DNA of 64,000 nucleotides from Flavobacterium sp. HSC-32F16. Its GTDB lineage: Bacteria; Bacteroidota; Bacteroidia; Flavobacteriales; Flavobacteriaceae. Below the pieces are notes generated by a model, which was given only the letters and a program-made list of their open reading frames with translations, made no database searches and was not told the DNA's origin. Within the stretch, counting starts at the first letter, position 1. Each line of letters begins with the position of its first letter. Position numbers and translations under genes: made by a program. The stretch covers positions 744,001 through 808,000 of the forward strand of contig NZ_JALKAC010000001.1 in assembly GCF_024171645.1 (NCBI RefSeq), in the 5' to 3' direction. Shown here one piece after another: positions 1 to 64,000 of this stretch.

Positions 1-2
1 TT

Positions 3-1076
3 CGTTTTGGCGAAATCAGTATTGCGATGGTTTTACAGATTTTATTGCCTTTACTGATCTTTTTTGTTGGGTTTAATTCTGTGGCTTACGAAAGAGAAAA
101 CGGAACTTTAAAAATTCTTTTAAGTCAGGGGATCAACTGGAAACAGCTTTTGTTTGGTAAAGTTTTGGGTATTGCAAGCGTCGTAATGCTGCTTTTTGTT
201 CCAACCATTATCGTTTTGGTTTTGATTTGGCTAACGCTTCAAAACTTTTCAATTTCAGCAGATGAAACAATCAAATTGCTTTTGTTTATTGGGTTTCATT
301 TTATTTATCTGATGTTCTTTTGTGTCGTGGCCGTTTTGATTTCGGCGTCAAGCAAAACTTCAAAAAAAGCATTGGTTTCGTTAATTGGAATCTGGCTGAT
401 TTTTACCATAATTCTGCCAAGAACTACTCAGGCAATTGGAGCTTATTTGTATCAAGCGCCTTCTAAAATTCAATTTAACAGCAATATTGAAAAAGATATT
501 CTGAAACAAGGTGACAGTCATAACCCGAATGATGTGCATTATAAAGCGATTAAAGATTCTTTATTGCGAGTTTACAAAGTCGATTCGGTACAAAAACTTC
601 CTTTTAATTATTCCGGATTTATTATGACCGAAGGCGAGAAAATCAGCTCGAATATTTATAACCGGCATTTAGAAGAATTGCTAAAAATATACGCCAGACA
701 AAACAGTTTTTCTAAAGCCGTTTCTTTCTTAAATCCATACATCGCAATGAAAAATTTATCGATGGGATTATCCAATACAGATTATGATTCGTACATCGAT
801 TTCCAGAAACAAGCCGAGAAATACCGTTACGGCATGGCGCAGAAAATGAACGCTTTACAGGTAAGATACATCAGCAATAAAAAGCCCGGACCAAACGACA
901 AACCGCTCACAATCGGCAAAGAACACTGGGCCGAGGTTGAAGAGTTTCATTATGAGCCAAAAGGCATCTGGGAGGTTTTAAAAACCGAAATTGTTTCTGT
1001 CATTTCTATTCTTTTATGGGTAATTCTATTGTTTGTTTTAATTAGAATTGCTGCTAAAAAACTAAAAGCCATTTAA
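3..1076 (+). CDS. ABC-2 type transporter permease (DUF3526-like), 5' end outside window
   Basis: This is an inner-membrane permease subunit of an ABC exporter of unknown substrate. The frame is open from base 3 through the first internal ATG at 27 with no stop, so the true start lies upstream of the window and the protein is truncated here. Visible features are a hydrophobic segment ending in a YERENGTLK motif typical of ABC-2 permeases (a cytoplasmic loop after a membrane span). Three further spans follow within about residues 45-135 (counted from the ATG at 27), then a long soluble loop of about 180 residues and a final span near residues 320-342. It ends one base before the next permease begins, so the two are translated together and probably form a heterodimer with an ATPase encoded upstream, outside the window. 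The family assignment is firm; the substrate is unknown. Confidence 0.8.
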   Translation, partial: RFGEISIAMVLQILLPLLIFFVGFNSVAYERENGTLKILLSQGINWKQLLFGKVLGIASVVMLLFVPTIIVLVLIWLTLQNFSISADETIKLLLFIGFHFIYLMFFCVVAVLISASSKTSKKALVSLIGIWLIFTIILPRTTQAIGAYLYQAPSKIQFNSNIEKDILKQGDSHNPNDVHYKAIKDSLLRVYKVDSVQKLPFNYSGFIMTEGEKISSNIYNRHLEELLKIYARQNSFSKAVSFLNPYIAMKNLSMGLSNTDYDSYIDFQKQAEKYRYGMAQKMNALQVRYISNKKPGPNDKPLTIGKEHWAEVEEFHYEPKGIWEVLKTEIVSVISILLWVILLFVLIRIAAKKLKAI

Positions 1077-1077
1077 T

Positions 1078-2427
1078 ATGTTAGTACTCTTATTTAAAAA
1101 TTTCATACGTTCAAAAGGTACCAAAATTGGCTTACTTTTTTTATTAATTATTGGTTTTATAAGCCTTTTAATAGGTCGCCAGTTTCAGGAAAAACAACAA
1201 AACAACATTACTGAAGCGGCAATTTACCAGAAAGAACATATTGCCAGAAATGCTGCTTTTCATAAAGATGAAATTGGACTTCTTCTGTATTACATTAAAT
1301 TTTCATTGGTCAATAATACACTGCCAATTAATAGTTTAGCAATTGGACAGCGCGATGTAAATCCGTCGATTCAAAATGTTACGATTCGAGGTTTGGAAGG
1401 TCAGAAATACGATTCGGAACTCAATAATCCGAGTAATCTTTTGTCAGGAAATATCGATTTTAGTTTTGTGCTTTTATATTTGTTTCCGCTTTTGATTATT
1501 GCTTTTTCTTATAATATTATTTCTGAAGAAAAAGAATCAGGAACCTGGAAAATTGTGGCAACACAGAGTTCAAATACGTTTTTGTATATCTTAAAACTGT
1601 TTTATGTTAGAATTTTAAGTATAACGGCACTTTTGACTTTTATTCTTTTAGCAGCTGTTTTGTTTTTACAGATTCCGATAGATAAATCCTTTCTTGTGTT
1701 TTACGGGCTTTCGGTTTTGTATATTTTATTTTGGTTTGCGGTTTGTTTTTTCATTGTTTCCCTTCAAAAAAATTCCAACTTCAACGCTGTTATTTTATTG
1801 ACAATCTGGTTATTTCTTATTATTATTCTTCCGGCAGGAATCAATACCTATATCATCAATAGATATAAAGTCCCCGAAGCTTTAGAATTAACACTTACGC
1901 AGAGAAATGCTTATCATGAAAAATGGGATATGGATAAACAGGAAACGCTGGATAAATTCTACAAACATTATCCGCAATTTAAAAATTATCCTTTGCCTGA
2001 TAAAGAATTCAGCTGGCTTTGGTATTACGCCATGCAGCAAATGGGCGACGATGAATCTTCGGTACAATCCAAAGAATTAGAAACGAAACTACAACAGCGC
2101 AACCGCGCCAGTGAGCTGATTGCGCAGTTTATTCCAACGCTGCATACGCAGATTCAGTTAAATGAAATTGCAAAATCTGATTTGCGAAACCAACTTTCGT
2201 TTTTACAGGAAACAACAAAATTTCACGAAAAACTGCGTTTGTATTTTTATCCAAAGATATTCGACAATGCTCCGGTTGATCAGGAAAAATGGGAGAATTT
2301 TAAAGTAGAAACGTTTAAGGATAGCTCTGAAACGAGTTTTATGAAAGCGTTTTTGCCTTTATTGCTTTTTAGTTTATTGCTGATTGGTTTTGGATGGCGA
2401 AATTTTAATCGTAAAGTGTTTTTTTAA
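1078..2427 (+). CDS. ABC-2 type transporter permease (DUF3526-like)
   Basis: Second permease of the same exporter, 449 residues. It has an N-terminal span (about residues 13-33), a large extracytoplasmic loop, four central spans (about 128-256), another large loop and a C-terminal span (about 422-440). The motif ISEEKESGTWK after the second span matches YERENGTLK in the preceding protein, showing that the two subunits are paralogues with the same layout. The start codon directly follows the stop of the upstream gene, so co-translation is likely. Substrate cannot be told from the sequence; the ATPase is expected upstream of the window. Confidence 0.8.
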   Translation: MLVLLFKNFIRSKGTKIGLLFLLIIGFISLLIGRQFQEKQQNNITEAAIYQKEHIARNAAFHKDEIGLLLYYIKFSLVNNTLPINSLAIGQRDVNPSIQNVTIRGLEGQKYDSELNNPSNLLSGNIDFSFVLLYLFPLLIIAFSYNIISEEKESGTWKIVATQSSNTFLYILKLFYVRILSITALLTFILLAAVLFLQIPIDKSFLVFYGLSVLYILFWFAVCFFIVSLQKNSNFNAVILLTIWLFLIIILPAGINTYIINRYKVPEALELTLTQRNAYHEKWDMDKQETLDKFYKHYPQFKNYPLPDKEFSWLWYYAMQQMGDDESSVQSKELETKLQQRNRASELIAQFIPTLHTQIQLNEIAKSDLRNQLSFLQETTKFHEKLRLYFYPKIFDNAPVDQEKWENFKVETFKDSSETSFMKAFLPLLLFSLLLIGFGWRNFNRKVFF

Positions 2428-2439
2428 CTGCAACATATT

Positions 2440-2540
2440 TAACCGCAAAGACGCAAAGTTCGCAAAGTTTATATAAAGCTTTGCGGACTTTGCGTTTTTT
2501 TTAAAGTCAATTCAAAGAATCCTTGCGTTCTTTGCGGTTA
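2440..2540. repeat. cgcaaag-type intergenic inverted repeat
   Basis: Imperfect inverted repeat of about 100 bp. It begins with aaccgcaaagacgcaaag and ends with cttgcgttctttgcggtt, with an inner pair around 2470-2495 (tttgcggactttgcg). The same element recurs at many places in this window. It lies between the second permease and the next gene and may act as a transcription terminator or mRNA stability hairpin; that role is inferred. Confidence 0.7.
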
Positions 2541-2573
2541 AAAAAATAGTACTTTTAATGAAATTTCTATTCA

Positions 2574-3182
2574 ATGAAAAAAACATTCTTAATAAGCCTT
2601 CTCATTATTATCATTCTTTACGCCTTTAAACAACTGGTTTACAATCCATACAAATGGAAAAAAGCTATTAATACACCAGAACATAAATTGCAGTCAGGAA
2701 GTTTTATCTTTAGTAAACAAAGAGGCTCAAACGGAAGCCAAAGTATGGAAAACAAATATTTCATTTTTAAAGTAATTGCAATAGACGGCGATTATGTTAG
2801 ACTTTCGGTAATTCGTCAGTTATCTGAAAAGGATAAATTAAAACAATCTAATTTTTCGACTACCAAACAAGCTTATAACGATTTAAAAGACAGCATTCAT
2901 AAAATTACGATTACTCCAATTTTGCCGGGAGATTTATATAAAGAAGGGGCTTCTTTTACTTTAAATGATTATTTATTGGCTAAATATCCTGCTTTAAATC
3001 AGTCACGTTATTATTATGAAGATGTCAAATTATCTGTTGATTCAGTACAATATTTTAGTTTGGTTTATTCTAAAGAAAAAATCATAAGCAAAGGAAAACT
3101 GGTTCCGTGGATTTTAAACAACAGCACTACTCCGGAATTAGCGGAGAGATTATCTGAAAATATAGATTTAATACTTAATTAA
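2574..3182 (+). CDS. Hypothetical membrane-anchored protein
   Basis: Unrecognised 202-residue protein. The first 20 or so residues form one hydrophobic segment (MKKTFLISLLIIIILYAF) with no clear signal-peptidase site, so it is probably anchored in the inner membrane with a periplasmic domain. The remainder is soluble, rich in Lys, Ser and Tyr, and shows no motif I know. It stands alone between a repeat element and a hairpin. It is a credible gene by length and codon use; the function is unknown. Confidence 0.65.
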   Translation: MKKTFLISLLIIIILYAFKQLVYNPYKWKKAINTPEHKLQSGSFIFSKQRGSNGSQSMENKYFIFKVIAIDGDYVRLSVIRQLSEKDKLKQSNFSTTKQAYNDLKDSIHKITITPILPGDLYKEGASFTLNDYLLAKYPALNQSRYYYEDVKLSVDSVQYFSLVYSKEKIISKGKLVPWILNNSTTPELAERLSENIDLILN

Positions 3183-3192
3183 ATAATTTATC

Positions 3193-3227
3193 TAACCGCA
3201 ATCCAGAAGCTTCTGGATTGCAGTTAA
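3193..3227. terminator. Stem-loop, probable terminator
   Basis: Near-perfect palindrome aaccgcaatccagaag / cttctggattgcagtt just after the stop of the 2574-3182 gene. It has no strong T-run, so it could be a palindromic repeat rather than a classical terminator. Confidence 0.5.
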
Positions 3228-3313
3228 AAACTATAAACTAAACTTATTCTGAATAAATTTTCCTGTAAAGGTCTTTATTTTTATTTTATTTAGAATTAAT
3301 ATAAATAAACTTT

Positions 3314-3321
3314 TATATTTG
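3314..3321 (+). promoter_or_regulatory. Putative -7 box upstream of the ECF sigma gene
   Basis: TATATTTG matches the Bacteroidota -7 consensus TAnnTTTG, about 70 bases before the sigma factor start. No clear TTTG -33 box lies at the usual distance (the region is T/A rich), so the promoter is tentative. Confidence 0.4.
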
Positions 3322-3393
3322 CCGCTTTCTGAGCAAATAGAGTACTTTTCAAAATTTACTTAATATTGCCTTTCCAAAAGTAAATTTCAATTA

Positions 3394-3993
3394 ATGAATA
3401 ACCATGCAAGTTTCGAATTAAATCTCTTCAAATCCTTTAAGGAAGGAGACGAAACTGCTTTTAAGTTTTTCTACGATAAATATTTTAGAAGAATACAATC
3501 TTTTAGTATTCAGTTTATTTACGATCAGGATGAAGCCGAAAATCTGGCTCAGGAAGCTCTACTCCATTTATGGCAAAACAGGGAAAGTGTAGATTCTATT
3601 AACGGAATTCAGGCTTTTTTGTTTACTTACGCCAAATCTAAATGTCTGAATTTAATCCGACATAATAAGGTGAAGGATAAATTTAAAAAAGACTTACTTA
3701 ACCACCAAGAAAGAGAACTGGATATTGAGGTTTTAAATTCGCTTCAATTCGATACGTTAGAATTAACCGAATTAGAATGTATTATTCAGGATTCTATTAA
3801 TGATTTGCCGCCTAAAACCAGGGAAGTTTTTATAAAAAAACGCTTCGAAAATAAAAAAAATGCAGAAATAGCCGAAGAAATGGAAGTTACTTTAAAAGCT
3901 GTAGAAGCCCACATGACAAAGGCTTTGAAGATTTTAAAAACGAAATTATCGGATTATTTGTTCCTAATCTTTATCCTTATTTATAATAATTAA
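3394..3993 (+). CDS. ECF RNA polymerase sigma factor (FecI-like)
   Basis: Extracytoplasmic-function sigma-70 factor of 199 residues that directs RNA polymerase to the outer-membrane uptake genes next to it. Region 2 lies at about residues 12-95 (YDQDEAENLAQEALLHLW is the typical sigma-2 helix). Region 4 lies at about 125-185, with the LPPKTREVF and AEIAEEMEVTLKAVEAHM helix-turn-helix pattern. The C-terminal tail (DYLFLIFILIYNN) is unusually hydrophobic for a cytoplasmic sigma factor. FecR anti-sigma and an STN-containing SusC follow on the same strand. By analogy with FecI/FecR/FecA, binding of a substrate at the receptor would release this sigma factor. The substrate is not known. Confidence 0.92.
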   Translation: MNNHASFELNLFKSFKEGDETAFKFFYDKYFRRIQSFSIQFIYDQDEAENLAQEALLHLWQNRESVDSINGIQAFLFTYAKSKCLNLIRHNKVKDKFKKDLLNHQERELDIEVLNSLQFDTLELTELECIIQDSINDLPPKTREVFIKKRFENKKNAEIAEEMEVTLKAVEAHMTKALKILKTKLSDYLFLIFILIYNN

Positions 3994-4060
3994 GAATAAA
4001 AGGTAGGGTTTTTTATTTCTGAAGTGTACTAACTATAGTGAGACGTTTTAAAACTCAAAT

Positions 4061-5164
4061 ATGACATCGGAAATAATACAAAAATATCTTTCTAACGAAG
4101 CTTCAGAACAAGAAGTTCAGGCACTTTTTAAATGGATTGAAGCATCGGCAGAAAACAAAAAGCAATTTGTAACGGCTAAGAAAGCGTGGGTTCTTTCCGG
4201 CTTATCTGAAGATATTTTTAGTGATTCTGTTCCATTAATTCAAATGAAACCAAAAAACAGGCTGAGGCAGTACTTGAGCTATGCCGCAGTATTTTTAGTT
4301 GTAATTGGATTAGGAAAAACTATTTTATTATTTACCGATACATCTAAAGCATCAAAAGAAATTGTTCTGGAATTGGGCGACGGCCGTTTAGAATATTTTT
4401 CTGGAAAAAATCAAACTACTTTAGTAAATGACAAAGGAGATTTAGTGGCCAAAAAATTTCCTCATCAAATCATTTATTTTGGTAAAGCTGCTGCTGACAA
4501 ACTGGTTTACAACACGCTTACCATTCCGTACGGAAAACGTTTCAAACTAAAACTTTCAGATGGTACTATTGTGAGTTTAAACGCTGGAAGTTCTTTACGC
4601 TATCCGGAACAATTTGGCAGTAACGGAAACCGAAATGTATATTTAACCGGAGAAGCTTTTTTTGAAGTGGCCAAAGATAAAGAGCATCCGTTTATTGTAA
4701 ATGCCAATCAGGTTGATATTAAGGTTCTTGGGACAAAGTTTAATGTGAGCGCTTATCCCGAAAATCCTACTGTTAACAGTACTTTGATAGAAGGAAGTAT
4801 TCAAATGTCTGAAACTGCAAATCCTTCTAATGTTATTTTGCTTGAGCCTAACCAAATGGCAACGTGGCAGAATAATGCTAAAAAAATTACGCTCAAAAAT
4901 GTTGATCCTTCTTTTTATTCAGCCTGGACAAAAGGAGAACTGGCATTTAAAGACACCCCATTTTCTACAATCGCTAAAATGATTCAGCGTACCTACGATG
5001 TTGAGATTATTAATGAAAATTCTGATTTGGCCAGACAGAATTTTACTGGTACTATAAATAGCAGCGAATCTAGTGTTGAAAACATTTTAGATCTTCTAAA
5101 ACGTGACACTCCTTTTAATTATTCAATTGAACATAAAACGATTACCATCACCAATCCTCGATAA
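4061..5164 (+). CDS. FecR-family anti-sigma factor
   Basis: Inner-membrane anti-sigma factor and signal transducer, 367 residues. The N-terminal cytoplasmic part (about 1-65) contains the short helical anti-sigma region. A single membrane span is at about residues 70-91. The periplasmic FecR domain covers about 145-245 (IPYGKRFKLKLSDGTIVSLN is its hallmark), followed by a DUF4974 domain at about 290-365. It is placed directly between the ECF sigma gene and the STN-containing SusC, the standard order in Bacteroidota. It is expected to hold the sigma factor until the STN domain of the receptor signals through the periplasm. Confidence 0.92.
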   Translation: MTSEIIQKYLSNEASEQEVQALFKWIEASAENKKQFVTAKKAWVLSGLSEDIFSDSVPLIQMKPKNRLRQYLSYAAVFLVVIGLGKTILLFTDTSKASKEIVLELGDGRLEYFSGKNQTTLVNDKGDLVAKKFPHQIIYFGKAAADKLVYNTLTIPYGKRFKLKLSDGTIVSLNAGSSLRYPEQFGSNGNRNVYLTGEAFFEVAKDKEHPFIVNANQVDIKVLGTKFNVSAYPENPTVNSTLIEGSIQMSETANPSNVILLEPNQMATWQNNAKKITLKNVDPSFYSAWTKGELAFKDTPFSTIAKMIQRTYDVEIINENSDLARQNFTGTINSSESSVENILDLLKRDTPFNYSIEHKTITITNPR

Positions 5165-5174
5165 ATAAACAAAC

Positions 5175-8100
5175 ATGACATTTACGATACAACCCGTTTT
5201 AAGAAAAATTCTGTTTTTCTTAGCCATTCTCATATCTGGATTTAAAGGATTTTCTCAGAATAAACTCATAACATTACACGTAAAAAACAAACCTATAAGC
5301 CTAATTATCAAATCAATTGAAGAACAAACTGATTTTAGGATAATTTATAACGCCCGTAAAATTGATGCGGATCAGCTGGGCGATTTAGAGGTAAATAATG
5401 CTACTCTTGAAACGGCTTTAAAACAGTTGTTAAAGGGCAAAAACATTTCGTTTTACATTCAGAAAAAGCAGGTTTTATTAACGAGCTCTGCTCCTGATTC
5501 TTCTAATTCTGACGTTCAGGAAACGGAAAGATTTATTACCGGAACGGTTTATAACGCTAAAGATAAACAGCCTCTTCCGGGCGCAACTATCCGTATAAAA
5601 GGAACCGGAATGGGCGCTATAACTGATTTTAACGGAAAGTTTGTCTATCAGTTAAAAGGAAATAACATTCCGAATCTTGTTCTTGAAGTTGGATTTCTTG
5701 GAATGGAACCTCAGTCTCAAAAAGCAGACAACAAAAAAGATTTCATATTTTACCTTCAGGAAACTACTGATGAACTGAATCCGGTTGTGATTACTTCTTC
5801 TTATGGAACTACAAAACTAAAAGAGGAAATTGTAGGGAGTATTTCGACTTTGCAGGCAAAAGATATTGCGGTTGAGCAGGCTTCTGAAAGTTTTGATAAA
5901 ATGATTACCGGCCAGATTGCGGGTGTTATGGTTGAAAATACTTCTGGTATAGGCGGTCCTGTAAAGATTAATATTCGAGGTCAGGGTACATTATCCTCTT
6001 TGAGCGGTGCTATTACAGGGACTTCGTCTCAGCCTCTTATTATTGTTGATGGTGTTGTAATGAGCGAAGAATATGCCATTGACAGTGCCAATTTTAACGG
6101 AAACGGTGATTTTTCTGAAAATTTAGGGAACCCGTTGATGAAAATTGCCCCGGAAAATATTGAAACGATTTCTGTATTAAAAGATGCTGCAGCAGTAGGT
6201 ATTTATGGTGCCGATGGAGCAAACGGTGTAATTTTGATTACAACCAAAAAAGGAAAAAAAGGAAAAACACAATTTGGTTTTTCTAATCAACTGGGAGTTT
6301 CTTCTGCCGTTAATCAAATTAAGTATTTAAACGGAGAGCAATATACGGAACTGCGAAATGAGTTCCTGAAAAATACTACGACGGGTCATGTTCCAGTTTC
6401 TTATAACGGAATAAACACGGATTGGTTTAATATATTAAACAGATCTGGTGTATATAATAAATATAATTTTAATGTTTCGGGATCTACTTCTAAATTTTCA
6501 TACCGTACTAACATCAGTTATACCAAAATCGATGAACCACAGGTTGGAAATGAAACAAAACAATTAAACGCCGGAATTAATTTAGGTTACAACTCAGGTA
6601 AATGGGATATTAACTTAATGCTTAATCCTAGTTTTGTACAAAAAGATGCTCCAAATATCTTTTACAGTTTCGCTTACCTTCCAACGCTTGCCTTGTATAA
6701 TGCTGATGGTTCATATGCTGATTTGGGCGTAAGCGGTACTACGAGAGGAAATCCTTTGGCGGCGATTGAGCAAAACAAAAACGAAGCGCAGACTTTTGGT
6801 CTTTTAGGAAGTTTGAATTTATCTTATAAGCTCAATAAAAACATCCGATTCTCTACTCTTTTTGGTATGGACTATACTGATAAAGAACAGGATCGTTATT
6901 TTTCTGCAGCAAATGAAAGCGGCCAGTATAATGCGACTTTTATCTTAGACGGAATTACACATCCTGCTTGGGGACGCCGCCTTATAAACCAGAGAAATTC
7001 TACTAAATGGAACTGGCAGGGACAAGCTTTATTCAACAAACAATTAAATGAAAGCAATGAAATTGATGGAGTTGTTGGTTTTGAATTAGCAGAGGATAAA
7101 ACAGACTTTAATTATAAATCTGGTGTAGGATTTTTAGAGCCTGATCGTATTAATAATGTCATAGATGCCATAAGAGATGACAATCCGGATACAACGGAAG
7201 ATGAATCTAAAAACGGTCAGAGTTACAGAAATGAAATAAGCTACAATTCAAGAGTTTCTTTATTCTCTCAGGTAAATTACAACTACAAAAAACGTTATTT
7301 CTTATTAGCAAACTATCGTCGTGATCAGAGTTCTGTCTTTGGAGATGATACCGATGTGGCTCATAATGGCGGTTTAGGTGCCGGATGGATTATTAGTAAT
7401 GAAAACTTTTTAAGCACAAATTCCTGGATTGATTTCCTGAAACTGAAAGCAAGTTACGGATCAACCGGAAATTCTAAAATTGGTTCTTACAGATCAAAAG
7501 GAATTTATAATATAAGCCAAAACGGATACAATGGTTCTATTGGTGCGACTACAGGCGCTGCTCCAAATGGCAGATTAAGCTGGGAAAAAAACACAAAATT
7601 CAATGCTGGATTTGATTTTAATGTTTTCAAAAGAGTCGAATTGACATTAGAATATTACTACGATGATAAAAGTAATTTAATTGCTTCAAGAGACATTCCT
7701 ACAGAAACAGGTTACAGCTCTGTACAATTAAATGCGGCAAGCATGTACAACAAAGGTTTTGAACTTACTACAAGAATAAAATGGATAAAAAGCAATGCTT
7801 TTAAATGGACAACGGCTTTTAATATTGCCACAATAAATAATAAAGTAACTTATTTAAAAGGTTTAGGCAGTGATTATGCTGAATCAAATATTGCATTGGC
7901 ACAAAAAGTAGGTTACAGCACAACAACATTATGGGGAATTAAATGGGCTGGTGTAGATCCGGCAACAGGAAGAGATCTTATACAAAAAAATGGACAGATT
8001 TACGATGCTAAAACATATAACGAGTTATTTACAGTTGCAGATTGGGAACCTATTGGAGACAAACAGGCAGATGCTTATGGAGGTTTCTATAATAATTTTA

Positions 8101-8534
8101 CTTTCTACAATAATCTTACTTTATCTATTAGAGGAGATTATCAAATTGGCGGAAGCTTTATGGCACCAAGTGTTCTTATCGATCAATATAATGTAACAAC
8201 AAATAGAAATCTTTCTGTAAATGCCTACGATTATTGGAGAAATCCAGGCGACAATGTTTCACAATCAGCTGTAACACTTTCACCAATAATGTCAAACTTA
8301 AGCAAATATATCTACGATGCTACCTATATCAGAATCAGTAATGTTAATTTAAGTTATAATATACCTCTTAAAAAGAATACTTTTCTGGATGCTGTTTCTG
8401 TTTTTGCAGATGCTACAAATGTGGCGTATTGGTACAAAGAAAAAAGTCCTAAAGGAATGAACGGAATACGAGAGTATAGTTATATCTATCCGCAGGCAAG
8501 AACAATCTCGCTGGGAGTTAATGCTAAATTTTAA
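5175..8534 (+). CDS. TonB-dependent SusC/RagA-family receptor with STN domain
   Basis: Outer-membrane TonB-dependent transporter of 1119 residues. Order of parts: signal peptide (about 1-28, ending GFSQ); STN signalling domain (about 30-110); carboxypeptidase-D-like regulatory domain (about 121-200, FITGTVYNAKDKQPLPGA); plug with the SusC signature (VNIRGQGTLS-like, here KINIRGQGTLS) and a GADGANGVILITTKKGKKG segment; then a large beta-barrel ending in an aromatic residue (GVNAKF). The STN domain and the sigma/FecR genes upstream show that this receptor regulates its own locus. It starts 10 bases after FecR, and SusD begins right at its stop codon. The imported substrate could be a glycan, peptide or metal-containing ligand. 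Confidence 0.95.
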   Translation: MTFTIQPVLRKILFFLAILISGFKGFSQNKLITLHVKNKPISLIIKSIEEQTDFRIIYNARKIDADQLGDLEVNNATLETALKQLLKGKNISFYIQKKQVLLTSSAPDSSNSDVQETERFITGTVYNAKDKQPLPGATIRIKGTGMGAITDFNGKFVYQLKGNNIPNLVLEVGFLGMEPQSQKADNKKDFIFYLQETTDELNPVVITSSYGTTKLKEEIVGSISTLQAKDIAVEQASESFDKMITGQIAGVMVENTSGIGGPVKINIRGQGTLSSLSGAITGTSSQPLIIVDGVVMSEEYAIDSANFNGNGDFSENLGNPLMKIAPENIETISVLKDAAAVGIYGADGANGVILITTKKGKKGKTQFGFSNQLGVSSAVNQIKYLNGEQYTELRNEFLKNTTTGHVPVSYNGINTDWFNILNRSGVYNKYNFNVSGSTSKFSYRTNISYTKIDEPQVGNETKQLNAGINLGYNSGKWDINLMLNPSFVQKDAPNIFYSFAYLPTLALYNADGSYADLGVSGTTRGNPLAAIEQNKNEAQTFGLLGSLNLSYKLNKNIRFSTLFGMDYTDKEQDRYFSAANESGQYNATFILDGITHPAWGRRLINQRNSTKWNWQGQALFNKQLNESNEIDGVVGFELAEDKTDFNYKSGVGFLEPDRINNVIDAIRDDNPDTTEDESKNGQSYRNEISYNSRVSLFSQVNYNYKKRYFLLANYRRDQSSVFGDDTDVAHNGGLGAGWIISNENFLSTNSWIDFLKLKASYGSTGNSKIGSYRSKGIYNISQNGYNGSIGATTGAAPNGRLSWEKNTKFNAGFDFNVFKRVELTLEYYYDDKSNLIASRDIPTETGYSSVQLNAASMYNKGFELTTRIKWIKSNAFKWTTAFNIATINNKVTYLKGLGSDYAESNIALAQKVGYSTTTLWGIKWAGVDPATGRDLIQKNGQIYDAKTYNELFTVADWEPIGDKQADAYGGFYNNFTFYNNLTLSIRGDYQIGGSFMAPSVLIDQYNVTTNRNLSVNAYDYWRNPGDNVSQSAVTLSPIMSNLSKYIYDATYIRISNVNLSYNIPLKKNTFLDAVSVFADATNVAYWYKEKSPKGMNGIREYSYIYPQARTISLGVNAKF

Positions 8535-8538
8535 GAAA

Positions 8539-9999
8539 ATGAAATATTCAAAATACCTATCCATATTTTTTCTAACACTTTCATTACAAAGCTGTAGTGA
8601 CTTTTTAGAGCAGGAACCCGGAACCCAAACGTCTGTAGATGAACTTTTACAAAACAAAACAGGAGTTTTGCAGGCACTTACCGGACTTTATACTGAAGTA
8701 GAAGCTAATGTAAGACCAGAACGCTATGCTGTTTATGCTGATTTACAGGGCGGTAATTTAAAATTTGGTCCAACTGCAACAGGAGGTCTCAAAGGACAGA
8801 TTTCGCCATCATCAAATGTTGAGCAGTTTTATTCTTTTGATGATGTGGCGCTGTCCAGTAATTTTAAAACATTTTATGATGGTAATTATGACATCATAAA
8901 TCAGGCGAATTTAATTTTAGAATATACTCCTGCCCTAACCGATGCGACTGATGCAGAAAAAAATCAGATAAAAGCCGAAGCTTTAACGATAAGAGCCTAT
9001 GCCCATTTTCTTTTATCTCTTGTTTACAGTCAGGATTATAAATATACGGCTGATGCATCGCATTTAGGAATAATTTACAACACAGAATCTATTAAATCCG
9101 GAATACAATATCCGGCCAGAAAAACCCTGGCAGAAACTTATAACTTAATTATTAATGATTTAAAAACGGCTGTTGATAATTACTCAGACAATTCATTACT
9201 TTCTGGCCCTGCCCATTCTTTCTTTAACAGAAAAAATACAAAAGCATTATTAGCAAGAGTTTATCTTCAAAAAGGAGACTGGATAAATGCTTACGAAATG
9301 GCAAATGATGTAATTACCAATTCAGGTGCTGCGCTAATGAGTAAAGAAACTTTAGTTTCTGAATGGGAAAAACCTGATCTTCCCGTATCAGAAATCCTCC
9401 TTGAGTTTTCTATTCCGAAAGACACAGAAGGAAATGTTTCATCATCAATGGCTCAGACTTTTGGGTATACTTCAGACATAAACTTTCAAAAATATACAGT
9501 TTCAAATGATTTAATTGATCTATATGAAAGCAGTGATTTAAGAAAACAATTGTTCTTAACAAAATCACTTTATACAATTATAGGCGGCGTGCAGACTTAC
9601 CGAGATTACAACTTTACCAAAAAATTTCAGAATAATGCCGGCTATGTCGCTTTCAGACTCAGTGAAATGTACCTGATTCGTGCAGAAGCTGCATTTGAAA
9701 CCAATAGAGCCGATTTGGCAATGGCAGACATTAATATCATCCGTGCCCGTGCCAATGCATCATTATTAACCAATACAACGAATTTAAAAGAAAATATCTT
9801 TTTAGAAAGAAGAAAAGAATTATGTTTTGAAGGTTTCTTATTCTTTGATATTGCCAGAAACCATAAAGATGTTTCAAGAAATGACGGCTGTATCGCCACA
9901 GTGTGCAGTTTGACTTATCCATCTTTAAAATATGTATTGCCAATACCAACATACAACACTAATCTTAACCCAAACTTGCAGCAAAATGACTCGTATTAA
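8539..9999 (+). CDS. SusD/RagB-family surface lipoprotein
   Basis: Substrate-binding outer-membrane lipoprotein that caps the SusC barrel. I chose the ATG at 8539 rather than the in-frame ATG at 8521 because it gives a clean lipoprotein signal peptide (MKYSKYLSIFFLTLSLQSC, lipidation at the Cys) and avoids overlap with SusC. The mature part (about 467 residues) begins SDFLEQEPGT, typical of SusD. The C-terminal RagB region has LSEMYLIRAEAAF and LENIFLERRKELCFEG-like segments, which are family hallmarks. It is part of one transcription unit with SusC and the following lipoprotein. Confidence 0.93.
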   Translation: MKYSKYLSIFFLTLSLQSCSDFLEQEPGTQTSVDELLQNKTGVLQALTGLYTEVEANVRPERYAVYADLQGGNLKFGPTATGGLKGQISPSSNVEQFYSFDDVALSSNFKTFYDGNYDIINQANLILEYTPALTDATDAEKNQIKAEALTIRAYAHFLLSLVYSQDYKYTADASHLGIIYNTESIKSGIQYPARKTLAETYNLIINDLKTAVDNYSDNSLLSGPAHSFFNRKNTKALLARVYLQKGDWINAYEMANDVITNSGAALMSKETLVSEWEKPDLPVSEILLEFSIPKDTEGNVSSSMAQTFGYTSDINFQKYTVSNDLIDLYESSDLRKQLFLTKSLYTIIGGVQTYRDYNFTKKFQNNAGYVAFRLSEMYLIRAEAAFETNRADLAMADINIIRARANASLLTNTTNLKENIFLERRKELCFEGFLFFDIARNHKDVSRNDGCIATVCSLTYPSLKYVLPIPTYNTNLNPNLQQNDSY

Positions 10000-11464
10000 G
10001 ATATTCAGTATATTATTTACAGCTCTGTTATATATTTCATGTTCAAAAGATGATTATAAATTAGGTTCAGATATTGATCCTTTTTTAAGATTTAATTTTT
10101 TAGTAAAAAGTGATAACACACCTTTAGAATACCCGGCTGTAAACGGAAATTTAGTTCCTCAGTCCACTTATGACAATAAAGCGATAAGAACATTAAAAGT
10201 TCCTGTAGCTTTAACAACACGTGCCTTAAAGGGAACGGTTACAGCCAATTTTAGTGCCGAAACAAATGGTGCAAGCGACAGTTTTAGCGTAAATCCTGTA
10301 AATCAGCTTACATTTCACGGCAGTAAATTAACTGATACTATTTATGTGTCATTTGATAAAAGATGGGCTGCAAGTCAAAATATCAAGCTAAAATTGGAAA
10401 CTGTTTCTGATCCTGACATTCACATTGGAAATCTAAATTCTACATATCCAAATGATACTTTCAATATCAATTTAGGAACTATTGCTACTAATTATACTTT
10501 TCCTGTAACAAAGTACAATGTAAAAGGCGAAATAGGCGAAACAATTGATTTTAAAGTATACTATCCTAATGGTTTTTTTCCGGAAGAAATTGAAAATGCT
10601 GCTATTTTTAAGTTCCAAAACGGATTCGAATATTCTTTAACGCATGACGATTATGGTGATAACAGAACTTCTGTAAACTATCATTTAACTCTTTTAGAAG
10701 ATCTTCAAAACGATGATGCTCAATACGATTCTAAATTAACGTTAATCAATATTCCAAATTATACTGCTACAGGAAATATCAGCTTAACTATTACAAAACC
10801 AATAAAAATACCAAGAGATATTCAGGCATATCCTGCTTCGAAATTTACAGATCCAACAAATGCATTTTATCTAACCTATGGTGAACATTGGTTTAATAAT
10901 AATGGTACCTGCACTTGGCAGACTTTCAATGCTTTAACTTTCCCAGTTATTGTTACTAAAGATAATCCTAATGCCATATTATACAGTGATAGAGGAACTA
11001 CAAACCCAAATGATGATATCTACCACGATGCTTTTAAAATTGGATTTAACGTAGCCAGCGGAACTAACACTGTAAATTCTTTTGGTTTAAAAAGATGGTT
11101 CTCTAACGAAACTAACTCAGCAGACATTTCTCCAGGGTTTAATATTACTTCGGCATTGGAGTTTTTCCCTGCAAATGGAAACAGCAAAACGGAAGGGACA
11201 GTTCTCGTAATTCCGCAGGACATTACTATTGGAACTGCTGCAACGGCTTTAATTCCATCGAAGTCACATATTATTGCAATTTCCGGCGAAGGAACTTACA
11301 AAGAAGTCAGCAATGGTTTATATGAAATTTCATTTGAATTAAAACTAACAAATGAGAAACTTTTTGGAGGAACTGTTTCTACACAATACAGAATGTTCAA
11401 TAGCAGAACATATACAAAACCAACACCTTTAAGCATTCCTTGTCCTAAAGAAGTTACGCTTTAA
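9986..11464 (+). CDS. Hypothetical surface lipoprotein, SusE-like position (possible DUF4843)
   Basis: Lipoprotein of 492 residues. The start at 9986 overlaps the end of SusD by 14 bases and gives the signal peptide MTRIKIFSILFTALLYISC with a lipidation Cys. A longer in-frame start at 9932 would lie inside SusD and is unlikely. The mature protein begins SKDDYKLGSDIDPFLRFNF and is rich in beta-forming residues. The N-terminal third resembles DUF4843-type lipoproteins that follow SusD in many Bacteroidota loci, but I cannot confirm this without a profile search. By position it probably helps capture the SusC/SusD substrate on the cell surface. Confidence 0.75.
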   Translation: MTRIKIFSILFTALLYISCSKDDYKLGSDIDPFLRFNFLVKSDNTPLEYPAVNGNLVPQSTYDNKAIRTLKVPVALTTRALKGTVTANFSAETNGASDSFSVNPVNQLTFHGSKLTDTIYVSFDKRWAASQNIKLKLETVSDPDIHIGNLNSTYPNDTFNINLGTIATNYTFPVTKYNVKGEIGETIDFKVYYPNGFFPEEIENAAIFKFQNGFEYSLTHDDYGDNRTSVNYHLTLLEDLQNDDAQYDSKLTLINIPNYTATGNISLTITKPIKIPRDIQAYPASKFTDPTNAFYLTYGEHWFNNNGTCTWQTFNALTFPVIVTKDNPNAILYSDRGTTNPNDDIYHDAFKIGFNVASGTNTVNSFGLKRWFSNETNSADISPGFNITSALEFFPANGNSKTEGTVLVIPQDITIGTAATALIPSKSHIIAISGEGTYKEVSNGLYEISFELKLTNEKLFGGTVSTQYRMFNSRTYTKPTPLSIPCPKEVTL

Positions 11465-11545
11465 AATTGTTTCAGGTTTCAGGTTTAAAGTTTCATGTTA
11501 TGAGACAACTTGAAAACTAAAATGTCAAACAAAAAAATCCTATCG

Positions 11546-11578
11546 AGCTTTGTCAAAGTTTTAAACTTTGACAAAGCT
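11546..11578. terminator. Long stem-loop between lipoprotein and peroxidase genes
   Basis: Palindrome agctttgtcaaagtt / aaactttgacaaagct with a two-base centre, in the 217-base gap after the lipoprotein gene. It is flanked on both sides by copies of a caggtttcaggttt-type repeat. It may terminate or reduce readthrough into the peroxidase gene, or it may be a palindromic repeat. Confidence 0.5.
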
Positions 11579-11681
11579 TTTGGAGTCTAAACTAAAAAAA
11601 AAATAGTTTAAGGTTTCACGTTCTGTTGCAGCCTGAAACTGGAAACCAATCAAAAAAAACAAAAACAAAAAAACAAAAGAA

Positions 11682-12827
11682 TTGAAAAAACTAATCTTCC
11701 CTATCCTATTCCTGCTGGGATTATCGGCTTATAAAACAGCCGAAGGTCCTGACTATACTGACATACAGGAATTACGAAAAATCTATTCCAGCGGAGATTC
11801 ATCAAAATGGCCTGCTGCAGAATTACACGAAAGTATTGATAAATCTAAATTTCAGGATATTGGCGTTTTGCCTGCCGTTCCCTATCCTGCTTATAATCCC
11901 TATTCGAAGGAAAAAGAAAGTTTAGGAAAGATCTTGTTTTTTGATCCGAGGTTATCTAAAAGCGGACAAATTGCGTGCGCTTCCTGTCATAATCCGGAAT
12001 TGGGCTGGACAGATAATTTAACGCGTTCTTTTGGTCATGACCGCCAGACGGGAAAACGCAATTCTATGACGATTTTAAACTCGGCTTATGCCACTTCCCT
12101 ATTTTGGGATGGAAGAGCAAAAAGTCTGGAAGATCAGGCGCAGTTTCCTGTTTCTGATCCTTTAGAAATGAATGAAAAATTGACCATTGCCGTTGATAAA
12201 ATCGCCAAAATAAAAGGCTATAATTCTTTATTTATGGCTGCTTTTGGAGATAAAAAAGTGACTTTAGAAAGAATTCAATATGCGATTGCCACTTTCGAAA
12301 GATCAATCAATAGTCCAAAAAGTAAGTTTGACCAGTTTGTAAGCGGAAAATCAGATATTTATACCGATCAACAGGTAAAAGGAATGCATTTATTCAGAAC
12401 TAAAGCACAATGTATCAACTGTCACAATACGCCTTATTTTAGTGATAATCAATTTCATAATGACGGACAGACTTTATTTGGAACAAAAAATGAAGATTTC
12501 GGACGTTACAATGTAACCAAAGATGTAAAAGATATTGGCAAATTCAGAACGCCGACGCTTCGTGAAGTGGTAAACACAAAACCTTGGATGCATCACGGAC
12601 ATTTTCCAACTTTACTGGATGTTGTAGAATTATACAATTTAGGAAACCCATCTCCGGTTCAGAAAAGATATTTGGGTACAGCACGAGATTCTTTAATTCC
12701 AAAAGTAGATCCGGCACTTAAAAAATTAGATTTAAGCAAAGAAGAAATTGGTGATTTATTAGCCTTTATTGAAACTTTAAGCACACCTACAAGAAGAATT
12801 ATGGTTCCGGAAATGCCAAAACAATAG
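11682..12827 (+). CDS. Di-heme cytochrome c peroxidase (CcpA/MauG family)
   Basis: Secreted di-heme enzyme of 381 residues that reduces hydrogen peroxide or carries out MauG-type oxidations in the periplasm. Two heme-binding CxxCH motifs are visible: CASCH at residues 99-103 and CINCH at 244-248. Later, HHGHFPTL and the RTPTLREV segment are typical of the C-terminal heme domain. The signal peptide is MKKLIFPILFLLGLSA. The start is a TTG at 11682; no in-frame ATG gives a signal peptide, so TTG is accepted though unusual. The gene follows the SusC/SusD locus after a stem-loop and may be its last gene. What links a peroxidase to uptake is not clear from sequence. Confidence 0.9.
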   Translation: MKKLIFPILFLLGLSAYKTAEGPDYTDIQELRKIYSSGDSSKWPAAELHESIDKSKFQDIGVLPAVPYPAYNPYSKEKESLGKILFFDPRLSKSGQIACASCHNPELGWTDNLTRSFGHDRQTGKRNSMTILNSAYATSLFWDGRAKSLEDQAQFPVSDPLEMNEKLTIAVDKIAKIKGYNSLFMAAFGDKKVTLERIQYAIATFERSINSPKSKFDQFVSGKSDIYTDQQVKGMHLFRTKAQCINCHNTPYFSDNQFHNDGQTLFGTKNEDFGRYNVTKDVKDIGKFRTPTLREVVNTKPWMHHGHFPTLLDVVELYNLGNPSPVQKRYLGTARDSLIPKVDPALKKLDLSKEEIGDLLAFIETLSTPTRRIMVPEMPKQ

Positions 12828-12874
12828 TTAGTTAAAATGATTTGTAAATTGCCCCCAACAACTGCAAATCTGCT

Positions 12875-12908
12875 AAGCCCGTTTCTTTATGAAACGGGCT
12901 TTTTTTAT
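12875..12908 (+). terminator. Intrinsic terminator after the peroxidase gene
   Basis: Stem agcccgtttc / gaaacgggct with a five-base loop followed by a run of seven Ts. Strong intrinsic terminator ending the sigma-SusC-peroxidase region. Confidence 0.9.
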
Positions 12909-13062
12909 TAAATAGAAAGCCCGATTCTTATTTTATTTAAGTACGAAAATATTTAGAAAATAAAATCGTAAAACTATGCATATCAATAGAAAATTAGTTT
13001 ATTTGTATACAAAAGAAAAACTTTTAATCCCCCAAAAATCATTAATTTAAAACTAAGATTTT

Positions 13063-13479
13063 ATGACAACCTTTAAAACCTGGAAAGAAAAACCAACAGA
13101 GCTTGAGGCTCAAAATGCAGTTGAAGATTTTTTTGCTTACTTGAAAAAAGGCGAATTAGAAAATGCCAAAAACAGCGTAGATCATTTATATGATGACTGG
13201 GAAGAATCAATTCATGTAATTTGGCGCGATCATTATCTTATTCATGAAATTGCAAAAGATGAATCTTTTGAAGGTAAAGAATGGCTCAACAATCTGGAAT
13301 GGACAAAGAATTTAGGAATTTTAGATGATTACATGTGGGCTGATGAAAATGGAAATTCAAGATATTTTGATGTGAGTGTAACTTATTTAGGAGAGCCTTC
13401 CGGATTTGCCGCTCAATTTTATTTGGTTAAAAATGAAGATCATTATGTCGTAAAAAGAGGATTGATTGATATGGCCTAA
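13063..13479 (+). CDS. Hypothetical cytoplasmic protein
   Basis: Unrecognised 138-residue protein with no signal peptide and no membrane span. It is rich in Trp, Glu and Asp, with a helical N-terminus (ELEAQNAVEDFFAYLKKGE) and a beta-rich C-terminus. The shape suggests a small alpha/beta fold such as an NTF2-like or immunity-type protein, but no motif proves it. It is a single-gene unit, with terminators before and after. Confidence 0.7.
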   Translation: MTTFKTWKEKPTELEAQNAVEDFFAYLKKGELENAKNSVDHLYDDWEESIHVIWRDHYLIHEIAKDESFEGKEWLNNLEWTKNLGILDDYMWADENGNSRYFDVSVTYLGEPSGFAAQFYLVKNEDHYVVKRGLIDMA

Positions 13480-13501
13480 ACCTCATATCAAAAGATACAA
13501 A

Positions 13502-13533
13502 GTCCGTTTCGTTTGTTTGAAACGGATTTTTTA
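13502..13533 (+). terminator. Intrinsic terminator
   Basis: Stem tccgtttc / gaaacgga with loop gtttgttt followed by a T-run, just downstream of the 13063-13479 gene. Confidence 0.85.
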
Positions 13534-13673
13534 TTGCCGGAACCAATTTAAAATAGTAATTTACTATACTTTCATCGAAGTATAAAATGACTGTATAATC
13601 ATTGTCATACCTCGATTTTTTAAATTTGATTCTAACAAAAAAGAAGCTTTTTCTTTTTATAAAAAATACACTT

Positions 13674-14324
13674 ATGAAAATAGATCAGATTCAAATCAAA
13701 ACAAACGATATTCAAAAAACAAAAGGATTTTATCAGAACCTTTTTGGTCTTTTTATTCTGGAAGAGGATCAAAATTCGATCACATTTCAAGCGGGAACTT
13801 CCATCTTAAAATTTGTTGAAGACCGAGACTTTAATTCGATATATCATTTTGCTTTTAATATTCCCGAAAATCAGCTTGAAGAAGCCATTGAGTGGTGCAA
13901 AAACAAAGTCGATTTAATTGTTTTGGAAGATAAAAGTGTCGTTACTCATTTTGAAAACTGGAACGCACATTCAATTTATTTTTACGATCACAATGGAAAT
14001 TTATTGGAATTCATCGCTCGTCATGATTTAAATAATGATTACGCCGGCGAATTCAATGCAGCATCGATTTTGAATATAAGCGAAATTGGAATTGTTACCG
14101 AAAGTCCATTAGAATTAGGAAATCAATTAGTGGAAGAACACGGACTTCATTTCTTTTCTCAAAATGACAATACTGAAAAATTCTCTGCCATTGGCGATCA
14201 TGAAGGTTTATTGATTCTGGTACAGCCTAATCGAAATTGGTATCCAACCCAAACTCCTTCTGAGAGTAATCCAGTTGGAATATCTTTGGAGAATAATGAA
14301 AGTATAATTAATCTGATATTTTAA
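13674..14324 (+). CDS. VOC-superfamily (glyoxalase/bleomycin-resistance-like) protein
   Basis: Cytoplasmic protein of 216 residues. The ATG at 13674 is preferred because the upstream extension would need a TTG start and encodes an unrelated tail. The N-terminal half (about 1-115) is a VOC fold: KIDQIQIKTNDIQKTKGFYQ starts the first beta-alpha unit, and YDHNGNLLEFIAR is the typical metal-ligand strand with Glu. The C-terminal part looks like a shortened second VOC module. VOC proteins include dioxygenases, glyoxalases and antibiotic-binding proteins; the substrate is not predictable here. Confidence 0.8.
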   Translation: MKIDQIQIKTNDIQKTKGFYQNLFGLFILEEDQNSITFQAGTSILKFVEDRDFNSIYHFAFNIPENQLEEAIEWCKNKVDLIVLEDKSVVTHFENWNAHSIYFYDHNGNLLEFIARHDLNNDYAGEFNAASILNISEIGIVTESPLELGNQLVEEHGLHFFSQNDNTEKFSAIGDHEGLLILVQPNRNWYPTQTPSESNPVGISLENNESIINLIF

Positions 14325-14387
14325 TATATTTACCGAGTATTTTAAATTTCATAAAATTCTAAAAGTATATAAATCACTGAGATTTAA

Positions 14388-16007
14388 ATGAAGAAACTAT
14401 TTAAACAAATCATTTTATTTGTGCTTTTAACAAGCACCTCTGCAAACGCACAACTACAAGATCCGATTTTAGAAAAATTAATTGAGAATAAACTTATTGA
14501 GCAGGACGAGGTTAGAGATTTCCTAAAAAAACAAGAAGAATACAAGCCAGGAGGTAAAACTTCGTATATATATGGATTATTTCAGTCTAAATTTAAGAAA
14601 CAAATCGGACATTTTTATTTTGAATCCATAACTGATATCACTGCGCTTGACGATAAAGAAATTACTGAAGAAGAACAGAAAAAAGAAAACCTGAAACTTA
14701 CAGATTATCTTTCTAAACTGAAAAAAATTGACCTTATTAGTGAAAAGCAATTCAACTATTTACAAAAAGAAATAAATAATAATTCGTATGGTTATGAATT
14801 GCAATTTTTAAAAGCTGTTACAAATAAGGCTTTAAATACAGATTACCTGGCTCCAGAAAGACTTAAAAAATTTGCAAATCAGCTTAAAGAATACAAAATA
14901 GCAGATAAAAAATACGAAAGTCTTTTAAAGGCTATAGAGGACGAAAATATAAAAGAACCTGTTGACCTTCTATTATATTGCGAACGATCTGTAATTATTG
15001 ACACAAAAAAATATCCAGTTGAGCCAAAAAAATATCTGGAAATTATTCATCAACAAACCGCTTCAATACTGCCAGAATTGGCTTTTACTAATTTTGAATT
15101 TGAAAAAGTACAGGATGATGAATTTCCTGACAATACTAAATGTATCGATTTTATTGTTTCTCTTCGGTCAAATGGAAGAGTTTACAAGTATAGAAGTAAT
15201 TATCACGACTTTTTATGGGATGAAAACAAACCTTTAAGATGTGAAATAGATTATAAATATTATTATCAGATATTTAATAAAATTCTTAGAGATTTACACT
15301 CTGCTTATCGCCTTCATGTTGTTGTTATTCATGATAATATGAAAACAGACAATCAACTTTTTGGAATAATAGTGTTGAATGAAAAACAAAAAGAAATACT
15401 ATCTCAAGAGGATTCCTACCTAAAACCTGAGTATGAAGATTTTATAAAAAAACCAACCAGCCAGGAAATTGAAAATGCAATTAAAGAATTTACTAAAATT
15501 GGCTTATTTTCAAACTTAACAGCAGATGAACTCAATAAGGGAAAAGAAAATGCTGCTGCATTATATATTAAAGACAAAAACCAAATTCTTTCCGCTTTTC
15601 CCAATATGATATATTTGGATGAATCAATAATGCTTAGAAACCAAAAAGATCCTTATGCCGAAATAGTGAAAATATTTGCCAGAATCTCCCATAATCAATT
15701 TAATCCCACTCATATTTCTAATCCGTTTGACTCTAAAAAAAACAAAACAACCTTAAATTTTAAAATAGGAAATAAATTTTATTCTAAGGTTTTAAAAGTA
15801 GAAGATGACTGGACTGATTCTAGTATTTTTGATTTCATAAAATCTGTAGTATTTCAAAACAATCTTAAAGGTCAGTTTTATAAAATTGAATCAAGAAATC
15901 AAATTGCAGATGTATATCTTACCAAAAAACAATACGATTATATCAAAGCAAATAAACTTCTTTCTTTTGATAGTGAATTTACAGAAGAAGACGAAGAAGA
16001 AGAATAA
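14388..16007 (+). CDS. Hypothetical secreted protein with acidic tail
   Basis: Unrecognised 539-residue protein. The signal peptide is clear (MKKLFKQIILFVLLTSTSANA followed by QLQDP). The N-terminal quarter is helical and Lys/Glu rich. The centre (about 210-330) has an alpha/beta pattern with IDFIVSLRSNGRVYKYRS. A similar pattern recurs near the C-terminus (NFKIGNKFYSKVLKVEDDW), which hints at two related domains. The last ten residues are almost all acidic (TEEDEEEE). It stands alone between the VOC gene and the convergent metal operon. Function unknown. Confidence 0.7.
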   Translation: MKKLFKQIILFVLLTSTSANAQLQDPILEKLIENKLIEQDEVRDFLKKQEEYKPGGKTSYIYGLFQSKFKKQIGHFYFESITDITALDDKEITEEEQKKENLKLTDYLSKLKKIDLISEKQFNYLQKEINNNSYGYELQFLKAVTNKALNTDYLAPERLKKFANQLKEYKIADKKYESLLKAIEDENIKEPVDLLLYCERSVIIDTKKYPVEPKKYLEIIHQQTASILPELAFTNFEFEKVQDDEFPDNTKCIDFIVSLRSNGRVYKYRSNYHDFLWDENKPLRCEIDYKYYYQIFNKILRDLHSAYRLHVVVIHDNMKTDNQLFGIIVLNEKQKEILSQEDSYLKPEYEDFIKKPTSQEIENAIKEFTKIGLFSNLTADELNKGKENAAALYIKDKNQILSAFPNMIYLDESIMLRNQKDPYAEIVKIFARISHNQFNPTHISNPFDSKKNKTTLNFKIGNKFYSKVLKVEDDWTDSSIFDFIKSVVFQNNLKGQFYKIESRNQIADVYLTKKQYDYIKANKLLSFDSEFTEEDEEEE

Positions 16008-16033
16008 CTCTTTTTCTTCTGTAAATTCAATTC

Positions 16034-18019
16034 TTAAAACTTCATCTTCTGAATCCTAACCGCATTTAAAATCGCCAGTAGCGCCACACCTACATCAGCA
16101 AAAACAGCTTCCCACATTGTGGCAAGTCCGCCCGCGCCAAGGATTAAAACAAAAGCTTTTACAACAAAAGCCAGAGTAATATTCTGCCAGACAATTTTTT
16201 TGGTTTGTTTTCCAATGTTTATCGCCATTGCAATTTTACTTGGTTTATCATCCTGAATTACAACATCGGCAGTTTCTATGGCAGCGTCGCTTCCTAAACC
16301 TCCCATTGCAATTCCTACGGTACTTAAAGCAATTACCGGCGCATCATTTACACCATCACCCACGAAAGCTACCGTTTCGTTTTTGGCTTTAATTTCGTTT
16401 ACTTTATTCACTTTGTCTTCTGGAAGCAAATCTCCAAAAGCATTTGAAATTTTAAGTTTATCGGCAACAAACTGTACCACATTGGTTTTGTCGCCGCTTA
16501 ACATTGTAACTTTTACGCCTAATGATTTTAATTTAGAAACTGTTTCCTGAGCATCCGCTTTAATTTCATCAGCAATCGTTAAATAACCTGCAAATTTTTT
16601 ATCGTAAGCAATGGCAATTGTAGTATAAACTACAGAGCCCGGATCAATATCATACGAAATATCAAATTTATCAAGAAGCTTGAAGTTCCCAACATAAAGT
16701 TCTTTTCCGTTAATTTCCGCCTTTAATCCGTGGCCTGAGATTTCTTCTACATTATTCAATTCAATTGATGAATCGATTATTCCAACATGATTATGAATGG
16801 CCGTCGCTACGGGATGCGTACTCTTTCCTTCTAAAACATTTACCAGTTTCAGAATTTCTTCTTTATCAAAATCAGGTTTTATAATGACTTCCTGAACTTT
16901 AAAAACACCTTCGGTCATGGTTCCGGTTTTGTCCATAACCACATTTTGAATCTTCGAAATACTATCCAGAAAATTACTTCCTTTAAATAAGATTCCGTTT
17001 TTACTTGCAGCGCCAATTCCGCCAAAATAACCAAGCGGAATACTAATAACCAAAGCACACGGACAAGAAATCACCAGGAAAACCAAAGCTCTGTACAACC
17101 AGTCGCTAAAAACATAATCATCAACGAAAAGCATTGGCAGTAAACAAATAGCAATGGCCAGATAAACTACAATTGGTGTATATATTTTGGCAAACTTTCG
17201 AATAAACAATTCGGCTGGCGCTTTTTTAGCTGTTGCATTCTGAACCAATTCCAAAATTTTAGACAGTTTACTGTCGTTATAAGCCGTTGTTACTTTTACT
17301 TGTGCAATTGTATTTCCATTTATCATTCCCGCCAAAACCGTATCGCCTTTCTTTTTCGTATCGGGTTTACTTTCTCCGGTTAAAGCTGCCGTATTAAACG
17401 AAGCCGAATCTGATAACAATTCGCCGTCTAATCCTAGCTTTTCTCCTGCTTTAAGCTGAATAATATCGCCTATTTCAGCATCTTTAGCTTTTATTTTTAC
17501 TGCTATGTTATTTTCTAAAATAGTAACCTCATCCGGACGCTGATCCAGTAAACTTTTAATATTCGATTTTGCTTTGCTCACGGCCATTCCCTGAAAGGTT
17601 TCTCCAATGGTATAAAAAAGCATAACCGCAACGCCCTCAGGATATTCACCAATGGCAAATGCACCGATTGTGGCAATACACATTAGGAAAAACTCTGAGA
17701 AAACATCGCCTTTTACAATACTTTCGTAAGCTTCTCTTAAAACCGGAAGTCCAACCGGAAGATAGGCAATTGCATACCACGCAATTCTAACATATCCGGA
17801 AAACCAGCTTTGCGGAAAATAGTTGTCCAAAACAATACCAATGAGCAGTAATACAAAGGATATTATAGATGGAAGAAACATTTTAAACAAACTTCCCCCG
17901 GCTCCATGTTCATGATCGTGTCCGTCATTATCTGAATGTGCAGGTTCGTCGTGTGAGCAGCAACAGGATGGTTTGGCTTTATTTTTTGTATTTTTTATTT
18001 CTTTATCTTGATGTATCAT
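16034..18019 (-). CDS. P1B-type heavy-metal-transporting ATPase (Zn/Cd/Pb type)
   Basis: Inner-membrane metal-exporting ATPase of 661 residues. It has no N-terminal HMA domain; instead the N-terminus is a Cys/His-rich tail (PSCCCSHDEPAHSDNDGHDH, about residues 17-36) that could bind metal. Membrane spans flank the translocation motif CPC at residues 319-321. The phosphorylated Asp is D363 in DKTGTMTEG, the HP motif is in GKSTHPVA, and the hinge is GDGVNDAPV. The last span region FADVGVALLAILNAVRI contains a DxG pattern, which is known from zinc/cadmium/lead-type P1B-2 pumps. It is the last gene of the metal-efflux operon, after a 289-base gap with repeats. Metal preference is inferred. Confidence 0.92.
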   Translation of the reverse strand: MIHQDKEIKNTKNKAKPSCCCSHDEPAHSDNDGHDHEHGAGGSLFKMFLPSIISFVLLLIGIVLDNYFPQSWFSGYVRIAWYAIAYLPVGLPVLREAYESIVKGDVFSEFFLMCIATIGAFAIGEYPEGVAVMLFYTIGETFQGMAVSKAKSNIKSLLDQRPDEVTILENNIAVKIKAKDAEIGDIIQLKAGEKLGLDGELLSDSASFNTAALTGESKPDTKKKGDTVLAGMINGNTIAQVKVTTAYNDSKLSKILELVQNATAKKAPAELFIRKFAKIYTPIVVYLAIAICLLPMLFVDDYVFSDWLYRALVFLVISCPCALVISIPLGYFGGIGAASKNGILFKGSNFLDSISKIQNVVMDKTGTMTEGVFKVQEVIIKPDFDKEEILKLVNVLEGKSTHPVATAIHNHVGIIDSSIELNNVEEISGHGLKAEINGKELYVGNFKLLDKFDISYDIDPGSVVYTTIAIAYDKKFAGYLTIADEIKADAQETVSKLKSLGVKVTMLSGDKTNVVQFVADKLKISNAFGDLLPEDKVNKVNEIKAKNETVAFVGDGVNDAPVIALSTVGIAMGGLGSDAAIETADVVIQDDKPSKIAMAINIGKQTKKIVWQNITLAFVVKAFVLILGAGGLATMWEAVFADVGVALLAILNAVRIQKMKF

Positions 18020-18021
18020 TT

Positions 18022-18300
18022 TTGAGTTTCAAGTTTAAAGCTTCAAGTTTTACGTTCCCGAGACTTTGTTTAAAATTTATGTTCTAAATTTAATCATTTT
18101 GCTGCAATTACTCTTAAGTAAAATATTTTTAATCTCGCAAAGTCGCAGAGCTGCAAAGTTTTTTTCTCATTTTATGTCATTTCGACGAAATGACAAATAG
18201 TACGCCTAATTCTCTAATCAAAAACTTTGCGGCTCTGCGAGATTATTTCACCCAGCTTAAAAAAACTTAGTACCTCAGCAACTTAGAACCTTAGCATCTC
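18022..18300. repeat. Intergenic stretch made of several repeat elements
   Basis: The gap between the P-type ATPase and the adaptor gene is almost all repeat. It holds a gtttcaagtttaaagcttc unit at about 18025-18057 and a cgcaaag-type inverted repeat at about 18130-18248 (tctcgcaaagtcgcagagct ... ggctctgcgagatta). Inside that is the palindrome gtcatttcgacgaaatgac at 18176-18194. A cttagtacctcagcaactta-type unit lies at about 18265-18300. No gene is seen. Confidence 0.65.
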
Positions 18301-18308
18301 TAAAAAAA

Positions 18309-19574
18309 TTAGTGCTCATGCTCTCCTCCGCCCTTCATTGCTGAAAGTAGATAAAAAGCGCCTTTTGTCACAATTTTTACTTCAGAATCAATCTTATCAA
18401 CGAACTTAATTTCCGTAAAACCTAAATCTGTTGTGCCCGGAATAACTTCAATAGCTTTAAAATGAATTTCTTTTTCATGAGATTCTTCTTTTTCGCCTTC
18501 TTTATGTTCGTGTTTTTCTTCGGCCTGTGTTTCTTCCTGAACAAAAACAAAGTATTTGTCAGCATTACGAACTACAGCATCTTTTGGTAAAGCCGGAACC
18601 GTAGCATTTGTAATATTGATATTTGCCGAAACATACATTCCCGGAATTAAATCTTTTGCATCTGCAGGATCAATTTTGGCATGAACCGCAACGGTTTTAC
18701 TTTCGTTAGAAAAAGATTTATTGATTCCGAAAATCTTTCCTTTAATCGATTTATTGGATTGATTAGTCAGTACGAAATCGATAACCTGACCAATAGAAAT
18801 CGAACCCAAATCTTTCTCATACACATTTAAATCCAAATGCATCTGGCTGTTATCTACCACTTCAAACAATGAAACTCCTGTTTGTGCAAAAGCACCTTTG
18901 GCAATATTAATTTTTCCAACGTAACCATTTATTGGCGCTACGATAGGCACTAAAGAAGTACTTCCTTTTGTAGAAACATGTAAAGCCTCCAGCTTGTTTT
19001 TTGCTGCCTGCGCTCGGGCTCTTTCGGCTGCTAATTTGGCTTTTACTTCCTGAAACGTCTTCCTCGGATTTACATTTTCATCACTCAATGTTTTCTGGCG
19101 GTTGTATTCCAATTGCAGATATTCAATATTGGCTGTAGCCGAATGATATTCTTCCTGCATTTCAATCACATCCAGATTTTGAATCGTAGCCAGTACTTTT
19201 CCTTTTTTGACAAACGTTCCCTCCAGAACATAAATATCTTTAACTGTTCCGCCAATCAAAGTCGAAACCTCAGCGGAGTTTTGAGGAGGGACTGTTGTGT
19301 AACCATTAGCTTTGATGACTTTATTAAGGTTTCGGTCTTCTACAAATCCAGTTTCAATGCCTACGGTTTTATATTGAGATTCCGTTAATGTGGCTTCTGT
19401 CTGCGATTTTTCTTCTTCGTGCGTTTCTTCGGCTTTTTTCTCATTGCAGCTTAGTAAGGTAACCGCAAAGAGCACAAAGAAAAAGCGCAAAGTACGCAAG
19501 GAAATTAAACTTTGCGTTCCTTGCGAAACCTTAGCGCTCTTTGCGGTTAAACTATTATCAAATATATTTTTCAT
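18309..19574 (-). CDS. RND efflux periplasmic adaptor lipoprotein (CzcB-like)
   Basis: Membrane-fusion protein of 421 residues linking the CzcA-type pump to TolC. It is a predicted lipoprotein: the lipidation Cys is C43 in VTLLSC. An alpha-helical hairpin is at about 120-190 and lipoyl/barrel regions surround it (GGTVKDIYVLEGTFVKKGKV and APINGYVGKINIAKG). A His/Glu-rich stretch at about 350-370 (HEHKEGEKEESHEKEIH) and the terminus GGGEHEH suggest metal binding. Oddity: almost the whole signal peptide (about residues 9-38) is encoded by a copy of the intergenic cgcaaag inverted repeat. It starts two bases after the TolC stop. Confidence 0.9.
   Translation of the reverse strand: MKNIFDNSLTAKSAKVSQGTQSLISLRTLRFFFVLFAVTLLSCNEKKAEETHEEEKSQTEATLTESQYKTVGIETGFVEDRNLNKVIKANGYTTVPPQNSAEVSTLIGGTVKDIYVLEGTFVKKGKVLATIQNLDVIEMQEEYHSATANIEYLQLEYNRQKTLSDENVNPRKTFQEVKAKLAAERARAQAAKNKLEALHVSTKGSTSLVPIVAPINGYVGKINIAKGAFAQTGVSLFEVVDNSQMHLDLNVYEKDLGSISIGQVIDFVLTNQSNKSIKGKIFGINKSFSNESKTVAVHAKIDPADAKDLIPGMYVSANINITNATVPALPKDAVVRNADKYFVFVQEETQAEEKHEHKEGEKEESHEKEIHFKAIEVIPGTTDLGFTEIKFVDKIDSEVKIVTKGAFYLLSAMKGGGEHEH
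19460..19549. repeat. cgcaaag-type inverted repeat inside the adaptor gene
   Basis: Inverted repeat with ends taaccgcaaagagc and gctctttgcggtta, and inner arms built from cgcaaag/ctttgcg units. Same family as the intergenic copies at 2440 and 41364. It lies entirely within the coding sequence of the adaptor and encodes its signal peptide. Confidence 0.8.
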
Positions 19575-19576
19575 TT

Positions 19577-20821
19577 TTAATTGTTTTTGATAGTTGGGAA
19601 TTGAAGTTCGATGGTACTTTGATTAAAACTATGTGTGGCTTCTGCAAATTGTTTTTTAATATCAATCGCCTGATTTAAAAAACTGATGTACGACCAATAA
19701 CTCATATCTCCGTTGGCATAACTTTTCTGTGCCGTTTCAATAATCTGGTTGGCGTATTGCAAACCTTCATTTTGATAATAATTTAGGTTTTTCTGCTGTT
19801 TTTTAAAGTTATGCTGCAATTCTTCTTTTTGCAGATTCAGGATAATTTTGTTTTTATCCAATGCCAATTGCGACTGCAAAATACTAATTTCCGCCGCTTT
19901 TGCTTTTGCCGTATTCACTCCGCCAAAAAGCGGAATCTGAAGTCCGGCCGTAAAACCCTGAAATAAGGATTCGGTATTAATAGTCTGCGCAAAATACCCC
20001 AAACCTAATTTTGGAGTTCGATTGGCTTTAAACGTTCCGGCTTCTTTTTGGTAAACCGAAATTTGCTGCTGATAAAAATCAGTCATTAAACTCTCGGCTT
20101 TTGAATCCTGATTTTCAATAAATGGATATTGCAGCGACGTCATTTCATCCGGAATAATATTTTCATCCGTCTGCACAAAAAACTGAAGCTGCTTTTGGTA
20201 AATAACCAAATCGTAATGCAATTGTTCCTCTTGCGTTTCGATTTCTTTTACTTTGGCTTTGGCACTGATTACCTCAATATTGCCGCTTTCTCCGGTTTTA
20301 AATCGGAGTTCAGCGTTCTTAAGGAATTTAGTGTAAATGGCGTTTAATTCTGAGTTTAACTTTTGAATTGAAATTCCATATAAGTATTGATAATAAGCCA
20401 AAGTCACGGCTTTTTCCAGTTCGTAAGATGATAATGCTTTTCGTTTCTCCGCCAGTTTGGCAAGTTCTTCCTGCAATTGTCTGTTTGCTTTTGTGACATT
20501 TCCTAACGGAAAGAATTGCTGTACCGAAACATTATGATCAAAATCAACACTGTTAAACTGCCCGCCCTGATATTGTACCTGTAACGGATCTGGCTGAAAA
20601 GCGGTTTTCTTTAAAACAGTTTGTTTTTCTATTTCTTTATCGGCAATTTTTAGGTCGATGTTATTTGATTTGGCAAGTTCTATTGCTTTTTCTAAAGATA
20701 TTTTGCTTTGTGCTGATATCATTGTGCTTGCTAATAGGAATGCACTTAACCGCAAAGTTCGCAAGGGAAGCGCGAAGTTCGCAAAGTTTATTATTCTTAA
20801 ATTATATAGTAACTTTTTCAT
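19577..20821 (-). CDS. TolC-family outer-membrane efflux protein (CzcC-like)
   Basis: Outer-membrane channel of the tripartite metal-efflux system, 414 residues. The signal peptide ends near ASTMISAQ. The mature part is dominated by long helices, with the TolC-repeat start ISLEKAIELAKSNNIDLKIA and a second repeat in the C-terminal half, as usual for the family. Part of the leader (IINFANFALPLRTLRL) is encoded by half a cgcaaag-type repeat, in the same reading frame as in the adaptor gene. It lies between the pump and the adaptor genes and probably forms one mRNA with them. Confidence 0.88.
   Translation of the reverse strand: MKKLLYNLRIINFANFALPLRTLRLSAFLLASTMISAQSKISLEKAIELAKSNNIDLKIADKEIEKQTVLKKTAFQPDPLQVQYQGGQFNSVDFDHNVSVQQFFPLGNVTKANRQLQEELAKLAEKRKALSSYELEKAVTLAYYQYLYGISIQKLNSELNAIYTKFLKNAELRFKTGESGNIEVISAKAKVKEIETQEEQLHYDLVIYQKQLQFFVQTDENIIPDEMTSLQYPFIENQDSKAESLMTDFYQQQISVYQKEAGTFKANRTPKLGLGYFAQTINTESLFQGFTAGLQIPLFGGVNTAKAKAAEISILQSQLALDKNKIILNLQKEELQHNFKKQQKNLNYYQNEGLQYANQIIETAQKSYANGDMSYWSYISFLNQAIDIKKQFAEATHSFNQSTIELQFPTIKNN
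20745..20792. repeat. Partial cgcaaag-type repeat inside the TolC gene
   Basis: cttaaccgcaaagttcgcaa followed by gcgaagttcgcaaagttt, one arm of the intergenic repeat family, lying within the N-terminal coding part of the TolC gene. It is nearly identical in sequence to the left arm of the element at 2440. Confidence 0.7.
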
Positions 20822-20840
20822 TTTCTTTAATTTTTTGTTT

Positions 20841-20943
20841 CACGCAGATTTAAAAGGATTTAAGCAGATATGCGCAGATTATTTATTTGTTATTTTTAAA
20901 AATTAAATCTATTTGATCTGCTTGAATCTGTAGAATCTGCGTG
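20841..20943. repeat. cgcagattt-type inverted repeat between pump and TolC genes
   Basis: Inverted repeat of about 103 bp with ends cacgcagatttaaaaggatt and gaatctgtagaatctgcgtg. A second copy is at about 53835-53937 and a weaker one at about 47103-47178. It fills the gap between the pump and TolC genes. Confidence 0.75.
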
Positions 20944-20948
20944 AAAAA

Positions 20949-23900
20949 TCATTTTACTTTACGGTTGAATTTCTCCAGCATTAAATACAGAATCGGTAAA
21001 ACGATTAAGGTCAATAAGGTTGCCGAGATTAAGCCGCCAATAACTACGGTTGCTAAAGGTTTTTGTACTTCTGCCCCGCCGCTTGTAGATAATGCCATTG
21101 GCAAAAAACCTAAAGAAGCTACGGCTGCGGTCATTAAAACCGGACGCAATCTGGTTTTGGTTCCGATTAAAATTCTTTGAAGCGGATCGAGAATTCCTTC
21201 TGATTTTAATTGATTGAAATACGAAATCAGGACAATTCCGTTTAAAACCGCTATTCCGAATAAAGCGATAAACCCAATTCCGGCCGAAATACTAAACGGC
21301 ATTCCTCTAAGAGAAAGCGCAAATACACCGCCAATAGCAGATAACGGAATGGCTGTAAAAATTAAAAGTGCCTGCTTATAACTTTTGAACGTAAAATACA
21401 GCAAAATCAAAATCAAACCTAAAGCGATTGGTAATGCAGCCGAAAGTCGTTTTGTGGCTTCGATTAAATTTTCAAATTGTCCGCCATAGGTTACATAATA
21501 GCCCGCAGGAAGTTTTAAATCTTTTTCGAGTTTCTGCTGAATTTCTTCTACAACAGTTTTAATATCTCTGCCCCTAACGTTTAAACCAACGGTAATTCGT
21601 CGTTTTCCATCTTCACGAACAACCTGAACCGGGCCTTGCTCATAATCTACAGTTGCGACTTGTGAAAGCGGCACCTGCTGTCCGTTTGGAAGCGGAATAA
21701 ACAAATTGCTTACATCAGTAATATCCCCTCGATTGTCTTCATTCATTCTTACGACAACATCAAACCGCTTGCTTTCTTCATAAATTTTTCCGGCACTTTC
21801 TCCGGCAAACGATGAACGAATGATCTGGTTGATATCAGATATATTTAATCCATATAAAGCGATTTTATTGTAATCGTATTTAATGGTGATTTGTGGAAGT
21901 CCCGTTACTTTATCGGCTTTTAAATCTCCAATTCCTTCAATGCTTTTTATCTTCGAAATCAGTTCTGATGCTTTTGAATCTAAGATTTCCAGATCATCAC
22001 CAAAAATCTTGATCGCAATATCGCTTCGGCTTCCTGTCATTAATTCGTTAAAACGCATTTGAATAGGCTGCGAAATTTCGATGTTCGCACCCGGAATTAC
22101 TTCCATTTCTTCTTTCATGGCGTTGGCGAGTTCTTCCCAATTACGGTATTTACCTTTCCATTCTTTTTTGTCTTTTAAAACAATAATCAAATCACCGCTT
22201 TCTATTGGCATTGGATCGGTTGGAATTTCTCCGCTTCCTATTTTGGTTACGATGGTTTTGATTTCCGGGAATTTGGCTTTTAAAATCTGCTCGTATTTGG
22301 TTGTCGTTTCTACCATCTGCGTAAGCGAACTTCCGGTCATGATTGTCGCGTTTATGGCCAAATCGCCTTCTTCAATTGTTGGAATAAATTCACCGCCCAT
22401 ATTATTAAAGACAATTAATCCGAAGGCAAATAATCCGAGGGAAATTCCTAAAACGACTTTTTTAAATTGAAGGGCTTTATTTAAAAACGGGGTATATAAA
22501 TTCTCAAACCAAAGCATCATTCTGTCACTGAAGTTTTCTTTGTGTTCTGTTTTCTTAGAAAGAAATAATGCACTCATCATTGGCACATAGGTCAGCGAAA
22601 GTATAAATGCTCCAATTACGGCAAAACCAACGGTCATCGCCATGGGTTTAAACATTTTTCCTTCGGTTCCTATTAAAGCGAGAATTGGTAAATACACGAT
22701 TAAAATAATGATTTCTCCAAAAGCGGCACTATTCCTGATTTTTGATGCCGAATTGTAAATTTCAACATCCATTTCTTCCTGAGAAAGTTCTTTTTTTCGT
22801 TTGAGTTTCTGCAGATGATGCATCGAAGCTTCTACAATAATAACAGCTCCATCAACGATAATTCCGAAATCTATGGCACCTAAACTCATAAGGTTTCCGC
22901 TTACGCCAAAGGCATTCATCAAGATAATAGCAAACAACATCGCCAGCGGAATTACCGAAGCGACGATCAGTCCGGCACGAAGATTACCAAGAAATAAAAT
23001 CAGAACAAAAATGACAATTAAAGCGCCTTCAAGTAAGTTTGTGGTAACAGTTCCAATTGCGTTATCAACCAGTTTTCCTCTGTCAATAAAGGCTTCTGCA
23101 ACGACACCTTCGGGCAGGCTTTTATTAATCTGGGTCATTCTTTCATGAATTCGGTTTACTACTGCGCTGGAGTTTTCGCCTTTCAGCATTAAAACCAAAC
23201 CGGAAACTATTTCTCCCTTTCCGTCTTTTGTTGAAGCACCGTAACGCAATGCAATGCCTTCGCGAACCTGCGCTACATCGCGCACGAGAACGGGAGAACC
23301 GTTTCTGTTTTTAACCACGACATTTCCGAGGTCTTTTACACCTTTTGCCATTCCAACACCTCGGATGAAATATGCATACTGATCTTTTTCAATATAAGCG
23401 CCTCCAGTATTTTGGTTGTTTTTTTCTAAAGCATCAAAAATTTCGGTGATCGTTACACCCAGACTATTTAGTGTATTTGGATTTACGGCGATTTCATATT
23501 GTTTTAATTTTCCTCCCCAGGTACTTACATCGGCAACGCCTTTAATTCCCTGCAATTGCGGAATAATAATCCAATCCTGAATGGTTCTCAGCTGTACAGC
23601 ATCGTATTTATTTTCCCAGCCTTTTTTGGCGTAAACATCATATTGGTAAATTTCGCCTAATCCTGTTGTAATTGGCGCTAATTCTGGTGTGCCGGCATAG
23701 GGCGGAATATTTTCTTCGGCTTGTTTTAAGCGTTGGAATATTTGTTCGCGTGCCCAGTAAATATCGACATCATCTTCAAAAACAACGGTTACGACAGATA
23801 ATCCAAAACGGGAAATACTGCGGAGTTCTATAATATCGGGAACCGTTTTTACGGCTTGTTCTAACGGATACGTAATTAACTGCTCGACTTCCTGACTTGC

Positions 23901-24068
23901 CAAAGTAGGCGCTGTGGTAATAATCTGAACCTGATTATTGGTTACGTCAGGCAGTGCATCTAATGGTAATTGTTTAAGCGAATAGCTTCCCCACGCTATT
24001 AAAACGAGGGTAAATAATAGTATAACGAATTTGTTTCGTATACTAAACTGAATGATTTTATCTAGCAT
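20949..24068 (-). CDS. Heavy-metal RND efflux pump, CzcA/CusA family
   Basis: Inner-membrane proton-driven RND transporter of 1039 residues. I chose the ATG at 24068 (MLDKIIQFSIRNKFVILLF), which is the standard family start; an upstream in-frame start would add a 22-residue tail without similarity to the family. The fourth membrane span carries DFGIIVDGAVIIVEA, with the acidic residues found in pumps for divalent cations such as zinc, cobalt or cadmium, unlike the copper/silver class. The family's typical two-fold repeat (two periplasmic loops, twelve spans) is visible. It works with the TolC and adaptor genes downstream. Confidence 0.93.
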   Translation of the reverse strand: MLDKIIQFSIRNKFVILLFTLVLIAWGSYSLKQLPLDALPDVTNNQVQIITTAPTLASQEVEQLITYPLEQAVKTVPDIIELRSISRFGLSVVTVVFEDDVDIYWAREQIFQRLKQAEENIPPYAGTPELAPITTGLGEIYQYDVYAKKGWENKYDAVQLRTIQDWIIIPQLQGIKGVADVSTWGGKLKQYEIAVNPNTLNSLGVTITEIFDALEKNNQNTGGAYIEKDQYAYFIRGVGMAKGVKDLGNVVVKNRNGSPVLVRDVAQVREGIALRYGASTKDGKGEIVSGLVLMLKGENSSAVVNRIHERMTQINKSLPEGVVAEAFIDRGKLVDNAIGTVTTNLLEGALIVIFVLILFLGNLRAGLIVASVIPLAMLFAIILMNAFGVSGNLMSLGAIDFGIIVDGAVIIVEASMHHLQKLKRKKELSQEEMDVEIYNSASKIRNSAAFGEIIILIVYLPILALIGTEGKMFKPMAMTVGFAVIGAFILSLTYVPMMSALFLSKKTEHKENFSDRMMLWFENLYTPFLNKALQFKKVVLGISLGLFAFGLIVFNNMGGEFIPTIEEGDLAINATIMTGSSLTQMVETTTKYEQILKAKFPEIKTIVTKIGSGEIPTDPMPIESGDLIIVLKDKKEWKGKYRNWEELANAMKEEMEVIPGANIEISQPIQMRFNELMTGSRSDIAIKIFGDDLEILDSKASELISKIKSIEGIGDLKADKVTGLPQITIKYDYNKIALYGLNISDINQIIRSSFAGESAGKIYEESKRFDVVVRMNEDNRGDITDVSNLFIPLPNGQQVPLSQVATVDYEQGPVQVVREDGKRRITVGLNVRGRDIKTVVEEIQQKLEKDLKLPAGYYVTYGGQFENLIEATKRLSAALPIALGLILILLYFTFKSYKQALLIFTAIPLSAIGGVFALSLRGMPFSISAGIGFIALFGIAVLNGIVLISYFNQLKSEGILDPLQRILIGTKTRLRPVLMTAAVASLGFLPMALSTSGGAEVQKPLATVVIGGLISATLLTLIVLPILYLMLEKFNRKVK

Positions 24069-24139
24069 TTGAAATATATAATGACATGAGAAATTAGACA
24101 AGAATTGTCTGATACATTTGTGGTTAGTCCACAACTCTC

Positions 24140-24162
24140 AATCCCGACAGCCATCGGGACAT
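24140..24162. repeat. Short palindrome cccgacagccatcggg type
   Basis: tcccgacagccatcgggac in the 96-base gap between the small Cys/His-rich gene and the pump gene. A related sequence, tcccgatagcaatcggga, lies at about 58497-58515. Probably a short dispersed hairpin. Confidence 0.5.
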
Positions 24163-24164
24163 CA

Positions 24165-24488
24165 TTATGCTATTTGAGGGGGCTGCCAAATACTTCCGTA
24201 AAAATTTGAAATAAAAACGGAATTGTAAGTGGGTAAAGTAATTGAAATTTTAGTGTAAGGGGCAGGAAATTCATACGTTACAGAAGTCTGGTAACTCAAA
24301 ACCTGCGCGCCACAGCAGTTGCAGGCACAAAATGGAGAACATAAATCATTGTCTTTATCGTGCGAATGATTTTCTTCTGATGCAAACTGGGCTGTTGTAT
24401 GCATAGCACTGTTCACTTCCATATCTGCACAGGGCATATTTGAAAGTGCTATCAAATAAATTGACAATAAAACAGTGATCCATTTCAT
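24165..24488 (-). CDS. Small Cys/His-rich secreted protein (DUF6660-like)
   Basis: Protein of 107 residues at the head of the metal-efflux operon. A hydrophobic start (MKWITVLLSIYLIALSNMPC) is followed by a segment with clustered His, Asp and Cys (ENHSHDKDNDLCSPFCACNC, about 40-60), which looks like a metal-binding loop. It ends in a beta-rich, Pro-rich tail. It resembles small proteins labelled DUF6660 found upstream of czc-type genes in Bacteroidota; this is from memory of the family. Likely role: periplasmic metal chaperone or sensor for the pump; inferred from composition and position only. Confidence 0.65.
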   Translation of the reverse strand: MKWITVLLSIYLIALSNMPCADMEVNSAMHTTAQFASEENHSHDKDNDLCSPFCACNCCGAQVLSYQTSVTYEFPAPYTKISITLPTYNSVFISNFYGSIWQPPQIA

Positions 24489-24746
24489 GATTGTAAAAAT
24501 AATACATTATTCTTTTCGCTTTCAAAAAAATATGTAAAACACTGATTTTAAATCATTTTATTTAAAAAATAATCCGTGATAAAGGAATTTTTAGTTAACT
24601 TTAACATTAATTAACACACAATTCCCTCTTAATACAATCATTTTATACTCCAGTAAAACAAAAAGATAAGCCGAAATTCCACTCAGAATACATTAGTCCA
24701 TATTTATTTCTAGCAGTTTTATTTTAATCAACTAATACTCTATTCA

Positions 24747-25868
24747 ATGAAATGTAAAAAACTAATATCAGCCGTTTTTTTATTATTTAGTGTTTCATTT
24801 TTCGGTCAGGTTTATACTGATAAAATCGTAGGACAAAAAAACCAAGAGTTAAAAGATAGTCTTAAGGTTGCCGATTATCCTTATGCTCTTCCTATCTGGG
24901 GTGAAAAAGTAGCCAAGAAAGGATATAAACTTCCTTACTCTGCCGGGCTTTCCTTAAATTATTTCTGGCAGGATTCTGAAATTATTATTAGTAATCTTCA
25001 AGTGGGTTTTAATAATGGCCCCATGTATAATTTAGATGAAATTGTGCGTTTTGATAAATCTTCTGTCGAAGCCGGAGCACTTACTATTCGTCCCGATATA
25101 TGGCTGCTGCCTTTTTTAAATATCTATGGTATTTTTGGAAAATCAAGTCCTTCAACAAAAATCAATGCAGGAATTTATATACCTGACGCTGATAATAATT
25201 GGTCTGAAATTGCCAATTTTAGTACAAAAGCCAGTTTTAGCGCTACCACATTTGGTTTTGGAATGACACCAACTATAGGAATTGGAGGCGGCTGGCTGGC
25301 ACTTGATATGAATATGGCCTGGACAGATGTAAGCGCCTTAGACAAACCTGCTTTTTCGTATGTATTTGGACCTCGTCTAGGAAAAACATTTAAACTTCCT
25401 AAAGCAGACCAAAATATAGCGGTTTGGGTTGGCGGTTTCAGGGTTCATATTTCCGGAAATACAAATGGAAATATTAATTTATCTGATATAATTGATTTAT
25501 CTACAGCGCAGGCAAAAGTCGACAATGGACTAAATAAGGTTTCTGAAAATCAACAAAAAGTCGATACCTGGTGGAGCGGACTAACACCTGCTGAACAAAA
25601 AAGTCCTGCTAACATTGCTAAACATAATACAGCGAATCGTGCCCTGGATAGTGCCGGAAATTTTCTGTCAACTTTAGATGGCGCTTTAAGCACTGCTGGT
25701 TCTTCATCGGTTCAGTATTCGCTTCAAAAAAGACCTAAAGATATGTGGAATTTCATTGTAGGTACTCAATATCAATTTAATAAACATATTATGTTCAGGG
25801 TCGAAGCTGGTTTTCTGGGAACTCGAACACAAGCTTTAGGAGGAATACAATATCGTTTTGGATTATAA
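24747..25868 (+). CDS. Probable outer-membrane barrel protein
   Basis: Protein of 373 residues with a signal peptide (MKCKKLISAVFLLFSVSFFGQ). The body alternates short hydrophobic and polar strands with many Gly and aromatic residues and ends in QYRFGL, all typical of an outer-membrane beta-barrel. An insert near residues 250-300 (STAQAKVDNGLNKVSENQQK) is predicted helical and would lie in a loop. I do not recognise the family. The next gene starts 10 bases after its stop. Confidence 0.75.
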   Translation: MKCKKLISAVFLLFSVSFFGQVYTDKIVGQKNQELKDSLKVADYPYALPIWGEKVAKKGYKLPYSAGLSLNYFWQDSEIIISNLQVGFNNGPMYNLDEIVRFDKSSVEAGALTIRPDIWLLPFLNIYGIFGKSSPSTKINAGIYIPDADNNWSEIANFSTKASFSATTFGFGMTPTIGIGGGWLALDMNMAWTDVSALDKPAFSYVFGPRLGKTFKLPKADQNIAVWVGGFRVHISGNTNGNINLSDIIDLSTAQAKVDNGLNKVSENQQKVDTWWSGLTPAEQKSPANIAKHNTANRALDSAGNFLSTLDGALSTAGSSSVQYSLQKRPKDMWNFIVGTQYQFNKHIMFRVEAGFLGTRTQALGGIQYRFGL

Positions 25869-25878
25869 AACCATTTTT

Positions 25879-26652
25879 ATGAAAAAAGGTTTAGTGTTAT
25901 TCGTTACATTACTTTGTATGAATCAGGCAAAATCGCAGGTTTTGATTTCCTTGATTTTTGGTGATAAACTAAATTCTCCTTTCTTAGAATTTGGTCTGGA
26001 GGGCGGTATCAATCTTACGGATATATCTGGCCTGGACAGTGAAGGCGTAAATCCCGGTTTTAATCTTGGTTTTTATTTTGATATTCGATCCAAACAAAAT
26101 CCGTCGTGGATGATTAATACGGGCGTAATTGTAAAATCGCCAATGGGTGCTCGCCATATTCCGGTTTATTCTTTAGATGATGTGAACTTAGACAATACTT
26201 TTGAAGGCGGAAGAGTGAATCGGGAAATTCGCTATTTTAATGTGCCTATTTTAATAAAATATCAGTTCAAAAATAGAATTTATTTCAAAACAGGCCCACA
26301 GTTAGGACTTTTGGCTTCGGCTTTTGATGAGTTTAAAAATAAAGTAAATGACAATGATGTCGTGTACAAGAAAAAAATAAGAGACGAAATCAGGGTTATT
26401 GATGCCGGAATTGCTTTGGGAGCGGGATATCACATGAATGTGGGCAACGGATTAAATATTACGGTTCAGTATTATTACGGATTGGTTCCGGTCATGAAAG
26501 GCGACGGCCCTAATGTTTATAACCGATCTTTGTATTTAACGGCGGGAATTCCTATTGGGAAAGGAAAAGCGGCGCAGAGACGTGCTGAAAAGGATGCGGA
26601 ACTCAATAAAATTATTCTTCCCGAAGAGGAAATGCCTAAACCTAAAAAATAA
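25879..26652 (+). CDS. Outer-membrane beta-barrel protein (porin-family-like)
   Basis: Protein of 257 residues. The start at 25879 (ATG) is chosen over a TTG at 25858 since it gives a clean signal peptide, MKKGLVLFVTLLCMNQAKSQ. The mature part is beta-rich (LEFGLEGGINLTDISG, FNVPILIKYQFKNRIYFKTG), matching small PF13568-type barrel proteins of Bacteroidota. The C-terminus is a charged tail (KAAQRRAEKDAELNK ... EEEMPKPKK), which is not a barrel end and may sit in the periplasm. It is co-transcribed with the preceding barrel gene. Confidence 0.75.
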   Translation: MKKGLVLFVTLLCMNQAKSQVLISLIFGDKLNSPFLEFGLEGGINLTDISGLDSEGVNPGFNLGFYFDIRSKQNPSWMINTGVIVKSPMGARHIPVYSLDDVNLDNTFEGGRVNREIRYFNVPILIKYQFKNRIYFKTGPQLGLLASAFDEFKNKVNDNDVVYKKKIRDEIRVIDAGIALGAGYHMNVGNGLNITVQYYYGLVPVMKGDGPNVYNRSLYLTAGIPIGKGKAAQRRAEKDAELNKIILPEEEMPKPKK

Positions 26653-26654
26653 AT

Positions 26655-27239
26655 CTAAGTATTAATTGAGTTTAGTAGTTGTAATATTTCATTGTTATCT
26701 AAAACATAATCTGGTGTGGTAAACAAAATGGCATTATTGGGCATAAAAGGCATATCTGCAGCAAGCGGACTTTGTACTACGATTTTTCCGCCTTTGGCCT
26801 GAATAGCTTTTAATCCATCGGTTCCATCTGTGTTTGATCCAGATAATAAGATACCTACTAAAGAATCCTCATAGATTTCTGCGGCCGATTCAAAAGAAAC
26901 ATCGATGCTTGGACGGCTGTAATTTATTTTTTCTGAAATATCAAGTGCCAAAGTATCGTCTTTTTCAAATAGTAAATGATAATTGGACGGCGCAACGTAA
27001 ACAAAACCGGGTTTAAGAATGGTTTTGTCTTCAATGGCTTTTACGGATATGCTGGATTTTAGAGTAATTAGTTCTTCTAAAGTCTGATCGTCGGTGCTTT
27101 TACGATGCACCACGATAACAATCGCAAAATTATTCAGTGTTTTTAATGCGGGTAAAATTTGCATTAAAGCATTCAAACTCCCTGCTGATCCTCCTATTAT
27201 CGCTAATCTGCAGTTGGATATTATCTTATTTTCCTCCAT
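26655..27239 (-). CDS. CheB-type protein-glutamate methylesterase domain protein
   Basis: Stand-alone CheB methylesterase domain, 194 residues, without the N-terminal receiver of classical CheB. Catalytic elements: Ser in IIGGSAGS (S18), His in VVHRKS (H45), and the Asp-containing loop LLSGSNTDGTDG. It overlaps CheR by 19 bases and ends the two-component operon. Since no receptor, CheA or CheW genes are near, it probably works on a sensor kinase rather than in motility; this is inferred. Confidence 0.88.
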   Translation of the reverse strand: MEENKIISNCRLAIIGGSAGSLNALMQILPALKTLNNFAIVIVVHRKSTDDQTLEELITLKSSISVKAIEDKTILKPGFVYVAPSNYHLLFEKDDTLALDISEKINYSRPSIDVSFESAAEIYEDSLVGILLSGSNTDGTDGLKAIQAKGGKIVVQSPLAADMPFMPNNAILFTTPDYVLDNNEILQLLNSINT

Positions 27240-28030
27240 ATTTTCTCTTTTTCATACTGTTTGTATTTGCCTGGAGAAATAGAATATTTTATGGTTTCCT
27301 TTGTGCCTAAGGCCAGAAACCCTAAAACAGCTAAACTTTCATCAAATAAATTAATGACTCTTTTTTGAAGATCATTATCAAAATAAATTAAAACATTACG
27401 GCATAAAATCATGTCAAACTCATTAAATGAGGTGTCTGAAACTAAGTTGTGCTGCGAATAAACCATTTTTTGCGACAGTTCTTCGTCAAACTTGGCAATA
27501 CCGTAATTGGCGGTATAATAACTCGAAAAGTCTTCCTGTCCGCCTGCATCGCGATAGTTTTGTGAATATTCTTTCATCATTCGAAGCGGAAAAATTCCTT
27601 TCTTGGCTGTGTCTAAAACCGTGGCGTTAATGTCTGTGGCGTAAATTAAGGATTTATGCAGCAAACCTGCTTCTTTAAGCATAATGGCCATAGAATAGAC
27701 TTCTTCGCCGGTTGAACAGCCGGCGTGCCATAGTCTTATAAACGGTTTTGTGCCTAAAAGCGGTAAAATTTCGTTTCTGAGTATGGTGTAAAATGCCGGA
27801 TCGCGAAACATCTCGGTAACATTAACCGTAATTTCGTCGACCATTCGTTTATAGTATTCAGCGTCTGTGCGTACTCTTGATAAAAATTCATGAAAATGAG
27901 TAAATCCGTCTAATTGGTATACTCTGTAGACACGTCTTTTTAGCGATGCTCTTGAATAACTGCTAAAGTCAAAACCATAATATTCATAAACCTCATTTAT
28001 AAGTGTTTCCAGCTCAATATCCTCAATCAT
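27221..28030 (-). CDS. CheR-type protein-glutamate methyltransferase
   Basis: SAM-dependent methyltransferase of 269 residues. The N-terminal helical domain (about 1-75) is followed by NVTEMFRDPAFY, the SAM-binding GCSTGEEVYSMAI and the ILCRNVLIYFD motif, all CheR hallmarks. It is encoded between a receiver-only protein (6 bases upstream) and CheB (19-base overlap), so the three are probably translated together. The likely targets are Glu residues in the neighbouring sensor kinases. Confidence 0.9.
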   Translation of the reverse strand: MIEDIELETLINEVYEYYGFDFSSYSRASLKRRVYRVYQLDGFTHFHEFLSRVRTDAEYYKRMVDEITVNVTEMFRDPAFYTILRNEILPLLGTKPFIRLWHAGCSTGEEVYSMAIMLKEAGLLHKSLIYATDINATVLDTAKKGIFPLRMMKEYSQNYRDAGGQEDFSSYYTANYGIAKFDEELSQKMVYSQHNLVSDTSFNEFDMILCRNVLIYFDNDLQKRVINLFDESLAVLGFLALGTKETIKYSISPGKYKQYEKEKIWRKIR

Positions 28031-28036
28031 AATTCA

Positions 28037-28402
28037 TCAAATTTTGCTTAGTATAAGCAGTAACTTATCCACATCAACTGGTTTAGAAATGTAATCATCG
28101 GCTCCAGCCTCTATACATTTCTCCTTATCGCCTGTCATAGCCTGAGCAGTAACCGCAATAACAAATATCGATTTTCTTGACGGAATGGCTTTTATTAACG
28201 GAATGGCATCATAACCATCCATTTCGGGCATCATCATATCCAGCAAAACAGCATCGATTTCTTCATCCGATTTTAATAGTTTTAAAGCTTCTTCGGCACT
28301 TGTACAAGACAAACAATCGTATGATTTGACACGCAAAGTATGCGTTAATGCGAAGATATTCCTGGAATCGTCATCTACAATTAAAAGTCGTTTTTTACTC
28401 AT
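28037..28402 (-). CDS. Single-domain response regulator (receiver)
   Basis: CheY-like receiver of 121 residues with no output domain. Acidic pocket D10-D12 (LLIVDDDSRN), phosphoacceptor D55 (VLLDMMMPEMDGYD), Thr in AVTAQAMTGD, and Lys in ISKPVDVDKLL. It is strikingly like the C-terminal receiver of the hybrid kinase encoded just upstream (shared MTGD-EKCI-AGA-DYI-KPVDVD pattern), which suggests duplication from it. It probably passes phosphate within this signalling operon. Confidence 0.92.
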   Translation of the reverse strand: MSKKRLLIVDDDSRNIFALTHTLRVKSYDCLSCTSAEEALKLLKSDEEIDAVLLDMMMPEMDGYDAIPLIKAIPSRKSIFVIAVTAQAMTGDKEKCIEAGADDYISKPVDVDKLLLILSKI

Positions 28403-28418
28403 TTAATATTATTTTATT

Positions 28419-28452
28419 AAACCTGACAGGTTTTTTAAAACGTGTCAGGTTT
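28419..28452. repeat. Palindrome aaacctgaca type
   Basis: aaacctgaca / tgtcaggttt arms in the 68-base gap between the hybrid kinase and the receiver genes. A related palindrome (aaacccgacag / ctgtcgggttt) is at 57433-57464. It lacks a clear T-run on the minus strand. Confidence 0.5.
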
Positions 28453-28470
28453 CTATTGGATCAATTCATT

Positions 28471-31400
28471 TTAAACTTTATCGTACAGCCAAACTCTCAA
28501 TAATGATAAAAGCTGATCAACATCTACAGGTTTTGTAATATAATCTGAAGCTCCGGCTTTTATACATTTTTCCCTGTCTCCTGTCATTGCTTTTGCTGTT
28601 ACGGCAATAACCGGAAGATTTAAGAACTTAGGATTAGCGCGTATTTTTTCGGCCGTTTCATAACCATCCATGTGCGGCATCATCATGTCTAGTAAAACAA
28701 CATCCGTATCTGGATTTTCACTTAAAACCTTAATCGCATCATTGCCATCAAACGCTGTAATAATGCTCATTTTAAATACTTCTAAAGCTTTTGTAAGCGA
28801 ATAAATATTACGGACATCATCGTCTACAATCAGCACTTTTTTATCGTGCAGGATATTGTTTAGTAAATTTAGCTTTTTATGTCCTTCTTTTTTGTCTTTT
28901 CCTTCTTTTTTATCCTCAACTAAATGCAGGAATAATGAAACTTCATCTAACATTCTTTGATACGAATGAGCTGTTTTCACGATAATAGAATCAGCATATT
29001 TCTTAATTTTTACTTCTTCTTTAAGTGATAAGCTTTTTCCTGTAAATACAATTACGGGAAGTTTTTCTAATCCCGGATTTTTCTTCACGCCATCCAAAAT
29101 CTGATATGCTTGTTTATCCGGAATTCCCATATCCAGAATTACGCAGTCAACTTCTGTTTTGCTCAAAGCCTGAATTCCATCTGCCACTTCGCTTTTTATC
29201 TCAGAATTAATATTGTACGTTTCCAGAAAATACGAAAGTGCTTTGGCGTGTTTTGGATTGTCTTCGATAATTAAAACCTTTTGAGCTTCTCTATTTATAA
29301 TGTGTTCTATTCTTAAAAACACATCTGGTATCTTATCAAACGCCGCCGGTTTGTCTAGAAAATCAACGGCTCCTTTTAATAAACTTTCTTGTTTCAATTT
29401 ATGCGATGACATAATATGAACCGGAATATGTTTCGTTTCGGCATGATTTTTCAGTTCTTCCAGAACTTCCCAGCCGCTTTTTATCGGAAGTTCAATATCC
29501 AGTAAAACTCCAACCGGTTTATAAAGCATTGTAAAGTTTAAAGCATAATCGCCTCGTACGGCAACGATTCCTTTGTATCCTTTTTGACGTGTAAAGGCCA
29601 AAAGTGATTTGGCAAAATTGATATCGTCTTCAATAATCAAAATTACTTTATCTCCTTCTTTTATAATGTCCCTGTCATCATCAATTTCATCTGGAATTAC
29701 AGGACTGATATATTTTTTTGCTGGTGTTTTTAATTCGGTTTCAGTTTCTACTTCTGTAAAATCTGTCGGCGGAATTTTCTCTACATTTATTTTATGAAGT
29801 GCAGAACCAAAAACAGGAAGGCATAATGTAAAAGTACTTCCTTCGTTTACTTTACTATGAAGAATAATTTCTCCTCTTAGTAATTTTGCCAGTTCCCTGC
29901 TGATTGATAATCCTAAACCTGTTCCGCCATATTTACGTTTTGTAGAACCGTCTGCCTGCTGGAACGCTTCAAAAACCAAAGGTTGTTTGTCTACCGGAAT
30001 TCCTATTCCGGTATCTTTTACAATAAAGCAGATTATTTTATCATCGTCTGTGTTTACTTTTATTTCAATACTTACTTTTCCTTTTTCGGTAAATTTAATA
30101 GCATTTGAAATCAGGTTTTTCAAAATCTGCTCTAAACGCATTTTGTCTGTTTTAATAACAAGCGGTGCATCTTTTGAAATAATTTCAAATTCAATTCCTT
30201 TTTCTTTGGCAAGAAAACTAAATAAGTTCCAAAGTGTATCTGTGATTTCTTTAGTCGAAACATCTAAAAATTCCAGTTCCATTTTACCGGCTTCGATTTT
30301 AGATAAATCCAAAATTTCATCAATTAAGCCCAACAAGCTGTTTCCAGAACTTTGAATTACTTTTGCAAACTCAATTTCTTCCGTATTCATGCTTTGATTG
30401 TTGTTTTCAGATAACAATCGGCTTAGAAGTAAAATGGAATTAAGAGGCGTTCTTAATTCGTGCGACATATTAGCCAAAAACTCTGATTTGTAACGTGTTG
30501 TTAATTCTAAAGCTTCTGATTTCTTTTGAATTTCATTGTTTTTTTCTTCTAATAATACGCTTCTTTCAGAAAGTTCTTCATTGGTTTGTTCCAATTCCTC
30601 CTGCTGTACTCTTAATTCTTCCTCAGAAGCCTGAAGTTTTTCAGTCTGCGCTTCCAATTCCGCATTAATAGCTTCCAGTTCACTGTGCTGTACCTGAAGT
30701 TCTTCTGACTGCGATTTGGTTTCTTCCAGCAGTTCCATTACTCGTTTTCTGTTTTGGGTAGAACGAATTGCGATTCCAATATTATTTCCAACCGATTTTA
30801 AAAATTCCAAATGAAGTTCAGAAAAACCATAAATACTGGCCAATTCAACTGCACCTTCAATTTTGTGATCTATTAAAGGAAGTGCCACAACATGCGTTGG
30901 TTTAATTTGTCCCAAAGCATAATTAATTTGAATGTCATCCGGAGATAAGGTTTTTAGTTCCAGAATTTTTCCGGAAGAAATGGCCTGCCCAATTAAACCT
31001 TCGCCTTTTTGGATTCTTTCACGATTTTTACTCGGTATATAACTATAACCTCCGGAAGAGATCAATTCATTATCTTCTAAAACATACAAAACACCTGCGC
31101 TGCTGTTAGTATATTGGCATAAAAATTCAATGACATCTTTAGAAAGTTTTTGCAGTGATTTTTCGCCCAGCATGGCATTGTTTAATTCTGCAACTCCTGT
31201 TTGAAGCCATTCTTTTTGAGATAATAATTCGAAAGAATTTTTAAGCGAAACACCCATATAATTTAATGACTCTCCTACACTTCCAAGCGCATCTGCTTTA
31301 GTATCGTCAACACGAATGTCATAATTACCTTTTGAAATATTGCCCGCAATTGTACTGATTGCTTCAATTCTTTGAGCAGTTTCAATATCTTTTTTCTCCA

Positions 31401-32043
31401 GTTCGGCCTGTAATAAAGAGCGTTCGTTATAATCTTTTAAAATACGAATTAAGAATACTATCGAAATAATAAAGGCAATAAAGAAAGCCACCACAATTAA
31501 AATCAAACTATACGTACCGTAACGTTCAGAGTTTGCATTGCGCTCTTCCAGAAGGTTTTGTTCTTTACTTTCGATTTTTTTGATAAGCGCCCTCATGTCG
31601 TTCATCATTAATCGGCCTTCGTTCAAATCGAATATCAGGGTTTCTTTATTGAAGCGTTTTTTAACAATTTGATTGTTCAGGTATTTAAAAAACCCGGAAC
31701 GTTTAGATCGTAATTCTGTTAAAAGTTTTTGCTGCGGCGGATTGTCTGCCGTGAGTTCTTCCAGTTTTTCAAAATAAGTATTTGATCTGGCTTCCGATTC
31801 GTTAAAACGGTCTACAAACTGCTCATCGCCGGTTAATAAATAACCTCGCATACTAGTTTGGGCTTCTGTAATAATAGCCGAACCCTCGTTTAAATTGTAA
31901 ATAACATCCTGAGTATGATTTACCCAGAAATTACTGTTTAATAAGCTTTTGATGCTGATAAAAGAAGCAACAGAACTAATCGTTAACACTAATAATGAAA
32001 CCAATGAACTTATCAGCAGATTTCTTTTAAAGTTACCATTCAT
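28471..32043 (-). CDS. Hybrid sensor histidine kinase with CHASE3, HAMP, GAF and three receivers
   Basis: Membrane sensor kinase of 1190 residues. Order: first span about 9-32; CHASE3-like periplasmic sensor about 35-170; second span about 178-202; HAMP about 203-260; GAF about 290-430; long coiled coil about 440-515 (QASEEELRVQQEELEQTNEE); HisKA with phosphoacceptor H528 (MSHELRTPLNS); HATPase about 630-745 (DTGIGIP, GTGLGLSI); receiver 1 with D849; a second receiver (VILDMGIPDK); and a third (VLLDMMMPHMDGYE). It follows the REC-kinase gene by 15 bases. The coiled coil between GAF and HisKA could be a target for the neighbouring CheR/CheB. The signal it senses is unknown. Confidence 0.93.
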   Translation of the reverse strand: MNGNFKRNLLISSLVSLLVLTISSVASFISIKSLLNSNFWVNHTQDVIYNLNEGSAIITEAQTSMRGYLLTGDEQFVDRFNESEARSNTYFEKLEELTADNPPQQKLLTELRSKRSGFFKYLNNQIVKKRFNKETLIFDLNEGRLMMNDMRALIKKIESKEQNLLEERNANSERYGTYSLILIVVAFFIAFIISIVFLIRILKDYNERSLLQAELEKKDIETAQRIEAISTIAGNISKGNYDIRVDDTKADALGSVGESLNYMGVSLKNSFELLSQKEWLQTGVAELNNAMLGEKSLQKLSKDVIEFLCQYTNSSAGVLYVLEDNELISSGGYSYIPSKNRERIQKGEGLIGQAISSGKILELKTLSPDDIQINYALGQIKPTHVVALPLIDHKIEGAVELASIYGFSELHLEFLKSVGNNIGIAIRSTQNRKRVMELLEETKSQSEELQVQHSELEAINAELEAQTEKLQASEEELRVQQEELEQTNEELSERSVLLEEKNNEIQKKSEALELTTRYKSEFLANMSHELRTPLNSILLLSRLLSENNNQSMNTEEIEFAKVIQSSGNSLLGLIDEILDLSKIEAGKMELEFLDVSTKEITDTLWNLFSFLAKEKGIEFEIISKDAPLVIKTDKMRLEQILKNLISNAIKFTEKGKVSIEIKVNTDDDKIICFIVKDTGIGIPVDKQPLVFEAFQQADGSTKRKYGGTGLGLSISRELAKLLRGEIILHSKVNEGSTFTLCLPVFGSALHKINVEKIPPTDFTEVETETELKTPAKKYISPVIPDEIDDDRDIIKEGDKVILIIEDDINFAKSLLAFTRQKGYKGIVAVRGDYALNFTMLYKPVGVLLDIELPIKSGWEVLEELKNHAETKHIPVHIMSSHKLKQESLLKGAVDFLDKPAAFDKIPDVFLRIEHIINREAQKVLIIEDNPKHAKALSYFLETYNINSEIKSEVADGIQALSKTEVDCVILDMGIPDKQAYQILDGVKKNPGLEKLPVIVFTGKSLSLKEEVKIKKYADSIIVKTAHSYQRMLDEVSLFLHLVEDKKEGKDKKEGHKKLNLLNNILHDKKVLIVDDDVRNIYSLTKALEVFKMSIITAFDGNDAIKVLSENPDTDVVLLDMMMPHMDGYETAEKIRANPKFLNLPVIAVTAKAMTGDREKCIKAGASDYITKPVDVDQLLSLLRVWLYDKV

Positions 32044-32058
32044 ATTTTTAAATTGTAT

Positions 32059-33273
32059 TTATTCGTATTTTAAAGGAAGAACAATAATAAAACTTGCGCC
32101 CTTGCCAACTTCACTTCTGGCCGTAATTAATCCGTTATGTTTTTCGATAATTTTTTTGGCAATTGCCAGACCAATTCCGGTTCCTTCATAAGTCTGACGA
32201 TCGTTTAAACTCTGAAAAATAATAAAAATCCGGTCAAGATAAATCTCATCAAAACCAATTCCGTTATCCTTAACCGTGATTCTGCAATATTTCCCTTCCG
32301 GGGAAGCGGGACTGTCAAACGATTTATCAACAATTAATTCAGAAGTAATTTCAATTAACGGAGGATTGTTTGTGCCCGAGAATTTTAGTGCATTTCCAAT
32401 CAAATTCTGGAATACTTGTCGAAGCTGACTCGGAATGCTGTCTATTGTTGGGAGTTCTGTAGTTTTAACCGTCGCATTTTTTCTTTCAATTAAATAATCA
32501 AAATCCGAAAGCACTTCTTGCAGCACAATATTCAAATCAGTTACTTCGGGCTTTACCTGTGCCGATAAACGAGAATAAGCCAGCAGATCAGTAATAAGCG
32601 TCTGCATTCGCTCTGCCGATTTTATGGTTCGGTCCACATAATCAATTCCCTTTTCATCTTCTTTTAAATATAACTCTTTGATTATTTTAATAAAAATCTG
32701 AATTTTCCGAATGGGTTCATTTAAATCGTGCGAAACCACCCAGGCAAACTGCTGTAATTCGTGGTTTTTTAACTCTAATTCTTCATTTTTAGAAACCAGT
32801 TCTTTCGTTCTTTCGGCGATTTTAATTTCAAGATTATCTTGTGCTTCTTTTCTGATTTTAATTTCTTTAGAAAGAAGATCTTTGGTTATTTTTAATTCGT
32901 TCTGCTGTTCGTAAATTTTAAGGAATGTTTTTACTTTCAGCATCAGCAAATCAGTATCAACAGGCTTTGTAATATATTCTACAGCACCGGTTTCATATCC
33001 TTTAAAGATGTATTTTTTTTCAATATTTAAAGCTGAAAGGAAAATTACCGGAATATCTTTGGTTCTTTTATTTCCGGAGAGAATTTTTACTACTTCAAAA
33101 CCATCAAGACCCGGCATTTGAACGTCCATTATAATCAGACAGTAGTTTGTTTTTAGAATCTTTTTTAAAGCCTCTTCACCAGATTCGGCGGTATCTACTT
33201 CAATATCGTGCAATTCTAATGTTTTCTTTAAGGCAATAATATTTGCCTTTATATCATCTACAATTAAGACCAT
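32059..33273 (-). CDS. Receiver-histidine kinase hybrid (REC-HisKA-HATPase)
   Basis: Cytoplasmic protein of 404 residues with the order reversed from usual hybrids. An N-terminal receiver (about 1-118, phosphoacceptor D50 in IIMDVQMPGLDGFE) is followed by a coiled coil (about 120-175). Then come HisKA with H182 (WVVSHDLNEPIRKI), and HATPase with NLIGNALKFS, KDNGIGFDE and GTGIGLAI. It is the first gene of the minus-strand operon. It likely receives phosphate from another kinase and controls its own kinase part. Its HisKA resembles that of the kinase at 36924. Confidence 0.92.
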   Translation of the reverse strand: MVLIVDDIKANIIALKKTLELHDIEVDTAESGEEALKKILKTNYCLIIMDVQMPGLDGFEVVKILSGNKRTKDIPVIFLSALNIEKKYIFKGYETGAVEYITKPVDTDLLMLKVKTFLKIYEQQNELKITKDLLSKEIKIRKEAQDNLEIKIAERTKELVSKNEELELKNHELQQFAWVVSHDLNEPIRKIQIFIKIIKELYLKEDEKGIDYVDRTIKSAERMQTLITDLLAYSRLSAQVKPEVTDLNIVLQEVLSDFDYLIERKNATVKTTELPTIDSIPSQLRQVFQNLIGNALKFSGTNNPPLIEITSELIVDKSFDSPASPEGKYCRITVKDNGIGFDEIYLDRIFIIFQSLNDRQTYEGTGIGLAIAKKIIEKHNGLITARSEVGKGASFIIVLPLKYE

Positions 33274-33646
33274 GCTGTAGTGGGGAATAAAGCGTTAAGA
33301 ATTAAAAAACATAATTGAAATCGTTTCTCGACTATCATTTTTGAACATCTGATCCTATTCAAAAAGAGGCCAAAACTTTCAAATTTATAAATTTAAAGAA
33401 CAAAGCGCTTTTATTCAAAATCAAATTCGTTACATAATTCCCATGTTATGAATTAACTTCAACTTAATCAGTGATTAATCCCTAATTCAAAATTAATAAA
33501 AAATTATTCACAGCCTTTAAATATAATACTTTTCTTTCTTTTTGTCCAGACAGCATTTTTTTGAGGTAAAATTATATTTCTTACAGTCTCTTTTTTCATA
33601 CAAGCTGCAGTAATTTTAATACAAATGAATATGTAAAATTAATACC
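33274..33646. other. Divergent intergenic region
   Basis: 373 bases between two divergent genes. A CAAATTTA at about 33380-33387 reads TAAATTTG on the minus strand, a -7-like box for the signalling operon, but the nearest TTTG is only 13 bases upstream of it, shorter than usual. No other feature seen. Confidence 0.4.
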
Positions 33647-34495
33647 ATGAAAAAGCCCAAAACATTTCCCGAGCAAAAACAAGAACTTCCTGGAAACGAA
33701 CATAAAATGAATCCTGAGCCGGAAATTATAAGAAAAAACTACACCGGAAGCGGTAAACTTTTGGGTAAAACTGCTTTTATAACCGGCGGCGACAGCGGCA
33801 TTGGCCGAAGCGCAGCAGTACATTTTGCACGTGAAGGTGCCAATGTTGCTATTGTGTATTTAAAGGAAGACAAAGACGCAAAGAAAACTAAAGAACTAAT
33901 AGAAAAGGAAGGACAGCAATGTCTTCTTATCAGCGGCGATTTAAAAGATGAAAAATTCTGTAAAGAGGCCGTCAAAAAATGTGTTTCGGCTTTTAAAACC
34001 ATAAATGTTTTGGTAAATAATGCTGCCGTTCAATTTCCACAAAGCGAAATTGAAAAAATTACCGCGGCCCAATTGCATAAAACATTTGAAACCAATATTT
34101 ATCCGTATTTCTATATTACCAAAGCAGCGCTTTCGCATTTAAAAGAAGGCGATACAATTATCAACACCAGCTCAGTAACTGCGTACCGCGGAAGCGAACA
34201 TTTAGCAGATTATGCGAGTACCAAAGGTGCTATTGTAAGCTTTACCAAATCCTTATCGACAATGCTTGCCAAAAGAAAAATCAGGGTAAACGGCGTTGCT
34301 CCGGGACCAATCTGGACTCCTTTAATTGTAGCAAGCTTTGATAAAGTTTCAGATTTCGGAAAAGATAATCCTATGGGAAGAGCCGGACAGCCTTCTGAAG
34401 TAGGTCCTGCATATGTATTCCTGGCCTGCGAAGACAGCAGTTATATTACCGGACAATTTATTCATATTAACGGCGGAGAATTAGTTGGCGGATGA
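33647..34495 (+). CDS. SDR-family oxidoreductase (general-stress type)
   Basis: NAD(P)-dependent short-chain dehydrogenase of 282 residues. The Rossmann motif TGGDSGIG is at 46-53, NNAA at about 124-127, and the catalytic S176, Y189 and K193 lie in NTSSVTAY ... YASTK. The N-terminal extension of about 40 residues (KTFPEQKQELPGNEHKMNPE) is the hallmark of the YghA/general-stress subgroup. No obvious partner gene; neighbours are other stress-type genes. Substrate unknown. Confidence 0.88.
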   Translation: MKKPKTFPEQKQELPGNEHKMNPEPEIIRKNYTGSGKLLGKTAFITGGDSGIGRSAAVHFAREGANVAIVYLKEDKDAKKTKELIEKEGQQCLLISGDLKDEKFCKEAVKKCVSAFKTINVLVNNAAVQFPQSEIEKITAAQLHKTFETNIYPYFYITKAALSHLKEGDTIINTSSVTAYRGSEHLADYASTKGAIVSFTKSLSTMLAKRKIRVNGVAPGPIWTPLIVASFDKVSDFGKDNPMGRAGQPSEVGPAYVFLACEDSSYITGQFIHINGGELVGG

Positions 34496-34497
34496 TT

Positions 34498-34680
34498 ATT
34501 TAACCACAAAGTAAACAAGGGTCTACACAAAGTTTTTTCTCTGGCTGTGTTTATCAATCTCGCAGAGTATCATTCTTGAATAAGTTTTGCAATTAAATAA
34601 AAACCTTTGCTGCTCTGCGCCTATGCGAGATAAAAAAAACTCAGAATCTTAGCCTCTCAGCATCTTAGAAACATAAAAAA
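34498..34680. repeat. Repeat-filled intergenic stretch
   Basis: Contains imperfect copies of two repeat families: tctcgcagagtatcatt ... tgctctgcgcctatgcgaga (cgcaaag type) and actcagaatcttagcctctc (cttag type). No gene. Confidence 0.5.
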
Positions 34681-34941
34681 ATGAATTACATAGACATCAT
34701 AGGTCTTTTTGCCGGAACGTGTATCACAATATCGACAATTCCGCAGATTTTAAAAGTCTGGAAAACTAAGAAAGTAAAGGATATTTCGCTTAAAACTTTC
34801 AGTATCCTGACTTTCGGAATCTTGGTTTGGATTATTTACGGAATTCTTAAAAAAGATCTTCCCATAATAATTACCAACAGTGTTTCTTTATGCCTTAATC
34901 TTATTATGGTGTATTTCATTATTACTTATGAAAAGGAATAG
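34681..34941 (+). CDS. SemiSWEET-type small sugar transporter
   Basis: Membrane protein of 86 residues with three predicted spans, the size and layout of SemiSWEETs, which work as dimers to move sugars. The PQ motif is PQILK at 21-25, followed by KTKKVKDISLKTF, the family's conserved loop. Function is by family; sugar specificity cannot be told. Confidence 0.85.
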   Translation: MNYIDIIGLFAGTCITISTIPQILKVWKTKKVKDISLKTFSILTFGILVWIIYGILKKDLPIIITNSVSLCLNLIMVYFIITYEKE

Positions 34942-35263
34942 ATTTTTTTAAAGATTCTATGCAAGCTTCGGGGTAACTTAGACTCTAAGTTTTTTTCCGA
35001 GATGATTTTATCTTGCAGAGGCGCAAAGTTTATATGATTAAAAAACTTCTTTAAGATTTACATAAGACAAATTCTTTTCGGCTCTGCCTTTTCGTAATTT
35101 AAAGATCATATTAAAACTGCAAGAAAAAAACAAAAAACCAGCAGAAATCCGTTTATATTATATTTAAATTTAAGAATATCAAAACCTTATCTTCTTTAAA
35201 TAAAAAAAACAGCTCTTTAGGAAAGCTGTTTTTTTCGTAATAGTAGTTAATATATAATGCTTG
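34942..35263. other. Intergenic region with degraded repeats and a terminator
   Basis: 322 bases without a gene. It contains a degraded repeat of the cgcaaag type (tcttgcagaggcgcaaagtt at about 35010-35030 and ttcggctctgcctttt at about 35076-35091). Near its end is the stem-loop at 35202-35236. Nothing else is seen. Confidence 0.5.
35202..35236 (-). terminator. Intrinsic terminator for the 35264-36058 gene
   Basis: Stem aaacagct / agctgttt flanked by A-run and T-run, so it could act on either strand; on the minus strand it lies downstream of the AraC-like gene and is followed by eight Ts. Confidence 0.75.
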
Positions 35264-36058
35264 TCAGCTAGCTAATTTTTGGTTGTATGGTTTTAACGAA
35301 AAATGATATTTTGATTTAAACAATCTCGCAGCGCCCAGAATTTCAGTGAAATTTAGAGTTGAAATTCGTTTGATTTCGTTAATTTGTCTCTTTGCTATAT
35401 TTACAACAGGATCAAATGTTTTTAAGTAATTGAAACTGTGCTGCTCTACTTCCATTTCTACAATATTTTTCAGAATGCTTTTTTTCAGCAGCGTCCCAAC
35501 GACACCTCTTTGCGGAACCGTTTTATATTCCTTTATTTTATCTGAGATTCTTGCATTCTCTTTTCCCACATAAATATAATTTCCAGAATCGTTTGTAAAA
35601 CGTTGTTTTACCTGCCAAACTAATTCAGAATCTTTATTACTAAGTGTTGGCATTCCTAAAAGCGTAAACTGAATACGTTTGTAGCTTTCAAAATACAAAA
35701 CACTATTTATAACCGAAGAATTGCTTAATACCGCCGATTGGTTTTTACTCAAAACTTTCTTTTCTCCATTGGCACCAAAGCTATGGCTTACGTTTCCGTT
35801 TTCACAATACACAAAAAACACCGGAGCAGTTTTAATAGATTCAATACTTAAACTTACATCCTGAAGAAATTCAAGATCAAAATGCATAAACAAAACTTTA
35901 TCATCAAAACGGGTTCCTTTTATAAACCCTTTTGTCCATTTAGAATTAATTTCTAAATTGTAATCGTTGTTTTTAGCAGTAAGTTTTCCGCTAAAGCTAT
36001 CTTTAAGATCATTAAAAACGGCATCAAATTCTCCAGTATTTATGTAAAGTTTCTTCAT
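35264..36058 (-). CDS. AraC-like sensor domain protein lacking a complete HTH
   Basis: Cytoplasmic protein of 264 residues. The first 200 residues follow the pattern of the N-terminal sensing half of a Bacteroidota AraC-type regulator family (GFIKGTRFDDKVLFMHFDLE, FFVYCENGNVSHSFGANGE, YKTVPQRGVVGTLLKKSI). The C-terminus stops about 60 residues later, without the two helix-turn-helix motifs expected in the family. It may be a truncated regulator, an anti-activator or a stand-alone sensor. Family resemblance is from memory of the sequence pattern, so confidence is moderate. Confidence 0.6.
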   Translation of the reverse strand: MKKLYINTGEFDAVFNDLKDSFSGKLTAKNNDYNLEINSKWTKGFIKGTRFDDKVLFMHFDLEFLQDVSLSIESIKTAPVFFVYCENGNVSHSFGANGEKKVLSKNQSAVLSNSSVINSVLYFESYKRIQFTLLGMPTLSNKDSELVWQVKQRFTNDSGNYIYVGKENARISDKIKEYKTVPQRGVVGTLLKKSILKNIVEMEVEQHSFNYLKTFDPVVNIAKRQINEIKRISTLNFTEILGAARLFKSKYHFSLKPYNQKLAS

Positions 36059-36210
36059 TTTGTTTTGGTTTAAAGAGATTAGTTAACAGTTGTTTACGTA
36101 CAAAACTAACTCTTGGTTTTTATCTCATTTTGCTTAAACCAAATTTCGTATTAATTATAAATCAAACTCTTATACAATTTCAATCAGAAATTTCATAATT
36201 TTTAGATAAG

Positions 36211-36282
36211 GTTCTGAGATGCTGAAATACTAACGTTTTAAGTTTTAAAAAACTCAAGTATCTCAGAACTTTAGTATCAAAA
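36211..36282. repeat. cttag-type inverted repeat
   Basis: gttctgagatgctgaaatac at 36211 and caagtatctcagaactttag near 36255 form imperfect arms. Same family as units at about 18265, 34640, 60080 and 60245. Confidence 0.5.
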
Positions 36283-36357
36283 AAGAAAAAACAGCTGCCC
36301 CAGATAAATCTGGAACAACTGCTCCTCAGCAAAATAAAAATACTTATCTATTTTATT

Positions 36358-36696
36358 TTATGTAAGTTCACTGATGTCTGCGTTTTTGGAATAGTTCTTT
36401 TTTGGAATATCCTTAAAGAATTCTGCTTCCTCTAAATCAGCTGTGGGTCCGTATCCTAATAAGTGAGTTCCTTTTTGCTGATCTTTGGTTTCTATAATAT
36501 ATAAGATAGACATATCATCCGGATCGCTCATTCCTTCATAACGGTGATGCGCTACAATAAATATTTCGTCAGGCTGATAAGCATATTTTGTTTCAGAATC
36601 TATGAGGCATCCATTATCAAATAAGTAATTTGTAGTGTAGCCTTCGTCTTGATATTGCTTTATATAGTCGGTTTCGTGTTTTTGCTCCCTTTTCAT
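36358..36696 (-). CDS. Small conserved hypothetical protein
   Basis: Protein of 112 residues with no signal or span. The core EIFIVAHHRYEGMSDPDDMS followed by ILYIIET resembles small Bacteroidota proteins often mislabelled as phosphoribosylpyrophosphate synthetase. They lack the PRPP-synthetase catalytic motifs, so that name should not be used. Function unknown; single gene between a repeat and the divergent PAS kinase. Confidence 0.65.
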   Translation of the reverse strand: MKREQKHETDYIKQYQDEGYTTNYLFDNGCLIDSETKYAYQPDEIFIVAHHRYEGMSDPDDMSILYIIETKDQQKGTHLLGYGPTADLEEAEFFKDIPKKNYSKNADISELT

Positions 36697-36923
36697 GATT
36701 TTACTGATTTGAGATTAGTTATAATCTTTTGTACAATTCAAAGTTCCTCATTAAATACAATGAAAATTAACTCAATAGATTTTAATATTAGCTCATTCAA
36801 AAAATCGGCAGAAATCAAAATTTATTTTTCATTAATTTTAAAACCGCTTCGTTACATGGAGCAAAAAGTACTATATTTATTACGTAAATTTTATTGTTTT
36901 AACTCAAGAAAGAGCAATTTTTA

Positions 36924-39900
36924 ATGAACAATTCAAATCACAATTTCCTTGCTAAAGGAGGCGAAATGGGCGCATTAACACGTGCAAAAGACTGGAGTAA
37001 AACTTCTGTTGGCGCTATTGAAACATGGCCGCAGAGTCTTTGCACTACTTTAGGAATACTGCTAAATTCAAAATTTCCCATGTTTTTATTTTGGGGACCA
37101 GATCATATTTGCTTTTACAATGATGCTTATCGCCCAAGCTTGGGTAATGACGGAAAGCATCCTGATATATTAGGACAAAAAGGCGCAGATTACTGGCCCG
37201 AAATATGGCATTTTATAGGTCCGTTAATCGATCAGGTTTTAACTGAAGGCGAAGCAACCTGGCACGAAGATCTGTTTTTACCAATTTACAGAAACGGAAA
37301 AATCGAAGATGTTTACTGGACTTTCAGTTACAGTCCGGTTAAAAATGACGACGGAAACATAGCAGGAGTTCTGGTAATTTGTAATGAAACGACGGATAAA
37401 GTCAGCATTCGAAAAAATTTAGAAGAAAACAGTCAGCGTTACAGAGACAATATACTACAGGCACCAAATGCCATGTGCATTTTTAGAGGGGAGGAATTTG
37501 TAGTAGAAATTGCTAACGAACTCATGCTTGAAATTTGGGAAAGAAAAGAACACGAAGTTCTCAATAAGCCTATTTTTAAATCGCTTCCTGAGGCCGCCGG
37601 ACGAGGTTTGGAAGATATTTTATTACAGGTGTATGTTACGGGAGAAAGATTTACAGCCAACGAACTTCCTGTAAAATTAACCCGAAACGGTAAAGTGGTC
37701 GACACGTTCATTAATGTGGTTTACGAAGCTTTAAAAGAACCCGACGGAAAAATAACAGGCATTGTCGCCATTGCTCATGACGTAACTCTGCAGGTTAACG
37801 CACGTAATATTATTGAAGAAAGTGAAAAAAGATTTAAGAATATTGTGGAGCAGGCTCCACTTGGCATTGCTATTCTAAAAGGAGCCGATTTAATTGTGGA
37901 TATGATTAATGCAACTTACTTGCAAATCATTGATAAAACCGAAAAAGAAACACTTTATAAGTCAGTTTTTGAATCGATTCCTGAAGCCGAAAAAACAATT
38001 CGTCCTTTACTTACGCAGGTTTATGAAGACGGGATTCCTTATTTTACAAATGAACTTCGGATTACTTTAAATCGTTTTGGAAAACAGGAGGATTGTTATT
38101 TTAACTTGGTTTTTCATCCTTTACGCGAGGAAAAGAATGAAGTTACAGGCATTATTGTGGTAGGTTATGAAGTTACTGATTCTGTAAAAGCAAGGTATTT
38201 TTTGACAGAAAGCGAAAAAGCATTCCGAAATCTGGTGATGCAGTCCCCAATTCCTATGACTATTTTTAAGGGTGAGGATTACATTATCGAACTGGCCAAT
38301 ACGGCTATGCTCGAGGAGATATGGCAGAAAAAGACAGATGAAGTTATTGGCAAACCTGCTCTAGAGGTGTTTCCGGAGCTTTTAAATCAAAAGTTTCCGG
38401 AGTTGCTGGATGAAGTACTGTACAATGGAAAAACAATCCGTGAAAACGAAGCTATTGTTTATATTGATATAAAAGGCCGATTACAGAAATATTATCTCGA
38501 TTATCAATATACTCCACTTTTTGAAAAAAATGGCGAAATATCGTCGATTATGATTACAGTAAACGATGTGACGGAGAAAGTAGAAGCCCGAAAAAAAGTA
38601 GAAGATGCCGAAGAGAGAGCACGATTAGCCTCTGAAATTGCCGAAATTGCTACCTGGGATTTAAATATTCATACTCAGAAATTATTTTATTCTGACAATC
38701 TTCCGGAGCTTTTTGGTTTAAAAAAAGATTTAAAAATTTCACGCCAGCAGGTTTTAGACCGGGTTTATATTGCAGATCTGCCTATATTGGAAAACGCATA
38801 TAAAACGGCTTTAAAAACTACTATTTACAAATATGAAGCGCGTGTTCTTAAACCAGACCAATCGACTTGCTGGATACGAGTTCATGGTAAAATTTTCTTT
38901 GATGAATTAAAAAATCCGGTTAAAATGCTGGGAACTGTTATGGACGTAACAGACGAAAAGAACAGGCATGAGATTTTAATGAAAAGCGAAGAAAAATTCA
39001 GGGTTCTTGCCGATTCTATGCCACAGTTTGTATGGACAAGCGATGGTATGGGAAATGTAGATTATTTTAATCAGTCGCTGTATGATTTTACAGGAATTTC
39101 TAAAGATGATGTCGATAAAAACGGCTGGCTTCAGTTTATTCATCCAGATGACCGCGAGGCCAATGTGAACCGCTGGATGGAATCTATAAAAACCGGTGAA
39201 GAGTATTTATTTGAAAACCGGTTCCGACGTCATGATGGAGAATACCGCTGGCAATTAAGCCGCGCTATTCCACAGCGAAATACTGAAGGAAAGATTCAAA
39301 TGTGGGTAGGTACAAGTACTGATATTCAGAATCAAAGAGATTTTACAGATATGCTGGCAAAACAGGTTCATGATCGTACCGAAGAGCTTGAACTTAAAAA
39401 CAGGGATTTGATTAATATGAATATTGAGCTTCAGTCTTTTGCCTATATTTCAAGCCACGATTTACAGGAACCGCTTCGAAAAATTCAGACTTTTGCAAGC
39501 CGTTTGGCAGAGTTAGATGAGCAGAATATTTCGGCGAAAGCCAAATCTTATTTAGAGCGGATTGAAATTTCGGCAAAGAGAATGCAGACGCTTATACAAG
39601 ACCTTCTTACCTACTCCAGAACCAATTCTGCCGAAAGAGTTTTCATAAAAACAAACCTGGATGAAATTGTAGAAGAAGTTCTAATGGATTTTTCTGAACG
39701 CATCGAAGAAAAGAAAGCCGTTATAGATCTTCATCCTTTGGGAGAAGAAACGGTTATGTTGTTTCAATTTAGACAATTACTTCATAATCTAATTGGAAAT
39801 GCTTTAAAATTTTCACGCAAAGAAATTCCACCGCACATTCAAATTAAAGCCCACCGTGTTGTGGGACACAAACTGAATTTTAAAGTTGATTATCCTAACA

Positions 39901-40130
39901 AAATCTATTTCTGCTTAAAGATTTCAGATAACGGAATTGGTTTTGATGATGAATACAAGGAACGCATCTTTGAGGTTTTTCAGCGTTTAAACACGGAGAG
40001 CGAGTTTTCGGGAACAGGAATTGGATTGGCAATTGTAAAAAAGATTGTCGAAAATCACAAAGGAGTTATTAAAGCGCACAGCGAAAAAGGTCAGGGAGCA
40101 ACTTTTAAAATCTATCTGCCGGAACTATAA
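36924..40130 (+). CDS. Multi-PAS sensor histidine kinase
   Basis: Cytoplasmic sensor kinase of 1068 residues without membrane spans. It holds about six PAS-type modules in tandem: an N-terminal one (about 30-160), three related ones (about 170-555; repeated pattern SEKxFxNxVxQxP) and two PAS_3 modules (about 565-810, FQ-type YFNQSLYDFTGIS). HisKA follows with SSHDLQEPLRKIQ, then HATPase with LIGNALKFSRKE, SDNGIGFDD and GTGIGLAIV. The three middle PAS modules clearly arose by duplication. The receiver encoded convergently at 40192 is a candidate partner. Confidence 0.92.
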   Translation: MNNSNHNFLAKGGEMGALTRAKDWSKTSVGAIETWPQSLCTTLGILLNSKFPMFLFWGPDHICFYNDAYRPSLGNDGKHPDILGQKGADYWPEIWHFIGPLIDQVLTEGEATWHEDLFLPIYRNGKIEDVYWTFSYSPVKNDDGNIAGVLVICNETTDKVSIRKNLEENSQRYRDNILQAPNAMCIFRGEEFVVEIANELMLEIWERKEHEVLNKPIFKSLPEAAGRGLEDILLQVYVTGERFTANELPVKLTRNGKVVDTFINVVYEALKEPDGKITGIVAIAHDVTLQVNARNIIEESEKRFKNIVEQAPLGIAILKGADLIVDMINATYLQIIDKTEKETLYKSVFESIPEAEKTIRPLLTQVYEDGIPYFTNELRITLNRFGKQEDCYFNLVFHPLREEKNEVTGIIVVGYEVTDSVKARYFLTESEKAFRNLVMQSPIPMTIFKGEDYIIELANTAMLEEIWQKKTDEVIGKPALEVFPELLNQKFPELLDEVLYNGKTIRENEAIVYIDIKGRLQKYYLDYQYTPLFEKNGEISSIMITVNDVTEKVEARKKVEDAEERARLASEIAEIATWDLNIHTQKLFYSDNLPELFGLKKDLKISRQQVLDRVYIADLPILENAYKTALKTTIYKYEARVLKPDQSTCWIRVHGKIFFDELKNPVKMLGTVMDVTDEKNRHEILMKSEEKFRVLADSMPQFVWTSDGMGNVDYFNQSLYDFTGISKDDVDKNGWLQFIHPDDREANVNRWMESIKTGEEYLFENRFRRHDGEYRWQLSRAIPQRNTEGKIQMWVGTSTDIQNQRDFTDMLAKQVHDRTEELELKNRDLINMNIELQSFAYISSHDLQEPLRKIQTFASRLAELDEQNISAKAKSYLERIEISAKRMQTLIQDLLTYSRTNSAERVFIKTNLDEIVEEVLMDFSERIEEKKAVIDLHPLGEETVMLFQFRQLLHNLIGNALKFSRKEIPPHIQIKAHRVVGHKLNFKVDYPNKIYFCLKISDNGIGFDDEYKERIFEVFQRLNTESEFSGTGIGLAIVKKIVENHKGVIKAHSEKGQGATFKIYLPEL

Positions 40131-40131
40131 A

Positions 40132-40172
40132 AAAAACACCAAGCTCATTTAATAAATAAGTTTGGTGTTCTT
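40132..40172. terminator. Bidirectional terminator between convergent kinase and receiver genes
   Basis: Arms aacaccaagc at 40135 and agtttggtgtt at about 40159-40169 around an A/T-rich loop, preceded by an A-run and followed by T-rich sequence. Confidence 0.7.
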
Positions 40173-40191
40173 CTACATCAAAAAAATGTAA

Positions 40192-40623
40192 TCACATTTT
40201 ATATACAAAGGTCTTTCTATCAGGCACAAACTCTTTCCAGTTTATGGTCAGGGAATGCTCTATGGACTTTACAATATCTTTCATTAAAATTGGCTTTGTA
40301 ATGAAATAATTAGCGCCTAAATTGAGGCATTTTTCAATAATACTCGGCTCATTTGATGTGGAAAAAATAATCACCGGAATATCGCTGTTTTCCTTAGAAC
40401 CTTTAAGTTCATTTAAAACATCAAAACCATTTTTTCCGGGCATATTTAAATCTAAAAAAATAACACTGGGAACTGGAGGCGGATGATAAATGGCATTCAA
40501 TAATTTTTCCCCTCCTGAGTAAGTCTGGAGGTTTATATCTTTTGACAATGATTCGACGGCATCGGTAAAAATGCTCAAATCATCTTCATCATCATCAGTA
40601 TAAAAAATGGTAAAGTTTTTCAT
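40192..40623 (-). CDS. Single-domain response regulator (Rcp1-like)
   Basis: Receiver of 143 residues with no output domain. Acidic pocket DDDEDD at 10-15, phosphoacceptor D58 in IFLDLNMPGKNGFD, and FSTSNEPS and TKPILMKD as the Ser/Thr and Lys positions. This subtype often partners PAS-rich kinases, and it lies convergent to one. Confidence 0.9.
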   Translation of the reverse strand: MKNFTIFYTDDDEDDLSIFTDAVESLSKDINLQTYSGGEKLLNAIYHPPPVPSVIFLDLNMPGKNGFDVLNELKGSKENSDIPVIIFSTSNEPSIIEKCLNLGANYFITKPILMKDIVKSIEHSLTINWKEFVPDRKTFVYKM

Positions 40624-40833
40624 ATATTCTTGGAGATAAATCTATTTCTCCAAAGATAATTAAAATTAGCAAAATAAAATAATTTGTTTAAAAATTCTGA
40701 CAAAAATAATTAATTGAAATATAATAATTTTAAAATATAATTCTATAATTGAGACGGTTATAAAAACCTCAACTTTGTTTTACGTGTTTCCGTAAACACA
40801 AATAATAATTATAAAATTTAAAACGATAAAGCC

Positions 40834-41334
40834 ATGGGAGATCATAAAAACCTTACTGAAGAATTTGCTGTCAATAAAATCAAGGATTTGGCAGAGAACA
40901 TAAAAACCTGTATGTTTTGCACTTACAACAGCGACAGACTGCAATCAAGACCAATGTCTGTTCAAAAAATCGACGATTTAGGACGTCTTTGGTTTTTATC
41001 AGACCGTAACAGCAGCCAGAATGCCGAAATTACCCTAAACCCGCAGGTTGAGATATTCTTTTCTGAACCGCACGATAAATTCCTTACACTGCACGGAACC
41101 GCAACGATTTCGTACGACAGGGAAACAATTAAAGAATTATACGATCCTATTATAAAAGTCTGGATGCCGGGCGGTGAAGATGATCCAAATTTGAGCGTAA
41201 TCACTTTCACTCCTGAAGACGGTTATTACTGGAATAACAAACACGGCAAAATGGTTGCCATAGCAAAAATGGCTACTGCCCTTGTAACCGGCAAAACAAT
41301 GGATGACGGGATTGAAGGAACTTTAAAACTTTAG
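40834..41334 (+). CDS. Pyridoxamine 5'-phosphate oxidase-fold general stress protein
   Basis: Protein of 166 residues with a split-barrel FMN-binding fold. Typical stretches are CMFCTYNSDRLQSRPMSVQ, GRLWFLSDRNS and ITFTPEDGYYWNNKHGKM. This subgroup is annotated as general stress protein 26-like and is flavin-binding, not a vitamin B6 enzyme. It stands alone, followed by a long inverted repeat. Confidence 0.85.
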   Translation: MGDHKNLTEEFAVNKIKDLAENIKTCMFCTYNSDRLQSRPMSVQKIDDLGRLWFLSDRNSSQNAEITLNPQVEIFFSEPHDKFLTLHGTATISYDRETIKELYDPIIKVWMPGGEDDPNLSVITFTPEDGYYWNNKHGKMVAIAKMATALVTGKTMDDGIEGTLKL

Positions 41335-41363
41335 TTTTTTTTATATTCAACCACAAGAGTTTT

Positions 41364-41452
41364 TACCGCAAGAGCGCAAAGAAAAACGCAAGGTTAGCAA
41401 AGATTAAATCTCTTTGTGTGCTTTGCGTTTTTCTTTGCGCTCTCTGCGGTTA
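41364..41452. repeat. cgcaaag-type inverted repeat, near-perfect copy
   Basis: Arms taccgcaagagcgcaaagaa and ttctttgcgctctctgcggt with inner arms of the same units, forming a long hairpin between two convergent genes. This is the best-conserved copy of the family and could terminate both. Confidence 0.8.
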
Positions 41453-41465
41453 AATTAAAACTTAA

Positions 41466-42176
41466 TCAAATCAAATTCTTCAGCTCTAAAGCATTTAAAA
41501 TTCCTGCTTCACCAGCGGTGTTATTAAAATATATAAATCCTGATTTTGAATGAGTTTCATATCTTATATTAAGTAATTCTTGAAGTGGATAACTGGAGTA
41601 AAACATTTTGGGAACTCCGTGTAAACGAATATAAATAAGGGGGAAATTTTTAAAGATAGTCTGCGGTAATTGCGGGTGGCTTACACTGCAAAATGTGATA
41701 TTATTTTCTAAAAAAGCATTCCAAACGTCATTATTCCACCAGGATTCATGGCGAAATTCAATTACATTTTGAAAACTTAAATCTAAATTTTTAATAATGC
41801 GATTTAATCTTTCTAAAGTAAATTGATAACTGGGTGGAAACTGAAATAATACACAAGCCAGCTTTTCTTTTAAACCCATTTTACAGACATTATAAAATTC
41901 TGAAAGGAGATTTTCGCAGTCTATAAATTGTTTGATATGCGTAATATCTTTAGGTGCTTTTACGGAAAAAAGGAAGTCTTCGGGCGCTTTATTGTACCAA
42001 TTTGTAAAAACTTTCAGCGTTGGAAACCTATAAAAGCTTCCATTGAACTCATACGTGCTAAAGTGCTGGCTATAAAACCCGAACATACCTGCAACTGTCA
42101 CATTGTCAGGATAGAAAATTCCCTTCCAATACCGATTGTTGTAGCTCGAACATCCTATTAAAATTTTATTTTTCAT
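41466..42176 (-). CDS. DUF72-family protein (YecE-like)
   Basis: Protein of 236 residues with a TIM-barrel-like fold known as DUF72. Visible marks: GCSSYNNRYWKGIFYPD at the start, YEFNGSFYRFPT, VIEFRHESWW and YIRLHGVP. Its ATG overlaps the stop of the DNA glycosylase gene by four bases (ATGA), which indicates translational coupling. Biochemical role is not established; the association with a DNA-repair glycosylase is suggestive. Confidence 0.85.
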   Translation of the reverse strand: MKNKILIGCSSYNNRYWKGIFYPDNVTVAGMFGFYSQHFSTYEFNGSFYRFPTLKVFTNWYNKAPEDFLFSVKAPKDITHIKQFIDCENLLSEFYNVCKMGLKEKLACVLFQFPPSYQFTLERLNRIIKNLDLSFQNVIEFRHESWWNNDVWNAFLENNITFCSVSHPQLPQTIFKNFPLIYIRLHGVPKMFYSSYPLQELLNIRYETHSKSGFIYFNNTAGEAGILNALELKNLI

Positions 42177-42904
42177 GAGTGAAGCTGCTGGCAGTTTGTA
42201 CAGAAAAAACTTCGACGGTTTTTCTTGCCTGTAGGTTTTTTAATTAGAGGTAAATTGCATCTTTTGCATTCTTTTTGAGAATATGCCAGCCAATGTTTTT
42301 TGAGTTCGAATTTCTTTTTCCAATACAAAAATTCGAAACTGTAAATTGAACATTCAGCTATAAGTTCGTCGATCTTCTCATGCGGAATTTTTCCAACCAA
42401 AGATTCGGGGTGAATAAAACATCGGTACAAAACTTCATTTTTGATAATATTCCCTACTCCCGAAAATATATTTTGATCTAAAATCGCATCGCATATTTTT
42501 TCGCCTGGAATTTTATCCAGACTTATTTTTGCTTTTTTAGGATTCCAGTTTTCATTTAAAACATCTTCGCTCCAATCGTAATATTGATTTACAGGACCTT
42601 CTAAAATTTTAACCAAACAGGTATAAAAATTGATTTCTCCGTTCGAAAAACCTAAATGCAACCTTGGTGCGTTTTCTTTCTGCTCGTTAATTCGGTACGT
42701 TCCAAACATCATTAAATGAATCTTAACTGTAAAATCTTCAAAGCAAATTAAAAAGTGTTTTCCCCAGGTTTTAAAAGACAAAATAGTTTTATCCTTTAAC
42801 CGGTCAAAATCGATACTTGAATTTCCATACACTTCAATTACCGTTTTACCAGCAAATTGCTGTACTTCTTCTTTTAAAATCAATATTGACGGACCTTCGG
42901 GCAT
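42173..42904 (-). CDS. Endonuclease VIII-like DNA glycosylase (Fpg/Nei family)
   Basis: DNA glycosylase/AP lyase of 243 residues that removes oxidised bases. The N-terminal MPEGP gives the catalytic Pro2 and Glu3. The helix-two-turn-helix NIFSGVGNIIKNEVLYR is intact, and the C-terminus has a zinc finger of the CKRC ... CTNC type (four Cys). The stop overlaps the DUF72 start. Specificity is uncertain, but PEGP with this domain length favours the Nei branch. Confidence 0.88.
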   Translation of the reverse strand: MPEGPSILILKEEVQQFAGKTVIEVYGNSSIDFDRLKDKTILSFKTWGKHFLICFEDFTVKIHLMMFGTYRINEQKENAPRLHLGFSNGEINFYTCLVKILEGPVNQYYDWSEDVLNENWNPKKAKISLDKIPGEKICDAILDQNIFSGVGNIIKNEVLYRCFIHPESLVGKIPHEKIDELIAECSIYSFEFLYWKKKFELKKHWLAYSQKECKRCNLPLIKKPTGKKNRRSFFCTNCQQLHS

Positions 42905-42933
42905 AACTTTAGTTTTAAATTTTTAATGAAAAA

Positions 42934-42962
42934 AAAGTGCAGTCTTAAAAACTGCACTTTTG
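42934..42962 (-). terminator. Intrinsic terminator for the DUF892 gene
   Basis: Stem aaaagtgcagt / actgcactttt with a short loop; read on the minus strand it follows the DUF892 gene and ends in a T-run. Confidence 0.85.
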
Positions 42963-42979
42963 ATATACTAATGGCTTTG

Positions 42980-43561
42980 TTATTCTTCCATTTCTACTTC
43001 GGCAGCTTCAAGATTTACGGCATTTACCGCAACTTCTGTCAGCAGTTTATCAGCTCCTTTTTCTTCATCAAGTGTTTGCTCTAACAAAGTTGCCACTTCT
43101 TCTAAACCCAGAGTTTCAGCAAACTGTCTTAAAGTTCCGTACGTAGCGATTTCATAATGTTCGATTTTTTGGCTTGCGGCAATAATTCCGGCATCACGAA
43201 CAACGCCAATTTCAGTTTCTTCAAGAATTCCTTTTCCTTCTTCAATTAAACCTTCCATGGCATCGCATTTTTTAGCGGTTGCTTTTTTGCCTATAAGTTC
43301 AAAAACTTTCTCTAAACGTGTTACGTGTTCTTCTGTTTCGGTTAAATGGTTATTGATAGCATCTATCAGTTCTTTTGAAGTAGCATTTTTAGCCATTGCC
43401 GGCAATGCTTTTGTCAACGCTTTCTCTGCCCAGTAAATATCTTTTAAACTGTCTTCAAATAATTCTGTTAAGCCTGCTGCTGCATTTGACTTTGGTTTTG
43501 TAACTCCTCTTTTTACCGTTTGTTTCGGTGTGGTCTCTTTTTTACTATCTGTAGTTTTCAT
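42980..43561 (-). CDS. DUF892 ferritin-like stress protein (YciE/YciF-type)
   Basis: Protein of 193 residues. A Lys-rich, Pro/Thr-containing N-terminal tail of about 28 residues (KKETTPKQTVKRGVTKPKSN) precedes the DUF892 four-helix bundle (LTELFEDSLKDIYWAEKALT, ETEEHVTRLEKVFELIG). Glu and His residues suit a ferritin-like metal site. The tail resembles DNA-binding tails and may tether it to DNA, which is inferred. It stands alone, divergent to the acidic protein gene. Confidence 0.87.
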   Translation of the reverse strand: MKTTDSKKETTPKQTVKRGVTKPKSNAAAGLTELFEDSLKDIYWAEKALTKALPAMAKNATSKELIDAINNHLTETEEHVTRLEKVFELIGKKATAKKCDAMEGLIEEGKGILEETEIGVVRDAGIIAASQKIEHYEIATYGTLRQFAETLGLEEVATLLEQTLDEEKGADKLLTEVAVNAVNLEAAEVEMEE

Positions 43562-43747
43562 GGTACTAATTTTTAGTGATTAATATTCCAAAATTACTGC
43601 GATAGGTTTCGAAACGGTTATATTATTTTTTAATTAACTTGTATTCTAAACATCTGTTAATTATACAATTGCATTAAATAATTCTATAAAGAACCCCATT
43701 AAATTCATACCTAGCTTTGTAATATAGAAATAGTAAAACTCAATATC

Positions 43748-44290
43748 ATGAATACTACAGATAAAAAAAACAGCCCTTTTCCTAAAGATCCGGGAAACCC
43801 AAATACTGAAGACAGAAATACGGTTATGAACGAGGAACTTTATGATTTAAACACTCAGGAAACTCAAAGCAGCCGCGCAGAAGATGCTGAGCGTGGATTT
43901 ACGGTGCGAAATGGCCACAATCCTAACAAACCTAATCCCGATGAGAGATCGGGTCTCTACGACGATGATTTGGATGATTTAGATGATGACTTCCATAAAG
44001 ACCGTGATCTTGAAGACAACAATGACACGATTTATGAAGTTGTTCTGGAAGATGAAAATGACATTGACGACGAAGATGAAGAGGAATATATTGAAGAAGA
44101 ACTGGACGAGGATTTAGAAAATGATGAATTCGATAATCCGTCTGATACTTTTGAAAATGACTTTACAGAAACTGAAGATGATCTTGAAGACATTGATGAT
44201 GACGACGAAGAAGAAGAAAGCAATGATTATGTTGAAGATGATGTTCAGGAAGACGAGGATTATACTGAAGAAGACAAAAGAAGATTATAA
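43748..44290 (+). CDS. Highly acidic low-complexity protein
   Basis: Protein of 180 residues with no recognised domain. The first 70 residues are polar and probably disordered (KDPGNPNTEDRNTVMNEELY). From about residue 75 it is mostly Asp and Glu (for example EDENDIDDEDEEEYIEEELD). The predicted charge is strongly negative throughout. Such proteins may bind cations or basic proteins; that is a guess. The antisense Ser-rich frame here is an artefact of the GA-rich codons. Confidence 0.65.
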   Translation: MNTTDKKNSPFPKDPGNPNTEDRNTVMNEELYDLNTQETQSSRAEDAERGFTVRNGHNPNKPNPDERSGLYDDDLDDLDDDFHKDRDLEDNNDTIYEVVLEDENDIDDEDEEEYIEEELDEDLENDEFDNPSDTFENDFTETEDDLEDIDDDDEEEESNDYVEDDVQEDEDYTEEDKRRL

Positions 44291-44306
44291 TTTTTCGGGA
44301 AACTGG

Positions 44307-44350
44307 AATAAAAAAGCCGTTAAGAATTGAAACTTAACGGCTTTTTTATG
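44307..44350. terminator. Terminator, copy 1 of an exact 44-bp repeat
   Basis: Stem aaaaaagccgttaag / cttaacggctttttt, bidirectional, between the acidic protein gene and the XRE gene. The whole 44-bp sequence recurs exactly at 44936-44979. Confidence 0.88.
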
Positions 44351-44374
44351 GATTTGAATTCAAAACACAAAAAT

Positions 44375-44785
44375 CTATTTTGAATTTAATAATTTTTCTA
44401 AATAAGATATTTTCTCTTTTTCAGATTCTAATAAACGTTCGTATAAACTTTTATTTTGTTCTACTGATTCCATTAATTTATCAAGCGGATTAAAATTGCA
44501 AGTATTGTAGTTCCCAACTGTTCCTTGACTATTATCGTAAAAAGTATTAAAATAAGTAAACACCGCTTCTTCAGAGAAATTTTTAATTGCTTCAACGCTC
44601 AAGCCCAAAACTTTTGCAATTTCAATCAATTTTTCTTCATCAACTGTCTCGCTGTTTTCAATTGCAGAAACCGTTTGCTGACTGGTTCCTAAAGCTTGTG
44701 CTAGAGCTTCTTGCTTCATGTCTTTTAGTTCACGAAGACGGCTTATTTTTCGCCCTATATGGTTTGGTCTTGTTAGTGTGCTCAT
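44375..44785 (-). CDS. XRE-family transcriptional regulator
   Basis: Protein of 136 residues. An N-terminal helix-turn-helix (about 10-65: ISRLRELKDMKQEALAQALG and TSQQTVSAIENSE) binds DNA. The C-terminal half has a Cys/Asn-rich linker (NSQGTVGNYNTCNFNPLDK) and a helical end (SLYERLLESEKEKISYLEKL) likely used for dimerisation. A TATCTTTG box (minus strand, 44790-44797) sits a few bases before the ATG, so the mRNA may be leaderless. The gene is flanked by two identical terminators. Confidence 0.9.
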   Translation of the reverse strand: MSTLTRPNHIGRKISRLRELKDMKQEALAQALGTSQQTVSAIENSETVDEEKLIEIAKVLGLSVEAIKNFSEEAVFTYFNTFYDNSQGTVGNYNTCNFNPLDKLMESVEQNKSLYERLLESEKEKISYLEKLLNSK

Positions 44786-44935
44786 AGTTCAAAGATAATA
44801 ATTTGAAGTAAGAAAATAAAAAATATGTATGATACAAGATTTTTAATGTACGATACTGATAAAATGCCCTCGCTTCCAGAATGTGTAAATTTACATTATA
44901 GGCAAAAATACAATTTTTCAGACAAATTGAGTAAA

Positions 44936-44979
44936 AATAAAAAAGCCGTTAAGAATTGAAACTTAACGGCTTTTTTATG
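44936..44979. terminator. Terminator, copy 2 of an exact 44-bp repeat
   Basis: Identical to 44307-44350. Here it serves the minus-strand gene ending at 44992. Confidence 0.88.
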
Positions 44980-44991
44980 CGATTTAGAAAT

Positions 44992-45639
44992 CTAATCACC
45001 AATTTTTTCTAACACCGGAATATCATCCATTTTTTGCAGACGTTCTACTAGTCCGGTTCTGGCTTCGGTTAATTCTTTTTCGGCTTTGCCTAATTCTATA
45101 TACCACTCTTCTTTTCCTGATGTCGAGTTTTCGATTTTTCTCATAATTTCGTAAATTTCACCTTCGGCTTCCATTACTTTCAGACGTTTGTAATACGTTA
45201 AACTTTCGGTCATGTGTGCCAATGCAATCATTGCAGTTAAAAACGGATGGTTGTTGGTTACGTTTACATCTTTTATCTTGCCGTGTTCTAATTCAACTTT
45301 TAAAGCAAAAGCAAATTCTTCCATGTTAAAATCGGCATATTTGCTATTAGGATTTAAATACGCTTTAATGGCTTCGACATTATTCATCGTCGAAAGATCT
45401 ACCTGCGTGTGTTTAGTATCTAGTAAATCTTTATACACCACATTTCCTATTGCCCTTGCTTCGGCAATTGTAGGATCGTTTTCAGGATTTTCGAAATCCC
45501 GAGTCGACCAATCCCAGTTTTCAGGATGCACAGGTTTTAAGTATTTTTCGCAAAAGTCAGTTACATCATTTTTTAAACTTACCATTTCATCCTCTCTCTT
45601 GATGTAAACATCTTGATAAGCACCGCTTTTAGTTCCCAT
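44992..45639 (-). CDS. Hypothetical protein with DUF5661-like region
   Basis: Protein of 215 residues. The C-terminal half has FALKVELEHGKIKDVNVTNN followed by HPFLTAMIALAHMTESLTYY and KRLKVMEAEGE, a pattern I associate with DUF5661. The N-terminal part (about 1-90) is not recognised. No signal or membrane span. Function unknown. Confidence 0.65.
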   Translation of the reverse strand: MGTKSGAYQDVYIKREDEMVSLKNDVTDFCEKYLKPVHPENWDWSTRDFENPENDPTIAEARAIGNVVYKDLLDTKHTQVDLSTMNNVEAIKAYLNPNSKYADFNMEEFAFALKVELEHGKIKDVNVTNNHPFLTAMIALAHMTESLTYYKRLKVMEAEGEIYEIMRKIENSTSGKEEWYIELGKAEKELTEARTGLVERLQKMDDIPVLEKIGD

Positions 45640-45661
45640 AATTTGATATTTTTTAAAAAGA

Positions 45662-45697
45662 TAAACGACACATTATCGAGATATATGTGTCGTTTTT
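45662..45697 (-). terminator. Stem-loop after the DUF1328 gene
   Basis: Arms aaacgacacat / atgtgtcgttt about a tatcgagatat loop. It lies just downstream of the DUF1328 gene on the minus strand and ahead of the next gene. Confidence 0.65.
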
Positions 45698-45730
45698 AAA
45701 TTTCGTTCTTATTTTACTGAATTCTTATTG

Positions 45731-45892
45731 TTACACACTTCTACGTCCGCTGATGAGCGAGATAATAAACAACACTAAGAAAATGAAAAATAAAATTTTT
45801 GCTATACTAGCGGCTCCAGCGGCAATACCACCAAAACCAAATATTCCTGCAATAATTGCCAGAATAATAAATATGACTGTCCAACGTAACAT
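45731..45892 (-). CDS. DUF1328-family small membrane protein
   Basis: Short gene of 53 codons. Translation starts [20 protein letters not shown], continues [20 protein letters not shown] and ends [10 protein letters not shown]. This matches the small two-span DUF1328 (YtjA-type) family closely in length, the GFGGIA motif and the basic C-terminus. It is a stress-linked membrane peptide in other bacteria; the role here is inferred. Confidence 0.88.
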
Positions 45893-45981
45893 AATAATAG
45901 GTTTTTAGTTAATAACGATTTTGTTTTGTTACTCAAATTTTATGCTTTTTAAGAAGATGCATTAACTCTAAAATTTTTGTA

Positions 45982-47088
45982 TTACAGTAAATTAACCTGA
46001 TAATTTTCGATCAATTCTGCAAAAACACTTTCACTTCGCGAAAAGTATTTTTTACTGCTTCGGCTTTTTTTAACTTTATCGAAATACTGCTCAATCGAAC
46101 CGTCTTCGTAAGTGGTAACCAATAACGGATGAACGTAATAATTCTTGCAGACGTTTCTGGTGTTTCCAAGTGCTTCGGCAGTGGCATCATAAGCTGTAAC
46201 AATATTTCTTTTGATTTCTTTTTCGTCAGATGTAACGCCAAGTTCCATCAAATTTTCAAAGAATATAATTGAAGCGGCCCAGGTTCTAAAATCTTTGGCA
46301 CTAAAATATTCGCCAGAAATTTTATGCAGATATTCGTTGACCATATGACTGTCTAAAACCTTTCGTTCGCCGTTTTTGTCGTAATATTTAAAAACTTCCC
46401 AACCCGGAATTTCCTCGCATCGGCTTACCAGTTTTATTAATTGTTTGTTTCTGGTAGTAATCGTGTGCTGTTTTCCTTTTTTTCCAATGAATTCAAAACG
46501 AAGGGAATTTTTATTGATGTTGATATGTCTTTTTCGTAAAGTCGAAAGTCCGTATGATTTATTGTCTTTTGCATATTTTTCATTTCCAATTCGGATATGG
46601 GTTTCTTCCATTAACCGAATTACCAATGCAACTACTTTTTCTTTCGACCATTCTTTTTGTTCTAAATCGATATCAACTTGTTTTCGTATAGAAGGAAGCT
46701 TTTGTCCGAATTCTGCAATTTTATAAAACTTGGTTTGATTGCGAATTAAGTTCCATTTTGGATGATATCGGTATTGTTTTCTGTTTTTAACGTCCAAACC
46801 TACTGCTTGCAAATGTCCGTTTGATAAATCCGAAATCTTCACATTTACCCAGGCAGGCGGTAAAACTAAACTGTTAAAACGCTTTATTTCGCTTTTCTGC
46901 TTTATACAGCGTCCGTTTTTTTTATAAATAAAACCATCATCTCCCTGACATCTTTCAATAGGTAAATTTTGATTGTTTACGTAAACTAATTCTAACTTTT
47001 CTAACACCAAATGTGGTGTTTTAATAAGCTGGTTCATTAGTTTTTGAGTTCTGGCAGTATTCATGGTCGTTTTAAGTTTTTTTGCCAC
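45982..47088 (-). CDS. DNA topoisomerase IB
   Basis: Poxvirus-like type IB topoisomerase of 368 residues that relaxes DNA supercoils by single-strand cleavage. Motifs: ETHIRIGNEKYAK and YGLSTLRKRHI (catalytic Arg region), FIGKKGKQH (catalytic Lys), DFRTWAAS (second Arg region) and NVCKNYYVHP with the nucleophilic Tyr. Bacterial copies are often near repair and stress genes, as here. The gene before it is a small Rho-N-type protein. Confidence 0.92.
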   Translation of the reverse strand: MAKKLKTTMNTARTQKLMNQLIKTPHLVLEKLELVYVNNQNLPIERCQGDDGFIYKKNGRCIKQKSEIKRFNSLVLPPAWVNVKISDLSNGHLQAVGLDVKNRKQYRYHPKWNLIRNQTKFYKIAEFGQKLPSIRKQVDIDLEQKEWSKEKVVALVIRLMEETHIRIGNEKYAKDNKSYGLSTLRKRHININKNSLRFEFIGKKGKQHTITTRNKQLIKLVSRCEEIPGWEVFKYYDKNGERKVLDSHMVNEYLHKISGEYFSAKDFRTWAASIIFFENLMELGVTSDEKEIKRNIVTAYDATAEALGNTRNVCKNYYVHPLLVTTYEDGSIEQYFDKVKKSRSSKKYFSRSESVFAELIENYQVNLL

Positions 47089-47102
47089 TCCTAATTGTCA
47101 TT

Positions 47103-47178
47103 GGGATTCACAGATTCAAAAGATTTTTCTTATCTCATATATTCGCCCCCACATAATCTGTGAGAATCTGCGAATGCC
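47103..47178. repeat. cagatt-type inverted repeat
   Basis: gattcacagattcaaaagat and atctgtgagaatctgcgaat arms, weaker member of the family at 20841-20943. Confidence 0.5.
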
Positions 47179-47202
47179 AATTACTATAGGGAGTGGATTT
47201 CT

Positions 47203-47442
47203 TTAATTAGTTCGAAGTGATTTAATCAGGCTTTTTTTGTTCATGTATGAACGTCCAGAAATCCCTACTTTTCTGGCCTGTTCATAAAGCTCTTCTTTTG
47301 TCCACTCTTCATAGGGCTTTGCTCTTCCGCCTTTTTCTCCTGAATCTGGCGCATTAGCAATACGTGCTGATTTTTCTTGACTGTATCCCTTATTTATAAG
47401 GGCTTCGTACTGGGCTTCATTTTTAATTCTTGGATCTGGCAT
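47203..47442 (-). CDS. Small Rho-termination-factor-N-like protein (DUF7218-like)
   Basis: Protein of 79 residues. The N-terminal half (RIKNEAQYEALINKGYSQEK, then SARIANAPDSGEKGG) matches small proteins called DUF7218, and the C-terminal half (WTKEELYEQARKVGISGRSY) looks like a Rho N-terminal/SAP-like fold. Basic C-terminus. These proteins probably bind nucleic acid; the role is not established. Confidence 0.75.
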   Translation of the reverse strand: MPDPRIKNEAQYEALINKGYSQEKSARIANAPDSGEKGGRAKPYEEWTKEELYEQARKVGISGRSYMNKKSLIKSLRTN

Positions 47443-47575
47443 GACTTAAAAATTTTAATTATTGATTTATCTTGTTTGGTATTTCAAAATTCCTCAAAAA
47501 GAAGGATTTTTCTGTTATACAATTTTGGTTATAACTTTCATAATTAAAAGTGTAGATCGTAGATTGTTTACAATC

Positions 47576-47680
47576 TTGTTATTTCGACGAAGAAGCAATC
47601 GCACAAGTATTTACACAAAAGTGAATCGCCAATCGTTGTCGATATCAATTTGCGATTTCTCTTTCGTCGAAATGACACGA
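47576..47680. repeat. gtcatttcgacgaa-type inverted repeat
   Basis: ttatttcgacgaagaagcaa near 47579 and tctctttcgtcgaaatgaca near 47657 form arms with a second inner pair (aatcgca / tgcgatt). A short version is at 18176-18194. This motif is familiar from other flavobacterial genomes. Confidence 0.6.
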
Positions 47681-47693
47681 AAGATTTAAAAAG

Positions 47694-47728
47694 CAAAAAT
47701 CCCATTCGCAAAACGAATGGGATTTTCA
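47694..47728 (-). terminator. Intrinsic terminator
   Basis: Arms aaaatcccattcg / cgaatgggatttt, downstream of the 47783-48184 gene on the minus strand and ending in Ts. Confidence 0.75.
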
Positions 47729-47782
47729 ATTCATATTTTTTAAAATAGTTTTCTTTAGCAAGTAAACAAGACGTTTTTAATT

Positions 47783-48184
47783 TTATTTAATATCTATTTC
47801 TATCAAATTTTTAACTAATATACCTTTTACATTATCACTTAAAATATCTTGCATTGCTTTTTCGGACTTATAGACAGTTTTGATATCTTTGGTATCGATC
47901 TCAATATATTTTGCAGAATTTGAAAAGTCGAAAATATCTTTTCCCGACCACACTCCTATTCCATAATAAATATAAGCAGTTGAATCTTTTTTTAAATTAA
48001 ACACTATAGAACCTTTATCAGCTGCTTCTTCAAGTCTAAAATTTTTCGCATTTGGTTTTAAGAGAATTCTAACCGTAGCATCTGAATTAGTTTTGTTTAC
48101 AAATCTAAGCTCCTGTGCTGGGTCACAGCTCGTGAAAAATAGAATGAAAAATAAAAATGGTAATAGTTTTAATTTTTTTTTCAT
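47783..48184 (-). CDS. Hypothetical lipoprotein
   Basis: Protein of 133 residues with a lipoprotein signal peptide (KLLPFLFFILFFTSC). The mature part begins DPAQELRFVNKTNSDATVRI and is beta-rich without known motifs. It is one of three adjacent minus-strand genes of unknown role. Confidence 0.7.
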   Translation of the reverse strand: MKKKLKLLPFLFFILFFTSCDPAQELRFVNKTNSDATVRILLKPNAKNFRLEEAADKGSIVFNLKKDSTAYIYYGIGVWSGKDIFDFSNSAKYIEIDTKDIKTVYKSEKAMQDILSDNVKGILVKNLIEIDIK

Positions 48185-48242
48185 ATTTATATAATCTGAT
48201 TATTTAGGGGTTGTTAACTCAAAATATACAAACATCATTCCG

Positions 48243-49118
48243 TTAATCACACTTTACCTTTTTTAAATCATTTAATTTGGGATCGTATTTAAAACAAGTC
48301 TGTTTTATTAAAACCATTTTATTATTGACCACTTTATATTCTGCTTCAATTACACTGCTTCCGGCACAACATTGATTGCGTTCGTAAATTCTTTTGGTTT
48401 TGCTGTCGAACTCTAAAGAAGTTCCTGTAAAACTGCTTTCAAAATATTTCCCTGTTTTGGGATTATAAAGAAAATACAAACTTGAAGTGTTTGGACCTGC
48501 TGCGCCAGCTTCGTAAACAGAAAAATCTTCTATCCCGTCAAAATTATAATCTTCGATATTTATATTATTTAAACCTAAAAGCTGACATTCGACATTGAAT
48601 GTCTGAAGTAATTTATCTGTCTTTTTTTCAAGAATTTTTACGGCTGTTACTTTCGCTTCATAATCATCTTTTTGTTTAGAGAGAACGAGTTTAAAATATT
48701 TGTCTTTAAAAGATACCGGCTGTAAAATTTCCTTATTGCTCCATTCCGTCATTTCTTTAGAACCAGCATCAAATGTTTTATTAAGCTGAATTTGAAGTTC
48801 TTTTCCTGAATTTAAATCTTTCCAGGTACCTTTTAACTTATCGCTTTTTGAATTATAATTCTGAAAAGTAATTTGAGCACTTGGCTTATTATTTTTGTCT
48901 TTTTCTGTAAAAACCAAAGTATTTCCTTTTTGTTTTGCGTTTAAAACAATAGGAGTGTCAAAATTCGAATACGTATAAATTGCTCTACCTTCTCCATCTG
49001 AATAAACATTGGTTACAAATTCAATAGGATATTTATCGATAAATCCTGAATATGTTATTTGCGCTGATGTGAATGCAGTTATTAAAAGAAATAATACTGT
49101 GGTTATTTTTTGTTTCAT
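48243..49118 (-). CDS. Hypothetical secreted protein with C-terminal XAC2610-like pattern
   Basis: Protein of 291 residues with a signal peptide ending TSAQ. The N-terminal half is beta-rich (ITYSGFIDKYPIEFVTNV). The C-terminal half has NINIEDYNFDGIEDFSVYEA, a calcium-binding-like Asp loop seen in XAC2610/VCBS-type modules, and two adjacent Cys in RNQCCAGSS. Function unknown. Confidence 0.65.
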   Translation of the reverse strand: MKQKITTVLFLLITAFTSAQITYSGFIDKYPIEFVTNVYSDGEGRAIYTYSNFDTPIVLNAKQKGNTLVFTEKDKNNKPSAQITFQNYNSKSDKLKGTWKDLNSGKELQIQLNKTFDAGSKEMTEWSNKEILQPVSFKDKYFKLVLSKQKDDYEAKVTAVKILEKKTDKLLQTFNVECQLLGLNNINIEDYNFDGIEDFSVYEAGAAGPNTSSLYFLYNPKTGKYFESSFTGTSLEFDSKTKRIYERNQCCAGSSVIEAEYKVVNNKMVLIKQTCFKYDPKLNDLKKVKCD

Positions 49119-49148
49119 TTTTCGTTATTAGTTCAAAAAAGTGAAGAT

Positions 49149-50198
49149 TTATTTTTTGCTCATTGAAAGATATTTTTCCATTTGAACCATTTCTTTAGAC
49201 ATAAAATCAGGATCATTGCTTAAACTTCTAAATTGCTTTATAGCATCTATATTTGCTAATACACCTTTAGTAAACCAAGGAAATTCATTCGCTAGAGAAT
49301 TCAATTTTGCAATTGCCCGCAGTGACTCACCATTTTTACTTAAAAAAGCGGCATGTTCATATCTAAAATTTGGACACCAATAATATTCCTCTGCTAACTT
49401 ATCCCAAGTTTCTAAATCACAATTTCCAGCAGCAAGAAATATTGACGCAAAGACAGAAGAATCAATGTAATCTTTTGAAAAAACAAAATAATTGAGCAGT
49501 GGAATATTGTTCCTTTCATCTCCTTTAATTCTATTTTCAATAACTTCATTCATTAAATCGTGCGATTTAGCTTTATCGTCTTCATTACTTGACAAATGTA
49601 ATACCGTTGCATATTCAACTTTTATTATATCAATATCAGGTCTTGATTCATAAGCATATTTCGCATAGTGTAAAGCGTTTTCATACGAATTCATAACACG
49701 ATAAAGTTTAGATAGTGATACCAATAATCTGATATTTTCAAAATCTGTACTGGCAATGTTATTTTTTTGAAAATCAATAGCTTTAAGTCCGTATCTGTCT
49801 TTTACAAATCTTTCAATAACTTGCCATTTATTAATTTTATTTATCTCTGAACTGTCCCAAAGAGAAAACAGCACACTTCTTCTATCCCAAACAGATCTTA
49901 TTTCTTTCCATTCTTCAAACGTGCTATTAAATGCTTCATGCTCTTTAAAAGTAATTCCATTTTCATCTTTCAAGTTTAATGAAGGATTAAAATCCGGAGT
50001 TGAATAATACCTATTTAATGAATCGTATAATTCAATTTTAAACAATTCAGGAGTATTAGAATCTAAATTATTTTTACCTAAATAATCATGTACCGATTCT
50101 TTTACATCAGAAACCACATTATACTCATTACTGTTTGTTTGATCTTCGTTTTTTAATTCTTTTTTAGAATTTCCAAAAATCCGCTTGAATAAATTCAT
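49149..50198 (-). CDS. Hypothetical protein with TPR-like helices
   Basis: Protein of 349 residues. The ATG at 50198 is preferred since the longer version adds a Cys-rich leader (MYVCCILIINID) with no support. The body is mainly helical with repeat-like pairs (LLVSLSKLYRVMNSYENALH, EYATVLHLSSNEDDKAKSHD), suggesting tetratricopeptide-type helices. No signal peptide. Function unknown. Confidence 0.6.
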   Translation of the reverse strand: MNLFKRIFGNSKKELKNEDQTNSNEYNVVSDVKESVHDYLGKNNLDSNTPELFKIELYDSLNRYYSTPDFNPSLNLKDENGITFKEHEAFNSTFEEWKEIRSVWDRRSVLFSLWDSSEINKINKWQVIERFVKDRYGLKAIDFQKNNIASTDFENIRLLVSLSKLYRVMNSYENALHYAKYAYESRPDIDIIKVEYATVLHLSSNEDDKAKSHDLMNEVIENRIKGDERNNIPLLNYFVFSKDYIDSSVFASIFLAAGNCDLETWDKLAEEYYWCPNFRYEHAAFLSKNGESLRAIAKLNSLANEFPWFTKGVLANIDAIKQFRSLSNDPDFMSKEMVQMEKYLSMSKK

Positions 50199-50356
50199 AT
50201 CTATATTTATAATCAGGATGCAGCAAACATACAAATTTCAAATTATTAGTAAGAAAATTATCTGCATCCAAATCATATAACAATCTCTAAAAATCCTGTA
50301 AGACATTCCTGTAAGTTCTCAATAATTTTACATCATAACATTTAAACTATTAAATC

Positions 50357-50944
50357 ATGAAAAAGATACTATTAGCCAGTAAAGCAATTTTAGGAGCAGG
50401 ACTTATTATTTTATTCTTGCAGTCTTGCAAAAACGAAACGAAACAAGAAGATCCAAAAGAAGTTGCTGAAGATGCTAACGAAGCCAAATTTGACTCTATT
50501 GACAGCAAAGAAGATGATTCGGAATTCTTAGTAGATCAGGCCGAAATTAATTTAGCTGAAATCGAAATCGGGAAACTGGCGCAGCAAAAAGGAACTGATC
50601 CGGAAGTAAAAAAATTCGGAAAAATGCTGGTTGACGAGCATACAAAATCGGCATCTGAAGTTAGTGCCTTAGCAAAAGCAAAAAACTTTACTCTGCCAAC
50701 TTCACTAACTGAAGAAGGTCAGGAAGAATATAAAAAATTAAACGAGAAATCAGGATTGGATTTTGACAAAAAATTCGCCGACTTGATGATCGACGGCCAC
50801 CAAAAAGCAATTGACAAACTTCAAAAAGCGGCTAAAGATGCACACGACGAAGATGTAAAGTTGTGGGCAACAAACAATATTGCGGGTTTAACTTCACATT
50901 TAGAACATGCTAAATTGCTGAAACAAAACCTTGACAAAAAGTAA
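50357..50944 (+). CDS. DUF4142-family lipoprotein
   Basis: Protein of 195 residues. Lipoprotein signal peptide with Cys in LFLQSC, an acidic linker (QEDPKEVAEDANEAKFDSID), then the DUF4142 four-helix bundle (about 60-195: AEINLAEIEIGKLAQQKGTD, FADLMIDGHQKAIDKLQKAA). The fold is ferritin-like; the function in stress is inferred from neighbours. Confidence 0.87.
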   Translation: MKKILLASKAILGAGLIILFLQSCKNETKQEDPKEVAEDANEAKFDSIDSKEDDSEFLVDQAEINLAEIEIGKLAQQKGTDPEVKKFGKMLVDEHTKSASEVSALAKAKNFTLPTSLTEEGQEEYKKLNEKSGLDFDKKFADLMIDGHQKAIDKLQKAAKDAHDEDVKLWATNNIAGLTSHLEHAKLLKQNLDKK

Positions 50945-50974
50945 AATAAATTTAATTGGTTATTATTTATTTTT

Positions 50975-51018
50975 AAAAACCCCTTAAGAGTTGAATTGCT
51001 TAAGGGGTTTCTTTTTTT
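50975..51018 (+). terminator. Intrinsic terminator
   Basis: Arms aaaccccttaag / cttaaggggttt followed by a T-run, after the DUF4142 gene. Confidence 0.87.
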
Positions 51019-51019
51019 T

Positions 51020-51098
51020 AGGTACAGAGGTTCAGAGATACAAAGGTTCAAAGTTTTTCCTTGTTTCTCTGAACCTTTTCCTCTTTGAACCTTAGTAA
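51020..51098. repeat. gaggttcaaag-type inverted repeat
   Basis: gtacagaggttcagagatac with caaaggttcaaagttttt, then tttctctgaaccttttcctc and tttgaacctta, form a long imperfect hairpin. Other copies: about 52103-52180 and 61865-61928. Confidence 0.55.
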
Positions 51099-51100
51099 AT

Positions 51101-52590
<1,490 letters not shown>

Positions 52591-52826
52591 AAAATTTAGT
52601 TTATTTTTTGAGATTGATTTTATTTAAAACTATTGTATTAAAGTTGTGAAATTTATCAGAATCAGGAAACTAAATTTAAAAAGCTAGAATGCGCTTTATG
52701 AAGTATTTATTTAGTCTGTTAAAAACTGATAAATGATTAATACTGTAATTTCAAGGCAAAATTAATGTAAGGATGTATTCTGCAAATAACAATATTCAAA
52801 CAAAAAATTATGAAATTGAAACAATT

Positions 52827-53696
52827 TTACATTCGAAGCGATTTTGGAACTGTTCCGGTAAGTCTTTTAAAGTAATTATTAAAATAACTCGGATATTCAA
52901 ATCCAAGCGAATACCCAATATCCGAAATACTCCAGTCTGTGTGTTGTAACAATGCTTTTGCCTCGTTAATAACTCGTTCTGTAATGTGAGCTGTTGTTGG
53001 TTTTCCGGTAACTTCTTTTACTGAGCGATTTAAGTGGTTTACGTGTACGGCAAGGCTTTGTGCATAATCCTGAGGCGTTTTTAGTGCCAAAGGCTCGTTT
53101 TTGGTTTCTATCGGGAATTGTCTTTCCAGTAATTCTAAAAACAAAGAGGTAATTCTCGACGAAGCATTTTTATGTTTAAAGAAATTTTCAGAAGGCTGCA
53201 TTTTCATTGATTCATGAATAATCAGGTTGACATAACTGCGCATCAAATCATCTTTAAAAACATAATCGGTTTCGTATTCTTTAATCATTTTTTGAAACAA
53301 AGAATCTACAAAAACCTTTTGTTCAGCATTTAAAGAAAAAATTGGCGTTCCTCCTATTTTAAACAAAGGCGATTCATGAAGCGTTTCTGATCTGTCTTTT
53401 GCTTTCAGGAATTCCTCGGTAAAAACACAAGCATAACCTTCATAACTCTCTGAAACAGTTTCCCATGAATACGGAATAATCGGGTTACCGAAAAACAAAA
53501 TCGTTCCGTCGGTTTCTATTCCACGGTCTGCATATTGTATAATGCTTTTACTGGTATTGATACAGATTTTATAAAAATCCCTGCGGCTGTAAACCGGAAT
53601 TTTACTTTGGTCTCCGTTTATCTGATATACTTTAAAACCTTTCAGCTTTAAATCTGAAGTAAAATCGCAATTCTGAGTTTCTGTTTGATTATTCAT
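52827..53696 (-). CDS. AraC-family transcriptional regulator
   Basis: Protein of 289 residues. The N-terminal about 170 residues form a sensing domain, and the C-terminal AraC DNA-binding domain is complete: LAVHVNHLNRSVKEVTGKPT (first HTH) and WSISDIGYSLGFEYPSYFNN followed by YFKRLTGTVPKSLR (second HTH). A TAACTTTG box sits four bases before the ATG. It lies upstream of the cupin and reductase genes on the same strand and is a good candidate for their activator. Confidence 0.9.
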   Translation of the reverse strand: MNNQTETQNCDFTSDLKLKGFKVYQINGDQSKIPVYSRRDFYKICINTSKSIIQYADRGIETDGTILFFGNPIIPYSWETVSESYEGYACVFTEEFLKAKDRSETLHESPLFKIGGTPIFSLNAEQKVFVDSLFQKMIKEYETDYVFKDDLMRSYVNLIIHESMKMQPSENFFKHKNASSRITSLFLELLERQFPIETKNEPLALKTPQDYAQSLAVHVNHLNRSVKEVTGKPTTAHITERVINEAKALLQHTDWSISDIGYSLGFEYPSYFNNYFKRLTGTVPKSLRM

Positions 53697-53834
53697 TTTG
53701 CAAAGTTATGAAAATCAAACAATATTTGTTTTTTTTGTTTCAGGTTTTAGGTTTAACCGCAACGAGCGCTAGGTTTTTTTTGAAGCTGGACAAAATAATC
53801 TCGCAAAGCCGCTGAGACGAAAAGTATTTTTTGC

Positions 53835-53937
53835 ACTTAGATTTTGCAGATTTAAGCAGATTAATATTTTTGATTTTTAATACTATTGTCAAAAAAGTCT
53901 TTTCAAATCTGCTTAAATCTGTAAAATCTGCGTTAAA
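53835..53937. repeat. cagattt-type inverted repeat
   Basis: ttagattttgcagatttaag and aaatctgtaaaatctgcgtt arms, same family as 20841-20943. It ends at the stop codon of the GH2 gene. Confidence 0.7.
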
Positions 53938-56760
53938 CTATTTTAAAGTCAAACTTCCTGCTCGTATTCCTTTTGCCGAAGCAGACAAAATAACTTCTTT
54001 AGCATTTTCTTCTTTTTGAATAATGATTTGAGCATAACCGTTAAAAAGCTTTCTTTTCCAAGGTTCTGATGGCGTTATAATTTGGATAATTCCCGGATCT
54101 GTATTCAGCACATCCCAGTCTTTTACTTTTTGCAAAGGCGTTGCGGCTATATAAATCGTGTTTTTTCCTTCTTTTAATATACTGGAATCCAAAACATATT
54201 TTTGAGAATCTTCACCGCCAGGATTTACTTTATTTCCGTTAATAAAAACTACTGCCTCTACACCTATCTTTTTATAAAAGAAACTCACCTTACTTGAAGC
54301 CAAATTATTTTTCAACTCAAATTCTCCTTTATAAACATATGACGGTGCCTGATTTTTATAATCCCGATCTTTAAAAGCTGTCTTCCAGTCGTTTTCGGCA
54401 TAATTTTGAAATTCCTGAGACAAATTAGCCGTCGATCTTTTTTGTTCCTGAAAATTCATAATTTGAACTAATGAAACAGCATCAATAAACTGATCTTTTT
54501 CTAAAGAAGTTGGATCGCCGTTTCCTACACCTAAAATCTTTCCGCCTTTTATAGAAAAGGTAATTTCATCATTTGCAGTTGGAACATGTAATCCGTTTTT
54601 ATCAGTAACTTCTACGGTTACAACCGAAACTTTAGAATTTGGAACGTTTTCCTTATCGACAGAAAGTTTTATATTTTCTGCTTTTTTGGTTGTTTTCTGA
54701 ATTTCGGCCAGTACTTTTTTGCCGTTTTTGTATCCAATAGCTTCCAGAGTTCCCGGCGTATAATTTACTTTCCATTCTAAATGGCTGTTTTGTTCCATTT
54801 TCTTTTTGCCGAGACTTTTCTTATTTAGAAAAAGCTCTACTTCATCGCAGTTGGAATGCACCCAGACATCCATTTCTTTTCCTTCCATCCCACTCCAGTT
54901 CCAATGCGGCATAATATGCAAAACAGGCTGATTTCCCCACCATGATTTTAAATAAAACACATTATCTTTAGCAAAACCGCAGACATCCATCATTCCGAAA
55001 TAGGAAGTTACCGACGGCCAGCCATAAGGCGTTGGCTCTCCTCGATAATCAAAACCTGTCCAAATAAACATTCCCGCCAGATAAGGTCTTTCGGCATAAA
55101 ACTTCCAGCCTTCTTCAATACTGTAAAAAGTTGGGCGTGGTTTTCGGTCATAAGCGCTTTGGTAATGTTTGGCATCATCTGTAAAATAAATACCCCGCGT
55201 TGCAAAAGTCGAACCTTCTTCCGTTCCCATTCCAGGTTGGTTTTTGAACTGATTTCGGTGTGCATCAATATCGCCGTTTCCAAGATAATTATAACCCATA
55301 ATTTCAACTACAGACGAAATCCCGCTTTTAAATCCGCTGCTGATTCCTACTGTTACAGGTCTTGTCGAATCGATGCTTTTTGCAAAGTCCTGCATTACAT
55401 TTGTTATGCGTTCTCCCACAATATTGCCTTCAATATTCCATTCTTCATTTCCAACAGACCAGCAAAAAATACTCGGATGGTTTCGGTCGCGCTCCATCAT
55501 TCGCTTTAAATCATTCAAATGATAGTCATTAATTCCCATTAAACGTGTTTCGTCAATTACAAGCATTCCCAGTTCATCACAAGCTTTCAGCAGTTCAGCC
55601 GTTGGCGGATGATGCGAACAGCGATATGCATTCGACCCCATTTCTTTCAGCTTTTTAATTCTAAAATACTGCAATTCATCTGGCAGCGCCGTTCCAATTC
55701 CGGCATGATCCTGATGATTGTTTGTTCCTTTTAATTTTAAAGGTTTTCCGTTAAGAAAAAAGCCGTTTTCAGGATCAAACTTAATTGTTCTTATTCCGAA
55801 AGGCGTTTCATAACTGTCTATTATTTTTCCGTTTTGCTTAATCTGTGTAAGCAAACGATATAAATTGGGTGTATCAATATCCCATAAAAGCGGCTTATTT
55901 ATTTTTAGTTTTGAAGTATGAGTGTCTGTTTTATAAAATTCGGGAGCTTTAATATTTTCAGAAATACTTGTAATTTGTTTATTCGAAGAATCAAAAACAG
56001 TCTGAATAATTTCAACAGAACCTTTATAATTTCCTTTATTTTCAATTGAAACTTCGGCTGTTATTTCAGCATTATTATCTGTAATTTCTGAAGTCACATA
56101 AGTTCCATTTGCTTTAACATGAATTGGATTTGTTTTCTGCAAATAAACATGTCTGTAAATTCCGGCTCCTTCGTAAAACCAGCCTTCTTCCATCGAAGCG
56201 TCGGCACGAACCACAATCGCATTTTCGCCTCCATAATTTACATAAGCCGTAACATCGTATTCAAATCCGTTGTAACCGCTTTCTTCTGTTCCCAGATAAT
56301 AGCCGTTAAAAAAGACTTTTGAGTTTCTAAAAATGCCGTCAAATTTTAAACTGATAATCTTACCATTGTCTGTTTCGGGAATATTGATTTTTTTTCGGTA
56401 CCAGCCAATACTTTTCTCCGGAAAACCTTTTCCGGCTGTTTTAAATCCGTGGCTGAAACTGCCGCTTTCCCTAAACTCCTGCTCGACTGCCCAATCGTGC
56501 GGCAAATCTAACTTTCGCCAGGCGCGGTCATCAAAATCTTTTGCTGCCGGACCATCGCCAAATCCAGTTTTGGTTAAATAGGAGAAATAACCCGTTGCGT
56601 GTCCAAAATCTTTTTCGGTATCATTTAAATGACCAAACGAAAAACGCCAGTCTTTATCCGTTAAAATCAATTCTCTTTCTGATTTGTTTTGGGCGAATGC
56701 CAAACAGGAAATCAAAAAACAAAAAGACAGAATTATTCTTTTGAAGAAAACATTTTTCAT
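53938..56760 (-). CDS. Glycoside hydrolase family 2 (beta-galactosidase-type)
   Basis: Secreted glycosidase of 940 residues. The signal peptide ends FAQ near residue 24. GH2 domains: sugar-binding jelly-roll (about 30-210), Ig-like domain (about 215-325), catalytic TIM barrel (about 326-610) and C-terminal Ig-like plus extra modules. The acid/base is E439 in WSVGNEEWN, and the likely nucleophile is E514 in GTEEGSTFATRG. It is not next to a SusC/SusD pair, so the polysaccharide it serves cannot be inferred from context. Activity by family is beta-galactosidase or beta-glucuronidase-like. Confidence 0.9.
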   Translation of the reverse strand: MKNVFFKRIILSFCFLISCLAFAQNKSERELILTDKDWRFSFGHLNDTEKDFGHATGYFSYLTKTGFGDGPAAKDFDDRAWRKLDLPHDWAVEQEFRESGSFSHGFKTAGKGFPEKSIGWYRKKINIPETDNGKIISLKFDGIFRNSKVFFNGYYLGTEESGYNGFEYDVTAYVNYGGENAIVVRADASMEEGWFYEGAGIYRHVYLQKTNPIHVKANGTYVTSEITDNNAEITAEVSIENKGNYKGSVEIIQTVFDSSNKQITSISENIKAPEFYKTDTHTSKLKINKPLLWDIDTPNLYRLLTQIKQNGKIIDSYETPFGIRTIKFDPENGFFLNGKPLKLKGTNNHQDHAGIGTALPDELQYFRIKKLKEMGSNAYRCSHHPPTAELLKACDELGMLVIDETRLMGINDYHLNDLKRMMERDRNHPSIFCWSVGNEEWNIEGNIVGERITNVMQDFAKSIDSTRPVTVGISSGFKSGISSVVEIMGYNYLGNGDIDAHRNQFKNQPGMGTEEGSTFATRGIYFTDDAKHYQSAYDRKPRPTFYSIEEGWKFYAERPYLAGMFIWTGFDYRGEPTPYGWPSVTSYFGMMDVCGFAKDNVFYLKSWWGNQPVLHIMPHWNWSGMEGKEMDVWVHSNCDEVELFLNKKSLGKKKMEQNSHLEWKVNYTPGTLEAIGYKNGKKVLAEIQKTTKKAENIKLSVDKENVPNSKVSVVTVEVTDKNGLHVPTANDEITFSIKGGKILGVGNGDPTSLEKDQFIDAVSLVQIMNFQEQKRSTANLSQEFQNYAENDWKTAFKDRDYKNQAPSYVYKGEFELKNNLASSKVSFFYKKIGVEAVVFINGNKVNPGGEDSQKYVLDSSILKEGKNTIYIAATPLQKVKDWDVLNTDPGIIQIITPSEPWKRKLFNGYAQIIIQKEENAKEVILSASAKGIRAGSLTLK

Positions 56761-56968
56761 AAAAAGTGGTTAGGTAAAGTTAGAACGATAAAAATAAACC
56801 ATTAAACCGGTTAATTTTAATAGTATTTTATCAAAAACTGCACAATAACCTCCAATTACCCGTCTAAAAACACCCTTTAAAAATTTAGAATCATTCTATT
56901 GGCTATAGTTTTCAAAATAATTTGGATTTGATGTAATTTTATATAAAAATTTAAAAAACAGAGATTAT

Positions 56969-57352
56969 ATGAGTGTTATTAAAGATGAAAAAAAGCTTCT
57001 TAGCACCATTAAACGTATCGATGAAAAAATCGATAAGAATAATGATCAAAAGATACTGGCCTTTTTTGAATCTCTTGGATTAACAGAAAGAGAGGATGTT
57101 CCGCAGAATTTTCTGGATTGGGATACGATTCTTATTGTCGTACCCGACCGCCACATTTCGCATGAATTAAAATATTATAAATTCTCTATATCAAGACTTT
57201 TCTTTGTAACGAATCCGTATGCCGATCAAATTCATATTTATGACTTTGATGAATGGAAAAACGTAACCAGAAATAAAACACAATTCCAAATTAGAGAAAT
57301 GATGAAAACGAGTTTTGGCGGTGTAAAGAAAAATTCTACAGAAAACGAGTAA
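56969..57352 (+). CDS. Hypothetical protein
   Basis: Unrecognised protein of 127 residues. No signal peptide or membrane span. The N-terminus is helical and charged (KRIDEKIDKNNDQKILAF), the middle beta-rich (DTILIVVPDRHISHELKYYK). Single gene between the GH2 gene and a terminator. Confidence 0.65.
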   Translation: MSVIKDEKKLLSTIKRIDEKIDKNNDQKILAFFESLGLTEREDVPQNFLDWDTILIVVPDRHISHELKYYKFSISRLFFVTNPYADQIHIYDFDEWKNVTRNKTQFQIREMMKTSFGGVKKNSTENE

Positions 57353-57372
57353 TTAATTTTTAAAATTTAATC

Positions 57373-57405
57373 TAAAGTCCACTTCAAACGATTTGGACTT
57401 TTTTT
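57373..57405 (+). terminator. Intrinsic terminator
   Basis: Arms aaagtcc / ggacttt with a T-run, after the 56969-57352 gene. Confidence 0.7.
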
Positions 57406-57432
57406 GTTTCAGGTTTCAGATTATCTTAAAGT

Positions 57433-57464
57433 AAACCCGACAGATTTGAAAACCTGTCGGGTTT
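57433..57464. repeat. Palindrome aaacccgacag type
   Basis: Arms aaacccgacag / ctgtcgggttt, related to 28419-28452. Lies between convergent genes. Confidence 0.55.
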
Positions 57465-57481
57465 GAAACTTGAAACAAAAT

Positions 57482-57886
57482 CTAACTTTTATTAATAAGT
57501 TCTTTTACCCTGCCAAAGACAAACGCCGCTTCCTGATCAAGAACAATCATATCAAAATCACTGCTTCCTTCTCTAAAATTACCTTCTTTTTTAGTATCAG
57601 AATATACTTTTTCAAAGAATTGATCGCGTTTTTTAAGCCATTCTAATTGTTCTTTCTTCAATTTAGATTGTTCTTTTGAACTTATTTTGTTCTTCAAATT
57701 TTTGTAAACAACATTCAGCAGACTATCTGATTGATTGTAATATATAACAGCACAATTTCGCATATCGCCGCCTTTATTCAAGCAGCTTTGATACGATGAT
57801 TTCATCTTATAAACCGTTTCAAGTGTTTGTGAATTACAATGTATCGAAACGAGTATAAACAATAAAAAGAAAGTTTTTTGTATCAT
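57482..57886 (-). CDS. LprI-like (DUF1311) secreted protein
   Basis: Protein of 134 residues. The ATG at 57886 is chosen; a TTG further upstream would extend it into the TlpA gene. Signal peptide MIQKTFFLLFILVSIHCNSQ (possible lipidation at Cys). The mature part has the DUF1311/LprI pattern (SYQSCLNKGGDMRNCAVIYY, LKKEQLEWLKKRDQF) with two Cys that may form a disulfide. LprI relatives inhibit lysozyme; here that role is inferred. Confidence 0.75.
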   Translation of the reverse strand: MIQKTFFLLFILVSIHCNSQTLETVYKMKSSYQSCLNKGGDMRNCAVIYYNQSDSLLNVVYKNLKNKISSKEQSKLKKEQLEWLKKRDQFFEKVYSDTKKEGNFREGSSDFDMIVLDQEAAFVFGRVKELINKS

Positions 57887-57956
57887 AGTATATATTTTAA
57901 AATATTCGCGAAATTTAAACTTGAAACTTAAAACAAAGAAAACCTGACACAAATTT

Positions 57957-58451
57957 TTATTGTATCGCAAGCAGACTATTCACCATATCTTCTAAAGCTT
58001 TTCCGTGGATATTTTTGGCTAAAATAATTCCGTTTTTATCTATTAAAAAGTTCAAAGGAACAGATTGAAGCATATAATCGCCCACAACAGGAGATTTCCA
58101 GTATTTTAAATCACTTACCTGTGTCCAAGGCAATTTTCCTTTTGCAATTGCAGCTACCCACAAAGGCTTTTTAGTATCCATTGAAACGCTGTAAATAGAA
58201 AATTTATCAGGATAAGCCGCATATAACTTTTGTAACATTGGCTGTTCTTTAATACATGGTCCGCACCAAGATGCCCAAAAATCGACTAAAGTCAATGAAC
58301 CTCTTAAAGACGAAAGCACCACATTGTTACCTTTTGTATCTGGAAGATCAATTTCTGGCGCAATATCGCCAATGTCAGTTCCTACAACCTGCGCTTTTGA
58401 ACTGGTTACTACACAACATAAAAAGGATAAAATAAGTACTGTTTTTTTCAT
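57957..58451 (-). CDS. TlpA-type periplasmic thioredoxin-like protein
   Basis: Secreted thiol-disulfide oxidoreductase of 164 residues. Signal peptide ends SSKAQ. Active site C63-x-x-C66 in WASWCGPCIKEQ, with the cis-Pro near SVPLNFLID. Likely maintains disulfides or supplies reductant in the periplasm. Followed by the LprI-like gene on the same strand. Confidence 0.88.
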   Translation of the reverse strand: MKKTVLILSFLCCVVTSSKAQVVGTDIGDIAPEIDLPDTKGNNVVLSSLRGSLTLVDFWASWCGPCIKEQPMLQKLYAAYPDKFSIYSVSMDTKKPLWVAAIAKGKLPWTQVSDLKYWKSPVVGDYMLQSVPLNFLIDKNGIILAKNIHGKALEDMVNSLLAIQ

Positions 58452-58625
58452 AATTGATTAAGTTTATTTGTTTTGGGGACCGTTTTTTTTCTCGTAATCC
58501 CGATAGCAATCGGGATTACGAGATTAACACATAAGCAAATATATATTTCTTTATTAAATCTTATATTATTTTATTCAACATTCTCCTCCTCCGTCATAAA
58601 ATTTTCCTAAAAATATTTCTTTAAA

Positions 58626-58655
58626 TTGGCATATCGGGAAAAGTCGATATATTTG
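58626..58655 (+). promoter_or_regulatory. Promoter of the ArsR-OYE operon
   Basis: TTG (58626-58628), 19 bases, then TATATTTG (58648-58655), matching the Bacteroidota -33/-7 consensus. The ATG of ArsR is four bases after the -7 box, so transcription would start at or very near the start codon (leaderless mRNA). Confidence 0.75.
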
Positions 58656-58659
58656 TGCC

Positions 58660-58962
58660 ATGGAAAATATAGAAATTTTTAAAGCCCTTTCTAACAAATC
58701 CAGATTACAAATGCTGGAATGGTTAAAGGAACCCGAAATAAACTTTCCCGGTCAGCTGGAACATGGAGGATTTGAACACGGAGTCTGCGTGGGACAAATT
58801 CAGGCCAAAGCCGGTTTGACACAATCTACCGTATCTGAATACTTGTCTATTTTACAACGCGCCGGTTTTATTGAAGCCAAACGTGTTGGACAATGGACTT
58901 ACTATAAACGCAACGAAGGTGCCTTTGAAGCACTCAGTAAATTAATTCAATCTAATTTGTAA
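58660..58962 (+). CDS. ArsR-family transcriptional regulator
   Basis: Winged-helix repressor of 100 residues. Recognition region TQSTVSEYLSILQRAGFIEA and wing RVGQWTYYKR are clear. One Cys at position 43 in GVCVGQI sits where ArsR-type sensors carry metal or thiol ligands, but there is no second Cys near it, so redox or electrophile sensing is also possible. The next gene (an Old Yellow Enzyme) begins six bases later and is likely its target. Confidence 0.9.
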   Translation: MENIEIFKALSNKSRLQMLEWLKEPEINFPGQLEHGGFEHGVCVGQIQAKAGLTQSTVSEYLSILQRAGFIEAKRVGQWTYYKRNEGAFEALSKLIQSNL

Positions 58963-58968
58963 ATTACT

Positions 58969-60075
58969 ATGAGTACAAACAACCTGTTTTCGCCATTTAA
59001 CTTAAAAACGTTAAATCTGAAAAACCGAATCGTAATGGCGCCTATGACGCGCTCTTTTTCTCCAAACGGAGTTCCAACTGATGAAGTAGCTGCTTACTAC
59101 CAAAAAAGAGCTGAAGGCGAAGTTGGTTTAATATTATCTGAAGGAACTGTGATTGACAGACCTTCATCATCAAATGATGCTAATGTACCGCATTTTCACG
59201 GAGATTTAGCTTTAAGCGGATGGAAAAAAGTAATCGAAGAAGTTCACGCTGCGGGCGGAAAAATGGGACCGCAGATCTGGCATATGGGAATTATGGACAA
59301 TCATCATTCTGGATGGGTTCCGCCTGTTCCGTTTGAAGGTCCGTCTGGATTAAACCGTCCTGATTTTAGAAATGGTGTGGCTATGTCTGAAAAAGATATT
59401 GAAGATACTATTCTTGCTTTTGGTAAAGCTGCCGCTGATGCTAAAAGATTAGGTTTTGATACTATCGAAATTCACGGTGCACATGGTTATTTAATTGACC
59501 AGTTCTTTAGAGCCGAAACGAATTTACGTGAAGATATTTACGGCGGAAAAACATTGCCGGAGCGTAATCGTTTTGCTATTGAAGTAATAAAAGAAATCAG
59601 AAAACAAGTAGGAAATGATTTTGCTGTTATCATGCGTTTTTCTCAATTTAAACCTTCTGATTACAACTATAAACTGGCAAAAAATCCGCAGGAATTAGAA
59701 GCCTGGCTTACTCCTCTTGTTGATGCTGGTGTCGATATTATTCACGCTTCACAGCGTCGTTTCTGGGAGCCGGAATTTGAAGAATCTGATTTGAATTTTG
59801 CAGGCTGGGCTAAAAAAGTAACCGGAGCGCCAACAATTACTGTAGGCTCTGTTGGACTTTCTGGTGATTTCTTTGGTGCTTTTGCCGGAGAAAGTTCTGA
59901 GCCAACTTCTTTAGAGGAATTAAACAGACGTTTCGACAGAGGCGATTTTGATTTGGTTGCTGTTGGAAGGCCTCTTTTATCTGATCCTAACTGGGTTGCT
60001 AAAATTAAAGCAGGAAAAACAGATCAGTTAAAAGGTTTTAGCAAAGAAGCTTTAGGAGCTTTAGTTTTAGAATAA
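58969..60075 (+). CDS. NADH:flavin oxidoreductase (Old Yellow Enzyme family)
   Basis: FMN-dependent ene-reductase of 368 residues that reduces activated double bonds of quinones, enones or nitro compounds. Marks: FNLKTLNLKNRIVMAPMTRS, the IEIHGAHGYLIDQFF motif, VIMRFSQFK, and the FMN-phosphate loop GRPLLSDPNW. Six bases after the ArsR gene, so co-transcribed and probably induced by a compound the enzyme removes. Confidence 0.92.
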   Translation: MSTNNLFSPFNLKTLNLKNRIVMAPMTRSFSPNGVPTDEVAAYYQKRAEGEVGLILSEGTVIDRPSSSNDANVPHFHGDLALSGWKKVIEEVHAAGGKMGPQIWHMGIMDNHHSGWVPPVPFEGPSGLNRPDFRNGVAMSEKDIEDTILAFGKAAADAKRLGFDTIEIHGAHGYLIDQFFRAETNLREDIYGGKTLPERNRFAIEVIKEIRKQVGNDFAVIMRFSQFKPSDYNYKLAKNPQELEAWLTPLVDAGVDIIHASQRRFWEPEFEESDLNFAGWAKKVTGAPTITVGSVGLSGDFFGAFAGESSEPTSLEELNRRFDRGDFDLVAVGRPLLSDPNWVAKIKAGKTDQLKGFSKEALGALVLE

Positions 60076-60079
60076 GTTT

Positions 60080-60120
60080 TTTAAAGATACTAAGACTCTA
60101 AGATTCTGAGGGACTAAGTT
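60080..60120. repeat. cttag-type repeat, copy A
   Basis: ttttttaaagatactaagac at 60080 followed by tctaagattctgagggacta. Almost repeated at 60244-60289 in the same orientation. Confidence 0.6.
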
Positions 60121-60140
60121 TTTTTATCTTTACTTGAAAT

Positions 60141-60180
60141 AAAATAAGGGATAAACTTAATTGTTTATCCCTTATTTTTG
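60141..60180 (+). terminator. Intrinsic terminator after the OYE gene
   Basis: Arms aataagggataaac / gtttatcccttatt followed by Ts. Confidence 0.85.
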
Positions 60181-60218
60181 AATACCATAACTAACAGAAT
60201 TAAGAAATACAATATTTT
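60180..60218. repeat. Direct repeat upstream of tyrS, copy A
   Basis: gaataccataactaacagaa followed by ttaagaaatacaatatttt. A similar sequence (about 34 of 40 positions by eye) lies downstream of tyrS at 61811-61850, also directly after a terminator. Confidence 0.55.
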
Positions 60219-60243
60219 AGAAAGGTTTGTAGAGACAACAGTT

Positions 60244-60290
60244 TTTTTAAAGACTAAGACTCTAAGATTCTGAGGTACTAAGTTTTTTTG
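60244..60290. repeat. cttag-type repeat, copy B
   Basis: ttttttaaagactaagactc followed by taagattctgaggtactaag; direct copy of 60080-60120. Its end supplies the -33 TTG of the tyrS leader promoter. Confidence 0.6.
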
Positions 60291-60318
60291 AATAGCATAA
60301 TTAAAAATTTTATCTTTG
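60288..60318 (+). promoter_or_regulatory. Promoter of the tyrS leader
   Basis: TTG (60288-60290), 20 bases, TATCTTTG (60311-60318): a full match to the Bacteroidota promoter consensus. Predicted start of transcription is at about 60322-60326, at the leader peptide ATG. Confidence 0.82.
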
Positions 60319-60323
60319 CAGTC

Positions 60324-60434
60324 ATGAAATTCCTGAACAGCATATTACGCCTTCCTTTTTTCAGCACTTATTATTATGCAATAATATCTGCTCGGATAGG
60401 CTATGCATATAATTCAACGTATTCACAACTGTAA
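60324..60434 (+). CDS. Tyr-rich leader peptide of tyrS
   Basis: Open frame of 36 codons reading MKFLNSILRLPFFSTYYY, then AIISARIGYAYNSTYSQL. Six of 36 codons are Tyr, three of them consecutive (residues 16-18, 60369-60377). It begins right at the predicted start of transcription, is followed by an intrinsic terminator 27 bases after its stop, and then by tyrS. The codon bias for the cognate amino acid is the hallmark of attenuator leader peptides. It is short and would not show in usual ORF lists. The alternative, a chance frame, is unlikely given the promoter, YYY run and terminator together. Confidence 0.75.
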   Translation: MKFLNSILRLPFFSTYYYAIISARIGYAYNSTYSQL

Positions 60435-60490
60435 ATTAGTATATAAATTATATAAACCTTAAAGCCCGGGCATTTTGTCCGGGCTTTTTT
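60349..60490 (+). promoter_or_regulatory. Candidate tyrosine attenuator (alternative RNA structures)
   Basis: Three segments can pair in two ways. Segment 1 gccttcc (60349-60355) can pair with ggataggc (60394-60401, one bulge), looping out the YYY codons. Segment 2 tgctcgg (60389-60395) can pair with ccgggca (60466-60472, one G-U), which is the left arm of the terminator. So pairing 2:3 prevents the terminator and 1:2 allows it. Stalling of a ribosome at the YYY codons would mask segment 1 and favour read-through into tyrS. This is inferred by hand pairing. Confidence 0.65.
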
Positions 60491-60493
60491 ATT
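60461..60493 (+). terminator. Intrinsic terminator directly before tyrS
   Basis: Eleven-base stem aaagcccgggc / gtccgggcttt (one G-U) with a five-base loop and a run of Ts, 10-15 bases ahead of the tyrS ATG at 60503. Its place between promoter and gene shows it must be regulated. Confidence 0.9.
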
Positions 60494-60502
60494 TTCAAAA
60501 AA

Positions 60503-61705
60503 ATGGAAACAATTCAAAAACTTAAAGAAAACACCGCAATCTTCCTTCCGGAAAATGGTCTGGAAGAAAAATTAAATCAGGCTGAAAAAGAAAACAGAAA
60601 ACTGATCATCAAATTAGGCTTTGACCCTACTGCTCCGGATTTGCATTTAGGTCATGCTGTTGTATTAAAAAAATTAAAACAATTTCAGGATTTAGGACAT
60701 CAAATTGTGATTTTGGTAGGAAGTTTTACGGCCAGAATTGGCGATCCAACCGGAAAAAACAAAAGCCGAAAACCTTTAAACCCTGAAGAAGTGCGGCACA
60801 ATGCTGAAACTTACATTACACAATTATCAAAAATTATTGATGTAGAAAAAGCACAGATAGCTTTTAATTCTGAATGGCTCGATGCACTTTCTTTTTCTGA
60901 AGTCATTCAGATTATGTCAAACGTAACGGTTGCACAGCTTATGCAAAGAAATGATTTTAACAAACGGTTTACTGAAAATACACCAATAGCCATGCATGAA
61001 TTAGTTTACCCAATTTTGCAGGGTTTCGATTCGGTTAAAATCAATGCCGATATTGAAATGGGCGGTACAGATCAGCTTTTTAATTGCACGATGGGAAGAC
61101 AATTGCAGGAAACCTTTAAAAAATCGCCGCAAATTGTAATGTGTATGCCTTTATTGAGAGGTTTGGACGGAAAGGAAAAAATGAGTAAATCCCTGAATAA
61201 TATTATAGGTCTAACGGATGAACCTAACGAAATGTTTGGAAAAACAATGTCGATTCCTGATCATCTTATTGTAGAGTTTTTAGATTTAACTACTGATTTT
61301 ACTTTTGATGAAAAACAAGAAATCAAAAAAAGGCTGGAACAGGAAAATCCAATGAACATTAAAAAATTGATTGCGAAAAATATCATTTCTCAATACCATG
61401 ATACAAAAAGCGCTGAAGATGCTGAAGATTTTTTTATTAATCAGTTTCAGAGCAAAAACGTTGAAGCAAAATCATTTATCAAGGTTATGATTTCTTCTTT
61501 AGGATGTGAATCAGATAAAATGGCGCTTATTGATCTTTGTGCTTTAATTAAAAATGACATTACAAAATCGGCAAACAGAAGATTGATTGAAAGTGGTGCT
61601 GTACAGATTAATCACGAAAAAATTCTAAATCCGTACGAATTGATTCTGCTGGAAAAAGAAACCAAAATTAAAATAGGAAAACGAAATTTTTATGAATTGG
61701 TTTAA
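60503..61705 (+). CDS. tyrS: Tyrosyl-tRNA synthetase
   Basis: Class I aminoacyl-tRNA synthetase of 400 residues that charges tRNA-Tyr. The HIGH motif appears as HLGH at 48-51 (APDLHLGHAVV) and the KMSKS motif as KMSKSLNN near residue 230. The Tyr-binding region GGTDQLFN is intact, and a C-terminal S4-like RNA-binding domain (LIESGAVQINHEKI) follows. The family start GFDPTAPDLHLGHAVVLKKL fits the TyrZ-type branch. It is preceded by a Tyr-rich leader peptide and a terminator, so it is likely under tyrosine-responsive attenuation. Whether the genome has a second tyrS cannot be seen. Confidence 0.95.
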   Translation: METIQKLKENTAIFLPENGLEEKLNQAEKENRKLIIKLGFDPTAPDLHLGHAVVLKKLKQFQDLGHQIVILVGSFTARIGDPTGKNKSRKPLNPEEVRHNAETYITQLSKIIDVEKAQIAFNSEWLDALSFSEVIQIMSNVTVAQLMQRNDFNKRFTENTPIAMHELVYPILQGFDSVKINADIEMGGTDQLFNCTMGRQLQETFKKSPQIVMCMPLLRGLDGKEKMSKSLNNIIGLTDEPNEMFGKTMSIPDHLIVEFLDLTTDFTFDEKQEIKKRLEQENPMNIKKLIAKNIISQYHDTKSAEDAEDFFINQFQSKNVEAKSFIKVMISSLGCESDKMALIDLCALIKNDITKSANRRLIESGAVQINHEKILNPYELILLEKETKIKIGKRNFYELV

Positions 61706-61774
61706 ATTAATGTTTAAAAAAGCAAAAGTTCAGAGGACAAGGATTTTTCTTAATTGTGTTGGTTCTTAAAAAAC

Positions 61775-61808
61775 AAAAGGGATGAAACAAAATGCTTCAT
61801 CCCTTTCT
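61775..61808 (+). terminator. Intrinsic terminator after tyrS
   Basis: Arms aaagggatgaa / ttcatcccttt around acaaaatgc, followed by Ts. Confidence 0.82.
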
Positions 61809-61810
61809 TT

Positions 61811-61850
61811 GAAATTCCATAACTAACAAAATGTAGAAATTCAATATTTT
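61811..61850. repeat. Direct repeat downstream of tyrS, copy B
   Basis: gaaattccataactaacaaa followed by atgtagaaattcaatatttt, matching 60180-60218. Confidence 0.55.
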
Positions 61851-61864
61851 CATTTAGATTCAGA

Positions 61865-61928
61865 ATGGGAGGTTCAAAGGGACAAAGTTTTTCACTATGA
61901 TCCTTTGCATCTTTGTCCCTTTGAACCT
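61865..61928. repeat. ggttcaaagg-type inverted repeat
   Basis: gggaggttcaaagggacaaa and tttgtccctttgaaccta arms; same family as 51020-51098. May terminate the acyltransferase gene. Confidence 0.55.
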
Positions 61929-63054
61929 ACACTACACTCCTTCTTTTCTGAAATTTATTCTGAAGCCAGTTACGAACAGGTTCATCATATAATTTTAAAC
62001 ATAAATAAGCCAAAACAATGCTGGCTATTAAAAGACCTATTCCTAACATATATCCTTCTTGCATTGTAACTTTATTATCTACAACCCAAGCGGTAAACCA
62101 ATAAATTAACGGGTAATGTGTAATATAAATGGGATAGGAAATATCACCAAGCAGTTTACATATTCTGGCTGAAAATGCGCTTTTAATTTGTCCGCCTGCA
62201 CCTATTGCTACGATTAACGGGAAGATTAAAATAATACAGAAAGATTCGTATAAACCATTCATCCATAAACTATTTTCGTCTCCAAATCTAGGCAGTGCCA
62301 AAACTATGGTAATTAAAATACTGCAAACCCAAAAAGCCCCTTTTAAGTGAATTAATTTACCTAAACGAGATAATAAAACTCCCGCAAAAAACGGATACAA
62401 TAATCGGGTGAAACCCACATTCATTTGTTCCAGGTTTAATGACCATCCGCCAATAACATCTCCCTTAGGGCCGAAAACAGTATAGTTAATTAACAGTCCG
62501 GCAAATATCAGTACCAAAACCGACAGCACTTTATTCGAAAATTTGCGAAAAATTAGGGCGTACAAGATGTTAGCAATATATTCGAAAAAAAGTGACCATG
62601 CCGGACCATTTAAAGGATGCATTTCTCCCCACCCTCTAATTTCTAATGAAGGCGGAATTGGCAATAAGGTAAAACCAATTACCATGGTTACAATTAACTT
62701 CCAGACTTCCATTCCGGCAATTTGCGGAAATAATATATCTGAAGCCTGCAAATAATAAAAAATCGCTCCAATGATCATTCCCATGATTACCATTGGCTGT
62801 AAGCGAATTAATCGGCGTTTGTAGAATTCCCATTGTGTCATTTTCCCCCAGCGGTCGTCGTAAGCATACGCCACAACAAATCCTGATAAAAGAAAAAAGA
62901 AATCAACAGCTAAATATCCATGATTTATAATTTGTATAAAACGGCTGCCTCCGCTAAAAGCTTCGAAAATATGAAAAGCAACGACTAAAATAGCCGCAAC
63001 TCCACGCAGACCGTCCAAAATTTCGTAATGTTTTTTTGGTTTAATGTCATTCAT
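61927..63054 (-). CDS. Acyltransferase family 3 membrane protein
   Basis: Integral membrane acyltransferase of 375 residues with about ten spans. YEILDGLRGVAAILVVAFHI holds the conserved region with the catalytic His, and FFFLSGF-type (FFFLLSGFVVAYAY) and RRLIRLQP motifs are present. Family members transfer acetyl or other acyl groups to sugars of surface polysaccharides or lipids. It lies 61 bases after the DUF1349 gene on the same strand. Its acceptor is unknown. Confidence 0.88.
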   Translation of the reverse strand: MNDIKPKKHYEILDGLRGVAAILVVAFHIFEAFSGGSRFIQIINHGYLAVDFFFLLSGFVVAYAYDDRWGKMTQWEFYKRRLIRLQPMVIMGMIIGAIFYYLQASDILFPQIAGMEVWKLIVTMVIGFTLLPIPPSLEIRGWGEMHPLNGPAWSLFFEYIANILYALIFRKFSNKVLSVLVLIFAGLLINYTVFGPKGDVIGGWSLNLEQMNVGFTRLLYPFFAGVLLSRLGKLIHLKGAFWVCSILITIVLALPRFGDENSLWMNGLYESFCIILIFPLIVAIGAGGQIKSAFSARICKLLGDISYPIYITHYPLIYWFTAWVVDNKVTMQEGYMLGIGLLIASIVLAYLCLKLYDEPVRNWLQNKFQKRRSVV

Positions 63055-63115
63055 AATAATGGTTAATTATTAATTGTTATGGTTGGTTTATAATTGATTA
63101 ATTCACAAGTAACAA

Positions 63116-63763
63116 TTATTGGTGATTTTTAAGCCATTCTGATCTTCTCTGATCTGGTAAATGTTTTACGGTAAAGTTTTCAAATTTAGCTTCAAAACCT
63201 TTTCCGTCTGGAGAAGCCGCCATTAATCCAACTTGTACAGGCGTATTATCCTGTAAAGGTGCATTTCTGGTCATGATGTAGTTTTTATCATCAAAAGAAT
63301 AGAATACCTCAACAGCATCTAATCTTCTAACCGCTTTAATCCACACAAAAGGCGGTGCTTTTTCTAGAGTTGTTACGCTCCAATCGCTTTTGTCGTGCGT
63401 TACAACTGTACTAATATTGAATTTACCATCAACAAATTCAACTCCGGTTTTAATGTAGTTTTTCTCGTCAACGCGAATCATTAATCCCATTTGGTCAAAA
63501 CGAGCGATATAGTTTCCTGTAATTTTTACTTTGGTTTCGAATTCACCTCCATAAATGGCGTAGTAAAAAGGCGCATCATCAACCGTGAATCCGTAATGCG
63601 AAATTCTCCAGTAATCGCTGTTGGCAGTCACATTCATTATTAAGGCATTGTTTTTAATTTCCCATTTTTCAGGTTCATTAAACCACTGCATTTTATTCAG
63701 GCTTTGTGCCGAAAGGTTTTGTGCTAGAAATAAAGTTATTGCGCCAAGTAAAATTTTCTTCAT
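63116..63763 (-). CDS. DUF1349-type secreted protein
   Basis: Protein of 215 residues with a signal peptide (MKKILLGAITLFLAQNLSAQ). The mature part follows the DUF1349 beta-sandwich: MQWFNEPEKWEIKNNALIMN, FDQMGLMIRVDEKNYIKTGV and PVQVGLMAASPDGKGFEAKF. This fold is lectin/concanavalin-like and often binds sugars. With the acyltransferase it may act on surface glycans, which is inferred from the pairing. Confidence 0.82.
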   Translation of the reverse strand: MKKILLGAITLFLAQNLSAQSLNKMQWFNEPEKWEIKNNALIMNVTANSDYWRISHYGFTVDDAPFYYAIYGGEFETKVKITGNYIARFDQMGLMIRVDEKNYIKTGVEFVDGKFNISTVVTHDKSDWSVTTLEKAPPFVWIKAVRRLDAVEVFYSFDDKNYIMTRNAPLQDNTPVQVGLMAASPDGKGFEAKFENFTVKHLPDQRRSEWLKNHQ

Positions 63764-63795
63764 TTTGTGTTTCTTTTTAAATCAATAAAGTGTTT

Positions 63796-63917
63796 TTATT
63801 TTTTACCATTAAGATATTAAGTTAATTAAGCTATGTACTTAATATTTTAGTCCATTCAAAATAATAAAAAACAGGCTTTCCTTTAATGATCCTTACTATC
63901 TTAATGGTAAAAAAAAA
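63796..63917. repeat. ttaccattaagat-type inverted repeat
   Basis: Outer arms ttttttaccattaagata at about 63799 and tatcttaatggtaaaaaaa at about 63898 surround AT-rich sequence; same general type as the other dispersed hairpins. Confidence 0.6.
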
Positions 63918-63944
63918 CATCTAAGCGGTTAAATTTACAAAAGC

Positions 63945-63974
63945 AAAGCTGCAAATTTTTATACTTGCAGCTTT
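63945..63974. other. Perfect 10-bp stem-loop near the window end
   Basis: aaagctgcaa / ttgcagcttt with a 10-base loop. An ATG at the last three bases of the window (63998-64000) could be the start of a plus-strand gene, so the hairpin may lie in its 5' region. Nothing more can be said. Confidence 0.5.
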
Positions 63975-64000
63975 ACAAACCAACCAATTTAGAAATAATG

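Follow-up and report, generated by a model that had tools for sequence, protein, structure and literature searches.

Within the window, by which we mean the whole stretch of 64,000 nucleotides that was analysed, the plus strand carries tyrS2 (60503..61705), a gene for an auxiliary tyrosyl-tRNA synthetase (TyrRS) of 400 amino acids, five of them Tyr. Its product scores 338.7 bits against TIGR00234 (cut-off 113.8), HLGH and KMSKS are recognizable by eye in the translation, and the closest solved chains are 6bqy, 1h3e and 6byq. The initial annotation had named the gene tyrS, which is correct in so far as TIGR00234 identifies a TyrRS, but it is not the housekeeping copy; it encodes a second TyrRS (TyrS2) of another subfamily, with the housekeeping TyrS encoded elsewhere in the genome. 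Both enzymes were present in all 43 genomes tested. Downstream of the gene, an inverted repeat (61776..61806, plus strand) is a probable terminator and was scored as terminator-like on the minus strand by the terminator scan.

A leader peptide ORF of 36 codons (60324..60434, plus strand; MKFLNSILRLPFFSTYYYAIISARIGYAYNSTYSQL) precedes tyrS2. For comparison, we assembled 81 loci, namely the window locus and 80 relatives fetched by the downstream protein only (the best 80 of 179). The leader ORF was found at 80/80 of these relatives and, as they had been picked without regard to the leader, its presence is not due to chance. The leader profile (A1) matched the window with an E-value of 5.7e-18; no other match, and hence no other gene under the same leader, was detected in this genome at E<=10. 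The pattern RLPFF alone gave 14 matches here and its reversed control 28, which makes it uninformative. The leader ORF contains six Tyr codons, three of them consecutive (TAT TAT TAT, codons 16-18; 60369..60377, plus strand), just as had been annotated; the other coordinates of the initial annotation were confirmed as well. The earliest start that a program picks is TTG at 60288, and conservation starts only from ATG at 60324. At the matching in-frame position the start codon is ATG in 79/81 loci and GTG in 2/81, it lies exactly 15 codons ahead of the first Tyr in 81/81, and the 81 loci show no insertion or deletion from the start codon to codon 16. Tyr16 and Tyr17 are each present in 81/81 loci, Tyr18 in 31/81. 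The first Tyr codon is always TAT (81/81), the second is TAT in 53 and TAC in 28 loci. In the alignment, the leader thus has the tandem cognate codons expected of a short-ORF attenuator, with Tyr-Tyr at codons 16-17 throughout.

The leader is preceded by a putative promoter of the Bacteroidota type (60288..60318, plus strand), consisting of TTG (60288-60290), a 20-base spacer and TATCTTTG (60311-60318), a type that the sigma-70 promoter scan does not cover. Transcription is predicted to start at about 60323, and the proposal that the reading frame begins at the expected transcription start agrees with this. An exact TAnnTTTG box was found ahead of the leader in 54/81 loci and the looser TAnnTTWN in 21/81, while no recognizable -7 box was found upstream of the leader in 6/81. 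Bacteroidota mRNAs lack Shine-Dalgarno sequences. The last G of the box is separated from the start codon by 5 bases in the window and by 4-9 across the 54 loci with the exact box. Since this box is placed at -12 to -5 in the part of the Flavobacterium psychrophilum transcriptome account available (PMC9723704), the leader would have a 5' UTR of 0-5 bases. Leaderless mRNAs are rare in Bacteroidota, making up 5.5% of those examined in F. psychrophilum (PMC9723704).

The substitution pattern indicates that the leader is selected at the peptide level. In the conserved stretch from K to Tyr-Tyr (codons 2-17; 60327..60374, plus strand), whose consensus from the start codon is M-K-x-L-N-x-I-L-R-L-P-F-F-S-x-Y-Y, pN/pS is 0.164 across the 81 loci and 0.200 across 22 representatives, and for the ILRLPFFS codons it is as low as 0.067 and 0.123, respectively. 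Up to Tyr-Tyr synonymous sites vary (pS ~0.67) and the residues remain constant. In the other two frames pN/pS is at least 0.98, which we take as indirect evidence, in the absence of ribosome data, that the ORF is translated. Directly after Tyr-Tyr it rises to 0.92-0.99 in the same loci, and the conservation stops exactly at the stall codons, which the initial annotation had not foreseen. Codons 8-13 read LRLPFF in 75/81 loci, LRLPYF in 3/81, LRVPFF in 2/81 and LPFPFY in 1/81. Exceptions to the core are ILHLTFF (G004) and MLPFPFY (L053); in G004 the terminator and a GTTCGG core are retained despite the divergent peptide.

An intrinsic terminator (60461..60490, plus strand), described as strong in the initial annotation, was recovered by the terminator scan as a stem at 60461-60487 with 12 pairs, seven of them G-C, and a T tract; the ATG of tyrS2 follows shortly after at 60503, as had been stated. 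A terminator lies between leader and gene in 80/81 loci including the window, the exception (L077) having one mismatched pair. It begins 18-45 bases after the leader stop codon and ends 14-36 bases before the tyrS2 match. Alternative pairings are possible in this RNA. Segment 2, the putative antiterminator 5' arm (TGCTCG and GGCT; 60389..60402, plus strand), lies within the leader ORF and can pair with segment 3 (AGCC CGGGCA; 60463..60472, plus strand), which is at once the antiterminator 3' arm and the terminator 5' arm; tgctcgg (60389-60395) and ccgggca (60466-60472), which had been paired by hand, are indeed complementary with one G-T. In the predicted fold, segment 1 (gccttcc; 60349..60355, plus strand) lies opposite ggataggc (60394-60401) and could sequester segment 2, although it is conserved only in part.

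These pairings had been proposed to exclude each other, and the three fold states expected were obtained from the window RNA when it was folded in pieces. Without a ribosome (60324-60495) the 1:2 hairpin and the terminator form (-41.0 kcal/mol), when all positions through 60383 are occupied and the 3' arm of the terminator has yet to be transcribed the antiterminator forms (-13.4 kcal/mol), and with a ribosome at the stop codon the terminator forms (-19.8 kcal/mol). When the terminator 3' arm is present in the stalled state, the terminator is again favoured (-24.6 kcal/mol), and the switch would therefore have to be kinetic.

The antiterminator recurs across the loci. Its core, G[C/T][T/C]CGG, starts 12, 13 or 15 bases past the second Tyr codon in 81/81 loci. 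Segment 2 starts 12-15 bases past this codon, about where the footprint of a stalled ribosome ends. The best duplex that the region following Tyr-Tyr can form with the terminator arm ranges from -10.4 to -18.9 kcal/mol (-13.4 kcal/mol in the window). The strongest duplex uses the segment 2 core in 73/81 loci, while in 8/81 it begins 1-2 bases after Tyr-Tyr and would be covered by the stalled ribosome. A motif-free test, in which the 45 bases after Tyr-Tyr were paired with the terminator 5' arm, gave a mean of -14.6 kcal/mol versus -9.6 for shuffled controls (81 loci), with at most 5% of shuffles as good in 43/81 loci and at most 10% in 74/81. The search patterns for the two arms predetermine four core pairs, which leaves only pairs 2 and 3 free to fail. 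At pair 2, 32 loci have C-G and 49 have T-A; at pair 3, T-G occurs in 56, T-A in 24 and C-G in one, and none of the 81 has the non-pair C-A. True arm partners form 5.68 of 7 Watson-Crick pairs versus 5.21 in permuted ones, exceeding 2000/2000 permutations, and they also exceed them when limited to the 13 distinct combinations. These permutations take no account of relatedness, and the change from C-G to T-A at pair 2 falls on one branch of the TyrS2 tree. For the 1:2 stem, energies range from -15.0 to -3.7 kcal/mol with several weak loci, and the mean is -10.6 kcal/mol versus -8.1 after synonymous recoding, which 13/81 loci beat at the 5% level. Stem conservation thus holds for the terminator and for the antiterminator core (81/81), but in these predictions not throughout for the anti-antiterminator, stem 1:2. 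A mutually exclusive antiterminator, left free when a ribosome stalls at the control codons, is predicted.

We posit that this leader is very likely a ribosome-mediated transcription attenuator that turns on the spare TyrRS when charged tRNA-Tyr drops. Expression, term-seq and ribosome-profiling data are lacking, yet the recurrence of Tyr codons, start codon, terminator and antiterminator in the relatives supports the leader-peptide attenuator of the initial annotation. Transcription would begin at or beside the leader ATG, with a ribosome following RNA polymerase through the leader. As long as Tyr-tRNA is plentiful, the ribosome would clear Tyr-Tyr and arrive at the stop codon, segment 2 would be covered or left behind, and the terminator would form. 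Under scarcity, an inducing condition that we infer to be tyrosine starvation or inhibition of or damage to the housekeeping TyrS, it is inferred to stall at codons 16-17 with its leading edge just short of segment 2, which would pair with the terminator 5' arm and allow the inferred read-through into tyrS2. The TyrS2 made in this way may restore charging, a role that is likewise inferred.

The composition of TyrS2, a second point not anticipated, is in line with such a role. The enzyme contains 3-8 Tyr (mean 4.17, n=81), whereas leaderless subfamily relatives of similar G+C contain 9-14 (mean 11.4, n=27) and housekeeping TyrS 12-15 (mean 13.6, n=21); TyrS2 has fewer Tyr than its housekeeping counterpart in 21/21 genome pairs. 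Enzymes tend to contain little of the amino acid that they provide. An enzyme produced during a shortage of Tyr-tRNA would be expected to have a low Tyr content, and TyrS2 could be made under scarcity because it requires so little Tyr.

Judged by its alignment, the leader also has what characterizes an arrest leader, a peptide under selection ahead of the stall site. Fifteen residues with the core ILRLPFFS are made before the first stall codon, and we infer that this nascent chain sharpens the stall at the Tyr codons. The his leader functions irrespective of its peptide sequence, according to the part of that account available (PMC4046918), whereas here the peptide is conserved, and the nascent chain therefore probably matters. 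We tentatively propose, at not quite an even chance, a hybrid charging sensor in which an evolutionarily fixed nascent chain primes the ribosome for a stop at two Tyr codons once Tyr-tRNA falls, carried on a transferable cassette with its own promoter and an emergency TyrRS low in Tyr. A purely classical attenuator contests only the nascent-chain part; the Tyr codons alone would matter and the conserved peptide would be a by-product of 1:2 pairing or recent descent. The his precedent speaks for it, as does the position of segment 1 inside the R-L-P codons, together with its pairing to segment 2 at many loci. It does not readily account for residues fixed amid varying synonymous sites in the leader frame only and up to Tyr-Tyr only, for the relaxed codons downstream in the same loci, or for the absence of indels ahead of codon 16. 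We consider it somewhat improbable, with odds that overlap those of the best explanation.

Arrest peptides have conserved residues at positions 2-9 before the stall codon, and the leader has such residues there; it might accordingly respond, in the manner of TnaC or ErmBL, to a small molecule, be it free tyrosine, an inhibitor of TyrRS or a drug that targets the ribosome, rather than to Tyr-tRNA. This appears quite unlikely, as the two invariant Tyr codons and the TyrRS product fit tRNA charging better, free tyrosine would presumably act in the opposite direction to the one a synthetase gene requires, and the small number of Tyr in TyrS2 points to Tyr-tRNA scarcity. A T-box or another tRNA- or protein-binding leader in place of translation, for which Bacillus subtilis tyrZ with its T-box and MarR regulator offers a precedent (a title cited in PMC9437257), is scarcely tenable given the protein-level selection on the leader ORF and the absence of a T-box among 23 Rfam matches (E<=5, 59000-62500), of which Leu_leader, MicC and others lay far below gathering scores and were attributed to chance.

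The distribution of tyrS2 is patchy. Leader-tyrS2 loci occur in 11 named Bacteroidota genera among the 80 relatives (the best 80 of 179), and tyrS2 was found in 7/150 genomes of the genus draw, own genome included, all seven with the leader, whose profile match stops 78-81 bases short of the gene. The leader also accompanies tyrS2 in 11 other genomes of the order draw. Beside the leaderless subfamily relatives from the same phylum but other classes (44-47% identity for the 27 fetched), neither the profile nor a one-strand motif scan detected a leader. Tree and gene neighbours suggest that tyrS2 and its leader form a transferable unit. As vehicles, phages were rejected (no viral contig with an exact leader-pattern match), as were plasmids, for which 151 records matched, all below 60% identity (best 49% among the matches listed). 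A1 also matched more weakly at five places in the genus draw (E 8e-4 to 0.009), one of which is an additional match in G077, and at two in the phylum draw (G335 and G398). None of these adjoins a tyrS2 and all were treated as chance, the tyrS relative of G335 lying 1.7 Mb from the match. In the class draw, G751 encodes, in duplicate, a peptide with striking similarity to the leader (E 6.5e-6); a tyrS2 is absent there at E<=1e-90.

The tyrS2 leader thus provides a compact, conserved example from Bacteroidota in which leader-peptide control can be tested, a predicted near-leaderless attenuator with a terminator and a competing antiterminator, coupled to an auxiliary synthetase apparently adapted to a shortage of tyrosyl-tRNA. 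We speculate that these bacteria repeatedly face situations in which normal tyrosine charging is disabled, such as exposure to natural TyrRS inhibitors. If the hybrid sensor is real, codon-starvation attenuation and arrest-peptide control are merged in one leader, and if the peptide matters, the customary separation of codon-counting attenuators from arrest peptides is not a clean one.

A literature search returned no title describing the tyrS2 leader among the matches listed, with subscription papers mostly outside its scope. Ribosome-mediated attenuation of the auxiliary TrpRS1 of Streptomyces has reportedly been described by Vecchione and Sello in 2010 and Kitabatake in 2002. As far as the available parts of these and the following sources go, TrpRS1 resembles TyrS2 as a second synthetase besides a housekeeping one under such attenuation; it differs in that it concerns Trp, while tyrS2 belongs to Bacteroidota and has a peptide-conserved leader, and in its known inhibitor resistance, for which TyrS2 offers no data. 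Upstream of cysS in Rhodobacterales, uORFC-8-2 likewise combines tandem cognate codons, usually at 14-15 rather than 16-17, with a terminator and a synthetase gene, but for Cys and in alphaproteobacteria; the section available mentions neither a conserved peptide nor a second synthetase (PMC8632094). Leader-peptide attenuation is also described for other synthetase genes, duplicated ones among them, namely hisS paralogues in bacilli (PMC2965389) and trpS/leuS in Streptomyces (PMC1262725), for other amino acids and in other phyla. TyrZ of B. subtilis is a second TyrRS alongside TyrS, under the control cited above instead of a leader peptide (PMC9437257). Such a leader had been called unusual for Bacteroidota, but the F. 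psychrophilum transcriptome gave 'strong clues' for leader-peptide attenuation ahead of amino-acid biosynthesis operons, the same general mechanism in the same genus (PMC9723704). In the part of that account available, synthetases are mentioned only for structured 5' UTRs, and the tyrS2 element was not found. TnaC and ErmBL, finally, resemble the tyrS2 leader in that the residues ahead of the stall matter, which for the tyrS2 leader is inferred from conservation; their signals are free Trp or a macrolide, whereas the tyrS2 leader has invariant tandem cognate codons.

According to our sequence-based analysis, the region ahead of tyrS2 is very probably a ribosome-mediated tyrosine attenuator that turns on a spare tyrosyl-tRNA synthetase (TyrRS) at low levels of charged tRNA-Tyr. 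The promoter, leader ORF, terminator and gene of the initial annotation were all found at the coordinates assigned to them. The leader ORF (60324-60434, forward strand) encodes MKFLNSILRLPFFSTYYYAIISARIGYAYNSTYSQL, and its start codon lies 5 bases downstream of the final G of the TATCTTTG box. Since the same box spans -12 to -5 in F. psychrophilum (PMC9723704), the transcription start is predicted at 60323, with a 5' UTR of about 1 base. The exact box occurs in 54 of the 81 loci, 4-9 bases from the start codon (UTR 0-5), and a looser version in 21, while it is absent from 6. Two 48-base direct repeats (60078-60125 and 60242-60289; 90% alike, ACTAAGACTCTAAGATTCTGAGG common to both) were also observed, the second extending into the leader promoter. 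Similar text was seen by eye 5' of the leader in the Flavobacterium loci L003, L004, L006, L008, L011 and L012.

Loci of relatives were fetched by the downstream protein only, and the best 80 of 179 were taken (49 Chryseobacterium, 11 Flavobacterium, 5 Gelidibacter, 5 Empedobacter, 2 Arenibacter, one each of Vaginella, Oceanihabitans, Profundicola, Sphingobacterium, Weeksella and Faecalibacter, and two Bacteroidetes/Bacteroidia genomes). The leader ORF is conserved in all 80, as judged by a scan for an R-L-P-F-F-like motif in which absence would have shown up. The terminator is kept in 80 of the 81 loci (window included), 14-36 bases ahead of the tyrS2 match start, which in some loci falls a few codons within the gene; the terminator of L077, whose stem has a mismatch, was placed by hand for subsequent counts. 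Leader and gene also go together in the genome draws, which possibly overlap in species with the 80 loci. In the genus draw, TyrS2 (77-100% identity) was found in 7 of 150 genomes, own included, with the leader directly upstream in the same 7. The order draw yielded tyrS2 in 12 of 266 genomes, with the leader peptide in all 11 besides our own, and the class draw only our own (1/295, E<=1e-90). A strong leader match was found in 3 of 395 genomes of the phylum draw, each with tyrS2, along with two further, weak matches. One class-draw genome, G751, showed no tyrS2 match at E<=1e-90 and carries two leader-like stretches (L142:1501-1572 and L143:1501-1572) reading HFHYILRLPFFSKYYVFFIHHRKQ (E 6.5e-6). 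They are preceded by CTTCCA repeat arrays and lie directly 5' of an ORF beginning MFDFEKLLVYKRA, presumably resembling a four-helix-bundle/S23-type protein; a relic, coincidence or other use of the core all remain possible.

The downstream gene was rightly annotated as a TyrRS gene, but it is an auxiliary second copy: TyrS2 has 400 aa, and a 431-aa TyrRS with 28% identity across the match is encoded on a different contig of our own genome. The housekeeping enzyme served as query in 43 leader-bearing genomes, namely G357, G410 and the genomes behind 41 of the 80 loci; all 43 contain both types, as do 7/7 tyrS2 genomes of the genus draw. The solved chains nearest to TyrS2 by sequence are 6bqy, 1h3e and 6byq (E 1.9e-92 to 3.8e-89), followed by 1jii (E 1.9e-27); we take these to come from Acinetobacter, Thermus and S. 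aureus. Two placements in the TyrS2 tree stand out: Sphingobacterium yanglingense groups with Vaginella (99/95), and Chryseobacterium tagetis, separated from the other 48 Chryseobacterium, branches with members of different genera (99/74). The nearest long ORFs around tyrS2 vary by genus, with the two Flavobacterium loci alike (17 loci, by eye, without annotation). Because of these placements and differing neighbours, the sequences point to transfer of leader and tyrS2 as a unit. An inverted repeat with a REP-like look, whose 18-base arms match perfectly across a spacer of 23 bases, lies 3' of tyrS2 (61870-61928), where Rfam gives a sub-threshold mir-133 match.

TyrS2 is poor in tyrosine, with 3-8 residues (mean 4.17 of 399, n=81) versus 9-14 (mean 11.4 of 404, n=27) in leaderless subfamily relatives, the nearest ones of the phylum draw and no full sample; G+C is 0.36 and 0.38, respectively. 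Housekeeping TyrS contains 12-15 (mean 13.6 of 429) in 21 sequences, 20 fetched from the 43 genomes plus our own, and TyrS2 has the lower count in 21/21 genome pairs. When 7 TyrS2 and 12 relatives were aligned, three Tyr columns were invariant; in nine more, where half or more of the relatives carry Tyr, TyrS2 mostly has Phe, Val, Leu or Ile. We infer that Tyr was lost in TyrS2. Low Tyr content is what an enzyme made under Tyr-tRNA shortage would need, a point absent from the initial annotation.

The leader is conserved as a peptide. Its start codon (ATG 79, GTG 2) lies exactly 15 codons ahead of the first Tyr in 81/81 loci, a position also confirmed without the rule used for choosing starts. 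Residues 2-17 show a pN/pS of 0.164 (81 loci) or 0.200 (22 representatives) with varying synonymous sites, and the ILRLPFFS codons 0.067 or 0.123, comparable to the 0.106 of the catalytic region of TyrS2 (22 representatives). The other reading frames give 0.98 or more, and the eight codons past Tyr-Tyr 0.994 or 0.916; by four-codon windows, pN runs 0.22, 0.10, 0.09, 0.13, then 0.53, 0.49. Exceptions to the core are L053 and, outside the 81, G004 (ILHLTFF). We infer that the nascent chain helps the ribosome stall. Of the run of three Tyr codons noted initially, two are universal, but the third occurs in just 31/81 (leader total 2-6). The first control codon (60369-60371) is TAT in 81/81, and Tyr codons of tyrS2 bodies are 43% TAT and 57% TAC; this choice may tune the stall, possibly in connection with queuosine-modified tRNA-Tyr.

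Of the proposed stems, the terminator and antiterminator core are kept in relatives, but the 1:2 stem is uneven across loci. When the 60 bases that follow Tyr-Tyr are paired with the 5' arm of the terminator, the strongest duplex (-10.4 to -18.9 kcal/mol, 81 loci) runs through the same core in 73 loci and in 8 through a site 1-2 bases after Tyr-Tyr. These eight, all Chryseobacterium (L018, L035, L036, L038, L039, L048, L056, L073), have an extra possible antiterminator arm, CCGGGCTA, whose pairing with the terminator arm is the stronger of the two. A motif-free pairing test gave -14.6 kcal/mol for native versus -9.6 for shuffled sequences; shuffles that equalled the native pairing made up 5% or less in 43/81 loci and 10% or less in 74/81. 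The core G[C/T][T/C]CGG starts 12, 13 or 15 bases past the second Tyr codon in 81/81. The patterns locating both arms already fix 4/6 core pairs, leaving only pairs 2 (C-G 32, T-A 49) and 3 (T-G 56, T-A 24, C-G 1) free to fail, and neither fails in any of the 81 loci. Our confidence in the attenuator is lowered slightly because the count of core pairs is thus partly fixed. Watson-Crick pairs numbered 5.68 of 7, versus 5.21 permuted, a count reached by 0/2000 partner permutations; the standard-pair count was reached in 0/2000 (81 loci) and 5/2000 (13 distinct combinations). These permutations take no account of relatedness, and further observations count against this evidence, the uneven 1:2 stem among them: the pair-2 change is confined to one branch of the TyrS2 tree, and G004, not in the tree, has a one-sided change at that pair (T-G). 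Folding the window RNA for three ribosome positions gave the expected alternative structures. Once fully made, the terminator wins on energy alone; a kinetic switch is therefore required, as is usual for attenuators.

Among synthetase genes, known or predicted leader-peptide attenuators include those of pheST, trpS and leuS (PMC1262725), of hisS paralogues (PMC2965389), of the auxiliary TrpRS in Streptomyces, and of cysS, where two Cys codons stand in tandem (PMC8632094). According to the 2010 paper (PMC2965389), its bacilli case was the first to be shown beyond Proteobacteria and Actinobacteria, after which clues to leader-peptide attenuation were reported from F. psychrophilum in 2021 (PMC9723704). 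The kind itself is therefore already known; what sets this case apart is that it is specific for Tyr in a member of the Bacteroidota, has a conserved peptide, controls an auxiliary enzyme poor in Tyr and belongs to a unit that appears mobile. Unlike the tyrS2 leader with its inferred nascent-chain aid, the his leader functions whatever its peptide, according to PMC4046918.
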